From NCBI GenBank assembly GCA_903813345.2, contig CAIIXF020000011.1, positions 16,103,754-16,167,753 of the forward strand: a stretch of DNA of 64,000 nt, in the 5' to 3' direction. The position numbers and the translations under genes were made by a program. The stretch comes from Owenia fusiformis (Eukaryota; Annelida; Polychaeta; Sabellida; Oweniidae). The notes beneath the pieces are model-generated. The model saw nothing but the letters and a program-made list of their open reading frames with translations, searched no databases and was not told the DNA's origin. Positions 1-64,000 of the stretch are shown piece by piece; positions within the stretch are counted from its first letter, which is position 1; each line of letters opens with the position of its first letter.

Positions 1-297
1 CAAAAAAGGTCAAAAAGGTCTGTTTTCAACTTGCTTCAAATTGACCAATTTTTTTTTCAAAATCATCTACATCTTTTCAGAAGTTCAAATTTGACTTTAC
101 AAGTTCTCAGAAGTTCAAATCTGACTTTAGATTTGACATTTGACCTTCAATGACCTTCTCAAGGTCAAAAAGGTCTTTTTTCAACTTGCTTCAAATTGAC
201 TAAAAAATTTTCAAAATCATCTACGTGTTCTCAGAAGTTCAAATCTGACTTTAGATTTGACTTAAGATTTGACATTTGACCTTCAATGACCTAACTA
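1..297. repeat. Tandem repeat, two units of about 150 bp
   Basis: Two imperfect copies of a unit containing AAGGTCAAAAAGGTC, CAACTTGCTTCAAATTGAC and TTCAGAAGTTCAAAT lie side by side (about 1-150 and 163-297). Within each unit the AGTTCAAAT/TTTGACTTTA block is itself repeated. The array probably continues left of the window. No coding capacity is seen. Confidence 0.75.
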
Positions 298-299
298 GG

Positions 300-651
300 T
301 GGTGACATTTTGTCATGTTAATGCCTTGTTGTATACTGTCAAAGACACTGATCCATCCATCTCACATTTGATTATTGTCAACACTTTCCTCAAATGTAAA
401 TTCTATCTTAGGATGTTGTGAATTCAAATGTGTACAGTAAAATCACGAACATCTGATTGTTTTATTACTGAGAAGGTATCGTCCACATATCTGTACCAAC
501 ATTTAGGGAGTTCGTTTGCAGAAAACAGAGCTCTTTGCTCTAAGTCCTCCATGAATAAATTTGCTACTACTGGCGATAATGGTGATCCCATCGCTGCTCC
601 ATCCTTCTGTACATAATAACTACCATCAAATTGAAAATATGTAGTTGTTGC
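300..651 (-). pseudogene. Penelope-like element reverse transcriptase fragment
   Basis: Read on the - strand, this fragment contains the RT block GAAMGSPLSPVVANLF followed by RYVDDTF, the catalytic YVDD motif. That combination is typical of Penelope-like retroelements. Homology begins near YFQFDG (about 650) and runs in one frame to about 424. It then shifts frame and resumes as LNSQHPKIEFTFEE down to about 365, followed by a stop and a final VYNKALT-like piece. The copy is therefore frameshifted and truncated at both ends, with no GIY-YIG endonuclease in view. It is a dead remnant. Family assignment rests on motif recognition only. Confidence 0.8.
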
Positions 652-684
652 TCTTTGACAACAACATATTTTCAATTTGATGGT
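622..684. repeat. Snap-back inverted repeat at the end of the PLE fragment
   Basis: ACCATCAAATTGAAAATATG is followed after a short spacer by its reverse complement CATATTTTCAATTTGATGGT, with flanking TTGTTG/CAACAA pairs extending the arms. The axis sits at the upstream end of the recognisable RT homology, so the retroelement appears to fold back on itself there. Confidence 0.8.
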
Positions 685-689
685 TTCTT

Positions 690-832
690 CGAAATTCAAG
701 ACTGAGAATAAATTATGGTGTCAACAAAATTTTAGACCTTTCTCTACAAGATGTGATAATATGAGCAAATTCATGCATGTATTAAGGAAAATATGGCCTG
801 TTGCAGGGGTTCACTTTTTGGACCACCCTGTA
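690..832. mobile_element. MITE fragment with mariner-like end
   Basis: This stretch ends in GGACCACCCTGTA, and its last 130 bp resemble the right end of the element at 49160-50095 (shared TGCAGGGGTTCACTTTTT and AAATATGGCC). The reverse complement of the end begins TACAGGGTGGTCC, a TA plus CAGGG terminus shared by several elements in this window. The other end is not recognised here. Confidence 0.55.
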
Positions 833-861
833 ATAATTAATTATTTCAGTTTGATTCAAAT

Positions 862-920
862 ATAATTTTATTTCTGATGAAGTAGGATGGACATCCTACG
901 AAACGTCAAAAAGAAAAAGA
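862..920 (+). ncRNA. Hammerhead-ribozyme-like motif
   Basis: The core CTGATGA (874-880) is followed by a 7-bp hairpin GTAGGAT/ATCCTAC (loop GGAC), then GAAAC and GTC (ending at 907). These are the conserved hammerhead boxes in order. T-rich sequence before the core can pair with A-rich sequence after GTC to form stem I. Stem III would be minimal, as known for hammerheads in Penelope-like elements, and one extra A separates CTGATGA from stem II. A Penelope RT fragment lies about 220 bp away on the opposite strand. Self-cleavage is inferred, not shown. Confidence 0.55.
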
Positions 921-990
921 AATATCTCTGAGAAAGAAAATCAACAACTTTGTTAATAGTTACTACCAGAGAGAGATGAACATTCATAGA

Positions 991-2306
991 AACTTCTCTT
1001 TTTTAATTCTTATGCTGGGCTACATATAGCCCCAGCATTAAGTTTAACCAATGGAAGTATCAGGGTCTGAAGACAAGTTAAAGATGCAGACTTACATCAA
1101 AGTTACATATACGATTATACAGCATACTACACAAAATCATGCAATAATATACACGTATCATAATCCAGTACCCTTAAATGATGACGCAGTTGATACACAT
1201 GAGGGGTAAACGTATTTATATTTATGATTATCGACTGGTATACTTCCCGCTTGTATGGACTATTGCAAAAATGCCTGCCATAAGAGGGAATCCCTTGAGA
1301 TGACGGGCATATTTCGACCAGTAACTTGTATCATAATAATTTAGAAATGGCATTTCATTGGCTTTCAGAATGTCTCAAGGACCTTCTTACTGATTACGAA
1401 AGCTAAATTGCATTTTAGAGTTCATTAAAAGACCACGTGCAGTATGGCAAGTGATTTTAGTCAGTCATATCTTTCACCATGAGTACTTTCTTGGCATAAA
1501 TACAGTGGTTTTTATTAAAAGAATATGTTTTCTTTCAAGTGAAGTCCCCGTGATAGAAAAATATCAATCCAACTCTCTGAAAAATTATGGATTAGGGCCC
1601 ACCTTGGCACTTTTTGAAAAATGTTTGGGTTATTTTCAAAAAAGAGGATCTTGTTTTTATTTAAACATATCGAAAGTCTCCTCTACACTATATTAACAAT
1701 TTCTGAAAAGGGGATGGGTATTGAAATGAGTTAAAGTTAAAAAACACACATCCCATGTTATTTTCCCATAGGGAAAACTCGTGCTATCCATTGTTTTCAG
1801 CATAATTTTGGTCATCGAAAATTGATATCTTCAAAACTAGACTTTCAATACCATTCTACTTTTGAACACATGTCTTAGACCCCTTGTTGAATTATGTTTT
1901 CATGCAATGGGGAATCAGAAAAGAAGATCCTCTTTTGAGTAAATAGGTTCAATAATTTGAAAGAATGTTGACATGGGGTCCCTATTAAAAAAACGACAAC
2001 TGTATTTATGCCCAGAAAGTACTCATGGTGAAAGATATGACCGTCTTAAATCACTTGCCATACTGCACGTGGTCTTTTCTGAATTGAAACATGATACTTT
2101 TTTAGTAGTTACACAGAGACACAATTCTTTGATTGCAAAAAAATTGTTACTTGTATTGACTATAGTATTGACTATAGGTATTCAATAAAGAATATATATT
2201 TTAGAATAGAGGAGTGTTTGTGGTGACCTTATGAACTTACAGTTATTTAGTTCGTTTGATACCTATGTATTATGACAATCAAACCGTTGCATTTAGCAAA
2301 CGTGAA
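991..2306. repeat. Segmental duplication block, copy A intron 2
   Basis: This block is closely similar to 25480-27181, which lies in intron 2 of methyltransferase copy B. The match starts at AACTTCTCTT and ends near TTAGCAAACGTGA. Copy B carries an extra repeat of about 400 bp (25890-26290) that is absent here at about 1407. The shared block implies that copy A also has exons 1 and 2, left of the window. Confidence 0.85.
1420..2095. repeat. Foldback repeat
   Basis: AAAAGACCACGTGCAGTATG near 1427 is repeated in inverse orientation near 2070, and the arms continue inward through TATCTTTCACCATGAG. The same foldback is present at about 26300-26970, and one arm alone is present inverted at about 53170-53325 in copy C intron 3. 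No transposase is seen. Confidence 0.75.
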
Positions 2307-2463
2307 AGCATTACCTGTGAAACATCTTTGGAAAGCAGAATCAAGTGTAAAGTTTAGACTGATATTTCTGATATTAGATGAATGGATTGGTGGGTTAGTG
2401 TTGGAGGGATCATCATGCTTTAAGATGTTTAAACTTATTTATTTTAACTCATTGTCTTTACAG

Positions 2464-2615
2464 ATGGCAGGGCAGAGGTCAAACACGGTATCATGCCAGA
2501 TCTAGACTTCCCCGATGATACATTTGATGCTGTTATGTTTAATCAAACACTTCATCACGTAGAGAACTCACCAAACTCCGAGGGAGAATATCTAAAGATC
2601 TATAAAACGTTACAA
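2464..2615 (+). CDS. Methyltransferase copy A, exon 3
   Basis: The acceptor is TTTACAG at 2463. The exon begins in phase 1 (completing GAT) and ends TTACAA before GCGAGT, so a GC donor is required where copy C has CAG/GTGAAT. The frame reads DGRAEVKHGIMPDLDFPDD onward. Confidence 0.85.
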
Positions 2616-5600
2616 GCGAGTTATATTTTTAATTTTAATTTTCCATCCTCGAATAGTGTAATGATGTTTTGTACTTGTAAGTTAGGTTAGCATTGTTGCC
2701 TTCCAAGCAATAGATCCGGGTTCGATTCCCGGCTGACGCATCGTTTTTTCTGTTTTAATTTATGTTATGAGGTATTGCTGATATTACAAGTAAAACATTT
2801 TATTATTTTTTTTTTTATATTTATTCTTTATGAATTATAATCAAATAAAGTTCTGTTAAGAGCGTCAGTGGTGAAAACCCTAGCATTGTTGCCTTCCAAG
2901 CAATAAAAGCGGCTTCACGTCTTTTATTCGAAACAAATAACCCTTAGGTTAAAACGATTATCCATTGTGAACTATATCGCGTGTCCCAAAAAATGAGCCA
3001 TGTTTTGACAAGTATTATCTCAGCAACCGATCAACCAAATTCACTGAAAATTATAATGTAGCCCAAGTAGCCTAAAGAGTATCCTTAGAAGATTCAAAAA
3101 TACACTGATTCAGAATCCGGCAAGCATTTTCCCTTATTCCTCTACGTTAAGAAGTTTTGTAAGGTGGTGGGTCCCTTTAAGAGCGTCAGTGATGAAAACC
3201 CTAGCATTGTTGCCTTCCAAGCAGTAGACCCGGGTTCCATTCCCGGCTGACACAGCCTAATGTAAGATCTTTAAATTTACCCGGGATGATATCAATATCA
3301 TCCCTCTAATACCGAATCATCCCTGAAATCGCCCCTGTCCCGAATATGTGATTTATCACTTGCTATTATATACCTGATTGTTCTGACCATTGAATGAATA
3401 CACATACTTGTATATCCCTTACGATAAACCCTGTATTCAAAACCTCCCAGTACATAACCCTTATATACTTTATAACAGTGAATAAGATATAGTATAATAA
3501 TACTTGACAACTTAAGCGGCTTCACCTCTTTTATTCCAAACAAATAACGCGTTGGTTAAAACGATTATCCATTGTGAACTATATCGGGTGTCCCAAAAAA
3601 TGAGCCACGTTTTGACAAGTATTATCTCAGCAACCGATCAACCAAATTCACTGAAAATTATAATGTAGCCCAAGAGTATCCTTAGAAGATACAAAAATAT
3701 ATAAAAAATCAAGTAAATGTGGGGACTACGAAATCCGAGATAGTATGCCATAATATCCCATACCGAAGCAACACAATGAGGTAGCGTTTGTACCAAAAAT
3801 GAGAAGCAATTTGACAAGTAATTTCTCCGCAATGGATGAGCCAGATTCTTTGAAAACTTTACATGAGGCACGCTTGGGTATCTCCTGCTAGTGCCATGAA
3901 TATGTAAGGGATTGGTTGTATATTATGTATGTATTTAAGAATTAAAGACAGTATGTCGAAATAAGTAATACCAATGTAAAAGTCACTTATTAATCCATTT
4001 CTAAGCAAGAATACTTTTCCGTATTTATCCTCACAATATCACCTCCAATGAATTTTTAGAATGAATGGATTTTTGATATTTGTGAAGAATGAAACAAATT
4101 AATTAGACATTACACACAGATAAGCTATTTTGATATGGTACAAACACTATGGAGGCCTTATCGCAAAGCTATGGTACAGGATATTTTGACATGCTATTTT
4201 GAATTTCTTAGTACTAACTGAATATTTATTTGATATTTTTTAATATTTTCAACTTGCTAATAATACTCTAAGGCTACTTTGTAGAAATTTTCAGTAAAGG
4301 AGTGGTATCGATATGGAGAACTGAATTCAACAATGTTTTCTCCTAAAACAATCATTGAAAAAATTCTGTAAAAAACACGGTATTTCATGTAATGTTGACT
4401 GATTGACAACAATTTAATGCGAAAATTATTTAGAAATATTTTATATAACTGTTTTTGTTAACATTATTTGTTATTTAGTGCAATTGTTTTTGCTCCTTTC
4501 TACCAATTCTTGAGAATGAAAGTCTTTCATTTCATTCTTGTTGGAACAAAATACTAGCATATACAACATGTTTTTAGACCTATCAATATTACAGTAATAC
4601 AAAGGAACAGTAACCCTATATTCGGTCGGATTGGGACCACACAGTCTACCACTTGCTGGGGCTGTATTTCCCAGAAGCTCAAGAGGGACTAGATCCGGCA
4701 GACAATAGTTCATATTTCGGTAGGATTAGAAAATTAATGCTTTCATGCTGGTATCACAAATAAAACTTGAAAAGTAGGAGGGAAATTAGCGCAACAGATT
4801 TCGGACAGTCATATGTTGGATTTTGGCTATTTTCTGAGGATTTAAACAGGTGCATATGTTAGGCCAATGCATAACTTCCAGGAAAAGCACCTCTAAAGAT
4901 GATAAAATAATTTCGACTTTGAGACAGGGTAGATGCAAACAACCCACCCAGATGTTTTTTCTGAAATGTTTTCCTGATTTTCAACCCCTTCCACTCCGGT
5001 TTTTGTATTTTTCTTGCATAAATATATTGCGTTTTGACACACAGTTAACCCCTTTAAAGGAATACGTGATTCCTTTTAGATAAAGTGGTAAACAATATAT
5101 ATCCCATGTTATTTTCCCATAATTTTGGTCACCCATAATGGATATCTTTAAAACCCCTGTAGGAATTACTTATTCCTTAAAAGTGGTTAACTGTGTGTCA
5201 AAACACAACATGTTGATGCGATAAAAATTTAAAAAGCAGCAGGGGTGGAAGGGGTTGAAAGCATACGACCACGAGTGGGAAATAACCTCACAAAATAAGT
5301 ATAATTCATTATATTTAGTATATTAACAGCACAAAAATCATGTTAATGATCACTGTTTCACATCAAATCAATGTAGGATGTAAGGTTTGAAATGTTCTTG
5401 TTATTTGATACTTTCTTTAGCATACATGTAGCTTTTAAAGAAATCAGGCTTTAAGCGCGGACTTTGACTTGGCAAAAAATATGAAAAGAAAGAAAGCGGC
5501 GACTTGTTAGAAACAATGAAATGACATTGTAAATTGAAACATTGGGGTTTTATATTTTGAGAGTTCATCATTATACACTTCAGTGTATTTATGTTAACAG

Positions 5601-8600
5601 GTAATACTTCTCAGTTTAACTTAGGAAAAGAAAACTGATTGAAAAATTCACGAAAACATAGACCGGAAGTTGCCACCGTAATTGAAATTAAAGTAAAAGG
5701 ACATACAGAGTACACAAAGGACTGGATGTAAAGCGATAAAATGCCGCCATTATCAATAAATAAGTCACTATTTAACATCACAAGTAAATAAATAATCTCT
5801 GATATTGTTTTCATAAAGTCTCTTTAATATCGGGAGTCAAACTGTGACAATATTTTGTATTGATCAGCTTATGAAGGGGTATTACACTATCAAAACTATT
5901 TGGATTTTGTCTGGAATGAATGAAAAATGTTTAAATAAAGCGAGGTGGTCATTTATTGAGTTTGTCAGAATATGTTTTTGGGGTATATCGTACCATTTTT
6001 CTTGGGTTACAAAATGGCGACCAACATCGATATGGCGTCACACTTCAGGTACCCTTGATGCAAAATGGCTATCTCCATTAACTACATGTCAGTGGGTCAA
6101 TTGGTATTATTCTTTTCAATGTTATCACTTAAAATAAGCTAATTTTTTTTAAATTTTATTTTTATTTTCGCAATTACACACAAAGCTACATATTGAGATG
6201 AACAAAGAGCCAACCATTAGTTCCGCTTTAACATGGGAGGAAAATGGGTTCTGATTGGAAGGTGTTCAGATAAACAGGTTTCACTCTACTTTGATTAAGT
6301 ATAGAAATGATGACGGGTCACTTGTTCTACTGTTATCTACTTTATTTGTTAGAGAAGAAGATAAGGGAGCGTGTTAAAAGTTGAATGTAGCACAAAAAGC
6401 TATACATTATCAGTTAAGTCCCAGGCCCCCTCCCCTGTTAACTGTACTATATCGAAAATGTTGACACACGCAAATCTTAACAAAAAACAAATCATCATGT
6501 ACCTTGTTGATGAGTCTTTCATATTAATTGGATGGGGTTTTATATATTGGCTGTGCTTTAATAGTGAACAAGAAGTTCAAAATTGAAAAACTCCAAAATG
6601 TTTTCAATATGGAGGCATGCAAAGAGGATTTGAAACAAAAATTGGCCGATGCAATTCCCTAGGGATCAATGTCGGGGATGCTTATTTTTGGTTCCAGATA
6701 TCAATGTAATAAAAAGTGTGGCTATCAGTGAGTAAGTTTTGAATTCTCTAAACCATGGAAGTTGGACTTGTAAACATAGCCTATACACATGTCAGTTCAG
6801 TTTGTTTGTAAATGTCAATCCCCTATTCGTGTCAACCAAAAAATGCGTTGAAATAGAAATATAGACAGTCCTTGATTTGTTTTTACAAATTTAGCAAAAT
6901 CCCTTGGAGTTTTAGTAAGTTATGGCGGAGTTTAACAGGGGTCCTTTTATGAGCAAAACTCCTATCAAAAATCCAATTTAGAAATTCACTATGATATGCT
7001 CTGTTTATAGATAACTTCACACATTTCTACTAGAAAAACATAATATGGTCATTTATTGGTTAATTTTGGCTATAATCAGGCCACTCAATTCAGGTATATG
7101 AAAGTTATTAAGGGTGTAATTAAGGGTCTATTTTTTTTAGATTTTTCTTTACTTTTATTTTGTTTCGTAAAATTCTGCCCAAGGGATTCACTTTTAATTT
7201 TTAGAAATGCATAGTATCATGCAAAGCTACACCCCAAAAGTGTTTAGACACATCAAGATAGTTTGAGATTTTCTTAAAAATTATTTTGTAACCAGCGTAT
7301 TTTTTAACTAATTAGATGTTTTTGAACAATTTCTCGCTTTCCACGGATAAAACAATTTGAACAATAATTAGATATCATTTAATTCTTTAAAAAACAAAAA
7401 CACAAAATCTGGTCTTATTTTCTGCCTCCTAGATAAAAATTGTTTTTGATCTTTTACGACCAAAAATGTGATGATAACCATTTGGAAGATCATAGATTAA
7501 AAAGAAAAAATGTGATGGTAACCAGTTAGAAGATCAAAGAAAAAAGGAAAAATTAAAAATAGAGTTTATTGTCTTATCTGATGACAACAACATTTGATAA
7601 CCTATTTTTCTGATATTAGAAATTTCATTTGAAAATATTTTCAAATAACTCTTGAAAATCGCCCCTTGCTTAAATCCTCCATAACTTCAAAAAACTCCAA
7701 GCGATTTAGTTTAAAAAACAGGAATCATTAGAGCAATATCAATACTAATGGTTCCAAGTAATAAAAATTAGGGTTCTTCAACAGGACATATTTCTGGATT
7801 TTCTGGGGTTTTGGTTACTACTATATAGTCTGGATACCTCATGCATAAAAAACATTATGGATGACTTACATAATATGTACTTATGCCATTTGGGGTTAAG
7901 TTGTTTTTAACCAGATTTATCTGACATCTTTATTTAACAACAATTTTACTTCATGATCAGAGAGCCAGCTAACATATCCCCCCCAAAAAAGGGTTATGGG
8001 TTCAATGGATTTTAGATTTGGTACCACTGAGATATTTTGAGCAAGTATTCGCATAAGTACAACACCTATTTAATACAGCATTCTTGTTGTTCTAAGACCC
8101 CGTAACAAGAATTCCAAGCACTGTAAAGTTTTGGAAATGAATTACCCAGGTGTTAATATGTGTGGATTTTCCATGAAAATGAGAAACATATTATTTGGGA
8201 TCACATGGTGTAATCTTACACCCAATAAAATGTTTTAAAGTGTTTTATGTTTTTTAGATTAAAAGCATAAGAGAAATGCATTAAAAAAACTCGACATCTC
8301 GTTTATGGTCCAACAACTGTAGTATGCTCAGCTGATTTCAGTCAGTAATCCATGTGTTTTTCAGAGATCAAAGCAGATTTTGAAATATGGAGGAGTGATA
8401 ATTTTCCAAACTACAACGCCGTGTCAGATTAGAAACGCCTATACATGGCTACCGACTGAGGAATATCAAAATATAGAGTCTAAACTTGTTGGGATTAGTC
8501 CTGATAAGTTTAAGCAATATTTAAAGGTAAGCAGTGTTTTGGATGACATGTTCATAGCATGCAAGCATCGTATTCCCAATACATATAGCCTAATAGACTA

Positions 8601-10559
8601 CATGGTGGGCCAAAAACGCCACATTTTTCAAGACACTATAACTTTTTCATTTCCAACCTACATATACACGCGGTACTAACTACGACCGTTAATTTGAATT
8701 TTTGACCTACCAGATGTTTGAAAATCAAAGATTGCGTGAGAAGCCCTTCTCACAGCTGGGGACCAAAATGCCGCTGAAAGTAGGAACTCTGTATAACAGA
8801 ATAATGTACCAACAGAAAGGTATTTTTGTTATGCTTTGAATCGACAAAAGTTCAGATAATGGTAAAATGATTATTTGTGAAATGTTAAAGATAAGAATAT
8901 GTATGTATGATTATTTTCGGCTTGTCATGCTCATGATCTGTATTCTGCATGTGTCATAAAAAAAATTCAAATTTTATCTGCTTGAGACATCACTGCTGAA
9001 AATACAGTATCTTTCATACCATACAATATGTACCCTTCAAATGGTCTCAACACAATTTTCGTCAATTAAAACATATGTAATTGTCTTTAGGAGAAGCAAG
9101 GCATGTCTCCCTTGAATGATATAGCTTAACTGACCTCAGCTCTTTTCAAAACTGGCACAATATGCCTCAAAACCTGTCATTTAAGCCATGAATGACTGTC
9201 AAATAGAGCTCAGACTTATTGTTCAGGTGGGGGGGGACAACCCTTGTGTTGAGTAAAAGAATTGGAACATTTTTCCATTGATTGTAACTTTTTTGTATTA
9301 GTCATGTATTATCTTCGATACTTCGAAAATTGACTATTACAGCTTCTGTAAATATGAATATACAAGCTCAACATTTAATTACTGAACATGTTCTCCACCC
9401 ACGTACCTGATCAATCAGTATGACCTGTATTTGAAAGTCATGGTTGGCTTAAATGATAGGTTTGAGACATATTGTGCCAGTTTTGAAAAAAAGCTGAGGT
9501 CAATTAAGCTATATTATCCAAGGGAGACATGTCTAGCTTCTCCTAGAAATAACTACATAATGTTTTAGTTGATAGAAATTGTATTGAGACCATTTGAAGG
9601 GCATATATTGTATGGTATGAGATACTGTATTTCCAGTAACGATGTCTCAAGCAGAGAAAATTTGGAAAATTTTCATGACTGACGCAGTATACAGATTATG
9701 ACCATGACAAGCCAAAAATAATCATACATGCATATTTTTATCATTAACATTTTAACAAATAATCATTTTATCATTATCTGATTTTTTGTGGACTGAACTG
9801 CAAGTATAAAGAAAATTGAATAAATAGAAAAATGTTCCAATTTTTATTGGCCCACCCTGTAGTGTACAATTTACAATCCATGGGTAGATTGCATCTTCAG
9901 GTTTCATTTTGGTATGTAAATTATGATTTCGGATCGAAAGTTAAAAAAAGGTATAGCATTTTAAAAAAAAGTTGCGTTCTTTGGCCCGAACTGTACATGA
10001 TGGAGTCTATTCAGAGTCAATATATAACTATTAATACACTGCCTATAATCATTTATAGAATATATCGTTGTTTTTATCAGAAAATCGGCATGGAAAATGT
10101 AGAGATTGTGATTCCTGCTTCAGCTACACTGTGGAATAAGGAGACACATAGAGATCTAGATGGACCGTTCAAGCAGGTTTGTGTATTGTATTTATCTCAT
10201 GAGATCTAGATGGACATTTCAAACAGATGTGTAGACTTACAGATTATTTTCTTCATACTTACATTATCCCAATGTCGAATAATGGTATTGTTATATTTCA
10301 TTTTTTGTCCATTAGGGGAATTGTTAATGCCTAAACCAGTGAGCCTTTGGTGGAAAGTGTTCATATTCATTCTTCTTTGCAGGATGTCAGGGACTCCATG
10401 TCTTCGTTTGCAAATCTTGAAAGGTTGGGACTTTTGGAGAAATATCTTGAGGACTACAAAACATTTCGAAAGTCAATCAAAAGTGACGAGGAGTTTTTGA
10501 AAGAAGAGGAAATATCTCGTCAGAATTATGGACAGACAATGTTCATTTTTGGATGTTAA
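2464..10559 (+). CDS. SAM-dependent methyltransferase copy A, exons 3-6 (5' part off window)
   Basis: The gene is joined from 2464-2615, 8365-8526, 10081-10176 and 10383-10559. All four segments are open, bounded by AG acceptors, and keep the phases seen in copies B and C. They encode the second half of a class I methyltransferase: the acidic strand-4 region DLDFPDDTFDAVMFNQ with TLHHVEN, then LKYGGVIIF, then a C-terminal helical region ending QTMFIFGC. The SAM-binding GxGxG exon and the start exon are not in the window. They are expected to its left, because the intron-2 repeats preceding exon 3 match those of copy B. Exon 3 ends in a GC rather than GT donor, as in copy B. The substrate is unknown. 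A possible AATAAA lies near 10887. Confidence 0.85.
2684..2740 (+). pseudogene. 5'-truncated tRNA-Gly(TCC) copy
   Basis: This contains the D-arm end, anticodon loop CTTCCAA, T-arm GGTTCGATTCC and the 3' acceptor strand of the tRNA-Gly at 30804-30875. It lacks the 5' acceptor strand. The same downstream sequence (TTTTAATTTATGTTA) follows both copies, so it is the duplicated counterpart of that gene. Confidence 0.85.
2862..2906 (+). pseudogene. 3'-truncated tRNA-Gly-like copy
   Basis: This starts GCGTCAGTGGTG and breaks off just after the anticodon arm (CTTCCAAGCAATAAAAG). The D loop is altered and there is no T arm. It is one of three tRNA-Gly-derived pieces within 600 bp. Confidence 0.7.
2906..3668. 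repeat. Tandem duplication carrying TGTCCCAAAAAATGAGCC ends
   Basis: AAGCGGCTTCAC followed by the motif TGTCCCAAAAAATGAGCCA and the AACCGATCAACCAAATTCAC block occurs at 2906-3070 and again at 3512-3668. The same unit recurs at 31113-31260 in copy B. The motif is the left end of a TIR element whose right end is best seen at 36840-36928. The interval also holds the perfect-arm palindrome GGGATGATAT/ATATCATCCC near 3282-3303. Confidence 0.75.
3183..3254 (+). pseudogene. Full-length decayed tRNA-Gly(TCC)
   Basis: A 72-nt cloverleaf-like sequence with anticodon loop CTTCCAA. The acceptor stem has one mismatch, the D arm is degenerate (TGATGAAAACCC), and the T loop is changed to GGTTCCATTCC, which spoils the internal B-box consensus. 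It is probably not functional. Confidence 0.75.
4290..4615. repeat. Half of a foldback element
   Basis: GGTATCGATATGGAGAACTG through TACAAAGGA matches the inverse of 35880-36185 inside the 5-kb element of copy B. Here only one arm is present, interrupting the older TIR element seen uninterrupted at 36840-36928. Confidence 0.65.
4960..5265. repeat. Foldback repeat
   Basis: TTGACACACAGTTAACC near 5035 is mirrored by GGTTAACTGTGTGTCAA near 5185. The arms extend outward to CAACCCCTTCCACTCC (about 4981) and its inverse partner near 5248. No coding sequence is seen. Confidence 0.7.
5270..8364. other. Copy A intron 3, right part: no gene recognised
   Basis: AT-rich intronic DNA. The last 350 bp before exon 4 match the copy B intron at about 44190-44558, and part of that block is present inverted at 42090-42290. 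Short ORFs here show no recognisable domain. Confidence 0.6.
8365..8526 (+). CDS. Methyltransferase copy A, exon 4
   Basis: The exon is 54 codons, phase 0 at both ends, with acceptor TTTTTCAG and donor AAG/GTAAGC. It encodes RSKQILKYGGVIIF and continues to FKQYLK. The first residues and the LKYGGVIIF strand match copies B and C. Confidence 0.9.
8601..9859. mobile_element. Foldback MITE with mariner-like ends
   Basis: The ends are TA/CATGGTGGGCCAA (8599 onward) and TTGGCCCACCCTG/TA (to 9861), consistent with TA target duplication. Inside are long arms: CAGATAATGGTAAAATGATT at 8853 pairs with its near-inverse ending at 9780, and the pairing continues for about 375 bp towards a centre near 9320. 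It has no transposase, so it is non-autonomous. A related copy, split by two insertions, lies at about 42520-44140. Confidence 0.75.
10081..10176 (+). CDS. Methyltransferase copy A, exon 5
   Basis: The exon is 32 codons, phase 0/0, between TTATCAG and CAG/GTTTGT. It encodes KIGMENVEIVIPASATLW and ends DLDGPFKQ. Confidence 0.9.
10383..10559 (+). CDS. Methyltransferase copy A, exon 6 (terminal)
   Basis: The exon starts after TTTGCAG and reads DVRDSMSSFANLERLGLLEK to FIFGC, then a TAA stop. It is highly charged and probably helical, and very similar to exon 6 of copy B. Confidence 0.9.
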   Translation, partial: DVRDSMSSFANLERLGLLEKYLEDYKTFRKSIKSDEEFLKEEEISRQNYGQTMFIFGC

Positions 10560-10829
10560 TCTTCATTCTTAAACATTGGCAATGTTCACAATGTTACACA
10601 CCACAACTTAACTCGTTATCCGAAAGGATATAGTATATCAAATAGTAGATTTAGTATATCAAATGCAGTTGCGTTTGTACAACACATGTCTGTAACCAGC
10701 TTTTGGTAGAGGGGGTTGAAGACACCAGGGGTGGCCCCGAAAATGCAAGGGAATTCTGGAAAATTTGGACCCAAAAATGTTTGGCTTGAACGAACCTTCC
10801 TATATAGACAAGGTCATACTGTAGTTTAA

Positions 10830-10985
10830 ATAGTTTGGAATTTTAGTATGCTTTATATATGATCCCTGATGGGGATTGAACTATAATAAAGCTAGTAAAT
10901 ATGAATTTTGCCTATATATTTGCTAGGAGCAGTTTTTATCATCAATTTATGATTAAATTTGTATTACTAAGAGGGTTGTGAAAGT
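10830..10985. repeat. Dispersed repeat, first of two copies
   Basis: TGATCCCTGATGGGGATTGA and AAGCTAGTAAATATGAATTT recur at 13760-13940 in the same orientation, both ending in AGAGAGATTT. A separate pair sharing CCAGCTTTTGGTAGAGGG occurs at about 10690-10800 and 12297-12410. Confidence 0.7.
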
Positions 10986-11303
10986 TATAATAGAGAGATT
11001 TCGCTCATGTGTGAAAGCATAAGTGAATTGAAGTTTGTCGTTTCGTTGTACTGATACGTATAGAAATGCATATTTTATCGATCAATTCTAATTTTAGGCC
11101 ATCAGCTTCACCCCAGAATTTAGATTATCGGTACCAAGTTAGGGGAATAATGCTTATAGTGATTTTTGGCAAGGTAAACAACTCCAGTGTAAGAAAATAT
11201 ATGATAGCATTGTAGCAGTGGTAGCTTTATGGGTGTTATTACCCATTTTTCAAAATGGCCGCTATTGCGCTTTTCGCCCAGGTTCAATAAAACCGTTCAA
11301 TAA

Positions 11304-11727
11304 CGCAGATGCGAGTAGGTTGTTACCAGATTCACCACCAGGTGGCTCGTTCATGTCAGATAGCATGGCGGGGATAGTAGAAAGTTCCCTTTAACTTAAA
11401 TTACATCTATTTGCGTGGTTCAATTTTCATATAACCCTTATGTATCTAATAGTTATGCAAATTAAAATATGTCCAGTAAAAGAAAATGTTATCTGTCCAA
11501 TACAAGAAAAGATAATTCACTTTTTGTGATTTTCTAACATGGGGTCTATGAGGAATCAACCCGAACAATAAGTCACATTTTCAAAAAAAATTAAATTTTC
11601 AAAGTTGATAGACAATTTTCGAAACCATATTTCTAGATGTACATTTACATGCAGATTTCAAATATGACATCGCTTTGACTGAATTTTGAATATTAATGAC
11701 GTAAATCAAGATTATTTCTACTCGCAT
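11304..11727. mobile_element. Short TIR element (MITE), about 420 bp
   Basis: This is bounded by AGATGCGAGTAG and its inverse CTACTCGCATCT. A second copy at about 25890-26290 lacks the right end. No ORF is seen. Confidence 0.6.
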
Positions 11728-12869
11728 CTAGTCTATTAGCCTTTGGAATTTGATAAAAATAAACTTTCTTCAAAGAGTTTAAGTTCCGGGTGATATTATG
11801 ACCATATGATTGTAGAGTGCAATCTCAAAATTGTTTCAAGTTAACTTTTAATTTAAAAAAGTTATGGTTAATTGAATTTTATCCTTCTTTGTCTATTTTT
11901 GGAAAAAAAACTGTTTCTAACAACAATTTTTCTCTTTTGCAAATGACACTTTGATGTGTGGAAGAAACCCTGACTCGCAAATGATGAAGAAAATGTTACT
12001 CTCTTTTACCAAACGATAGCTTTTGGTTATCTATTTAATATAATTTCAGCAAAAAAAGAAATCAAAATGCACAACAACAAAACTTGAAAAAGAAAAGTGT
12101 TTCTGGAAAGCTGGCTATATTACATTCCCTGGAAATTTAAAAATACATAGACTTCAATCGATAAGCGAGTCATAAAAATGTCGCTATATATTACTATTTT
12201 ACTTTTTATTTACATTTTCTGAAATATTGAGTTAGTTTTTTTGATTATTTAATTTTTTGGAAGAATGTCAAATGTAACGAATGTTTGAAGACATGCCTGT
12301 TACCAGCTTTTGGTAGAGGGCGGGGAGTCGAAGACACCAGAGGTGGCCGCGAAAAAGCAAAGGAGAGGGGCCCAAAAATGTTTGGCAAGAACGAAGGTCA
12401 CTCTTAGCGAAGTCAGACGTCCAGAAATGAGCCCTTTATAGTTCATCTTTTTCAGGAAAGCAACAAACTTGGCACAGTTGTAGAAACACTTGATCTGAGT
12501 GAAAAATGATTTCGGGGCAAGTGATTTGGGATGGTCTTCATGGATTTTTTAGTCTCTGACCCCCACCCCTACCAGGCGGGGAGGGGGTACATTATAAAAA
12601 AATGGTTTTAAAGTATATTTCTTTAAATGACTTCATTTGATGATTGCTTTAGCCTTGAAATTGGGATAAACCCATTGTAGAAGTTGTGTTAAGTGAGGTA
12701 AAATATGGGACATCAAGTACTGTATTACAAGAATGTAATGTCTTATCATCCTGGAAAAATTCATACTAATAGGGGAGCAGGTGTTTATCACAAATAAAAT
12801 ATATGCCCCGGGTAGCTCATGTATTTTTTAAGATAAAAATTATCAAAATTTGAATTTTTAAGCCCTTGC

Positions 12870-13430
12870 AGCCCAGGGGTAACTTTATTTTACCTAAATA
12901 ATTTTTAAGATATGCAATATATGTGTCTCATATGAGCTCAAAATGGTGCATTAAGTCTTGTTTTGTCATATTATTCCTCATTAGATGTAAAAATATGATT
13001 GAGAATTATAAAAAATCATTTTCGCTTCTAAATGGCCAGGGTTAACTATATTTTACCTCAATAACTTTTAAGATTTGTAATATATGCATCTCAAATTAGC
13101 TCAAGATGGTGCATATAGTTTTGTTTTATCATATTACCTCCAACGAGATGTAGAAAAATGATTGGACATTTCTTAAAAATCAAAATTTTCATTTTAGCTT
13201 ATGATGGCCCAGGGGTAAGCTTATATTATATTTAGTTAGTAATTTTCTTAATTACAGAATTATAAGACGTTAGCATCGCAAATGAGGTAAAAATGGTGTC
13301 ATACACTTGTTTTGTCATATTATTCCTAAGGAGATGTAAAAACTGATTGGAAATGTGAAAAATGATATTTTCTTATTAGCTTTTGACAGGTTAGGTGTGA
13401 TTTTATCATATTTTACCATGATGGGATGCT
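12870..13430. repeat. Satellite-like tandem repeat, about 160-180 bp unit, 3-4 copies
   Basis: Each unit carries a CCAGGGGTAAC-type start, TTTTACCT, AAAATGGTG, TTTTGTCATATTATTCC and AGATGTAAAAA. Starts are near 12872, 13032, 13206 and 13386. The units are diverged from one another. Confidence 0.7.
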
Positions 13431-13939
13431 GTACTTTCTACAAGGTCCGGTCTCTGCTCCAAGTCCAGTTACCTTAGCCTGATGAGGGGGAGGGGTTAAG
13501 GTCAGCTGCTTCAGTCAAGGGATGTTGGTGTGAGAGCCCGCCAAGGGGCTACAGGATTAACAAAGATGATGATTAGGAAGTAATTTGGCCAAAGCCACAA
13601 GCAGAGGCATACACGTATGTTTGATTGACATACAAAAACATATACAAAGATACAGTGAATAATGACAGTCAATGATTGGGCATAATAATACTAAATTTTA
13701 TCATAATTATTTTCAAGATAAATGAGCTCAAAATGGGGAAAATAGTCTGTTTTTCATTTGGAATTATAGTATGCATGCTTTGTATATGATCCCTGATGGG
13801 GATTGAAATACAATATTAAAGCTAGTAAATATGAATTTTGCCTATATATTTGTTAGTATAGCAGTTTTTATCATCAATTTATAATTTAATTTGTATTACT
13901 ACGAGGGTTGTGAAAAATCTCATAATAGAGAGATTTTGA

Positions 13940-16900
13940 GAGAGAACATTGGACGACGGATGCAGGAAATCCAAATCAAGAGTTAACAAACATTTAAGGG
14001 CAATCCCAACATATCTTTAAGGAACATACTTTTTAAAACCAGATATTTTAGGGAGAATTCTTCATTCTTTATTCATTGAGACTTTAGAGTTCAACATGTC
14101 AAATTCTGAAACATGCGATTCCCAAACTTCAATACTGAGGTAAGACGAAAAGATTCCAATTCAAAATTTTTTTTATATGATATTTCATTTTATAATAGAG
14201 GAGTGTTCATAAAAACCTTATCAACATACAGTTAGTTACTGAATAGTGAGATAATAGCAAATAGTTTCGAAGAATGTAATATTTATTTAATCATGGCGCA
14301 CATATAAAAGTCTTTATGGCTACACGAATACTCTCAATTGGTACTCAAGATATCAATTTGTGCTCCGTAGACTCTACTTTTTTAAATTCCGATGCCTTGT
14401 AACAAAGAATACATAGTGCTCAAATACATACTATTTCTTTCTTTGAATAAAAAAATAAAAAATAATCTGCACTTGAAGGCAGAACCAGATCTATGGGGCT
14501 GACACATTTCTAAGTAACATGAACAATTGACCTACCAAACTATTCCTTATGATCTCAAATACAATATCTCCCAAAAGATTCACGAAATGTTATAAATTGA
14601 TGAAGTTATAAATTAGATGGATCCAAAGTGCAAAAATGGGTGATTTTTTTAAATTCTCCCAAATTATAAGAATGGTAACCATTTTTATAGAAAATAATAC
14701 GTTATTGTATAAGTCCTTAGTTTTCCTGAAAAAGGTGTACACTTTGGGGATTTTCTGAAAATAGACATGAAAAGAATTGACAAAAGCCAGAAATATTCTA
14801 AGATTGAAACAATTTTTTGTTATGCTGCTCGCTAGATCTGATTCTCTCTTTAATAACTTTGAAACACAATTCGCTGTTTTTTATTATTAATAATGACGAG
14901 AATCGTTTTGAGAAATGAAACATTTTAGAAGAATTTGTGAACCATTATAGACTTTGTTTTGAAAAATGAACTTTTATGATTTTTTTAAAAAGTGCTACAT
15001 CGAATTCTTTTTTTCAAATTGAACACTCTGACAATAAAATCTTGCATTTCTATCCAGGAAAGAAACAACTGGATCATATCAAGATATCACTGTCCACAGC
15101 ATTTACATCAAAAAAGAATTGATCACTACATGTCCAACCACTGAGAAGTTGGCGCAAATCAAATTTCACATGCATCTATAAAATCTGTCATGTGCAGCCA
15201 ATCATATATGGATTTTGAATCTGATTGTGTAGATTTATTCCAGAAAGACTGGTCTTTTGGTATCTAAATATATATTTTAGAGATAAAGGAAAAATCATGA
15301 AAGATCTTGAACTTTTTGTAAGTGTAATATATTTATGAGACACACTGTTTAAATCAGGCTATTCAAGTACGACATAATGTACACTATCTATGTGTGTACT
15401 ACATGGTAATACAATTCCCAAAACACAAATACGTTTTATATGTTCAAAATAGCTTCATAAATAACATCTACAAAGTATATCAAATAGTAATTTTCAATTT
15501 CAATGGTGAAACTACACTAAAAAATGTTTCACTTATCTCAATTTATTGTATAGCCTTGCCACTATAGCCACATATAATATAACGAGAATAGTAAATTGAA
15601 CAAAGTTCCATTTAAGACTCCAGATTCGATTGGGCTAGATAGCTGAGTTAAGACCTGAGTAAGTATATTACTAGTAGTTGAGTAAATAGCTGAGTAAGTA
15701 GCTGAGTAAGTAGCTTAGTAAGTAGTTGAGTAGGTAGCTGAGTACAAGCTGAGGGAGGGAGAGGTTTTATCAGTTTTTGAGTTCTCTAATTCTTAAAACT
15801 ACCAAATATCTCATAAACTGTAATAAATTAATGCTGACATTTATTGAGCAATTTGTAGAGAATACTTAAATCTAGTTACAATATCCATCGTAAGAAATAA
15901 TGAAGTATAAGGACAAACTCACATGGTGGGCTTTGCAACCACTCACTTGTCCGTCTGTCTGTTCGTCTGCTACCAAAAGCGATATTAGTTAAGTTTATAT
16001 ATTAATATGGTTTAAAACCTATGTTTGATTAAATACTGGATATGACAAATAAATACAACAAATTATAATCTACCTACATGGTGTAGATATGCAAGTGTTA
16101 GTCTGAATTTATCTATTTTTAAGATTCTATGCTTCTGTTGCTCTTTAACAAAACATGTCATCCTGTCATGTTGATAGGATTCCCGTTTTAAGTTATTTTT
16201 GTCCAGCATCTGTTGACATATTATGTACCATTCGATGAGCAATTGCAATACCTTGAGCAAAGATCTTATTCATTCAACGTCTGGTAGTAAATTGTTATTT
16301 GCTTGATCAAAGCTCCCTAGCTAGTGTAGATCGAACGAATCTGTAGATGACGAATTGACCACAAATAACGAATTAAACTAGGTATTTACTAGTATATGAA
16401 AACCTCAATCTTTCTGTCAAAGTAGTAGATCACAAACTCGTATATTCTCATTTGCTATTATTTGATATTATTTTCAGATTATTAAGTAAGAGTTCGGAAT
16501 CGAATCTATCTCTCAAAAACGTTCTGTACTTGTTAGGCAAATAGAAAAACTTCCCAACCTGGTTGCACTTCACGTACTTGCAACGAGCCGACTTAAGCCT
16601 ACATTAGATTATGTTATGCCTACAATGTGTGCTAAAACATAAAACTATTGACAGTAAAAACAAAAAATTACATGTGAATTCATCTTCCTTCTTTTGATGT
16701 CAATGGGTATAATAGATCCTTTCTTTCTCTTCCTGAAAAGGATAGACAAGCTATTTCCTAAACATATCTAGACTAGTACTGCAGCGTTTTCAGTTCACTG
16801 TGTTAACCAGAGCGCAGCGTTTCTTGAATATGAGAATGTCATCATTTTTAAAACAGGATTTTTGTCATCAAATCACAATTACGATTATGTGTGGTGCGTT

Positions 16901-17740
16901 TAACCTTTAGAATTTGATCAAAATATACTCTGATGCTCTAATCTTGACTCAACTAATCACATGTCTCGACAAAAGGGGTTTTGACCGGTAGAAATACGTT
17001 TATGAATTTTTGATAACTATACTGCTTCGTTCAGCTTATCCTAACTGCTTCAAACGTCAACAGCCAGACAAGTACACCATGAATATAACACCCGTCGAAC
17101 GGTATACTCGAAGTAAGTAACAGATACCTCTTATTCCCATTATTGGTGAAATCGTCAGACGGGTCATCATTCCCGCCCAACAGTTTTCCTCCTCCGGAGC
17201 GTTTCTTTTTTTAGTTTCAGTAACGAAACGCTCCATCGATCATGTAAGAGCGTTTGAGTTGGACACCGTGGTGTCCTGCTTTGTAAAAAGCCATGCAACT
17301 AAGAGTAGTTGCAGTTGTACGAAATAATTTTGTTAAAAATCTTGGTTACATTGATTTTAAGTTACATTGATTTGCCCATTTGTCTCTCAGTCAATCAACA
17401 ACAGAGGCAGTTTTATATATGACAGTTCTGTCATATCGGCCATCAATTACACGTGAGCCCAGTACCCTAGGAAACTATTTATTAGAATCGAATTAATGAT
17501 TTATTATCCCGGAGACCTTTTTTGGAGGAAAATATTATTTTGTTGAGAAATTATGTCGCTTATATGTCACTGTAGGAAATAATTTTCCACACCATAACAT
17601 ACACGCACTTTTTCCTTTATCATAATTTACCGTAATTTAGAAATGATGATGTTGGACTGAAAAAACTGTCATTTAATTCACGATTTCAAAGTTCATTATC
17701 GCATGCGCGGCTCCGAGATGTATTCATGATTGTTTTCGTG
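13940..17740. other. Intergenic stretch between copies A and B: no gene recognised
   Basis: AT-rich DNA without a supported gene on either strand. The only clear structure is a short 12-bp tandem repeat (GAGTAAGTAGCT) at about 15650-15745. The small ORFs have no recognisable domain and no repeat family was identified. Confidence 0.55.
15650..15745. repeat. 12-bp tandem repeat
   Basis: Variants of GAGTAAGTAGCT are repeated about seven times. Confidence 0.75.
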
Positions 17741-17869
17741 ATCATGACTTGATTCTGGTAGGTTGTGTTAATCAGTGGCGTAGCCAGGATTTGGTGACCA
17801 GGGGTTCTATTTTTATGTTATCCACGAACCCCCCCCCCCCTTCATTAGGGTTCCTCAAATTAAAACATT

Positions 17870-18035
17870 TTTGTGCAATTTGTAATTATACTCCCTCCAA
17901 AAGTTTGGCAATCCTAACTAACCCATTGGATTATGTATTAAAGCATCTTTAAGTTTGAATTCTTATTTGCATAATTTGTAATGAAAAACTATTTGGGAGT
18001 GAAAATATAGATCATTTTGATACCTTCATTAAGTG
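17870..18035. mobile_element. Left piece of an old MITE, split by the LINE
   Basis: CTCCAAAAGTTTGGCAA and the sequence after it resemble the arm at 47683-47770 of the mariner-like MITE at 47625-49155. The piece stops where the LINE begins. The next part of that family appears just after the LINE, at 21066-21290. Confidence 0.6.
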
Positions 18036-18041
18036 AATTAG

Positions 18042-20741
18042 ACAATTGAATTTGAATTTTATTTAACAAAAAATGATGACTTTATTTACGTTGAGGCTGA
18101 AAGTCTGAAAGTAATAGACTTTATCAAGAAACCGGAACACTGTGAATCAGTTTCAATTGAGATTATTAATTCAAACACAAAGAACATAATTGTTACTACT
18201 TTATATAAGCCTCCAAATGTCAATATAGGAGAGTTTAATGACCACCTGAATTTATTTATGACCAAAGTTTCTTCTGAAAATAAGCACTCAGTTGTGACAG
18301 GAGATTTCAATATTGACTTATTTAAATGTGATTCCCATCAAAACACTGGAGAATTTCTTAATATTATGCAGTCATTTAATCATCAACCATTAATTTATAG
18401 GCCCACTAGAGTCACAGCACATTCAGCCACTTTAATTGACAACATTTTCTCAAATTTAAATAATGTCATCCACAGTGATGTTATCCTGACAGACATTTCT
18501 GATCATTTTCCTGTTTTTCTCCTAACACGTACATATATAAATAAAAATACTCAAAAAGAGATTTCATATAGAATTTATAATAATATTAATAATGAGAAAT
18601 TCAAGCAAAAATTGCATAACCATGATTGGTCAAAACTTTATGCTTCCACGGATGTAAATTCAGCATATTCTATATTTTATGATGACATTTATAATGCATA
18701 CAATGAATCATTCCCTATTGTTAAGAAAAAAGTAAAATATTTTAATGATAATAGTCGACCATGGTTAACATTAGGTATAATAACATCTGCCAAGACAAAA
18801 AATAAATTGTATTACAAATATCTTAAATCACCTACTCTTTTAAACTTGAAAAAATACAAGGACTTTAAAGCTAAATTAAGATCAATATTGAGAACATCGG
18901 AGGGGTCATTTTATAGGGAAATACTCCAAGCTACTAATGGTAATATCAAAAATACTTGGAATGTTATCAATGAAATACTGAAAAAGAATGGAACAAACAC
19001 CAAGCCCCAATTAGATTTTGACCTAGATGGACAAATTATCCATGATCCAAAGGAGGTTGCTAATATGTTTAATGGTTTCTTTTCAAATGTAGGGAGGAAA
19101 CTTAATGATGAAATTTTACCAAGTAAGAAATTTTGGTCTGAATATATGAATCAACAACTTAGAAATAACAACAATTTTACCTTTTCAAACATTAATCAAG
19201 ATGAACTTCTTCAAGAGATGTCAAATTTAAAAGATTCCTCGGCCTCAATTGATGAGATAAAACCTATTGTAATCAAGAGAAGTAAAGATGAAAATATTAA
19301 TCCATTATTATTTATTTACAACAAATCTTTAACTGATGGCTGTTTTCCTGACCTGATTTCCTTTCTTAAGCTTGCAAAAGTTATACCTTTATTTAAGAAG
19401 GGAAATAGAAATGTCTTTACGAATTATAGACCTGTATCTATTTTGTCAGTTTTTTCTAAACTTCTTGAAAAACTAGTTCATAAACGTCTTTATCAATTTA
19501 TCGAAAATAATCAAATCCTTTACTTACAACAATTTGGATTTAGAAAAGACTTCTCTACATATATGGCAATCTTAACTTTTGTTGAAAATATAAGAACAGC
19601 CTTAGAAAATGACGAGTATTCAATTGGACTTTTTCTTGATCTTTCAAAAGCGTTTGACACGTTAAATCATGAAGTATTGCTTAAAAAATTAGAATTTTAT
19701 GGGATACGAGATAAGTCCTTCAATTTTTTCAAATCATATTTAGCCAATCGTAAACAAGTAGTCTTTTATAATGGAACTTCATCTGAAGTTAAATCAATAT
19801 CTCATGGAATACCCCAAGGATCGGTTCTAGGGCCGCTCTTATTCATCTTATATATAAATGATATGTATTTGGCATCTCCCACTTTGAAATCAGTTTTATT
19901 TGCTGATGACACCAACATTCTTGCACATAACTCTAATATAGACCTACTTGTTAATAACCTTAATCGAGAACTTTTATCCCTGGATGATTGGTTTAGATCA
20001 AATAAACTATCACTCAACTATGATAAAACCAAATACATAATTTTCACAAAGAAGAAAAAGCAAATTAATAAAAATGTGAATACAAAAATTAATAATATCA
20101 ATATTGAAAGGGTAAAATCAATTAACTTTCTTGGTGTTCAAATTGATGAATATCTTGACTGGAAACAACATATCAAGAATCTTGAAACAAAATTATCTTG
20201 TACAATTGGAATTCTATACAAATGCAGATATCTATTAAATGTACCAAGTATGTTGGCAATCTACAACTCATTGATATACTCTTATCTCAACTATTGTGTT
20301 ATAATATGGGGCAGCAATTATAAAACTGCACTAGATAAGATTTTCAAAATTCAAAAAAGCTTTTTGAGATTGCTTGCTTTCAAAGATAGAAGAGCCCATA
20401 CAGCTCCACTTTTTAAACAATTTAAAGTTTTGGATATTTACAATATCCACCTTCTTAACGTCGCCCAATTTGTATACAAATGGTACAACCGATTAACAGT
20501 GTTCCCACAACTTTTTGGTGATTTTTTCCAAATAAATGTTAACATTCACAATTATCATACCCGCCATTGTCAGGATCTACATGCTTTTGGATATTACACC
20601 AAAGTAGGATTTTTTTCCATTAAGATTCAAGGTCAATGGATATGGAACAGTATTGAAAGGCCAATAAGAGAAAGTTCTTCTTTGAATATTTTTAAGATAA
20701 GATACAAAAAGTATTTGATAGATAAAATTTCTTTAGATTAG
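18042..20741 (+). CDS. LINE endonuclease (partial) and reverse transcriptase
   Basis: The first ATG is at 18258 (827 codons), but endonuclease homology extends upstream in frame (NIIVTTLYKPP), so the natural start has been lost. From that ATG, the APE-type endonuclease remnant spans residues 1-90, with GDFNID near 15 and SDHFPVF near 82. The RT domain spans about 370-620: NYRPVSIL near 388, FGFRKDFST near 425, LDLSKAFDTLNHE near 460, HGIPQGSVLGPLLF near 516 and the catalytic LFADDTN near 548. A C-terminal region follows (IYNSLIYSYLNYC and beyond) that is usual for Jockey/CR1/L2-type LINEs. There is no stop or frameshift within it. Without the full endonuclease it is unlikely to be autonomous. 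Confidence 0.92.
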   Translation, partial: TIEFEFYLTKNDDFIYVEAESLKVIDFIKKPEHCESVSIEIINSNTKNIIVTTLYKPPNVNIGEFNDHLNLFMTKVSSENKHSVVTGDFNIDLFKCDSHQNTGEFLNIMQSFNHQPLIYRPTRVTAHSATLIDNIFSNLNNVIHSDVILTDISDHFPVFLLTRTYINKNTQKEISYRIYNNINNEKFKQKLHNHDWSKLYASTDVNSAYSIFYDDIYNAYNESFPIVKKKVKYFNDNSRPWLTLGIITSAKTKNKLYYKYLKSPTLLNLKKYKDFKAKLRSILRTSEGSFYREILQATNGNIKNTWNVINEILKKNGTNTKPQLDFDLDGQIIHDPKEVANMFNGFFSNVGRKLNDEILPSKKFWSEYMNQQLRNNNNFTFSNINQDELLQEMSNLKDSSASIDEIKPIVIKRSKDENINPLLFIYNKSLTDGCFPDLISFLKLAKVIPLFKKGNRNVFTNYRPVSILSVFSKLLEKLVHKRLYQFIENNQILYLQQFGFRKDFSTYMAILTFVENIRTALENDEYSIGLFLDLSKAFDTLNHEVLLKKLEFYGIRDKSFNFFKSYLANRKQVVFYNGTSSEVKSISHGIPQGSVLGPLLFILYINDMYLASPTLKSVLFADDTNILAHNSNIDLLVNNLNRELLSLDDWFRSNKLSLNYDKTKYIIFTKKKKQINKNVNTKINNINIERVKSINFLGVQIDEYLDWKQHIKNLETKLSCTIGILYKCRYLLNVPSMLAIYNSLIYSYLNYCVIIWGSNYKTALDKIFKIQKSFLRLLAFKDRRAHTAPLFKQFKVLDIYNIHLLNVAQFVYKWYNRLTVFPQLFGDFFQINVNIHNYHTRHCQDLHAFGYYTKVGFFSIKIQGQWIWNSIERPIRESSSLNIFKIRYKKYLIDKISLD

Positions 20742-21065
20742 AGTGTATATCACCAAATATATCATTCTGGGTCTTAAAGGCATTTAATTACAATTAATCA
20801 TTTCCAGCAATATTTGTCCTAATATTATCATCATGCTTTCATACTCTACTTTATTTTTACTGTCACTCCCCCTGCTCCTACCCAACAACTATTGATGTGC
20901 TCTTATTTATACTTATTTATTTATTTGCGCTATTATTATATTCAATTTATGCTTATCAAGCAGTATATACACCTATTTTAGGTGTCCTCTGTAAGTAATT
21001 TGTATTTTGATTTATTGTTATATGAAGGAAATAAGAAATAAATAAATAAAAAATAAAAATAAAAA
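18042..21065 (+). mobile_element. 5'-truncated non-LTR retrotransposon (CR1/L2-like LINE)
   Basis: The element consists of the 3' part of a LINE: a truncated endonuclease, a full reverse transcriptase, a 3' UTR and an A-rich tail made of AATAAATAAATAAAAA-type repeats (to about 21065). The frame is open from 18042, just after an in-frame TAG, so the 5' end was lost within the endonuclease domain, as expected from incomplete target-primed reverse transcription. It sits inside an older MITE copy. The intact 2.5-kb reading frame suggests a fairly recent insertion. The clade assignment is tentative. Confidence 0.85.
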
Positions 21066-21300
21066 AAACTCTCCGATTGAAATAACATGACGTAAAAAAT
21101 GATTTTCAAAAATGACCTTGTAGCTTTGTAACTTTACTGTTCACAAAGTAAAATAAACAGACAGCGTGCAAAAAGTTAGACAACTTAATTTTTTGCATCA
21201 AAATATTTCTCGGTGAATCTTTTACTGAATACGAGTATATATCCTGAAATCTGATTTGCCCCGAATCCACCATTATTTCGCTTGATTTTGGGAAGACCCC
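21066..21300. mobile_element. Right piece of the old MITE split by the LINE
   Basis: This is similar to the inverse of 47925-48115 (shared TTTTCAAAAATGAC, AAAGTTAGACAA, GTGAATCTTTTACTGAA and GATTTGCCCCGAA). Together with 17870-18035 it reads as one reverse-oriented copy of that family interrupted by the LINE. Confidence 0.65.
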
Positions 21301-23360
21301 GGAGCATAATTTTTACCAAAGAATATCAACTATTTCGCACAATTTATTCTTGAACTTAAGCTTCTTCATCTAGGACAAAATAAATCACCCTGTGCAATGG
21401 CTTATCATTATTTTGCACGAATACTGTTGGAAGCCAGTTCGGATCAAATGCAAGGTTATTAAAAATTGCGCAGACACACTCCGAAAGATCTTCTATGATA
21501 ACTTTTCACAACGTTTACACGAGGGCTTTTTAAACTATCCGGGATAGTCGTATTACTGATGAAAACATCTGTAATTCAAATAAGTATGTCTCGGTTATGC
21601 TTTGACGTGTCGCAAAAAGCTCGCGCACGCGTTGTTACACATTCTGTGGCGTAATCCAGAGGATCCTCGCTTTTAACATGATAGAATGTGACGTTTTTGA
21701 GAAAAATGTACACACATGAAAATCCTTTCGTCCTCCACATTTACCTCAATATCTCAAAACATTTTAGACGAATAACTCTGATATCATATATATATTGTTA
21801 ATGGGCTAGGAGCATCATAAAACACGAATCAATTGATATTTTAGGTGAAATAAATATACGTGTTGCTGTGCTTGAAAATAGGCGAATGGCGTAAATTAGC
21901 CCTATTTTAATGAATTTTGAAAACCTTTCGTCCTCCACTTTTCCACATACAACAGAAAACACATACTTTTGTGAACAAAATCAACTATTTATTAATAAAC
22001 TAGAGTTTAGGAGCAAAATAATCATGTATGATTTATTAAAAATTGATCTCGTATTTTTTGTTTAATGTACACCTGAAAAGTTGAAGGTACCAAAAAATGA
22101 GCAAAAAAGGTCGCTGTCAACAGATTCTATTTTTCAGACTCTATGACGTCACAATATGGGACGCTTACTAAAATTCATCCTTTGAAATAAAACTTCCATC
22201 TACCTTTATCAAGACGAAAAATAAGTATAATAGTCATATATTGTTTGAGTTATGAGCGTTTAAAGACGAAAAATAATTCAAAATGTAACGTGTCAACATT
22301 GGATATTTGCCAGATGTTTTGGTAAAAAACTCTTTTTTAAAAATCGAATGCGCAAAAATGTGAACGGAGTGTAGTTGATCTAAAATCTTCATCGAAACAG
22401 CTTTAAAATGATATATAACTTTACGCGATACCCTTAAAAAACAAATGCGCCACCTTTTTGCGACACGTCTTTGTTTTAAAAAAGTTAAAAATATTTCTTT
22501 GGACGTCGCCGGAGCTGGTAAGTCCCCCGGAGCAGATCAACTGCAATTGATAATAAAAACGTTTTGGTGGATATAAATCATTTATAAATACAAGCGATTG
22601 TTCGAATATGAAACGTATTTTGTTAAGTTCAGACGGCTTGATAACAAATTAGGCCTTCATTATTTGAATATTAATACCATATTGATTTTTCAATGTCTTT
22701 TATTATGTAATTTATTCACTAAACATATCATGACATTAAAATGATCCACCAACGTTTGATATTCGTAAAAATGGAGAGCAATAAGTAAACTGGAACGATA
22801 ACAATTTGAATTTTATACAATCTCTAAGATGAGTGGAGTAAGTTTATCTGAAAAAACAAACCTATTTTTGCAATGATCCATTTTTCTTTGAGAAAGTGAT
22901 GGGTAATAAATACTCGTTGGAACAAATGCTTGTGTTTATAAATGATATATGCTTTTAAATAATTCACTTCGCAAAGTTTTTATTATCTAACGCAATTGGT
23001 TTGGGGGACTGACTTGCCAGCCCCGGGGACGTCCCAAGAAATATTTTAGATTTTAATTGAAATAAAACAAAACAGAGATGTGCACATTTGAAAGAACATG
23101 TGTTTTATCAATATTAGGACTACTCCAGATATTTATTCGTGTAAATGTTGTAAACATCTTTCCGAGTATGGGACGTCTGCATTGGTTGATCAATAACTTT
23201 CAATAACTTCGTATTGGAGCAGAACTGGCTTAAAATAAAAGGGACTGATTTAGCCATTGCCCAAGATTGGTTATTTTGTCCGAGAAGAAACAATTTTTTA
23301 GTTAATTGTGCGAAATAATTTTTATTTCTAAATGTAAAATATCATGTTTTGGAGTCTTTT
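21290..23360. repeat. Nested foldback region upstream of copy B
   Basis: Outer arms: ATTTCGCACAATTTATTCTT near 21330 is mirrored near 23295-23320. An inner foldback (22489-23046) has arms AAATATTTCTTTGGACGTC and GACGTCCCAAGAAATATTT, with GGGGGACTGACTTGCCAG mirrored on the left. No coding sequence is seen. Confidence 0.6.
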
Positions 23361-23591
23361 GGATCTCACCCCGTGCCTAAGGTTGCCAAATGTTTTGAGT
23401 GAAGCGTAACTTCACTATGGCATGTTTTTAACAAAACCACCGAACCCCCGCTGCCTACGGCTATGTTAATGAATACCAGATAATACCAAATAACTAGGGG
23501 AGCTATTCATTCTGTAGTGTCGTGTTAAAGGGAGAGGAAGTGTGTTTGAAAATTGTTTTCTGTTTGAGACAGGTGTTTCTATTGCTGAGAG

Positions 23592-23711
23592 ATGAGTATA
23601 TATGAAGACTATGAGAAGAGGGCAGCTGTGTATGATAAACACAGGGTTGCTGCAGGGGCTGACACACTCATTGGAATCTTACTTGGACAGACCAGGAAAC
23701 CATTGTCACAG
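23592..23711 (+). CDS. Methyltransferase copy B, exon 1
   Basis: The ATG lies in CTATTGCTGAGAGATGAG, a context shared with copy C, which supports this start. The exon is 40 codons and ends CCATTGTCACAG before GTAACC, phase 0. Confidence 0.88.
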
Positions 23712-26700
23712 GTAACCAAATTATTAATTCAATGAAAATTTCAATCACTTAGTATCATATATCTTACATTTTAAAGCTGATAAGTCTAGAATAAGGTTGT
23801 TAATGAAATGTGTGCGTTTTTGTGATTTTTGTGACAATGATTCCTAAAAAGATGACAAGGGGTAGTGTTAGACGGTGTTTACTCATACGTTAACCCTAAT
23901 GTGAACAACGTATTTCTCATAACACTAATGGACGGAGGGGGTCAGATGACCCCCATGGCATTTCAAAAGTTGAAGAGGTATCGTCAATAGTAAGGTACCA
24001 TCATATTGTAGGTCATTCAAAACTTTCGAGGTATTATTTCTTGTATTAAATCTCAAAAAGTATCTTGAAGCCAGTTTTAAAAAATAAACGGTGCGTTTTT
24101 AATAAACAGATATACAATGCATAATCTCTTCTGAATTGATGAATGTAACCCAATTCATCGATATTCATGCTAATAATGCATTTTACATGCATAATTTTGG
24201 CATAAAATGACTTCTTGCAAAAAATCTTAAGTATATTTTGTTGTTTCCAAAGCTAGCTTTCAAATTGGTTTCATAAAAGCCAGTTTCTTGGTGACTACAG
24301 AAGCCGGCTTCTGTAGTACGTCAAAAGCCGGCTTTTAAAATTGCCTTCTTGGTGACTGCAGAAGCCGGCTTTTTAAAAGACGGCTTCTTGGTGACTGTAG
24401 AAGCCGGCTTCTGTAGTACGTAAGAAGCCGGCTTTTTAAAAGTCGGCTTCTTGGTGACTGTAGAAGCCGGCTTCTGTAGTACGTGAGAAGCCGACTTTTT
24501 AAAAGACGGCTTCTTGGTGACTGTAGAAGCCGGCTTCTGATGTACTATAGAAGCCGGCTTTTTATATTTGCCATCGACCCTTTCTCCATATTTCCGGTGA
24601 CATTCAAGTCAGAGCTGTTTCCAGGAAACTGAAATAAACTATATATTTGGCTAAACACTAAGTTTTTAAATGCCTGTAACTTTTTACCATTTGTATGTTA
24701 AACCATGATACTTTGCGAATCAATGTTACTTTGGATGAGCTTTAAAATGATATATGACACATACTATGGAGACATTGGTATACGTCTGCCAAGGGGGGGG
24801 GGCATACTTTCGGGACACCCTGTATATACCATGACTTCAAAAGCTTTTTTAATATTTTCTTAATATTATTTCCATTTTGGTCTTTTTCCAGCTTCATGTG
24901 TTAGATGCAGGATGTGGCACTGGGAACTACAGTCTTGCCCTGTTGAAGGAAGGACTGGGGCATGTAACACTCTTGGACGCATCTGAGGGAATGCTGCATG
25001 TTGCAAAAAAGAAACTTAAAACGTTCATTGAAGGTAAAGGTATATATTTGGAGCTCAGAGTTCTAAGGCCTTAAGGCCCCTAAAATTGGGCCTTTTTGGT
25101 CATTACTGGGGCTTTGAAGGCCTTATTTTTTAATTTCAGGCCAAATGTTGAAGCCCATTTTCTTCAAAATTTGGCCTGAAATGGTGTTTTGGGGTTTTAC
25201 GGACCAACGTTTTTTCTCTGAAATTTACCCCCCCCCCCTGTTGCTTCCCAGATCCGCCCTGATCGATGTCTATGAGTGTAAACTTCCCTCAACTAAGTTT
25301 AACATAACAAGTGAGTTTTGCTCTTCAATTCAAGAATTTTGTATAACGAATATTTTCTTTTTTAAAACCCTTCAGTTCAAGCTTTATTCTTTCAGTCTAT
25401 TTTCAGTAACGTAGCTTCAAACTCCTTGCCCCAGAATTGGGCCAAAAGGTCCCCAATCACCAGACTCCAGACTTCAGACAACTTCTCTTTTATAATTCTT
25501 ATGCTGGGCTACATATAGCCCCAGCATTAAGTTTAACCAATAGAAGTATCAGGGTCTGAAGACAAGTTAAAGATGCAGACTTACATCAAAGTTACATATA
25601 AGATTATACAGCATACTACACAAAATCATGCAATAATATACACGTATCATAATCCAGTACCCTTAAATGATAACGCAGTTTATACACATGAGGGGTAAAC
25701 GTATTTATATTTATGATTATCGACTGGTATACTTCCCGCTTGTATGGACTATTGCAAAAATGCCTGCCATAAGAGGGAATCCCTTGAGATGACGGGCATA
25801 TTTCGACCAGTATAATAATTTAGAGATGGCATTTCATTGGCTTTCAGAATGTCTCAAGGACCTTCTTACTGATTACGAAAGTTAAATTACTCAGATGCGA
25901 GTAGGTAGTTACCAGTTTCACCACCAGGTGGCTGATTCGGGGGAATTAACATGGCAGGGTATTACAAGATTCCCTTAAACTTGAATATGCATCAGTTTTA
26001 ATGGTTCACTTTTCATATTACCTTCATGTATCTAATAGTTATACAAATTAAAATATGTCCAGTAAAAGAAAATATTATCTGCCCAACACAAGAAAAGATA
26101 TTTCACTTTTTGTGGTTTTACAACATGGGGTCTATGGGGAATCTCCCCGACCTAGAAGTCACATTTTCAAAGAAAATTAAATTTTTTTTAAAGTTGATAA
26201 ACTCTTTTCAAAACCACATTTCTAAATGTAACTTTACATGTAGATTCCAAATATGACATCAGTTTGACTGAATTGTGAATTTTTAATGACAAAGCATTTT
26301 AGAGTTCATTAAAAGACCACGTGCAGTATGGCAAGTGATTTTAGACAGTCATATCTTTCACCATGAGTACTTTCTGGCCATAAATACAGTGGCTTTTATT
26401 AAAACAATATATTTTCTTTCAAGTGAAGTCCCCATGATAGTAAAATATCAATCCAACTCTCTGAAAAATTATGGATTAGGGCCCCACCTTGGCACTTTTT
26501 GAAAAATGTTAGGGCTATTTTCTAAAAAGAGGATCTTGTTTTTCTCAATTTAAACATATCGAACGTCTCCTCTACACTTTATTAACAATTTCTGAAAAGG
26601 GGATGGGTATTGAAATGAGTTAAAGTTAAAAAACACATATCCCATGTTATTTTCCCATAGGGAAAACTCGTGCTATCCATTGTTTTCAGCATTATTTTGG

Positions 26701-29700
26701 TCATCGAAAATTGATATCTTCAAAACTAGACTTTTAATACCATTCTACTTTTGGAGATGCCTTAGACCCCTTGTTGAATAATGTTTTCATGCAATGGAAA
26801 TCAGAAAAAGAAGATCCTCTTTTGAGTAAATAGGTTCAATAATTTGAAAAAATGTTGACATGGGGTCCCTATTAAAAAAAACGACAACTGTATTTATGCC
26901 CAGAAAGTACTCATGGTGAAAGATATGACCGTCTTAAATCACTTGCCATACTGCACGTGGTCTTTTCTGAATTGAAACATGATACTTTTTTAGTAGTTAC
27001 ACAGAGACACAATTCTTTGATTGCAAAAAAATTGTTACTTGTATTGACTATAGGTATTCAATAAAGAATATATATTTTAAAATAGAGGAGTGTTTGTGGT
27101 GACCTTATGAACTTACAGTTATTTACTTCGTTTGATACCTATGTATTATGACAATCAAACCCTTGCATTTAGCAAACGTGACATTGGTGATTCAAAAATA
27201 TTATTGTGGACACAATAATTCGAAGAGATCTCTCTGAATGGTAATATTTGTTAACGATTTCATAGTCACTCCCTATCAGTGGTAGAGAGTGCAGGTTTTT
27301 CTGAAACATTTTTAAGGAATTGTAATCATATGAGGATTATCGTAGGAAACCAAATACCAGATTTTACATTCTAGAGATAACCAACGTTTTCAAAAGGCCT
27401 TGGTCAAGCTTTTATGTCCTGTTTGAGAACCCCGATTCTTTCTATTGAAATCGATCATCTTTGAGTTCCTCTGAGCTGAGCAAATGTATATGTCCCAATG
27501 CGTGATGACATGGTGATATGCAGCCTTGAAGTCAATTGTGTATATTTTATTTTTTATTTATTTATTTGCCAAACACTTTTTAATCAGTGGCACAATGGAA
27601 AATTCCAGTGCGGCAGTACATAAAACAAATACATATTCATAAAATACAATACAATACAGATAGATAGATAGATAAAATAAATATGTTAAATTGTACATAG
27701 TCTATGTTATGAGTTTAAAATATCGTTATTAATAGTCACTAAAAATTGTTTGACACACTTGTACCGGGCTCATTGTAAGTCAATTCACCCTTGCTGAAAT
27801 CCTCATTTTCTCAGAAGAACTCGCTTTGAATCTCAACAAGTAGATTCGTGTTAGGCAGTATTACTAAAACTCATTTCAATGGTAAGAGTATGGCTCTATT
27901 CGTTCAAAGCAGTTTTTAAAATGATCGATTTCTAACATGTTTGGTAAAAAAAACTATGGTATTTCACAATGAATATATTGTGATTTCATTTTTTGTCCTA
28001 TTGATGTGCCCACTCATATTTCATTCTATTGCAATAAATAATAGTCATACTAGGTCGATCAAAAAGTTTCGAAGAAAAGGTATCTTAAATTAAGAGTTTA
28101 AAAATGTAAACACTGAATTCTAGCTTAATGAGAGTGAATTAACATGGGATATGTGCTGAGATGAAAGCCTGTATTTCAATTAGAAAGATTTCATGTTTAA
28201 CTCATTTTTTTATAAAAAATGGCAGTTAGTATAATGCTATTCTCATGCGATAAATATAAATGCTGTTTCATGTGTACCAATAATTTTTCAAATTGTGTAA
28301 ATGGTACACATTCCTTAATTCCTAGAATTTTCTCTTTAAGGAATTTCCCCAAAAATCAAATGGTACACTGTACAGTTCCAAGCAGATTTTTAGAAAACAG
28401 TGAATGTGAATCTTTAATACACACCTTATTGGGTTGTTTTGGTCCTCAGACCTTAAGGAGGATTGGCCCGATTGCAACATCGATATTTGGTCCTATATAT
28501 GGGGATGGCGTGCTACAAAATTCCAACAGCCGCCTTTTTATTCACTTCAACATTTGAATCGCGAATTTTGGCCCTAAGTCCTAACGAAAAATTCCGATAC
28601 TCACAAGAACTGATCGAGATATTCGCTCAAATCTTATGAATTCTTTATTTTGATTTTATTATCCGTATAATTTCAGAAAATAACGACATTTCGGCGTTTT
28701 CATTGTTGGAAAATATCGACTTTAATTCTGGGGGCCAATCCTCTTTGGTCACACATTTTGCATTTATCACATTTTAAAAGCCATAAACAACATAGACGCT
28801 ATGCGATACATCTTTGGAAAGCAGAATCAAGTGTTAAGTTTAGACTGATATTTCTGATATTAGATGAATGGTTTGGTGGGTTAGTGTTGGAGGGATCATC
28901 ATACTTTAAGATGTTTAAGCTTATTTATTTTAACTCATTGTCTTTACAGATGGCAGGGCAGAGGTCAAACGCGGTGTCATGCCAGATCTAGACTTCCCCG
29001 ATGATACATTTGATGCTATTATGTTTAACCAAACACTTCATCACGTAGAGAACTCACCAAACTCCGAGGGAGAATATCTAAAGATCTATAAAACGTTACA
29101 AGCGAGTTATATTTTTAATTTTAATTTTCCATCCTCGAATAGTGTAATGATGTTTTGTACTTGTACGTTGTGTGCTCGGACATTCTAGCGAGCGAGCGGG
29201 TGATATTAAGATAGGACTAACGTTTGATCTTTTTAACTCCAATGTCCGCAAACTTTTTTATAACACTAAATCACAAGGGAGTGGGGTCATTTGGACCCCC
29301 CCCCCCCCTCTGCGATTTTTATAACTTGTCTGATTGCAATATTGAGGGTATGATTGTAAAGGTAAACCTTATTGAATAACCTCTTCAGAAAAGTTTTGTT
29401 TGTCAACAAAGGTCAAAGGTTATCATTTTTTTACTTCTTGATAAATTGGAGGAACTCGTAAAGCGAGTTACGTAGACGGATCCGTTTTCGTAACAAAATG
29501 GCGCAAACAATTTCCACAGATATAAACAGATTCAGCACTATCTCTTTTGCACAAACGTGTGTCAGGGTCTAATGTTTCAGAAAATCCAAGCTTATGTGAA
29601 CGTTTTTTCTTGTAAGACTGCGAAATCATGAATTTACTTCCTCACTCAAGTTACGTAAACGAATGGGCTAAAAAGTACAGCAATCACGAAAACGATGAAA

Positions 29701-32700
29701 ATTATGTAAAGTTAACGGAATAATTCTCAAGATAAGGTAAAAGTTTACACGCTCAGTTGATAAAGTTGGCAACACAAATGTTAATTGATATTTTTTTTGA
29801 ATTTGTTATACGTTCACTTGCAGTCTACAATCGTTGAATAGAGCCACTACAATTAGTTTCGTTTAGTGCGAACGGTGCAATATTCAACTTTGACCTACCC
29901 GAACCTCCTAATGTAAAACTAGGAAATAGCAAATGCACGGAGTAACCAATTCAACCGCAGTGGAGTGGCAAATCCCCGAGCAAATCCAACCGAACAAAAC
30001 ATATTTTGATGTGATGCGATCCCGGATGCGATGCAATTAGTAAATACTTTCTTGAGCAGAGGTCCCATGACGATAAATCATTACCACATAAGATTTGCAC
30101 CAAATCCTGTAACTCCAACAATGGAATCCATTTTTAAAATATGATTATGATATTTGATATCAACTAGCAAAGATGGTAATGGTGGATGAATGCATATAAA
30201 TAAACTATGAACATTTAGCATGAATACTTTTTGAACATTTATTCCAATATATGAATTATTTACGAAAAATGATACGTTTTCCATGTATCATAGATGCACC
30301 CGGAGATGCACATTAAGTACAGTTGGGGACAAAAATAAATGACAGGTCGATTTTCGATTACCATTTCCTAATTATGGTCGTCTGAAAGCCCATAATTTCC
30401 AATATTGTCTAGATACATATCCCTTAAAATTTGTATGTTTCACATTTTGTATAATCTCATCCACTGATGTATGGCCTCTTGAAAATTCTCTTATTTTTAA
30501 CATGGGAAATTCTCACTTCAGCAAATCCACCTGTCCTTTATTTATGTCCCGAACTGTAGTTTGACGCAGTATAATAACCATCCATAGATAGGCTACGTCA
30601 CTGAATGAAACTACATGTAGTTAAAATATAACCTTACCAGTCGGAATCTTGCCTAGATGCGAGAAAGGGGACATGCTGTCTTTCCCATCTGCCAATTTTT
30701 GTTACCGTAAAATTTGGCAAATCGCCTCGCCGTGACCGTCATGGTAAACAGCGTGATTATTTGATTGAACATATAATGAAACGAAAATCGTCTCTTAACA
30801 ACTGCGTCGGTGGTGTAAAGGTTAGCATTGTTGCCTTCCAAGCAATAGATCCGGGTTCGATTCCCGGCCGACGCATCGTTTTTAATGTTTTAATTTATGT
30901 TACGAGGAATTGATGATATTTCAAGTAAAACATTTGATATTTCAAGTAAAACATTTTATTATTTGAAATGAAGAATTATAATCAAATAAAGTTCCTAGCA
31001 TTGTTGCCTTCCAAGCAATAAAAGTACCCTTTGCATTCGTTTGACTTCACTTCTTAAAAGAGAGATTCGTCTTCTGTGTAGTTTAACTAGACTCTGCAAG
31101 CAGGGTACAATAAAAGCGGCTTCACGTCTTTTATTCGAAACAAATAACCCTTAGGTTGAAACGATTATTTATTGTGAACTATATCGCGTGTCCCAAAAAT
31201 GAAAAAATGAGCCACGTTTTGACAAGTATTATCTCAGCAACCGATCAACCAAATTCACTGGAAAGGAGAACCCCCGAGCGATAAGGAGAGCTTTTTAGGA
31301 GGACAATTGCTTTTTTATTCTGAATGAGATCAACATGGAAGTTTAACACTACATCAGAGATGATCTTAGATATTAGGTGATTTTAGATATTCCCAAAAAC
31401 AACTTGTGTGATGTAAAACTTGAATTGCTTTTTTAAGAACATTTTTTGCAAGGCAATGAACTCGTTTTTTTAAGGTTAGACTCTTTATTTGTGGTTAAAA
31501 TCCGTGTATGGCCTGATGGGATAGGAACAAAGTGTCACAGTTAGTGGGGGGAATTTAGTGGAAAATATTTCAAATGGTGATACAAGCAAATTTATTGGCT
31601 TAATCTGTTATTTAAACTATTTGGAAAAATTCTGTCCCTGTGATCGATCAAACGAAACACTATTTCAGGAAAAAATTCAAGATGGCTGCCGTATATGTGT
31701 AATTCGATACAAATGACACTTTAGATTCATATATAGAGATATATATGGTTTAAAATTATATTGATTCAGTAGTAAAGCATGTACATTATATCTAGAAATA
31801 CAGTTACATTCATTAATGAGCTGAATTTGGGCAAAATGACTTTATATAGGGATTCTACAAGGTTCTATTTTGAGAGCACTCTTATTTTGCAACAACTTTA
31901 GTCATTAAACTTGTGTTCTTGAATAATGTTGACATTTCACACATTATTCAATCTAATATTTCAAGTTTACATGAAAACACTGTCTTACAAGTACCAAGGA
32001 GACTTTGAAGGAGTCCCGCAAGGTTCTACTACACTCCATTATTATCACAATCTCTTGGAATTCGGTGGAAAATATTCAAAATTGCGATATGATGCAAATT
32101 TATGGGCTGTCAGTTATTTATGCAAATAAGAAAAATTCCATCCCTCAAATCAGCCAAACCTAATGCTATTTCAGTAAAAAATTTAAGGTTGTCGAAATAT
32201 GTACATAATTCAGTAGAAATGACACCTTAGATTCATACATAGAGATAATATGGTTAAAAAATAGGTTCACTCAGTACTAAGACATGCAAATATATTTAGA
32301 AATGCTATGATCTTCTTTGATTTGAATTTTGGCAAAAAGAGTTTTATAGGAGTTCTTCAAGGTTCTATTTTGGCCCTCTCTGTTAGAACTTGAATTACTT
32401 TATAACATTCTCTAATACATTTAATATCTAAGACATAATTCAAGAATATATTTCAAGTTTGAATGAGAATATTGTCAACCAAGTATCAATGCAAACATTG
32501 AAGTAGTCTTCCAAGGTTCTACCTTAGTCCATTATTATCACAATCTCTTAATAGTATGATGAAATAAGGGCAGGTAGACAAGACAATTACACAGAATTAC
32601 ATGTGGAATTGCACAATACTGTACATTTAAGTACAGATTTTTTACAAAAGCAAACTAAACATGTCTAGAGACTTGCTGGGTTTAGAGCCCCATGTCGAGT

Positions 32701-35700
32701 TGTCTACAGTGAGGTCAATAGTAAAGGCCATGTGATGTTGCAGCTATAACACAGCTAATAGCAGAAACAAAGCAACACAAAACCAACTTGCCAATTGTAT
32801 GGCTTGATATAACTAAGGCAGCAGTGTACCACACAAATGAACTCAATAGCTTTGAAGCATTATAATGTTCCTCAACATGTGATTGGTTTGAGGCCTTGAG
32901 CACCTTTAAGGTATTCAGTTGAGATTCTTGACTGAAACAATCACGACTGGTTGGCAGCCTTTAGAGAAGGGAATCATGGCAGGCTGCATATTGCTATTCA
33001 TGGCAGCTATGAACATCCTTCTAAAAGGAGTCACAAGGAGTGCAATGAATTTAAAATGAGAAGTGGTAACCCACATCCAAAGTACTAGTATCACATTTTC
33101 ATGAATTGATGGGGTCACTCTAGCAAATGACACTGAAATAGCCATTCTGTGTATCTTCATTGAACTAAAAAACCTAGTAACCTGGGAATCATATCAAATG
33201 TTGCATTCTCCTGGAAGCTCCCTGTCATTTCCTTATAGAACACTAAATGACACAAAACTTACCCAACCAACTAGGTAAGGCAGGACGGCCTAATAGAACA
33301 TCAAAGTGTTGACCCAATTGTCACAAGTACTTCAAACTGCCTAAAGAGTCCTAAAGCAACATATGTGATTCAGGCAACAGATTGGAAGGTGAGTTATTGT
33401 AATGACTATTACAATGAGACTCCTTTATTGCCCAAATGACTTGATTGTCATCACATCAGAACAATATGATAGTCCCTTTTCTGGCTGTTAAATTCTGCTG
33501 GAGTTACAGCAACAGAGTGGAACAAGACTCTCTTAGAAATAGGCCAAACAGAAAAATGGTAACTATGGCTGCATTGTGCAGAGCTGGCTGAATAACTGAG
33601 TGAGGTTTGATCAACCTGTTTTCCAACCTCTCTGAGTTTGTATGCAGCTTTAGGGGTAGAAGCAGAAAAAATGGAAATTAAACTGACAAAAAAGACTAAA
33701 GCTGCTAATCACAATAAAACATGAAGGACAATAGTACCACAAGCAATGATACTCCATTGTTAAAACTCATGTCAAAATTCTGCAATTATTTTCTTGCTGG
33801 TGTCAAAGTAATGGTGTTGTAGTTGTAAAACATGGTATTGGTAAATACATTGATATTGATAAATCTGCAAAACTCACTCAGTACTCAATGTTCAGTTGTT
33901 TTGGCGACTTCAATTGTTTTGGCAATTTACACACATTGATTTTGTTGTAAATTACTGCATTTGAAAGTGTAAAGAATAAGAAGGGTGTCAAAAGTGAACC
34001 TTAAACGGCTCCTATGTAATAATGACTTTTAAAAACTGATTTTGTTGTAAATTAGTGAATGTATATTCCTAATTATAGAACAGAAGTACCGATGATGTTA
34101 AATTCATTAAAAAATTAAATAGAGTAACCATTGTACCAACTTGTGAGTATACAAAATAAGAAGGGTGTCAGGAATGAACCTTGCTTAACTCCTAATTATT
34201 TATTTTGACTTGAGTTCATAACAGTATTATGTGTTATGTGTGCATGTTGTAATCTACAGCTCTAAACATAGAGATAAACATGTCTAATCATACTCTGATG
34301 AAATCATAGCAACCTCTCTATTTTATGATTACATTACAATTACATAGTGATACATGTATTACGTAAACATATAATCATACACATATATAAAATATGTTGT
34401 GTCCTATATAGTTATAATAATCATATTATAATATCCAGTTACCTTTGAAGATGGTCTGAATGTACTTATTTGTTTTCTGTTGACACACGTTTCTAACTTA
34501 ATCCTACAGAATGATAAAATTGACCACAACTTCCTTTTTCCAATTTTATGGGGTAGGGCACTTTCAACGCTTTTTAAAAAATACTTTCAATTTTTCAATA
34601 ATTGAAATCTTCATATTGTAGTATCAGGCAAAGTTATTAGATGTTTTTTAAATAATAATTAATTATATTCGTCATTGCATTCTTTATTTGAACCTAGAAA
34701 ATGAACATTATTTCCCATTTTACGCCAAATCGTCACACTTTGGGGCCAAGGGAGAGGGCTAAAATTCAGTTTAAAAATTTGAAAAAAATTCACATGACTA
34801 TTTTCACCTTAAAGAACAACATTTCACCATGAGAGCATGAATTTTCCAAAAAAAAGAAATTTTGCCCACCCTACATGTTATTTAAGTCATACTTTGTCGG
34901 CCATCTTGGATTTTGGGGGGAAGAAGTGAAATATTCCGTCGATCACAGGGACAGATTTTTTGAAAAAGGTTTTAAGAAGCAGAAAAGCCGAAGTTTATAC
35001 TTGTATCACCATCTGAAATATTCTGCCTAATATAGGGGTAAATTCCCCCCACTAAGTTGTAAGAAACCTATTTATCTGAACTCTTAGAAAATAAAAAGAA
35101 ATCAATGAGCGTTTCCCTAGAAATATGTCTTTGAGACCTTTTCAACTCATGAGAATGACGGAATAATGGAACCAATTCGTAAAAAATTCTTAAAATATAT
35201 ATTTCTGGTGGAGCGTCCATCGAATTCTTTACGAAAACTAAGACTCCTATGCTTCATTGTGTTACTTAGCCATATTCTGTTTTGCTCGTACAGCAATGGG
35301 AAAGTTATTGATTTTAAGCAAAATGTAACGGTTAAATATGGAAAAATTGAATTTTATCGCTTCACAAAAACCATTCATCAAACGCACGTTTTAATGATTC
35401 GAAGAAATATTTCAGGATGTATAAATTCATCTCATTTCCAACAGTATGTTAAAAGGAGTGGTATCGATATGGAGAACTTTTTGAACACACGTTTCTCTTA
35501 AACCAGTCATAAAACAAATCTAAAAAATTAACACATCGTCAATTTAGTGGTCATCTTTTGAATGGTAACAATATAATTTGAAATATATATATATATATAC
35601 TTTCATCTATATTGTTTTAGAAAACACTTCAAACACTTGTTTTGTTCTTGGTATCATGTTTCCAGAGTGAAAAGAAACATCTTTACGAACCTCATTGGAA

Positions 35701-38700
35701 CAAAACGACATAAACACAACATGTTTAGGTCTCTCAACATCGTAGTACAAAGGAAATTTTGGTTGATTTTAAAAAAGTATCTTGTTAATGAAATAAAAGG
35801 TTAATTTTGATTTTTATTTATTCTGGGGGATTTTGTTTTAATTTTTTGAATACTTTTTTAAAATCAACCAAAAATTTCTTTGTATAACTATAATATTGAG
35901 AGGTCTAAAAACATGTTGCTTATGCTATTTTGTTCCAACAAGATCGGAAAGACATTTTATTTCATTCTCAAGAATTGGTAGAAAGGACCAAAAACAAGTG
36001 CACTAAGAAAAACAAAAAACGTTAACAAAAAACAGTTATATAAAATATTTCTAAATAATTTTCGCATTAAATTGTTGTCAATCAGTCAACATTACATAAA
36101 ATACCGTGTTTTTTACAAAATGTTTTCAATGATTGGTTTAAGAGAAAAACTTTGTTGAATTCAGTTCTCCATATCGATACCAATCCTTTCATGATGATCA
36201 CTTCCAGAATAAAATAGTTGTGTCCTTCTGAAAAGCTCTCTTTATCGGGGGTTCTCCTTTGTATAAAGTAGCCCAAGAGTATCCTTAACAAGATACAAAA
36301 ATATGAAAAAATCAAGCAAATGTTATGTGGGGACTAAGAAATCCGAGATAGTATGTCATAATATCCCATACCGAAGCAACGCAATGAGAACTTTGTAGCG
36401 TTTGTACCAAAAATGAGAGGCAATTTGACAAGCACTTTCTCCGCAATAGACAAGCCAGATTCTTTGAGATTTAAGAATTAAAGACAGTATGTCGAAATAA
36501 GTAATACCAATGTAAAAGTCACTTATTAATCCATTTCTAAGCAAAAATACGTTTCTGTATTTATCCTAACAATATCACCTCCAATGAATTTTTAGAATGA
36601 ATGGATTTTTGATATTTGTGAATAATGAAACACATTAATCAGACATTACACACAGATAAGCTATTTTGACTGATCGACAGACGCTATCACCTGATAGCTG
36701 GTACAAACACTATGGAGGCCCTATCGCAAAGCTATGGTACGGGATCTTTTGACATGCTATTTTGAATTGTTTAGTACTAACAGAATATTTATTTGATCTT
36801 TTTAATATTTATTCAAGTTGCTAATAATACTCTAAGGCTACTTTGTAGGAATTTTCAGTAAATTTGATGCATCAGTTCCCGAGATAATACGTGTCAAAAA
36901 GTGGCTTATTTTTTGGGACACCCGATATACTCTGGGGATAAAGTGTAGGACATCAACAGTTTAAGTCCAGTACCAATAGCCCTAGAGATAATGGTCCGGG
37001 AACAGTAACCCTATGTTCGGTCCGACTGGGACCACAAAGTCTACCACTCGCTGGGGCTGTATTTCCCAGAAGCTCAAGAGGTACTAGGTCCGGCAGACAA
37101 TATTTCATATTTCGGTAGGATTAGAAATGCTTTCATGCTGGTATCATAAATAAAACTTGAAAATTTGGTATCAAACACAGACCATTTGGTATATTATATA
37201 GGAACTGTATCTTTTGTCGTACCCACTGAATTAAGATGTGGCCCGTTTTCGTATTTTGCTGATTTCATTTATGTAACTTGTAAGGAAGTGAGGAAGTATA
37301 TTGATGATTTTGAAGTCTTACGAAGTGATTCGTTCGCAAAAGCTTACATTTTCTGAAGCATTAGACCATGAGTTACGTTTGTGCCAAAAGGTAGTTATGA
37401 TTTTGCCTATATCTCACAGAATCATGGAAAAACAAATGTTATCGAATAACGGTTGCGCCATTTTGTTACGAAACCGGATTCGTTTTCGAAACTCGCTTCA
37501 TGAGTTCCTCCACAGTGAATCGGTGATTTTGTATGAAAAGGTATGCATGTATGACTTGATGTTGCTCCATGTAATTCCAGTCCATGATGTTGCCTAACAA
37601 CCACAGAAGTAGATAGAAAACTGAGGGCATCAGGCCGCCACGGGCCGCCACGGGCCCGGGGCTTTCAAAATCTCTGAAGATGAGCAGGAGATATTGATGA
37701 GCAGGAGATAAATTAATTGAATGGGGATTAGGAGATAAATTAATTGGATGGGGCTTTCATCTTAAATGGGTGAGAGATAAGATGCGCATGACATCATTGT
37801 TATCTTAAATGGGTGAGAGATAAGATGCGCATGACATCATTGTTATCTTAAAAATCAAACATGAATTACTACATCAAATAACTGAGAAAAAATTAATGTA
37901 CAATATTGTTTAATTTATTTGCATTTATTTTACAAACAAAAGTACCACATAATCTAATTAATCCTTATTATCACTAACAGAATCATTGGTTTCATCAGAT
38001 TCATTATCACTAGATTCACTAGCTTCGTCATTGTCACTAGAGTCAGTATACGATTCATCTGAAACATTTGCATCATCATAAAGTCCTACATTAATAATGT
38101 CTTCTGTCATATAGTTGTGGTGTAACATGGTCTTCTTAAAAGCATCTTCAAACGGTATGCCTGTACTCATTAATTGTTGGATGTGTACCATGATTTCTTT
38201 ATGTGTTGGACTACATTGTAAATCTAGTAAATCTTCAACTAAATATTTGTAGTATGTCTTAAACGTTTCTCTTATTTTGGGTAGGAATTTTTGATTCGCC
38301 ATATATCTTCTATCATACTCAGAATTCCCCTTCTGTTTGTCTATATATTTTGCCTCTTGTTCTTCAATTTGATCTTTAAATTTATTAATAGCTTTATCCT
38401 TTAGCCGTATATACACAGGGTTTTCCTGAAACCCTTCAGTGCATACCTTCTTCATTGGAGGGTCGTCTATATCCTCATTCAATGGACAGTTTTGGATATG
38501 ATTCTGTAGATCCATTCTTGATATTAACATGACGCCACAATAGTCACAATGACATATTTCTTTCATGTTGTAATTTTTGTTGTCAGAATGCATAACGTTG
38601 CTGGGGATAGTATCTTTTATACTCGCAGTGAACTGATATGGAGGTTTCATTATTGAAGTATCATACTGTGACATCTCTTTAAATGGGTTTTCAATAGAAT

Positions 38701-41700
38701 TCAAATCATATGGTAGTGCTATGTCATTGGATTGTACTGTCTTAGTAAATGGTTCTCCCTTTAGATGACTACTATCATGCTCATTCATTGTTTGATGAGT
38801 CTTATCATAACACAGTCTTAAATGCTCTGGGGTTTCTTGCTTTAGATCAATCAGTAAATGCCCATATGGTTTTAGAGTAGCTGCATTATAAGCATCTAAG
38901 AGTTTGTGACTGTTCCCAGGATACATCTGCTGAGAAAGTACTCTTACTTGGTTTTGATCTCTTGGATTCTTGTACAGTACAATGTAATGTGTATTCAAGC
39001 TGATGGTTCGATTCTCCCTTCCATGATGGAAGATATTCTGCAGTAAACAGATTACACTCAGGTTTCTGTGATGACTCCCTTTAGTAAACAAATCAGAGAT
39101 CTTCCTGTCTTTGGTAGCATCTGACATCAAGTCATCAACAATCATTAAATTACGAACTCTGGGATTTAAGAAATCTGGACTGTTTAAATCATCTGGAATT
39201 CCCATCATGAATTCTATTCCAGGATGTGTGTTCTTAATCTCTATGTAAAGTGGTTGCCATTGTCCAAAACACCAGATAATACGCTGTGGAGGGGGTTGGA
39301 TGCGTTGCTCTACATTTTCCAGAAGTTGCTTGACAAAGGTAGTTTTCCCACAGCCTGTGGGGCCAGTGACCAACATGGTAAAGGGGTGATGCAACACTTT
39401 GTCCATACCTACATGTATGTCTTCTTTACCTAGTGCAGAGTGCATGCCTTTGTGTCTCGCTAAACTTGAAGCATGTCTAAATTCTTTACCACAATGACAG
39501 TAATACATGTTACTGCCTCAAAGACTGATAACAAAATGGATGCAATTCATAATTTCATTCTGTTATGTATATGTGTTCAAAGGCATGTTCAATAATGCTA
39601 ATTTAAATGTATGCTAATAGATGCTAATGGTAATGCTAACAGATGCTAATGGTGATGCTAAGTAATGCTAACAGATGCTAATGCTAATGCTAACAGATAC
39701 TAATGCTAATGCTAACACGTGCTAACAGGTGCTAATGCTAATAGATGCTAATGGTAATGCTAACAGATGCTAATGCTAATGCTAACAGATACTAATGCTA
39801 ACAGATGCTAATGCTAATAGATGCTAATGGTAATGCTAAGTAATGCTAACAGATACTAACATATGCTAATGATGATGCTAACAGATGCTAATGGTAATGC
39901 TAACAGATGCTAATGCTAATGCTAACAGATGCTAACATATGCTAATGATGATGCTAACAGATGCTAATGGCAATGCTAACAGATGCTAATGCTAATGCTA
40001 ACAGATGCTAACATATGCTAATGATGATGCTAACAGATGCTAATGCTAACAGATACTAATGCTAATGCTAACAGATGCTAACATATGCTAATGATGATGC
40101 TAACAGATGCTAATGGTAATGCTAACAGATGCTAATGATAATGCTAACATATGCTAATGATAATGCTAACAGATGCTAATGAGGTAATGCTAACTAATGT
40201 TCATACATATTCAAACCATTTGTAAATGACTGTAAATAGCAAACAACATTTGAAACTTTAGTTATTTATTTTTATTCATATCGTTCAGTATTATATACAA
40301 ATAACTTTAATCGTCCATCCTTGCTGGGATACCAGGTGGTTTGTATAAGAATGTCCGTTTCTTTCTTGTATTCGAAGTGTTTTGTTTTTTCTGTTTAAAT
40401 GGTTTCTTCTTTATATTTACAGAGTTTTGTTGTTTCTCTTTAGATGGTCTATACTCTTCATATTTCATATCTTCATGTTGACGTTTCAATTGTGCCTTTG
40501 CTCTGTCAACAACTGCAGTCATGGGTGAAATGATTTGTACCGGTTTAGTATCTTCTTTAATGTCATCTATGCCTATCCACCCTCTTCCTGTTTGAGATAC
40601 TTTCAATCTATTCTGTCTCCCAGCTCGAATAAGTTTCAACCAATGTTCTGGGTTGTCTACATATGGTACTAGTTTCATGGTTTTTAGTTGATGTGTATAT
40701 ATCAAGTATGAGGATTGAAATGATAAAGATTTGAATATTTCACTCAATATATATTGTCAACTGGCATCAATATCAACTTCTTATCAACATCTGATGTCGT
40801 GATATTCTTAGAAACTGATGTCGTGAATTAATGTAGTTCTTGTTGTTATTGACCATTCCAGATTAGAAAGTTGAAAGATTATTTATATTCTTAAGATACA
40901 TTAAATAGATTTTTCTGTCAAACTTCTGGAACCTTCCAGAATAATGACTCATCGCTATAATCTGTTTTTTGAAAAAGGGGATTAACACTGTAAATAAAAG
41001 ATGTTCTAGAATATGAAGGATTAACATTGTGATGACACAATTAAATGTCAACATTCAATTATTACATTAAAAGACCATTATTGTTGAAATCAAGTATAGT
41101 AAGATCAAATGGTCAATTCAATATAGGACTTAAATAAATAAACCTTTTCAACGGTCAATTCAATATATGATTTAAATAAATAAACCTTTTCATCTGTACA
41201 CATATTTAATCCAAAATCCAGTTCTCTTTCCTTTTATGCGAACAGTATTTGTTTGACCAGCTCAATAGGATTATTGATTCTTTTCAATGTTGGGTTAATA
41301 TTGAAAGTAGAATTGTAAACACTGTTTATGGATTATACCAAATTTAAAATAATATTAAAGGGATTTATTTTGTACTTTACTATTCAGTCCAAGAAATACA
41401 TTTCTCACCCATTTAAGATAACAATGATGTCATGCGCATCTTATCTCTCACCCATTTAAGATAACAATGATGTCATGCGCATCTTATCTCTCACCCATTT
41501 AAGATGAAAGCCCCATCCAATTAATTTATCTCCTAATCCCCATTCAATTAATTTATCTCCTGCTCATCAATATCTCCTGCTCATCTTCAGAGATTTTGAA
41601 AGCCCCGGGCCCGTGGCGGCCCGTGGCGGCCTGATGCCCTCAGTTTTCTATCTACTCACAGACATTGAAATAGTGAAATTGAAAAGATAGGGGTAGAGGA

Positions 41701-44700
41701 GAATAAAAAAGGCATATAAAAAATTCTGAAAATGGTATCACCTTAATACTATTACAACAGTTTGTTTCGACATTGAGGAATATACAAGAGAATATGATTC
41801 CCGAATACTTGTCAATTAGTTGTTTTTAACTTTATAAATTCATAACATCGTCAAAATTAGCTCGATTTTCATGAAATAAAAGACACTGGAAAGAAAATTC
41901 AATATGCAAAGTTATTATCTATCAAACGGAGCAATGCTATCTTTTGTATTTTTATAGATTACAAGGTTACAATCAATATTTCCAAGAGGTTATTACCTGT
42001 AGATGAGAGTACAGTAAACAAAATGTAGAATATACAAAGGACCTCGAGTTGTATGTAGAATGGATTTTGGGGGTTTTAATGCATTTTTCTCATGCTTTAA
42101 ATCTAAAAAAACATGAAAACACTTTAAAACATTTTATTGACTAAAGATTACACCATATGATCCAAATATGTTTCTCATTTTCATGGATAATCCACACAGA
42201 TTAACACCCATGTATTTTATCTTGTTACAGGGTCTTTGAACAACAAGAATGGTGTATTAAATAGGTTTCTCTTATGCGTGCTTAAAGTCTCCCACTTAGT
42301 GTCAAATTGAAACTATGTGAGCAACTTTGTGAGGAAAAATGTGATATTTGGTGAAAGGGGTTCAGACAAGACGGGTTAAGGTGCCGTGGTTAATTAACAG
42401 GAAATGACAAAGCAAAAAATTACAATACCATGCTGGATTTTGAAAAAATTTTGAACCAAAATAACAGAGTTCTGTTTTGACATTCAGTCTGTTTAACTAG
42501 TTCCACATATAGAAGTCTGATAATGGTAAAACGATTATTTGTGAAAACGTTAAAGATAAAAATACGTATGTATGATTAATTTCGGCGTGGCATGGTCATG
42601 ATCTGTATACTTGATGCGTCATGAAAAATTTCCAAATTGTCTCTGCTTGGGACATCATTGCTGAAAATACAGTATCTCATACCATACAATATATGCCCTT
42701 CAAATGGTCTGAACACAATTTCCATCGATTAAAACATATAGTTATCTCTAGGAGAAGCATGACATGTCTCCCTTGGATAAGTTTTATTTATATTCGTTTG
42801 AGTGTAACGAATTAGAATATAAATTATTTCTACATATTACTACAGAGTGTAGCTTTAAGCGTTACGAAAATCGAACGCTATTTTCGAATGCGAGTAGAAT
42901 ATGAGTGAGTGAATAGGTGTGTAGTGTTTATGAGAGAAGAAATCATTCTGGCTACGTCATCTATACAGTGAACACCTTCTTAAACGTCATTGCAGGTTAA
43001 ACATGTTCAACGTTCGATAGGTTCCATGCATTAGTTCATACCTTTTCAGGCCACATTTCGAGGTTCCTCACATAGAGGTTTTAATGGTGAAAATTAATGC
43101 ATTCAATCAATCGAAAGTTTTTTCAACATATCATTAAGTCTCAGTCTTTACGATTTTATGTACTCGTAATCCAAATCAACTCGGACATGCATCTGTAGGC
43201 ATACTTTATTACTGATGTTCATAAATGATGCGTAAATTTACACTACTGGAAAATTATCTGATGTAATTCAATGGGTCCTGGCCTTAATAATTAATAAACG
43301 AGATGCGACCTCTAGCCAAAGCTATTTTTAATATCTAATGAGTGTCATGTTATTTTAAAAGCGCAACGCTTTGTAATGTATAGAATATAGCTTAACTGAC
43401 CTCACCTTATGTCTCAAACCTATCATACTGATGATTGTTCAGGTGGGTGGAGGACATGTTCAGCAATTAAATGTTGAGTTTGTATATTCATATTTACAGA
43501 AGCTGTTGACAATGAATTGTTTTTTAATTTTCTAAAGTATTGAAGTTAATACATGAGTAACAAAAAAGTTACAATCGATGGAAAAATGTTCAAAGGACGA
43601 TTCTCGGTTTGGAGAACGAATTTCATCAATCTAAATGAGCATTATCCCTGCTTCGGACAAATTTGATTTTTTTTACATAATATAGATTTGAATGTCTTCT
43701 TTTGAATAGTCATAATTTAATGTGGGTAATATTTCTAGATTTTTCGCAAAGAAATATTAGCGCAGTACACTGATGAAGTTTTTTCCCCAAATCGAGGCTT
43801 GTATTTTATTGAATCGGTCAAATTGAGCGTTATCCCTGCTTCAGACCAATTTGTTATTTTTACATCTTGTAGATTTAAATGTCCTCTTTTGAATATTCAT
43901 AGTTTAATTTGGGTAATATTTCTATATTTTTCATGAAAAAATTATTAGCCCAGGAGACTGTTCTCCAAACCGAGAATCGTCCTTTTATTACTCAATGCAA
44001 GGGTTTCCTGAACTTGTCCTCTTCCCACCTGAACAATCAGTCTGAACTGTAATTGACAGTCATACATGGCATAAATGACTGGTTCTGAGACATATCGTGC
44101 CAGTTTTGAAAAAGAGATGAGGTCAGTTAAGCTGTATCATTATAATTATAATTCAATTAAGTATAGAAATGATGATGGGTCACTTGTTCGACCTCAAGGC
44201 TTCCAAGCGCTGTGAAGTTTTGGAAATAAAATACATGGGTGTTAATCTGTGTGGATTATCCATTAAAATGAATAACATATTTTTGGATCATATTGTGTTA
44301 TCTTATAGTCAATAAAATGTTTTTAAGTGTTTTATGTTTTTTAGATTAAAAGCATAAGAGAAATGCATTAAAAACCAAATTCATTGTACATACAACTCGT
44401 GGTCCTTTTAGGGGATATGTATCTGGACAATATTGGAAACTATGGGTGTTTAAACCACTATGGTTTGGAATAGTTGATGGAAAATCGACTTCTCGTTTAT
44501 GGTCCAACAACTGTAGTATGCGCAGCTGATTTCAGTTAGTAATCTTTGTGTTTTTCAGAGAGCAAAGCAGATTTTGAAATACGGAGGAGTGATAATTTTC
44601 AATACTTCAACACCGTGTCAGATTAGAAACACCTTTACATGGCTACCGACTGAGGAATATCAGAATATAGAAATTAAAGTTATGGGGATTAACCCTGATA

Positions 44701-45586
44701 AGTTCAAGCAATATTTACAGGTAAACAGTGCTTCGTTAACATTTCCATGGCAATCATCAAGTTCCCAATATATATAGAGGATATCCAATAATTTATGAGT
44801 GATTTTTATCCACGAATGGATATGATATCTGTACGTGCGAGCGTAGTGTAGCGTATCCATGAGTTAATGTAGAGGTATTTTTGTCATGAGTCTATTGGTA
44901 AAATATTATCCATTGTTTGCAGAAAATTGGCATGGAGAAGATTGAGTTTGTGATACCTGCAACAGCTACCCTCTGGAACAAGGGGACACTTAGAGATCTA
45001 GATGGACCATTGAAGCAGGTGTGTGTATTGTATTTCTTATTGTGTATTCTATTAGAGTAATAGGCTAATGCAATACAATAAAGTCACATATTTGGTATGA
45101 TGTTTTTCTGACTATTGATGTTCCATCGCTCAAAAGGAAAACTTTTTTTCAAAAACATTTTTACGCATATTACTGCATTCAAAGTCCATCATAATCAAAC
45201 CAATACTCTCACTTTCCGATCTTCCTAGGCTTTAAGGCGTTGATTGAAAATGCCAGCCGCGTCCTGACTTTCGGAATATTTTCCTTAATACTCAGTTATT
45301 CTAGTTTTGAGTAAGTGTATTGTTTCATTTCATTTCTGTCAATTTTGAGAATGTTTGATGCCCGACCCTTTGTTGGAGAGTATTTATAAATATCCATTCT
45401 TCTTTACAGGATGTCAGGGACACCATGTCTACGTTTGCAAATCTTGAAAGGTTGGGCCTTTTGGAGAAATATCTGGAGGACTACAAAACATTTCGAAAGT
45501 CAATCAAAAGTGATGATGAGTTCTTGAAAGAAGAAGAAATATCTCGTCAGAATTATGGACAGATACTGTTCATTTATGGATGTTAA
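23592..45586 (+). CDS. SAM-dependent methyltransferase copy B, complete six-exon gene
   Basis: The gene is joined from 23592-23711, 24892-25033, 28950-29101, 44559-44720, 44923-45018 and 45410-45586, giving about 282 aa. It starts MSIYEDYEKRAAVYDKHR. Exon 2 holds the SAM-binding motif I, LDAGCGTGNYS, and motif II, VTLLDASEGML. Exon 3 has DLDFPDDTFDAIMF with TLHHVEN. Exon 4 has LKYGGVIIF. These define a class I (Methyltransf_11/25-like) fold acting on an unidentified, probably small, substrate. All phases agree (0, 1, 0, 0, 0) and no stop interrupts the joined frame. Exon 3 uses a GC donor. Introns 2 and 3 are 3.9 and 15.5 kb, swollen by repeats, a tRNA gene, a 5-kb TIR element and a mini-Polinton. 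Whether such an intron is spliced efficiently cannot be judged. Confidence 0.88.
24276..24563. repeat. 63-bp minisatellite of nested palindromes, in copy B intron 1
   Basis: About 4.5 units of TTCTTGGTGACTGTAGAAGC plus GAAGCCGGCTTC and AAGCCGGCTTTTTAAAAG. Each unit contains two self-complementary GAAGCCGGCTTC-type cores, so every repeat can form hairpins. Confidence 0.85.
24655..24835. mobile_element. MITE fragment with GGACACCCTGTA end
   Basis: TGCCTGTAACTTTTTACCAT through CGGGACACCCTGTA resembles the right end of the element at 47625-49155 (about 49010-49160). The left part is missing. It ends about 55 bp before exon 2 of copy B. Confidence 0.7.
24892..25033 (+). CDS. Methyltransferase copy B, exon 2 (SAM-binding exon)
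   Basis: The acceptor is TTTTTCCAG and the donor is GAAG/GTAAAG, phase 0 to 1. It encodes LHVLDAGCGTGNYSLALL, then VTLLDASEGMLHVAKKKLK. Confidence 0.92.
25480..27181. repeat. Segmental duplication block, copy B intron 2
   Basis: This is the counterpart of 991-2306, with the 25890-26290 repeat inserted. The foldback element (about 26300-26970) is retained. Confidence 0.85.
25890..26290. mobile_element. Inserted repeat with empty site in copy A
   Basis: CAGATGCGAGTAGG through TTTTTAATGAC matches 11304-11700. The duplicated block at about 1407 reads straight from GAAAGCTAAATTG to CATTTTAGAG without it, which brackets the inserted segment. Confidence 0.7.
27182..28805. other. Copy B-specific intron 2 segment
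   Basis: This is absent from the corresponding place in copy A (about 2306-2321). It contains an inverted A/T-rich LINE-tail-like piece with four GATA units (27546-27700). A second stretch (27410-27920) resembles the inverse of 46260-46430. Both share a possible RT-like IDFKAAYH string. The 112-codon ORF at 28219-28557 has no recognisable domain. Confidence 0.5.
28950..29101 (+). CDS. Methyltransferase copy B, exon 3
   Basis: The acceptor is CTTTACAG. Phase 1 entry gives DGRAEVKRGVMPDLDFPDD, then TLHHVENSPNSEGEYLK. It ends TTACAA before GCGAGT, a GC donor shared with copy A. Confidence 0.88.
29166..30803. other. Copy B intron 3, first part: no gene recognised
   Basis: About 1.6 kb without a counterpart in copy A, where the sequence passes from the exon 3 flank directly to the truncated tRNA at 2684. 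GAACTCGTAAAGCGAGTTACG near 29453 partly resembles the inverse of 37440-37505. No domain is seen in the ORFs. Confidence 0.5.
30804..30875 (+). tRNA. tRNA-Gly (anticodon TCC)
   Basis: A 72-nt cloverleaf with a perfect 7-bp acceptor stem GCGTCGG/CCGACGC and discriminator A. The D arm is GTGTAAAGGTTAGCA, the anticodon loop CTTCCAA on stem TTGC/GCAA reads TCC, and the T arm is CCGGG/CCCGG with loop TTCGATT. There is no intron, and the internal A and B boxes look intact. It closely resembles animal tRNA-Gly(UCC). It lies in intron 3 of methyltransferase copy B on the same strand, and decayed copies are at 2684, 2862, 3183 and 30994. TTTTT stretches a few bases downstream (TCGTTTTT) could terminate Pol III. 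Confidence 0.93.
30994..31023 (+). pseudogene. tRNA-Gly anticodon-arm fragment
   Basis: CTAGCATTGTTGCCTTCCAA then GCAATAAAAG, a fragment equivalent to the middle of the copy at 2862-2906. Confidence 0.7.
31560..32570 (+). repeat. 505-bp tandem duplication with decayed RT-like motifs
   Basis: Unit 1 (31560-32068) and unit 2 (32069-32570) align along their length. In each, short frames on the + strand read GILQGSILRALLF or GVLQGSIL, and GVPQGSTTLHYYHNLL or VVFQGSTLVHYYHNLL. These resemble the G-PQGS-LGPLLF motif of LINE reverse transcriptases. The frames are otherwise broken. Confidence 0.55.
32571..35165. other. Interior of the 5-kb element: no gene recognised
   Basis: AT-rich sequence. GAATAAGAAGGGTGTCA-like repeats occur near 33976 and 34156. 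The segment 34900-35060 is the inverse partner of 31540-31690 (TCGATCACAGGGACAGA, TTGTATCACCATCTGAAATA). The small ORFs lack domains. Confidence 0.5.
35166..35501 (+). CDS. Unrecognised 111-codon ORF with signal-like N terminus
   Basis: An open frame from ATG to TAA with a hydrophobic stretch at about residues 24-42 (LRLLCFIVLLSHILFC) preceded by basic residues. This could be a signal peptide or anchor. The rest contains three N-glycosylation sequons (NVT, NIS, NSS). The 3' end overlaps a foldback arm shared with 4290-4615. It lies inside the 5-kb TIR element. It may be a chance ORF or an exon of an element gene. No family is recognised. Confidence 0.25.
   Translation: MEPIRKKFLKYIFLVERPSNSLRKLRLLCFIVLLSHILFCSYSNGKVIDFKQNVTVKYGKIEFYRFTKTIHQTHVLMIRRNISGCINSSHFQQYVKRSGIDMENFLNTRFS
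35461..36190. repeat. Foldback inside the 5-kb element
   Basis: GGTATCGATATGGAGAACT at 35461 is mirrored at about 36170. Further in, AAATTTTGGTTGATTTTAAA at 35754 is mirrored near 35855-35875. One arm is also present at 4290-4615. Confidence 0.7.
37602..37607 (+). repeat. Target-site duplication, left
   Basis: CACAGA abuts the left TIR and is repeated immediately outside the right TIR. Confidence 0.85.
37608..37852 (+). repeat. Left TIR of mini-Polinton
   Basis: It starts AGTAGATAGAAAACTGAGGG, then has a GC-rich CGCCACGGGC duplication, GATGAGCAGGAGATA repeats, GAGATAAATTAATTG repeats, and two 43-bp units (TTAAATGGGTGAGAGATAAG and beyond). Tandem motifs inside a TIR are plausible protein-binding sites for replication or packaging (inference). 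Confidence 0.9.
37958..39508 (-). CDS. Zinc-finger/A32-like packaging ATPase
   Basis: 516 aa, intact. Residues 3-24 form a C2H2-like finger with unusual spacing (YCHCGKEF, then LARHKGMH). Residues 40-235 are a P-loop NTPase: Walker A GPTGCGKT (49-56), Walker B NLMIVDDL (120-127), and CLLQN (154-158), which fits the polar sensor of viral DNA-packaging (FtsK/HerA, A32-like) ATPases. Residues 318-341 form a second finger (CDYC, then H and C). A charged helical region and a Ser/Asp/Glu-rich acidic tail (about 480-516) follow. It is longer than the usual ATPase of Polintons or adintoviruses because of the fingers and the C-terminal extension. A role in moving element DNA into capsids, perhaps supplied by another element, is inferred. 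Confidence 0.85.
   Translation of the reverse strand: MYYCHCGKEFRHASSLARHKGMHSALGKEDIHVGMDKVLHHPFTMLVTGPTGCGKTTFVKQLLENVEQRIQPPPQRIIWCFGQWQPLYIEIKNTHPGIEFMMGIPDDLNSPDFLNPRVRNLMIVDDLMSDATKDRKISDLFTKGSHHRNLSVICLLQNIFHHGRENRTISLNTHYIVLYKNPRDQNQVRVLSQQMYPGNSHKLLDAYNAATLKPYGHLLIDLKQETPEHLRLCYDKTHQTMNEHDSSHLKGEPFTKTVQSNDIALPYDLNSIENPFKEMSQYDTSIMKPPYQFTASIKDTIPSNVMHSDNKNYNMKEICHCDYCGVMLISRMDLQNHIQNCPLNEDIDDPPMKKVCTEGFQENPVYIRLKDKAINKFKDQIEEQEAKYIDKQKGNSEYDRRYMANQKFLPKIRETFKTYYKYLVEDLLDLQCSPTHKEIMVHIQQLMSTGIPFEDAFKKTMLHHNYMTEDIINVGLYDDANVSDESYTDSSDNDEASESSDNESDETNDSVSDNKD
39592..40196. repeat. Minisatellite between the two mini-Polinton genes
   Basis: About 600 bp of GCTAATGCTAACAGAT variants. A higher-order unit of roughly 75 bp (ACATATGCTAATGATGATGC and onward) recurs about four times from 39855. 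It occupies nearly the whole space between the ATPase start and the end of the 146-aa ORF. Confidence 0.9.
40307..40747 (-). CDS. Small basic protein of mini-Polinton, unknown function
   Basis: 146 aa, same strand as and upstream of the ATPase. An internal Met at residue 24 (MKLVPYVDNPEHW) could be the true start. Features: an N-terminal segment with DNPEHWLKLIRAGRQN, a GRGWIGIDD turn, a probable helix SPMTAVVDRAKAQLKRQHED, and a very basic C terminus (KKKPFKQKKQNTSNTRKKR) ending PPGIPARMDD. The basic tail would suit a DNA-binding or core-like protein, or a partner for the acidic tail of the ATPase; both are inference. No family is recognised. The open frame next to an intact ATPase argues that it is a real gene. 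Confidence 0.65.
   Translation of the reverse strand: MSEIFKSLSFQSSYLIYTHQLKTMKLVPYVDNPEHWLKLIRAGRQNRLKVSQTGRGWIGIDDIKEDTKPVQIISPMTAVVDRAKAQLKRQHEDMKYEEYRPSKEKQQNSVNIKKKPFKQKKQNTSNTRKKRTFLYKPPGIPARMDD
40748..41411. other. Mini-Polinton right interior
   Basis: AT-rich. It contains two 47-bp tandem units (GGTCAATTCAATATA, AAATAAATAAACCTTTTCA) at 41106-41200. A 63-codon - strand ORF (40863-41054) with a hydrophobic N terminus is of doubtful significance. Confidence 0.5.
41412..41656 (-). repeat. Right TIR of mini-Polinton
   Basis: This is the inverse of 37608-37852, with no mismatch found by eye. It is followed inward by an extra partial 43-bp unit (TTTCTCACCC). The CACAGA duplication follows at 41657-41662. 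Confidence 0.9.
42090..44370. repeat. Inverted duplication around a split foldback MITE
   Basis: The block TAATCCACACAGATTAACAC (about 42190) is the inverse of GTGTGGATTATCCATT (about 44245), and both match 8100-8250 of copy A. Between them lies a copy of the 8601-9859 foldback, interrupted by about 600 bp (42780-43382) and by the MITE at 43592-43985. Confidence 0.65.
43592..43985. mobile_element. 394-bp MITE with perfect 26-bp TIRs
   Basis: AAAGGACGATTCTCGGTTTG and six further bases at the left are perfectly mirrored at the right (43960-43985). The interior is two direct repeats of about 145 bp, each starting TGAGC(A/G)TTATCCCTGCTTC. The related foldback at 9265-9285 lacks it, which shows insertion. 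There is no ORF. Confidence 0.85.
44559..44720 (+). CDS. Methyltransferase copy B, exon 4
   Basis: The acceptor is TTTTTCAG and the donor CAG/GTAAAC; 54 codons, phase 0/0. It encodes RAKQILKYGGVIIFNTSTPC to FKQYLQ. Confidence 0.9.
44923..45018 (+). CDS. Methyltransferase copy B, exon 5
   Basis: The acceptor is TTTGCAG and the donor CAG/GTGTGT; 32 codons. It encodes KIGMEKIEFVIPATATLW to DGPLKQ. Confidence 0.9.
45410..45586 (+). CDS. Methyltransferase copy B, exon 6 (terminal)
   Basis: The acceptor is CTTTACAG; 58 codons plus TAA. It encodes DVRDTMSTFANLERLGLLEK to FIYGC. Confidence 0.9.
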   Translation, partial: DVRDTMSTFANLERLGLLEKYLEDYKTFRKSIKSDDEFLKEEEISRQNYGQILFIYGC

Positions 45587-45835
45587 TCTTTATTTGTCCA
45601 TTATTGCTTGTTGTAAAAATGCCATAACATAGTAAGAGGAAGATGTTATTATGCATCACTGATTTAGCTTTGCACTCTACCACGTTATCGTATCACAATA
45701 TTGCAACAAAAATAGCTCGTTGAAAAATAAGTAGTGTTATAGATGTATAATTCCTTTTAAATATTGAAAATTAGGATGAGTGACATAAACTTAGAAAGTT
45801 AAGGTAAGAGAAAATGTAGTCATGTCTGCATTTAA

Positions 45836-46810
45836 TACAGGGCGTCCACAAAAAAGTATACCCAACTTCAAAACCAAATTACTAGAATCCTGAGCAATCT
45901 TTTTGGAATCCAAAGGCAACAGCAAGAAGCCTTATTTGTCTTCCATCAAATGGTACCTAGATCATTATGTAACATTACGTATGACTGATCAACCATGACC
46001 ATTCTGATAGGTGGTAAATTTAGCACTGTGCCAAATATCTTCCTGTGTGGCAATCGATGTGTAATTGGCTCAGTATTCTTTTTCTGTTACATTATGTTAG
46101 ATGACAGGACTTTCATAATGAACTGGACTGGGGGCTGAGTAGCTCTCTTATGAAAAAGATTTGGCAAAAAGCTTACTTACTCTAAAATAGGCCTACAAAC
46201 ATGGTTCAACTGACACCTGAGCAGAAGAGCCAACAAAAAGATAGTGCAGTGTACTGTTTAAGAGTCCCTATTCTTACTATTGAAAATAGATTCTAGCAAT
46301 ACTGCCCAACATGAATCTACTTGTTGAGACTCAATCAACTTGAGTTCTTCTGAGAAAATGAGGATTTCAACAAGGGTGTATTGACTTCAGTAGGGGATCC
46401 TATTGACTTCAAGGCTGCATATCATCAAGTAGAAGTTTCATTGCTGTTCAAGAGGCTCTTGGGATCCGATTCCCGCGAGGGAGGTAGCAATAAAAGTTAT
46501 GGAAAATTATGCAAAAAGGTTGAAGAACATGGAACAAGTTTGAATTTGAACATTAAAAATGTTTTGAACACAAAAAACATTCATTGTGTCAATCCTACTT
46601 GAATGCTACATTGGCACAGTGCTGATTTTACCACCTTTCATAAAAGTATTGATTGCTCGGTCATCCATGGCAGGTACATAATGATCTAGGTACCATTTGA
46701 TAGATAATTAACTAGGCCATATACTGCAGCCTTCAAATTTTAAAAAATTGCTCAGAATTCTGGTATCCTGGCTTTGGAGTTGGGTATACTTTTTTTGTGG
46801 ACGCCCTGTA
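45836..46810. mobile_element. 975-bp mariner-like TIR element
   Basis: TACAGGGCGTCCACAAAAAA at the left is mirrored by TTTTTTTGTGGACGCCCTGTA at the right. Pairing continues through AGTATACCCAACT and into TGAGCAATTTTT. TA at each end fits Tc1/mariner-type target duplication. The interior has short frames only, including one with an RT-like IDFKAAYH string (46381-46602) shared with 27410-27920. No transposase is recognised. Confidence 0.75.
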
Positions 46811-47624
46811 GTTCAAAATCAACTTCTGTAGTATTTTGACACCACCTTCTAATTTGCCTCACTGACCTTTTATTGTTTCTCAAAACATATCAAAATCATG
46901 AAATTAGGGTGATGAGCGGGAGAATTTTGCCATGAAGTTTTCAAACTGTATATTGAAAGCGTTACAGCCCAATCCAACTCGTTTTTGCCATCCTAGATTA
47001 TTTTGGTTATAAAGCTCAATTTTTGGGCATTTTTCGAGAATATAATTGTAAAATGTATCAAATGGACAGAATAGTGCACCTATGTTAAACAAGTATACCA
47101 GTTAATATCAAGTGTTGCTGTTGACCTCAAACATATTGATAACAGATGTGATATTTGAACAAATTAAAATTCTTCACAAAAATATAAAGCAATGAACAGA
47201 TATATCACTGGATGATTATTATTGAATTTTAATGGGGCAAGTTTGTATGACATACTCTTCAAGCCCGAGGCCCGAGGTGTATACAGTAATAAAAAAAAGT
47301 TTCTTGTGTTTTACATCAATCTTGTATTGTTACATCCATTATTAACTCATTTGTATAAGTAAGTAGCTTAAAGTACAGTGATATCCCCAGCATTAAAGCA
47401 AGTGGGCGCAGCACCTACCTGAGATTTTGAAAATAGGCTTGCATATTCACCTGAAAATCCATTTGCAACCACTTGAAAATGAGAAAAATCATGAAAATTT
47501 GGCATATTTTGACCAATTTTGGTCTGAATTGTGAAAATGATAATTTTGCACCCACCTGAGAAAACATCCTTGGGAGATCACTGATGTATGTAATAAAAGA
47601 GTAGTATATTTACATATACAGGGT

Positions 47625-49155
47625 GTCCCGAAAGTATGCCCCCCCTAGGCAGACATACACCAATGATCCCATTGTACACTCCCCTCCATAAGTTTGGCAA
47701 CCTTTTTTCTCCATTGAACTACGTGTTAAAGCCTCCTTACCTTTGAATTTTTATTTACTTAACCGGCGATGAAATAACTTATAATATTGATTATAATATA
47801 ATATTGACCTTATTTCCAATACCTCCAAATTTTTTTCCTCAATTACAATAGGTCAAAAATTGATGATAAATTTGATGAATTTTTGAAAATCGTCATTCCC
47901 ATGTAATCCAATGGGAAATGGAGGGTTCGGGGCAAATCAGGATATCTTTTCAGTAAAAGATTCAGCAAAAATTATTTTTATATAGAAAATTGAATTGTCT
48001 AACTTTTTAAAACACTAAGTGTTTAGTTTATGTGATGAATATAAAAGTTACAGTGCTCCAAAGTCATTTTTGAAAATAATTTTTCGCCTCCTGTGTTATT
48101 TCAATGGGAGAGATTTTGAAAAACAACTTTGACTTTAAAGCCCTATAACTTTGTTGAACCTGAAGAAACATATCAATTTTTTGTTAAATAAAGTTAGCAA
48201 ATTCAATTGCCTGCCTAACTCGTATTTTTTGCAAGGACTCGGATGGATGGATATTCTGTCATATGACTTGCGGCAAACCTACCATTTCCCATTGGTTAAC
48301 ATGGGAATGTCGATTTTCAAAAATTCATCAAATTTATCATCAATTTTCGACCTATTGTAATTGAGAAAAAAAATTGAGAAAATTTGGAGGTATTGAAATT
48401 AAAGTCAAATTACCTTTCCATCAATAGTATAAGTATTTTCATCGCAGGTTAAGTAAATAAAAATTCAAAGGTAAAGAGGCTTTAACACGTAGTTCAATGA
48501 GGAAAAAAGGTTGCCAAACTTATGGAGGGGAGTGTATGTGTCATATATCATTTTAAAGCTCATCCAAAGTTACATTGATTTGCCAAGTATCATCGTTCAA
48601 CTAACAAATGGGAAAAAGTTACAGGCATATCAAAACTTAGTGTTTGGCCAATATTAAAGTTAAAACCAGTATCCTGGAAACACCGCTAACCTGAATGTGA
48701 CCACAAATATGGGTGCTATCGTCAAAGAGAGGATGGATATTGAGTTGTAAAAAGAGGTCGGCAAGGGCAGATACTCCAAGGAAACGCTTCTAAAATGTCT
48801 CAAAAGGGTTTTATGAGGATTATTAAATGCCATACCCCTATTTGTAGTGTATTTAAGGTCATATCTGGAAAGAATTACTGATGTTAACATGGCCAAGGGA
48901 GATGCGGCGACTATTAATTTTGTGTAAAATTAACTTTAATTTTGGTAGTGTTTAACTTTAATTTTGGTAGTGTTTAACTTTAATTTTGGTAAAACACTAC
49001 ATTTTGAAATGTGTGTCACTTTTTCCCGTTTGTGAGTTGAACCATGATACTTGGCAAATCAATGTAACTTTGGACAAGCTTTAAAATGATATATGATACA
49101 TACTATGGGTCATTGGTGTATGTCTGCCTATGGGGGGGCATCCTTTCAGGACACC
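47625..49155. mobile_element. 1.5-kb mariner-like foldback MITE
   Basis: The ends are TACAGGGTGTCCCGAAAGTA and CTTTCAGGACACCCTGTA, with GGCAGACATACACCAATGA mirrored just inside. Two further inverted arm pairs lie inside (47680-47920 with 48290-48530, and 48535-48620 with 49010-49110). Related pieces occur at 17870-18035, 21066-21300 and 24655-24835. A short TTTAATTTTGGTAGTGTTTA tandem lies at about 48930-48990. It is non-coding. Confidence 0.75.
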
Positions 49156-49159
49156 CTGT

Positions 49160-50095
49160 ACAATTGAACCCCTGCAACAGGCTATATTTTCCTTAATACT
49201 TGAATGAATAGGCTCATATGTTTAATTTTGAAGAAATTACAAGGGTTTAACAAACATGCCTGAGAATAAGATATTGTGCAACATTTTATCAATGTGATTC
49301 ACGGAAATAGTTGAAACACATTGGCTGATCTTAAAACAGCTGCTTTCAGTTAGAGATAAAAGTTTAAAACACTACCATATGACAAATGATGGGACACTAT
49401 TTAAGCAGAAAACACATTTCACACGTTCATTGATCATTTTGAAGCAGTTTTAACCATTCAACAGCTCGGGGATATGTTATTTACACCAACAGTTAGAGGG
49501 GGGCCTCTTGTGGAAGGAAGTTGCCCCCTGTGACCGTGTATCTGAGAAACCCTTCATCAATTAGCTTTAAAAAATCACAAGAAAATCCAATGTTCAATGT
49601 TTTGAGCCATATTTCATTAAATTGGTCCATGATTTATGAAGATATTGACATTCCAAGATCATATAGGGTTATAATCGCGATTTCACTGGAAAATGTTTTC
49701 GTCTATGGAAGCTTAGAACATTTCTTTGGATCACAATTTTTTTGCAACTAACAAAGGTAGGATGCTAGTTTTAAGCCATAATGTGCAGGATTCAAAATTG
49801 AACAAAGTCGGAAAATATTAGTTCTTTAAGACTGCTGCTTACAAAATGTCAGGGGAAGGGTGTTGAAGGGTTGAAGAATCGCAGATATTGAAAATCACAT
49901 TTTATCCATTTTCAGTAATGTTTGGTCAGGGCTTATAATTTCTGCAAATTTCAAGACTAAGAAAATATGTGATACCAACATAAATTTTCGACCTTCCTCT
50001 ACAACAATTGAAAATATGAAAGAATTCCTGCTAGTAATAAGGGAAATATGGCCCGTTGCAGGGGTTCACTTTTTCTGGACCAACCTGTATATGTT
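49160..50095. mobile_element. Abutting MITE with mariner-like right end
   Basis: TGAACCCCTGCAACAGGC with ATATTTTCCTTAATAC at the left is mirrored by GCCCGTTGCAGGGGTTCA then TCTGGACCAACCTGTATA at the right. The left terminal bases are lost where it meets the previous element. A related piece lies at 690-832. Confidence 0.6.
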
Positions 50096-50393
50096 CCAAG
50101 GTCTCAGCTTGAAGCCGTGGTTATAGATACCAACAATATGATTATCAACACGGTCGTGGTTTTCATTAAGGGATTTTCTAAAGATATATTGTCATATTTA
50201 TAAAGATAAGTGTTTTGACCTAGAACTAGACAACGAGGGTGAAAGAACATAGTATATAACGGTGAACTTATTTATCTACATGTAAAAGTTCTCTTGAAAT
50301 CTCAAATCACGAATAAAGGTTAACCAAATAAACTAGAAAGATCAGTTGTCTTATGTTTGCTAATGATCTCTGTAATTTCTCTATTGCTGAGAG

Positions 50394-50513
50394 ATGAGTA
50401 TATATGAAGACTATGAGAAGAGGGCAGCTGTCTATGATAAACACAGGGTTGCTGCAGGGGTAGACACACTCATTGGAATCTTTCTCGGACAGACTAGGAA
50501 ACCATTGTCACAG
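50394..50513 (+). CDS. Methyltransferase copy C, exon 1a (with start codon)
   Basis: This is the only exon 1 copy in gene C that retains ATG and MSIYED. It ends TCACAG before GTATAT, phase 0. The ATG context TTGCTGAGAGATGAG matches copy B. Confidence 0.88.
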
Positions 50514-53500
50514 GTATATATAATTCACAAAAGTATACATAGCTTATGTTTATGAGAAGAGGGCAGATGTGTATGATAAACACAGGGTTGCTGCAGGGGT
50601 AGAAACTCTCATTGGAATCTTACTCGGACAGACGAGGAAACCACTGTCACATGTATATATAATTCACAAAGTATACATAGCTTATGTTTATGAGAAGAGG
50701 GCAACTGTGTATGATAAACACAGGGTTACTGCAGGGGTAGAAACTCTCATTGGAATCTTACTCGGACAGACGAGGAAACCACTGTCACATGTATATATAA
50801 TTCACAAAGTATAAATAGCAGGCCTGTCAACTTGGGAACACCTAACATGAGTGACTTGGAAATGTTGAACACCTCCCCTCAAAATGTGGACACCTTGGTC
50901 GAAATCTGGACACCTTGATCCAAATTTTTAACACATTGGTTTAAATTTTATTACATCTTGCCAAATTTTGAACACCTCAAATTTTTCGCGCTCGCTACGC
51001 TCACGTTTCAGACATCTGTCAACGGGGGGGGGGGGGGAGTAGGTACGAACATTTTCGAACGGAATGCGTGACATATACGTAATTCGCGTGAAAAGTCCGA
51101 ACGAAATGCGTACATTTTTTTGCTTGACAATTACCAGGTAAAATGCGTATTTGCGTGACATTTTCTGTCACGCAAAAATAACTGGCGTGACTTCAAATTC
51201 TTCAGCAAATGCGTGACAAATACGCAAATTGCGGGACAGTTGACATGCCTGACATAGCTTATGTTTATGAGAAGAGGGCAGCTGTGTATGATAAACACAG
51301 GGTTGCTGCAGGGGTAGATACACTCATTGGAATCTTACTCGGACAGACGAGGAAACCATTGTCACAGGTAAGCAAAGGACTTAAATAATAATACATAGCT
51401 TATGTTTACGAGAAGAGGGCAGCTGTGTATGATAAACACAGGGTTGCTGCAGGGGTACGTTACACTCATTGGAATCTTACTCGGACAGACTAGGAAACCA
51501 TTGTCACATGTATATATAATTCACAAAGTATACATAGCTTATGTTTATCAGAAGAGAGCAGCTGTCTATGATAAACACAGGGTTGCTGCAGGGGTAGAAA
51601 CTCTCATTGGAATTTTACTCGGACAGAGTAGGAAACCATTGTTACAGGAATTTATAATCACAAAGTTAGTATAATATAATACATTAGTTTATATATCGGC
51701 ATTGAAGTGGCATTTTTGTAAGACAACGAATCAAAATATCACCATTGTGAAAATAATAATGTAAATAAAAAATGCACCTTACTTGCGTGATTCTCAGAAA
51801 TAAACTACAGAGTGGCCCAAAAAAACAATACTCCAAGAGATGAATGATTCATATGATGTACATGTATGTTAAACCATGCCATGTGTTATATATAATATAA
51901 AGATAAATCATTTTCTAACAAAATGACACCATCCAAATAAAAAATCGTTTTTTTCATGGAGTTAGAGACTGGAATTGACACCAGTTAGTGACCAAAAATA
52001 AAAAACATCAAATTTTTGGTCGCTCATGACACCCTGGCGTCAATTTTAGCCTCTAACTCCACAAGAAAACAACGGTTATTCAATCAGTTAGTGTCATATT
52101 GTTAGGAAATGATTTATCTTTAAATCGATTTACAATAAGTGGCATGGTTTAATGTAATATCATACGATATTCATCTTTAAACTTGGGTATTGTTTTTTGG
52201 CCCACCCTGTAGTACTCACATGGGATCATAAAAAAGGTGATAAAAACGATGATCTATCAATAAACTGGTTAAATAATGCAGGATGTGGAACTGGGAACTA
52301 CAGTCTTGTCCTGTTGAAGCAAGGACTAGGGCATGTAATACTCTTGGACGCATCTGAGGGAATGCTGTATGTTGCCAAAAAGAAACTTCAAACTTTCATA
52401 AGATGTATAAAATAAACTAAATTTATTTATATACTTACTTCATATTTACCTAATTTCCAGCTCCATGTGTTAGATGCAGGTTGTGGCACTGGGAACTACA
52501 GTCTTGCCCTGTTGAAGGAAGGACTGGGGCATGTAACACTCTTGGACGCATCTGAGGGAATGCTGCATGTTGCCAAAAAGAAACTTCAAACGTTCATAAA
52601 AGGTACAAAAAACAATTTTCAACAGGCAGAAATATTCAAAAATGTTTAAGATTACTTTAGTGAGGCACCTCTAACACCTCAAAAAAGAAAATAAAGTGTG
52701 TTAAAAACCGTCGATCCAATTTGGGTCAATAGTAACAACCAAATTAAATTTCATGAACAAAATGGGGAGTTTAGAGGAGCGGTGTTTAATCATAACTTCC
52801 ATCATTAACCGCAAATCCTGGAGAGCATACCCAATATCCGATATATATTAAATTAGATTAAGCATGTCAATATTTGACATAAGAGTAGATTAAGAATTGA
52901 AAAAGCTTTATTAACGTACAAATTATGTGTAATCTTATTCATTCTACTTTTTTAGATGACAAGGCAGTGGTCACCCATGGTATCATGCCAGATCTAGACT
53001 TCCCCGATGATACATTTGATGCTGTAATGTTTAACCTTACACTTCATCATGTAGAGAACTCACCAAACCCCGAGGGAGAATATCCAAAGATTTATAAAAC
53101 TTTACAGGTGAATAATCAATATAACTAGGTCAACCTATAAAAGTTTATCAAAATAGGCTAAAACACTAATTTTTAAATTTTTTGATTTTTTACTATCATG
53201 GGGACTTCACTTGAAAGAAAACATATTGTTTTAATATAAACACTGTATTCATGGCCAGAAGGTACTCATGGTGAAAGATATGACTGTCTAAAATCACTTG
53301 CCATTCTGCACATGGACCTTTAAAGGGTGACGCATATCGTTTAGCAAATCGAACGCTCGTTTCTGGTGTTGCTCACCGTTTAGTATAAAAGGCCCGATCC
53401 CGGAATAATACTCAAGGGTTCACAGGTTCGAGTTCGTTGTGTCAACACCTCCAACTGTTATATAGCATAAGTATATTATAGATCGTCACACATTTATAAA

Positions 53501-55543
53501 AGGGTGATTTTTATTTTGATAAATCAATTCCACATTTATGGGTGAAGTTTCAGGATCTTCTATTTGTGTATAATAAGGAAAATTGGCATCTAAATTTCAC
53601 CATAACGTAATAGCACACAGCTTGGCATATGAAATATCCTACAAATGAAACAAAGCAAGACAACCCGGTTTCTAATACAAGGATTTATATTGGCTGTTGT
53701 ACATGTATTCTTTGAGCGCAATCACTCTTTGGATAACGTTTTCAAAATCATTATAAACGGATTACTTTATCTCAAAGACAATTTCAATAAACTGGATTTT
53801 ACAGAACTCCCCTTATTTCTTAAAAATGGACTGATCCAGTTGATTCGCCTGGATCCACCATATTGTTTTTATACGGGATGCTAATCGGAACCCTTTAAAG
53901 GGAAGAAAATGAGAATGAAGATCGAGCCGATAGAGTTAAAAAACTAAATAAAAATACGTTCCTCTTTCCTTCCTTTTACATGTTTAGGATAATTATTTCT
54001 TCATTTTTTGTTTTTAGAGGGCAAAGCAGATGTTGAAACAAGGAGGGGTGATAATATTTTCAAGTATTTCAGCATGTCAAGTGAGGAACTCATATTCATG
54101 GCTTATGAATGACGAATATCAAAATATTGCAGTTAAACTTTTGGGAATTCCTCCTGATACGTTCAAACAATATTTAAAGGTATGTAATAATGCAAACTAT
54201 TTTCGGAAATTGAAAGTTTTGAGTTGACTTACTGTTATTTCAAAGGATTGATACGATCAATTATGACGCAAGTAAAACCTGTGCATCTCTTAGAAGTGCA
54301 ACTCATTTGGTACCCCAAAAAGTGTTCCGCTTTGGGAGTATTCCACTTAAAGATATCGGATGCTCAATTTACATTAATTTAGTCAGTATTAAACAGGGCT
54401 CCAAATACTGTTCCACTTATGGATGAGGTGTTTCATATACGAGGTGTTCACAAACAGGTTGTACTGTATATGAAATTGTCTAACCTCACGTTATTAGAGA
54501 AAGTTCTCCTTATGATTTGTTGTATTATTGATTTTTTTCTGAAATTCTAACTATTTTTTTATGTTTTTTTTTAATGTTTTACCCTTTTGGCTCTTGCGCT
54601 TGCACGTATTCACACCTTTTAACTCTGATTAAGACAAGGTGGTCATCTATTGTTTTGTTGGCATCTCCTGTGTTAATTGGCTCTTACCAAATTTTTCATG
54701 TTGTTTTAACTTTATCTAAAGCTAACCTTCCAATTTTTAAGTCACCATCACAAGTGGTGACATATTGTCATATAGTCTCCCAACTTTTTGGCGGTCATCG
54801 ATCGACGTCAGTATGTTAATGCTTGTCCATACATATTTTTTGTTTCTAATCTGCCAGTCCCCTCATTTTAAAAATTGCAAATGTCTCTCCGTAAATTCTT
54901 CCTTCCACTTGTTTTTTTCCTCATTTTTCGGATAATCTTTTTATTGTTTTATCTTGCAGAAAATCGGCATGGAGAAGATAGAGTTTGTGATTCCTGCATC
55001 AGCTACACTGTGGAACAAGGAAACACATAGAGATCTAGATGGACCTTTCAAGCAGGTTTGTATAACTTAAGTAGTGGTCAGGTTGTGGTTATATTCAAAT
55101 CTTAATTTTGGAAGACCATAACCCAGTAAAATTACCTAATAAGCATACCAGTGCAATCAATTAAATTAAATGTAAGTCAGTAGTGACCCCCTTTTTATTG
55201 CTTGACCGACGCGTTATGTATTTGAGGATGGATCCATTTATCAGTTTTCCCTGAAAGCAGGAACATGTGATGCAGGAGGGTGCTCTAAATCTATAAAACG
55301 GAACCTTATTTTCAAAGCACACATTCTCAATTCATTAAACTTTAATGATTTATCTTGCAGGAGGTTAGAGACTCTGTGTCTATTTTTGCCCACATTGCAA
55401 ACTTAGGAATAATGGACAGATATTTGGACGACTATCAAAAACTTCGAGATTCTATTGTCAGTAATGAACAGTTTCTGGACATTGATGAAAAGAAGCGACA
55501 AGATTATGGCCAGATAGTATTTGTTCACGGATGTAAACTCTAA
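50394..55543 (+). CDS. SAM-dependent methyltransferase copy C, complete six-exon gene
   Basis: The most economical model joins 50394-50513, 52461-52602, 52956-53107, 54018-54179, 54960-55055 and 55361-55543, giving about 284 aa. It starts MSIYEDYEKRAAVYDKHR, has LDAGCGTGNYS (SAM motif I), VTLLDASEGML (motif II), DLDFPDDTFDAVMF with TLHHVEN, LKQGGVIIF, and ends FVHGCKL. Phases match copy B, and exon 3 keeps a normal GT donor. Exons 4-6 differ clearly from copies A and B (for example SSISACQVRNSYSWL and IANLGIMDRYLDDYQ), so this copy split earlier or evolved faster. It contains five extra copies of exon 1 and one extra exon 2. AATAAA occurs near 55767. It is a class I methyltransferase with unknown substrate. 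Confidence 0.88.
50551..50651 (+). pseudogene. Exon 1 duplicate 1b
   Basis: It reads YEKRADVYDKHRVAAG onward but lacks MSIYED. The final CAG has become CAT before GTATAT. The unit is followed in frame by the next copy. Confidence 0.75.
50689..50789 (+). pseudogene. Exon 1 duplicate 1c
   Basis: It starts exactly 138 bp after 1b and stays in the same frame (YEKRATVYDKHRVTAG). It also has CAT/GTATAT. A TAG stop follows shortly at the edge of an inserted TIR element. Confidence 0.75.
50819..51251. mobile_element. 433-bp TIR element within the exon 1 array
   Basis: The ends CAGGCCTGTCAACT and AGTTGACATGCCTG are inverse with one mismatch. The flanks AAATAG and ACATAG may be a decayed target duplication of the array unit TACATAGCTTATG. 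The interior has a G-run near 51025. No ORF is recognised. Confidence 0.65.
51266..51367 (+). pseudogene. Exon 1 duplicate 1d, splice donor intact
   Basis: 34 codons from YEKRAAVYDKHR to PLSQ, followed by GTAAGC. This is the best-preserved duplicate donor. There is no MSIYED start, so use as a first exon would need an upstream start or an internal one. Confidence 0.7.
51407..51509 (+). pseudogene. Exon 1 duplicate 1e, frameshifted
   Basis: It is homologous to the others but GTACGTTACACTC replaces GTAGATACACTC, one base longer, which shifts the frame. The end is CAT/GTATAT. Confidence 0.75.
51546..51647 (+). pseudogene. Exon 1 duplicate 1f, donor lost
   Basis: 34 codons, open (YQKRAAVYDKHR to PLLQ), but followed by GAATTT, so the GT donor has been lost. 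Confidence 0.75.
51806..52211. mobile_element. 406-bp mariner-like foldback MITE
   Basis: TACAGAGTGGCCCAAAAAAA at the left is mirrored by TTTTTTGGCCCACCCTGTA at the right, with CAATACTCCAAG / CTTGGGTATTG inside. The arms continue inward through AAATGATTTATCTTTA. It separates the exon 1 array from exon 2a. No ORF of its own is recognised. Confidence 0.8.
52275..52402 (+). pseudogene. Exon 2 duplicate 2a, splice sites lost
   Basis: It reads NAGCGTGNYSLVLLKQ to TFI, retaining the SAM motif. The acceptor and first codons (LHVLD) are replaced, and the donor is AT instead of GT. It lies 59 bp upstream of the intact exon 2. Confidence 0.75.
52461..52602 (+). CDS. Methyltransferase copy C, exon 2 (SAM-binding exon)
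   Basis: The acceptor is AATTTCCAG and the donor AAAG/GTACAA, phase 0 to 1. It encodes LHVLDAGCGTGNYSLALL to TFIK. Confidence 0.9.
52956..53107 (+). CDS. Methyltransferase copy C, exon 3
   Basis: The acceptor is TTTTTTAG and the donor CAG/GTGAAT. It encodes DDKAVVTHGIMPDLDFPDD to IYKTLQ. Confidence 0.9.
53108..54017. other. Copy C intron 3
   Basis: 0.9 kb, far shorter than in copies A (5.7 kb) and B (15.5 kb). It holds one inverted arm (about 53170-53325) of the foldback seen at 1420-2095. AGGTTCGAGTTCG near 53425 looks like a Pol III B box, but no cloverleaf forms. Confidence 0.6.
54018..54179 (+). CDS. Methyltransferase copy C, exon 4
   Basis: The acceptor is TTTTTAG and the donor AAG/GTATGT. 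It encodes RAKQMLKQGGVIIFSSISAC to FKQYLK. Confidence 0.9.
54960..55055 (+). CDS. Methyltransferase copy C, exon 5
   Basis: The acceptor is TCTTGCAG and the donor CAG/GTTTGT. It encodes KIGMEKIEFVIPASATLW to DGPFKQ. Confidence 0.9.
55361..55543 (+). CDS. Methyltransferase copy C, exon 6 (terminal)
   Basis: The acceptor is ATCTTGCAG; 60 codons plus TAA. It encodes EVRDSVSIFAHIANLGIMDR to FVHGCKL, two residues longer at the end than A or B. Confidence 0.9.
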   Translation, partial: EVRDSVSIFAHIANLGIMDRYLDDYQKLRDSIVSNEQFLDIDEKKRQDYGQIVFVHGCKL

Positions 55544-57345
55544 TCATGTTTAATGAGACTAGAACTGGTACTATTCTATTTCAGTTTGTTCAGTTACCAC
55601 TACCCCAAGATCACTTTCCCCTATGCTTCACTTTCTAGAGAAATATGGGACTATGTTGCCTTGTCTTAGTACTTTGAAACATTCTGCTCCCGAAATACCT
55701 ATTCCAAGTTCTTGATAAATAAGTGAAAAAATTGAACAAAGAACATTATATAAAATTTATACATACAATAAATGTAATGTAATTTATTATTAAAAACTGA
55801 TCCACTATTATATAAAATAGAGAGGAATATACTAAGATGTATGGTGTATTCATATGGTAAACCACCTACTGACAAATTACCATGATGGTTTTGTTCTAAA
55901 ACATGAAATAGAATGGAAAGGAGGAAAATGATCATGAAAAACTAAGGAAATCAGGGGCAAGATGGTCCTATCCAATTTGTTCACCTAGGATAATACATTT
56001 GCAAAAATATCCTGGTTGTACGAAGCAAAAATAGTTGTACTAGATATACATGTAGTATAGTTAAATTGAATGAATACATCTTACCCGAAATGGCAGTATA
56101 GCCCCTGGTTCCCCATAACAGATAGTATGTACTTTGAAATGTAGAGCAAATCAATTTTCTTCATTAATTTTCAGATTTTTGCTATTTGAATTCATGAATC
56201 TTTTTAGACTTATTTCTAAGCCACTATTTCACTGTTCGTTTGTAATAACTTGAATTTTAAAATATTTGAATAAGAGCTGACATTTTTATGCACCATATGT
56301 TTTAGGCTGATATAAAATAAAGCAGTAGACTAGTGTAGTTAATACGTGTACATGTATGTTCATATTCTCTCTTTTAAAAGATGATATATAAACAGGTTAA
56401 CTGTGCTGCCATCTTTTTATGATCATTCTATCACCCTAAACATATGTATGCATGTTTCTGTACAATTTTAATGATGACCTGATTACTACACATGTATTTT
56501 AGACCTTGCCTGTTCCTCTATATAAGCCATGATACACTTCTATCTTGAAAAAGGACCAGTGTCAGGCCTGTAGCCAGCTTTTGCCAAGGGTGTTCACTTT
56601 TCAGAAAAATTCCAGGGGGGTAGCTTTAACAAATATAGGGGTGGGGGGGGGGAGGTTACAGGCCTGAGTGTGGCTATCAATTTACATGAAATAATCTATG
56701 TAAGGCACTTTTGATATCCAGTTGTTCACATTGCTTTATGCAAATACAATGATAAAATGTGTTGTAAAAATATCACATCCAACTAGAAAAATATTGAACA
56801 TTTGCCTAATTATGTCCATATCACACTGGCAGAGTACAAGATCATGCTACAAAGCATCAAATCAGCCAAATAGTTATTAAGTTTGTTCATACCAATTGAT
56901 ATACAGCTTGATTGCAAAACATGTATTTCTAAACCTTGTCTATTGAATTTAAGTTTCAGGATTGAAAGCATGGATGATCAACACACATTATACTTACAAC
57001 TACAAGAACATGTACAATAAAAAATGATTGCTTTTGAGTTTCGATGTACTTTAGGAGCATAACTCATTGCGATGCCATCATATAAGATAAGTGCATTAGA
57101 ATATCAGACCATACATAGTGGGTTGACTAATAGCTCTTGGGGGACCATACATTTTACCCTGGACCAGAATCTCTTTTGAAAAATCACATGACCCAGAATT
57201 TCTTTTTTTCTCCTACTAAACCAAAGAAATAATTTAAAAAAAACTGTTTAGGTAGAGATTACTTTAAACCCAAGTCCACCCAAAGAACTAAAAGCCAGCA
57301 ACAAATGCATCCAACTGGCCATGTGTATTTCACATCATTATCCCT

Positions 57346-57558
57346 TTGAATATTAACTACTTACCATTGGCTGGTATGGGGCACTTAAGAAGAACAATCA
57401 AATGGGGAAAATCCTATCCATTTCAGGCAGTTGATTTCAACTACCCATTGTCTGTTATGGGAAGCTTAAAAACCATGACCAATTCTGGAATATCCCATCC
57501 ATTTCAGGCAAGTAATTTCAACGTCCCATCGTATGGTATGGGACACTTAATTGTGTAG
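57346..57558 (+). repeat. Tandem repeat, about 80-bp unit
   Basis: CCATTTCAGGCA, GATTTCAACTACCCAT and TATGGGA recur two to three times. The repeat keeps an open frame of 70 codons (PFQAVDFNYPLSVMG, PFQASNFNVPSYGMG). There is no sign that it is translated. Confidence 0.6.
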
Positions 57559-57586
57559 TACTGGGGTATGGGACACCAGGTGACTA

Positions 57587-57728
57587 ATGCCTTGGTCACA
57601 TTTGCTCAGATTTTCACTACGGCGCCCCGCCGATTGAGTATTTTATTCAAAATTGAATACAATATTGAACAAAACACTCAATCAGCCTGGCGCCGGCCGA
57701 TCGATCGGAGCATATGTGACCAAGGCAT
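57587..57728. mobile_element. 142-bp MITE
   Basis: ATGCCTTGGTCACATTTGCTC at the left is mirrored by GAGCATATGTGACCAAGGCAT at the right, with CACTCAAT/ATTGAGT pairing inside. Confidence 0.75.
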
Positions 57729-60339
57729 AAATAATGATCTTACATCCTGCTTTATGTACAAGTGGTGATTACAAAAGTTGCATATCTTTGAGCACTTTGG
57801 CAAGAATGCATGCAGAACAATGCAGTACAAGTTAGTCTTGCATCAAGCCTCTGCTTCATCCACATATTTATCCAGCATAAGCTAGATATACAACTGGAGG
57901 ATAAATGGACTTAATGCAAAACTACAGGTCTAAAATCCAATAAGAACTACAAAACAATAACACATCAACTCCATTTTTTTACATTTCTAGAACAATAGAC
58001 TTTTTGAGGTTTCTAAAAGCGTATGCTTTCTGGATTCTCCTAACCTGTATATTTTCTGGTCAAAACAACTGATTTTGGAAATATAGCCGACAGAGGGAGT
58101 GATGTTGATAGGTAAGATACAAGACTTGATGAAATGATAAGCATGATAAAATAGCACACAAAATGCGTGAAACAACTAAAAGTATACTGTACTCAGTCTT
58201 CAAAATATGAGTACTGTATGAACCAAAGCTTGACTTTGTTCATTCAAGTCGATAATTCATTCATGATTGTGTATGCATATATGAGATGTGCATACTTCTT
58301 AACCTTAACTGATGTAATTTTGTGTTTGATCAAAGTTTACTCCACATTATGTATTTCAAATACATATACAGCGGAACCTGTAAAGTGGAAAACCTCTAGA
58401 AGTGGAACACCTCTGTTAGTGGAACACTTGGGATTCCCAAGACCAACTGATTTATTGTTATATGAATCTCTATAAGTGGAACATCTCCCAGGTGAACACT
58501 TTTAGATGTACCAAAGGTGTTCCACCTACACAGTTTATACTGTGCAGTAAGACTCCCTGCTTAGTAAAACACATTCAAACTTGAAGAGTGTTTATTTAAG
58601 AGGTGAATTTAACACGGGAGTTAATGGGAGAAATAAAAAAGCAAGTTACAGTGTTCAAATTACAGAAGTGTTCATCTTAGAGGGTATTCAGGTTGGGAAA
58701 TTTACTGTCATGATGATGTGCATCCTAGTTTTGTAAATTGTATACTTTGAAGTACATTTGTTGTATTTTAAAAATAAAATGTATACTTTACAGAAACGTA
58801 CATAAATATTCATCATGTACTTGTAAATAAACACAGTGAACTTCAGTAAAGGTCAAAAACTCTTCAACAGACATACAGCGTATTCTTCAAAATACATGCA
58901 TCATATTCTTCAAAATACGTGCGCTGTGTGATGTACGCTTAACATTAATATAATAAAAAAGTTAGATATTGCTATTATATGTCATCTCTCAAAATAATAA
59001 CAAGTCAAAAACTAATCTATAAACAGAAGAAAAAACTCAGTATCCATTAACAAACATTTCTGTATCGTGCGATTCTTTAAACCCAGAGACTAAAATTCTG
59101 TCTAATCCACCATTTCTAAATTCCATAGGATCCTTTATGCACGAACACCAAATTAGACAAAGTCCACAAATAAAGGCTGTCTGTGGACTTAACTAATATT
59201 CCTGGCCTTGGTGCGAAAATTAAGAATTATTGAGACTTTAAAAATGGTGGATTATTGTACAATTTTTACATAAATATTTACACTACGCTTCCTCGGGATA
59301 ATTTCAAGACTCCTTAGAAGCATGTGCATAAACTAGAATTGACTAAATATCAAGCATAAACTAGAAGAGACTTTTGATATTTGACAATATTAAAGTAGAA
59401 TATCTGGTTTGATTCAAGCAGCAGTTTCAAATATAACATACTCAACTATTCTGGTGTAGGACTTGTTATCACCCATTAGTGATCACACTGATTTTTCTCA
59501 AATAAGATGCGAAATTCTAATTTTATACATTGATTTTTTTGGACGGTTTTTGGTCATGATATGATCTGGGGGAAATATCACAGAATAGTTCATGCCATGT
59601 GACCTGCATTCAACCAATCACAAAATAGGAAACATGACAGTGGGATAATAATTAGAAATATCGATTAATCAGATAAGAACACCAGATTAGCTAAGTATAC
59701 TATACCTCCTAATATAATCCATTGTCGTTAGTATTGCTTAAGTAATCAGACTGGAAAATATCTATCCTTGCCATAAAATCTCCTGTTTATTTTATGTTAC
59801 ATTATTTATTAATCCATGTCCTTTTTACAAAGGACAGCGATCCTATCCACAATTCTCAACCCAGTGCACTACACCAGCCTGCTAGTAAGTAGACTTTTCA
59901 TGATCTTTATGTACAAAATATCTTTAATCCCAGACCAAGTTAATGCTCATTGAATGCTATTAAGAACATAGCAAGTCTTATCAGTTTACCATGATTAAAT
60001 TTGGCAAAACTCTGACTCCCACGAAGCTAGACTTTCCGATGGTATGACTCAATAAAGTCAACCATTCCCACTGTGACCTTAAAATGAGCATGACATACAC
60101 AGGAAGTGATGTCAGAGATGTGCATGAAACAAGCCATTTCTGAGTGCGATGTTTAATACTTCTATACAGATGACTTCACATTTCCCACTCTCCGTTGCGA
60201 TTGCTTGATAAACGCCATATTGCGATCTGATCCAGACTAGCTCATATTACTAAGATCGCCAGCTACCTGAATAAACAAGCAAGACTGGTCTACATGTGTG
60301 TATGTATATATATATATTCAGTCAGTATGTGCGATGTTA

Positions 60340-62140
<1,801 letters not shown>

Positions 62141-62164
62141 CTGCAAATAAACATAAATAAAAAT

Positions 62165-62451
62165 AAATATATACAGTAAAACCTGTTTTAGTGAACAACT
62201 TTCTCAAGTAACGCCTGTCTCTAGTGGACACCCTTCCTCCAAACATACTCTACTGACTTCTGTATAAATTACCCTCACTTTTTAAACAGGTCAGTTCAGA
62301 TTAAATATATACAGTAAAACCTGTTTTAGTGAACAACTTTCTCAAGTGACGCCTGTTTCTAGTGGACACGTACCCTTCCTCCACACATACTCTACTGACT
62401 TCTTTATAAATTTAACCCTCATTTTGTAAACAGATCGGTTCAGATTATTGC
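62165..62451. repeat. 138-bp tandem duplication
   Basis: Two copies of a unit starting AAATATATACAGTAAAACCT and including TCTAGTGGACAC and CATACTCTACTGACTTCT. The TACAGTAAAACCTGTTTTAG start resembles a dispersed repeat. The unit at 58372-58557 (GGAACCTGTAAAGTGGAA) is similar in character. Confidence 0.8.
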
Positions 62452-64000
62452 ATACATGGAATAATTATTTGTGTAATGCTAGGAAAACTCTCAATATCTC
62501 TTGAAACAATACTGCATTGCATGAGGTCATAAAAGACAATTGAACAGTCAGGTGATTAAGCCACACATCAAATTGTTTGGACACCAAAGGGTTAATCTCA
62601 GATCATGTTAGCCACCAAGGGGTTAATCTGGACATCAAGGAGTTAATTTGGATGGCAAGGAGTCAACAAACTTGCAATCACTGTAGGTATTCCTTAGGAA
62701 TCTCTCAAGAATTATGATGAATGATATTTAAGACATTCTCTCCCTGTTGCAGATATACACTCTAGGAGATAAGCTTTGAATGTGAAGATTATACACGCAG
62801 TATTGAAGAAAGTGGTCACTGTAACTTGAAATTTTGAAAATAGGCTTGTACACACCTAGAAACCTTTTTTAAAGATCCCATACAAAGAAAAAATTGCATA
62901 TTTTGACAAACTTTTCTCAAAATGAAAAAATTGCACCTACTTGGTGAAAATGTTTTGGGGAAAAAACTGCATGGAATTATTTTAATAAACTGACCTGAAT
63001 ATGATATTCTAAAGAAATAATGAGAAATGCCCCCATGTAATAAGAACACCATTTAGAAATACATAAAAGACAATGTTTGCATTTAGACTTTCAAAATGAT
63101 AAATATCCATGGATCATCTGTTTTTGGCACATGAACCCATTCTTATAGAAAGGTAATAATACTATTTTCTTAAGACATATCGCTTGAAATCTCTAATTTC
63201 TCCCTCTAAGGTGCTTAAAATTATATTTACTTAAAAAACATTGAGCTGTTTCTATCTTGTATCCATTACAACTTGATGTGTTCTCATTTATCTGTCCACA
63301 TGGTACCAGAAATATTCATTTCATTCAAGTCTTTCTGCAAGGAGTGTACATCGTCATCACACATAGTAAAACTAAATAGATGAAATAACTCTCATACCAG
63401 AGATACTTGATGAGCTTTAATTAGAAATGGCCAGAGTGAAGTATTAATTAGAATATATCCCCTGTCGAGATATGAAACCTGTACATCAAATGTTAATGGG
63501 TTCATGATTCCTACCCTTGAATAAAATTTCATAGTGGTAAAGACCCATGCTGCAAAATGTAAAATTGTCCAGAAGAAAAGTGAAATTTTATACAAGGATT
63601 GAGTGTCAAAATATTCTGATGTTTTTCAATTTTCTGGAAAATAGACCAGAATTAATATAACTCAATGTGAAAATAGGCAATTGGAATTACTATGGGGGGA
63701 TAGCAGGTGAAGAGTTCAAATAACTGAAAATGATTTTCAGAAAAGAAAGTGATAGCTCCTGAAATGTAAACTCAATTTGTAAAGTTATGTCAGAGATTAC
63801 TTAACATGTTATTCGAAGGTCATCAAAAGATAACAGTTCTTGGTTCCAAAATTGAAATATTTTATCATTCCAAAACAAATATATCTTAGGATAAGATGAA
63901 TCTGGCAAAATAAATAGTAATTAGATAGTCAAATTTTATTCATCATTTTCAGAACATATTTCTATATTTCCCAAAATTATATGATGTATGGAGTACAATA
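62452..64000. other. TEAD intron: no further exon recognised
   Basis: AT-rich sequence. No - strand match to the upstream TEAD segment (the LRLVEFSAF-type region) was found by eye, so the preceding exon is probably beyond the right edge. Other ORFs here lack domains. Confidence 0.55.

Follow-up and report, generated by a model that had tools for sequence, protein, structure and literature searches.

A 4-kb Polinton-like element of Owenia fusiformis with a packaging-type ATPase and a small virion-linked gene: probably one copy of a helper-dependent satellite family

The window, i.e. the whole stretch of 64,000 nucleotides of Owenia fusiformis DNA analysed here, contains an element of 4,049 bp (37608..41656) with Polinton-type ends and two genes on the minus strand, which is probably (at a rough probability of 0.6) one copy of a helper-dependent family of Polinton satellites. 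The retention of two virion-linked genes in working order suggests that such elements parasitise larger virus-like transposons. The first-pass annotation had proposed a satellite, and its description of perfect 245-bp terminal inverted repeats (TIRs), AG/CT ends, a CACAGA duplication and an ATPase plus a small gene within 4,049 bp was confirmed. The satellite reading gained from further copies, two kept genes and machinery genes without a match, and it needs one correction: the unit is a two-gene module, which occurs in several families and of which the small gene is the most constant member. That annotation had both genes right and undersold the small one, which is a regular Polinton gene. 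The parts of the element are as follows.

37602..37607, no strand: left 6-bp target site duplication CACAGA, paired with the right copy
37608..37852, plus strand: left TIR, 245 bp, first letters AGTAGATAG
37759-37844: two 43-bp tandem units inside the left TIR
37958..39508, minus strand: packaging-type ATPase, 516 aa, intact frame in nine of nine copies
39611..40199, no strand: minisatellite that separates the ATPase from the small gene, built of ATGCTAACAGATGCTAATG-like units close to 22 bp long
40307..40678, minus strand: small basic protein, 123 aa, pI 10.2, homologue of the Polinton gene that precedes the predicted major capsid gene
40319..40348, minus strand: LYKPPGIPAR, C-terminal motif of the small protein, with variants in other satellite loci
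41412..41656, minus strand: right TIR, 245 bp, exact reverse complement of the left TIR
41657..41662, no strand: right 6-bp target site duplication CACAGA

The identity of its two TIRs indicates that the window copy was inserted recently. Besides the two genes it has no other frame of at least 130 aa from stop to stop, and repeats matching the minisatellite between the genes are found in other copies of the window family.

A search of the assembly (498,259,871 bases in 525 contigs) yielded 113 matches to the small protein, 23 of them 98-100% identical; nine of these, among them that of the window, stand singly, and the others form seven inverted pairs. Fetching the 15 loci beyond the window gave eight further copies of its element and seven palindromes. 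Gene order and strand agree in all nine two-gene elements, which measure 3,933-4,473 bp and occupy nine sites spread over eight contigs, so that the additional copies of about 4 kb with different target site duplications, for which the first-pass annotation had advised to look, were found (eight more of 3.9-4.5 kb). The palindromic relatives (4,648-5,914 bp) contain the small gene twice and no ATPase gene; each arm consists of a TIR and the small gene, with a second minisatellite and a spacer of about 100 bp between the arms. AGTAG ends and an exact 6-bp duplication are present in all 16 window-family elements and palindromes, every duplication being different, and these new duplications at repeated insertions indicate that the elements are mobile. 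The objection that the element might be single-copy therefore fails, with nine like elements each having its own duplication, and an assembly artefact is unlikely as the copies differ in their flanks and target sites. A single decayed Polinton is ruled out by the nine like copies, and a chance open frame was also considered and ruled out. The ATPase frame comprises 516 aa without any indel in all nine copies, which were picked via the small gene, the ATPase having no role in the choice. All 23 small frames are intact, at loci that were selected by the small gene itself, and none of the eight further copies has a frame of at least 100 aa beyond the two genes.

Queries for the rve integrase gave no match in the window and the eight further copies; the same queries detect L023 and L032, two full Polintons of this genome. 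The protease and the predicted major and minor capsid proteins were likewise without a match when the L023 versions were used, which do detect L032. All 19 gene-pair loci match the ATPase and the small gene only, and both full-Polinton loci match integrase, protease and predicted capsid. The window and all eight further copies lack a frame that could accommodate a protein-primed DNA polymerase B; a polymerase query from L002 matched neither the satellites nor the pieces of full Polintons and is thus a query without a positive control. The 6-bp duplications and AG/CT TIRs are those of Polintons/Mavericks and were seen beyond the window family for L024 and L038. TIRs, duplications, several copies and the lack of a transposase place the elements among the non-autonomous DNA transposons, whereas the two conserved frames are at odds with the absence of coding capacity expected of a MITE. 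A double jelly-roll capsid gene of its own, as a virophage would have, was not found with the predicted capsid queries.

Autonomous Polintons with an integrase are possible helpers in the same genome. A Polinton integrase query gave at least 139 match rows at no fewer than 113 places, with 120 of the 139 rows free of stops, these counts being lower bounds as 113 of 615 candidates were scored. A listed integrase lies within 6 kb of at least 35 small-gene matches out of 113. L023, a piece of such a Polinton, has the order ATPase (535 aa), integrase, a 138-aa protein, small gene (121 aa), a 448-aa protein and protease, and Pfam supports the ATPase, the integrase and the protease (Peptidase_C5). 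The 138-aa and 448-aa proteins, both without a Pfam match, we take to be putative minor and major capsid proteins, from position and similarity to L002; the latter had no sequence match among solved structures. The order in L032 is predicted minor capsid, small gene, predicted major capsid, protease, integrase and a short ATPase (220 aa). As the two orders differ, Polinton gene order varies within this genome, and gene order was dropped as proof of rearrangement. In both loci the small gene directly precedes the predicted major capsid gene, which is the position of PW in vertebrate Mavericks, listed between the minor and major capsid genes (PMC8097293). Globally aligned with L023, the window ATPase is 44% and the small protein 56% identical, and the closest of the integrase-adjacent small genes is 64% identical to that of the window over residues 1-114. 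Random internal deletion of one full Polinton, the objection that the first-pass annotation had raised against itself, does not agree with nine elements sharing one layout and with the divergence of the full Polintons (two loci).

The ATPase is of the A32/FtsK-HerA packaging type and exhibits an N-terminal C2H2-like finger, the Walker A motif GPTGCGKT, the motif LMIVDD, a C-terminal helical region and an acidic tail. Compared by VIA-align, its predicted structure most resembles capsid packaging motors; Foldseek gives another order. The Walker lysine and the DD motif are retained in all nine window-family ATPases and in four other aligned satellite ATPases. Protein searches with the ATPase returned no Owenia-labelled match among the best 120 of 344 and the best 120 of 187 matches, most of which are listed without a label. 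Among the matches listed, related ATPases that are almost identical to each other form clusters with as many as 113 members.

Among the nine ATPase genes 49 of 1,548 sites are variable (18, 8 and 23 at the three codon positions; chi-square p 0.028), with a mean dN of 0.0071, a mean dS of 0.0192 and a ratio of 0.37. The synonymous excess over random mutation has a p of 0.035, and no stops were seen where 1.7 were expected (chance of none: 0.18). Taken by itself, the selection signal for the ATPase in the window family is modest. Upstream of the small gene, 600 bases of noncoding DNA diverge by 5.3% on average, with a range of 0.5-20% that may take in poorly aligned copies; the average for the ATPase gene is 0.93%. 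With these two comparisons and the dN/dS values among L024, L035 and L036 given below, the ATPase looks selectively kept, as had been suspected from the window copy.

For the small gene, dN is 0.0065, dS 0.048 and dN/dS 0.135, computed over the 14 different sequences that the 22 fetched copies represent; the copy in the window was excluded because of a 3-base deletion. Its structure prediction is poor (mean pLDDT 59.9) and consists of two helices and a disordered tail; a protein search gave one match only, Owenia P0122. The protein ends with LY(K/R)PPGIPAR in the window and L024 families and with LYTPPGIPAR in L014, and the tail around PPGIPA is present in most satellite copies read (LYKPPGIPAY in L035, QYRPPGIPAR in L036), L037 and L038 having LYRPYNIP instead. 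The tail LY(K/R)PPGIPAR is absent from L023 and L032, the two full Polintons read. The palindromic forms, whose sole gene is the small one, suggest that its product is the more fundamental requirement and that another element can provide the ATPase.

Ten further loci contain the same gene pair without a match to the other Polinton genes tested; they were taken from the 27 C-terminus-reaching matches that do not belong to the window family. An integrase was listed within 6 kb at none of 50 matches with an alignment reaching residue 118 or beyond and at 35 of 63 that stop earlier, a relation between C-terminal reach and integrase that is to be taken as a lead, as the cut-off was set after viewing the list and the integrase listing is a lower bound. 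When four loci (L035-L038) were chosen by match reach alone as a test, all four turned out to be an ATPase with a small gene, and the 9 kb read at each gave no match to integrase, protease, predicted capsid or polymerase, the polymerase query being without a positive control. In L024 and L025 the ATPase has 561-562 aa and the small gene faces it, and the same convergent arrangement is found in L035 and L036. The L024 element measures 7,551 bp, has AGTAGTATAG ends and is flanked by the duplication GTTTAC; for L025 a left end and a duplication were searched for and not found. Three of the six L024-family loci (L024, L025, L031) have a full-length ATPase, and it is damaged in the other three (518 aa in L030, broken in L028 and L029), which counts against a packaging satellite. 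L037 and L038 represent a distant family with an ATPase of 437 aa that is preceded by the small gene on the same strand and carries APTQSGKT, in which the usual first Walker glycine is replaced. L038 measures 5,026 bp; its ends are AGTAGTAGG, and TCACTG is duplicated at the border of its inverted repeat, but the end scan returned two inner end pairs besides the TCACTG-flanked pair.

Between L024, L035 and L036 the ATPase genes exhibit a dN of 0.145-0.152, a dS of 0.52-0.60 and a dN/dS of 0.24-0.29, and the small genes a dN of 0.12-0.19 and a dS of 0.47-1.28, so that dN/dS is about 0.14-0.33 over both genes. The simplest reading of these sequences is that the two-gene state was ancestral to the three loci, in which case both genes would have been kept in it across that span. 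The ATPase tree places the L024 family together with L023, a full Polinton (support 91/88), and leaves the window family outside this group, beside a clade to which P0001 of another source also belongs (91/80). This grouping implies that the window-type and L024-type satellites may have arisen separately, and their common small-protein tail argues for some shared history.

In the probable scheme, autonomous Polintons of the same genome would supply the polymerase, for protein-primed copying from the AGT ends, as well as integrase and capsid, and the satellite's ATPase and its small basic protein with the satellite-type tail would load DNA of the satellite, competing with that of the helper, into helper shells. 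The two genes can be maintained by selection only if what they encode benefits the copy on which they lie, which points to a particle-borne stage with few genomes per cell. The size of intact vertebrate Mavericks, given as 16,862 ± 1,678 bp (PMC8097293), counts against packaging, as a genome of 4 kb fits an unaltered helper capsid poorly. Possibly the shell is smaller, one shell takes up several genomes, or the cycle does without packaging. Packaging is also disfavoured by the palindromic relatives, which moved without an ATPase gene, so that the ATPase is not needed for some steps; as a general rule, its being essential for movement is ruled out by them.

If the elements are instead ordinary non-autonomous transposons, they would be internally deleted Polintons moved in trans, with passenger genes that look intact because the copies are young. 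The identical TIRs of the window copy, the difference of only about 1% between ATPase copies, the spread of palindromes without an ATPase and the ATPase damage in half of the six L024-family loci all agree with this. It nevertheless appears unlikely, as the same two genes of the Polinton set recur in three or more separate layouts or lineages, as dN/dS stays at about 0.14-0.33 for both genes of L024, L035 and L036 at a dS of about 0.5-1.3, and as coding DNA of the window family diverges far less than the adjoining noncoding DNA. A spare ATPase and small protein might also jam or dilute the packaging of a helper and be kept as the worm, or an element attacked by the helper, benefits. The like has been proposed for endogenous virophages. 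The genome is rich in possible helpers, and the small protein is the constant part with a tail unlike those of L023 and L032, which would suit interference; we consider it improbable, however, since the retained Walker lysine and DD motif (nine window-family and four other satellite ATPases) mean that the ATPase is not a simple dead motor, and since the elements are evidently mobile, having inserted repeatedly with a new 6-bp duplication each time.

Only a slight chance is given to a role of the small protein in cis in replication or integration (for example, in binding DNA ends), where the ATPase would act as a DNA pump or helicase and no particle would be involved. A basic protein whose poor model shows two helices and a disordered tail, and whose gene is the sole one of the palindromic forms, would fit such a role; the place of the small gene directly before the predicted major capsid gene in L023 and L032 and the similarity of the modelled ATPase to capsid packaging motors by VIA-align do not. 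A helper-dependent satellite is preferred for the window element. The wider idea that several lineages in one worm form a previously undescribed class of animal virus satellites, in which a two-gene module of a motor and a tail-modified virion protein steals Polinton particles, is tentative and, to our mind, falls somewhat short of even odds. If true, it would be an indirect sign that Polintons travel as particles in animals, as the genes would be kept only where each copy profits from its own products. Keeping packaging-related genes and dropping the rest is the expected look of a particle-borne parasite, and the two genes offer a small, testable system.

Like Polintons/Mavericks (PMC8097293, PMC4028283), the satellites have AGT-type ends, long TIRs, 6-bp duplications, an A32-type packaging ATPase and the small gene that in Polintons stands before the predicted capsid gene. 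Unlike these elements of about 17 kb, they measure 4-7.5 kb, have no match to integrase, protease or predicted capsid and no frame of polymerase length. According to PMC4028283, nine Polintons without a capsid gene had also lost ATPase and protease, a joint loss of virion genes; in the Owenia satellites the ATPase is the one of the four such genes that stays. The same paper cites, and argues against, the older idea that Tlr elements are non-autonomous Polinton derivatives.

With non-autonomous DNA transposons and MITEs the satellites share several copies, TIRs, target duplications and the lack of a transposase, and they differ from both in their two intact, apparently selected genes. Virophages of the Mavirus type are small Polinton relatives that have their own capsid genes and may parasitise another virus; in the Owenia satellites no capsid gene was found. 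Scans of IMG/VR with the ATPase, the TIR pattern, an ATPase alignment, the small protein and a small-protein alignment gave no confirmed relative, and a DNA search of phage records gave no match. Among the literature titles available, a set outside which Repbase reports fall, none named a gene-bearing non-autonomous Polinton.

Phage-inducible chromosomal islands are small, rely on a larger virus and have a packaging-specificity gene of their own. The likeness of the Owenia satellites to them is one of working only, with an animal as host and a helper dependence that is presumed, and we know of no genes that the two have in common. These islands are also named in PMC6431247. The satellites described here would be a eukaryotic counterpart of such bacterial phage satellites, made of Polinton genes.

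Among the palindromic relatives of the satellite, in each of which a central spacer separates two arms that carry a TIR and the small basic-protein gene, the spacer of L021 is inverted in orientation when compared with those of five other elements (L016, L017, L019, L020 and L022; the L018 spacer was left out of this comparison). Such an inversion is the expected outcome of recombination between the arms of a palindrome. Among the satellite loci in which the ATPase gene and the small gene are convergent, L024, L025, L028-L031 and L036 have in common an open frame of 113-115 codons antisense to the small gene, which is placed as follows in two of them:

L024 4181-4528, + strand: open frame over the small gene
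L025 4145-4492, + strand: open frame over the small gene

Long C2H2 ATPases related to the satellite ATPase fall into clusters whose members are nearly identical, with P0003, P0008 and P0013 comprising 99, 113 and 77 members, respectively, among the matches listed. These clusters could represent additional high-copy satellites.

The window also contains the following features:

18042-20738, + strand: open reverse transcriptase (RVT_1) frame of 899 codons, from a domain match
24325-24564: tandem array with units of 39 and 63 bp, made of AAGCCGGCTT motifs
50412-50819 and 51252-51666: two tandem arrays with a unit of 138-139 bp
30804-30875, 3183-3254, 2671-2740 (+): three tRNA-family matches scoring above the gathering score

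The first of these is an apparently intact non-LTR retrotransposon frame. The arrays with the 138-139-bp unit are partly readable as a repeated peptide. The tRNA-family match at 2671-2740, whose score is close to the threshold, may be a tRNA-derived repeat.

Three Polinton contigs (L001, L002 and L003) are placed within bacterial MAGs, two of these MAGs being titled endosymbiont of Escarpia laminata; the contigs are probably host contamination. In the Owenia assembly itself, Polinton-type integrase matches occur at at least 113 places, and 120 of the 139 match rows are free of stops. For vertebrates, the figures stated in PMC8097293 are a mean of 22 and a median of eight Mavericks per genome.
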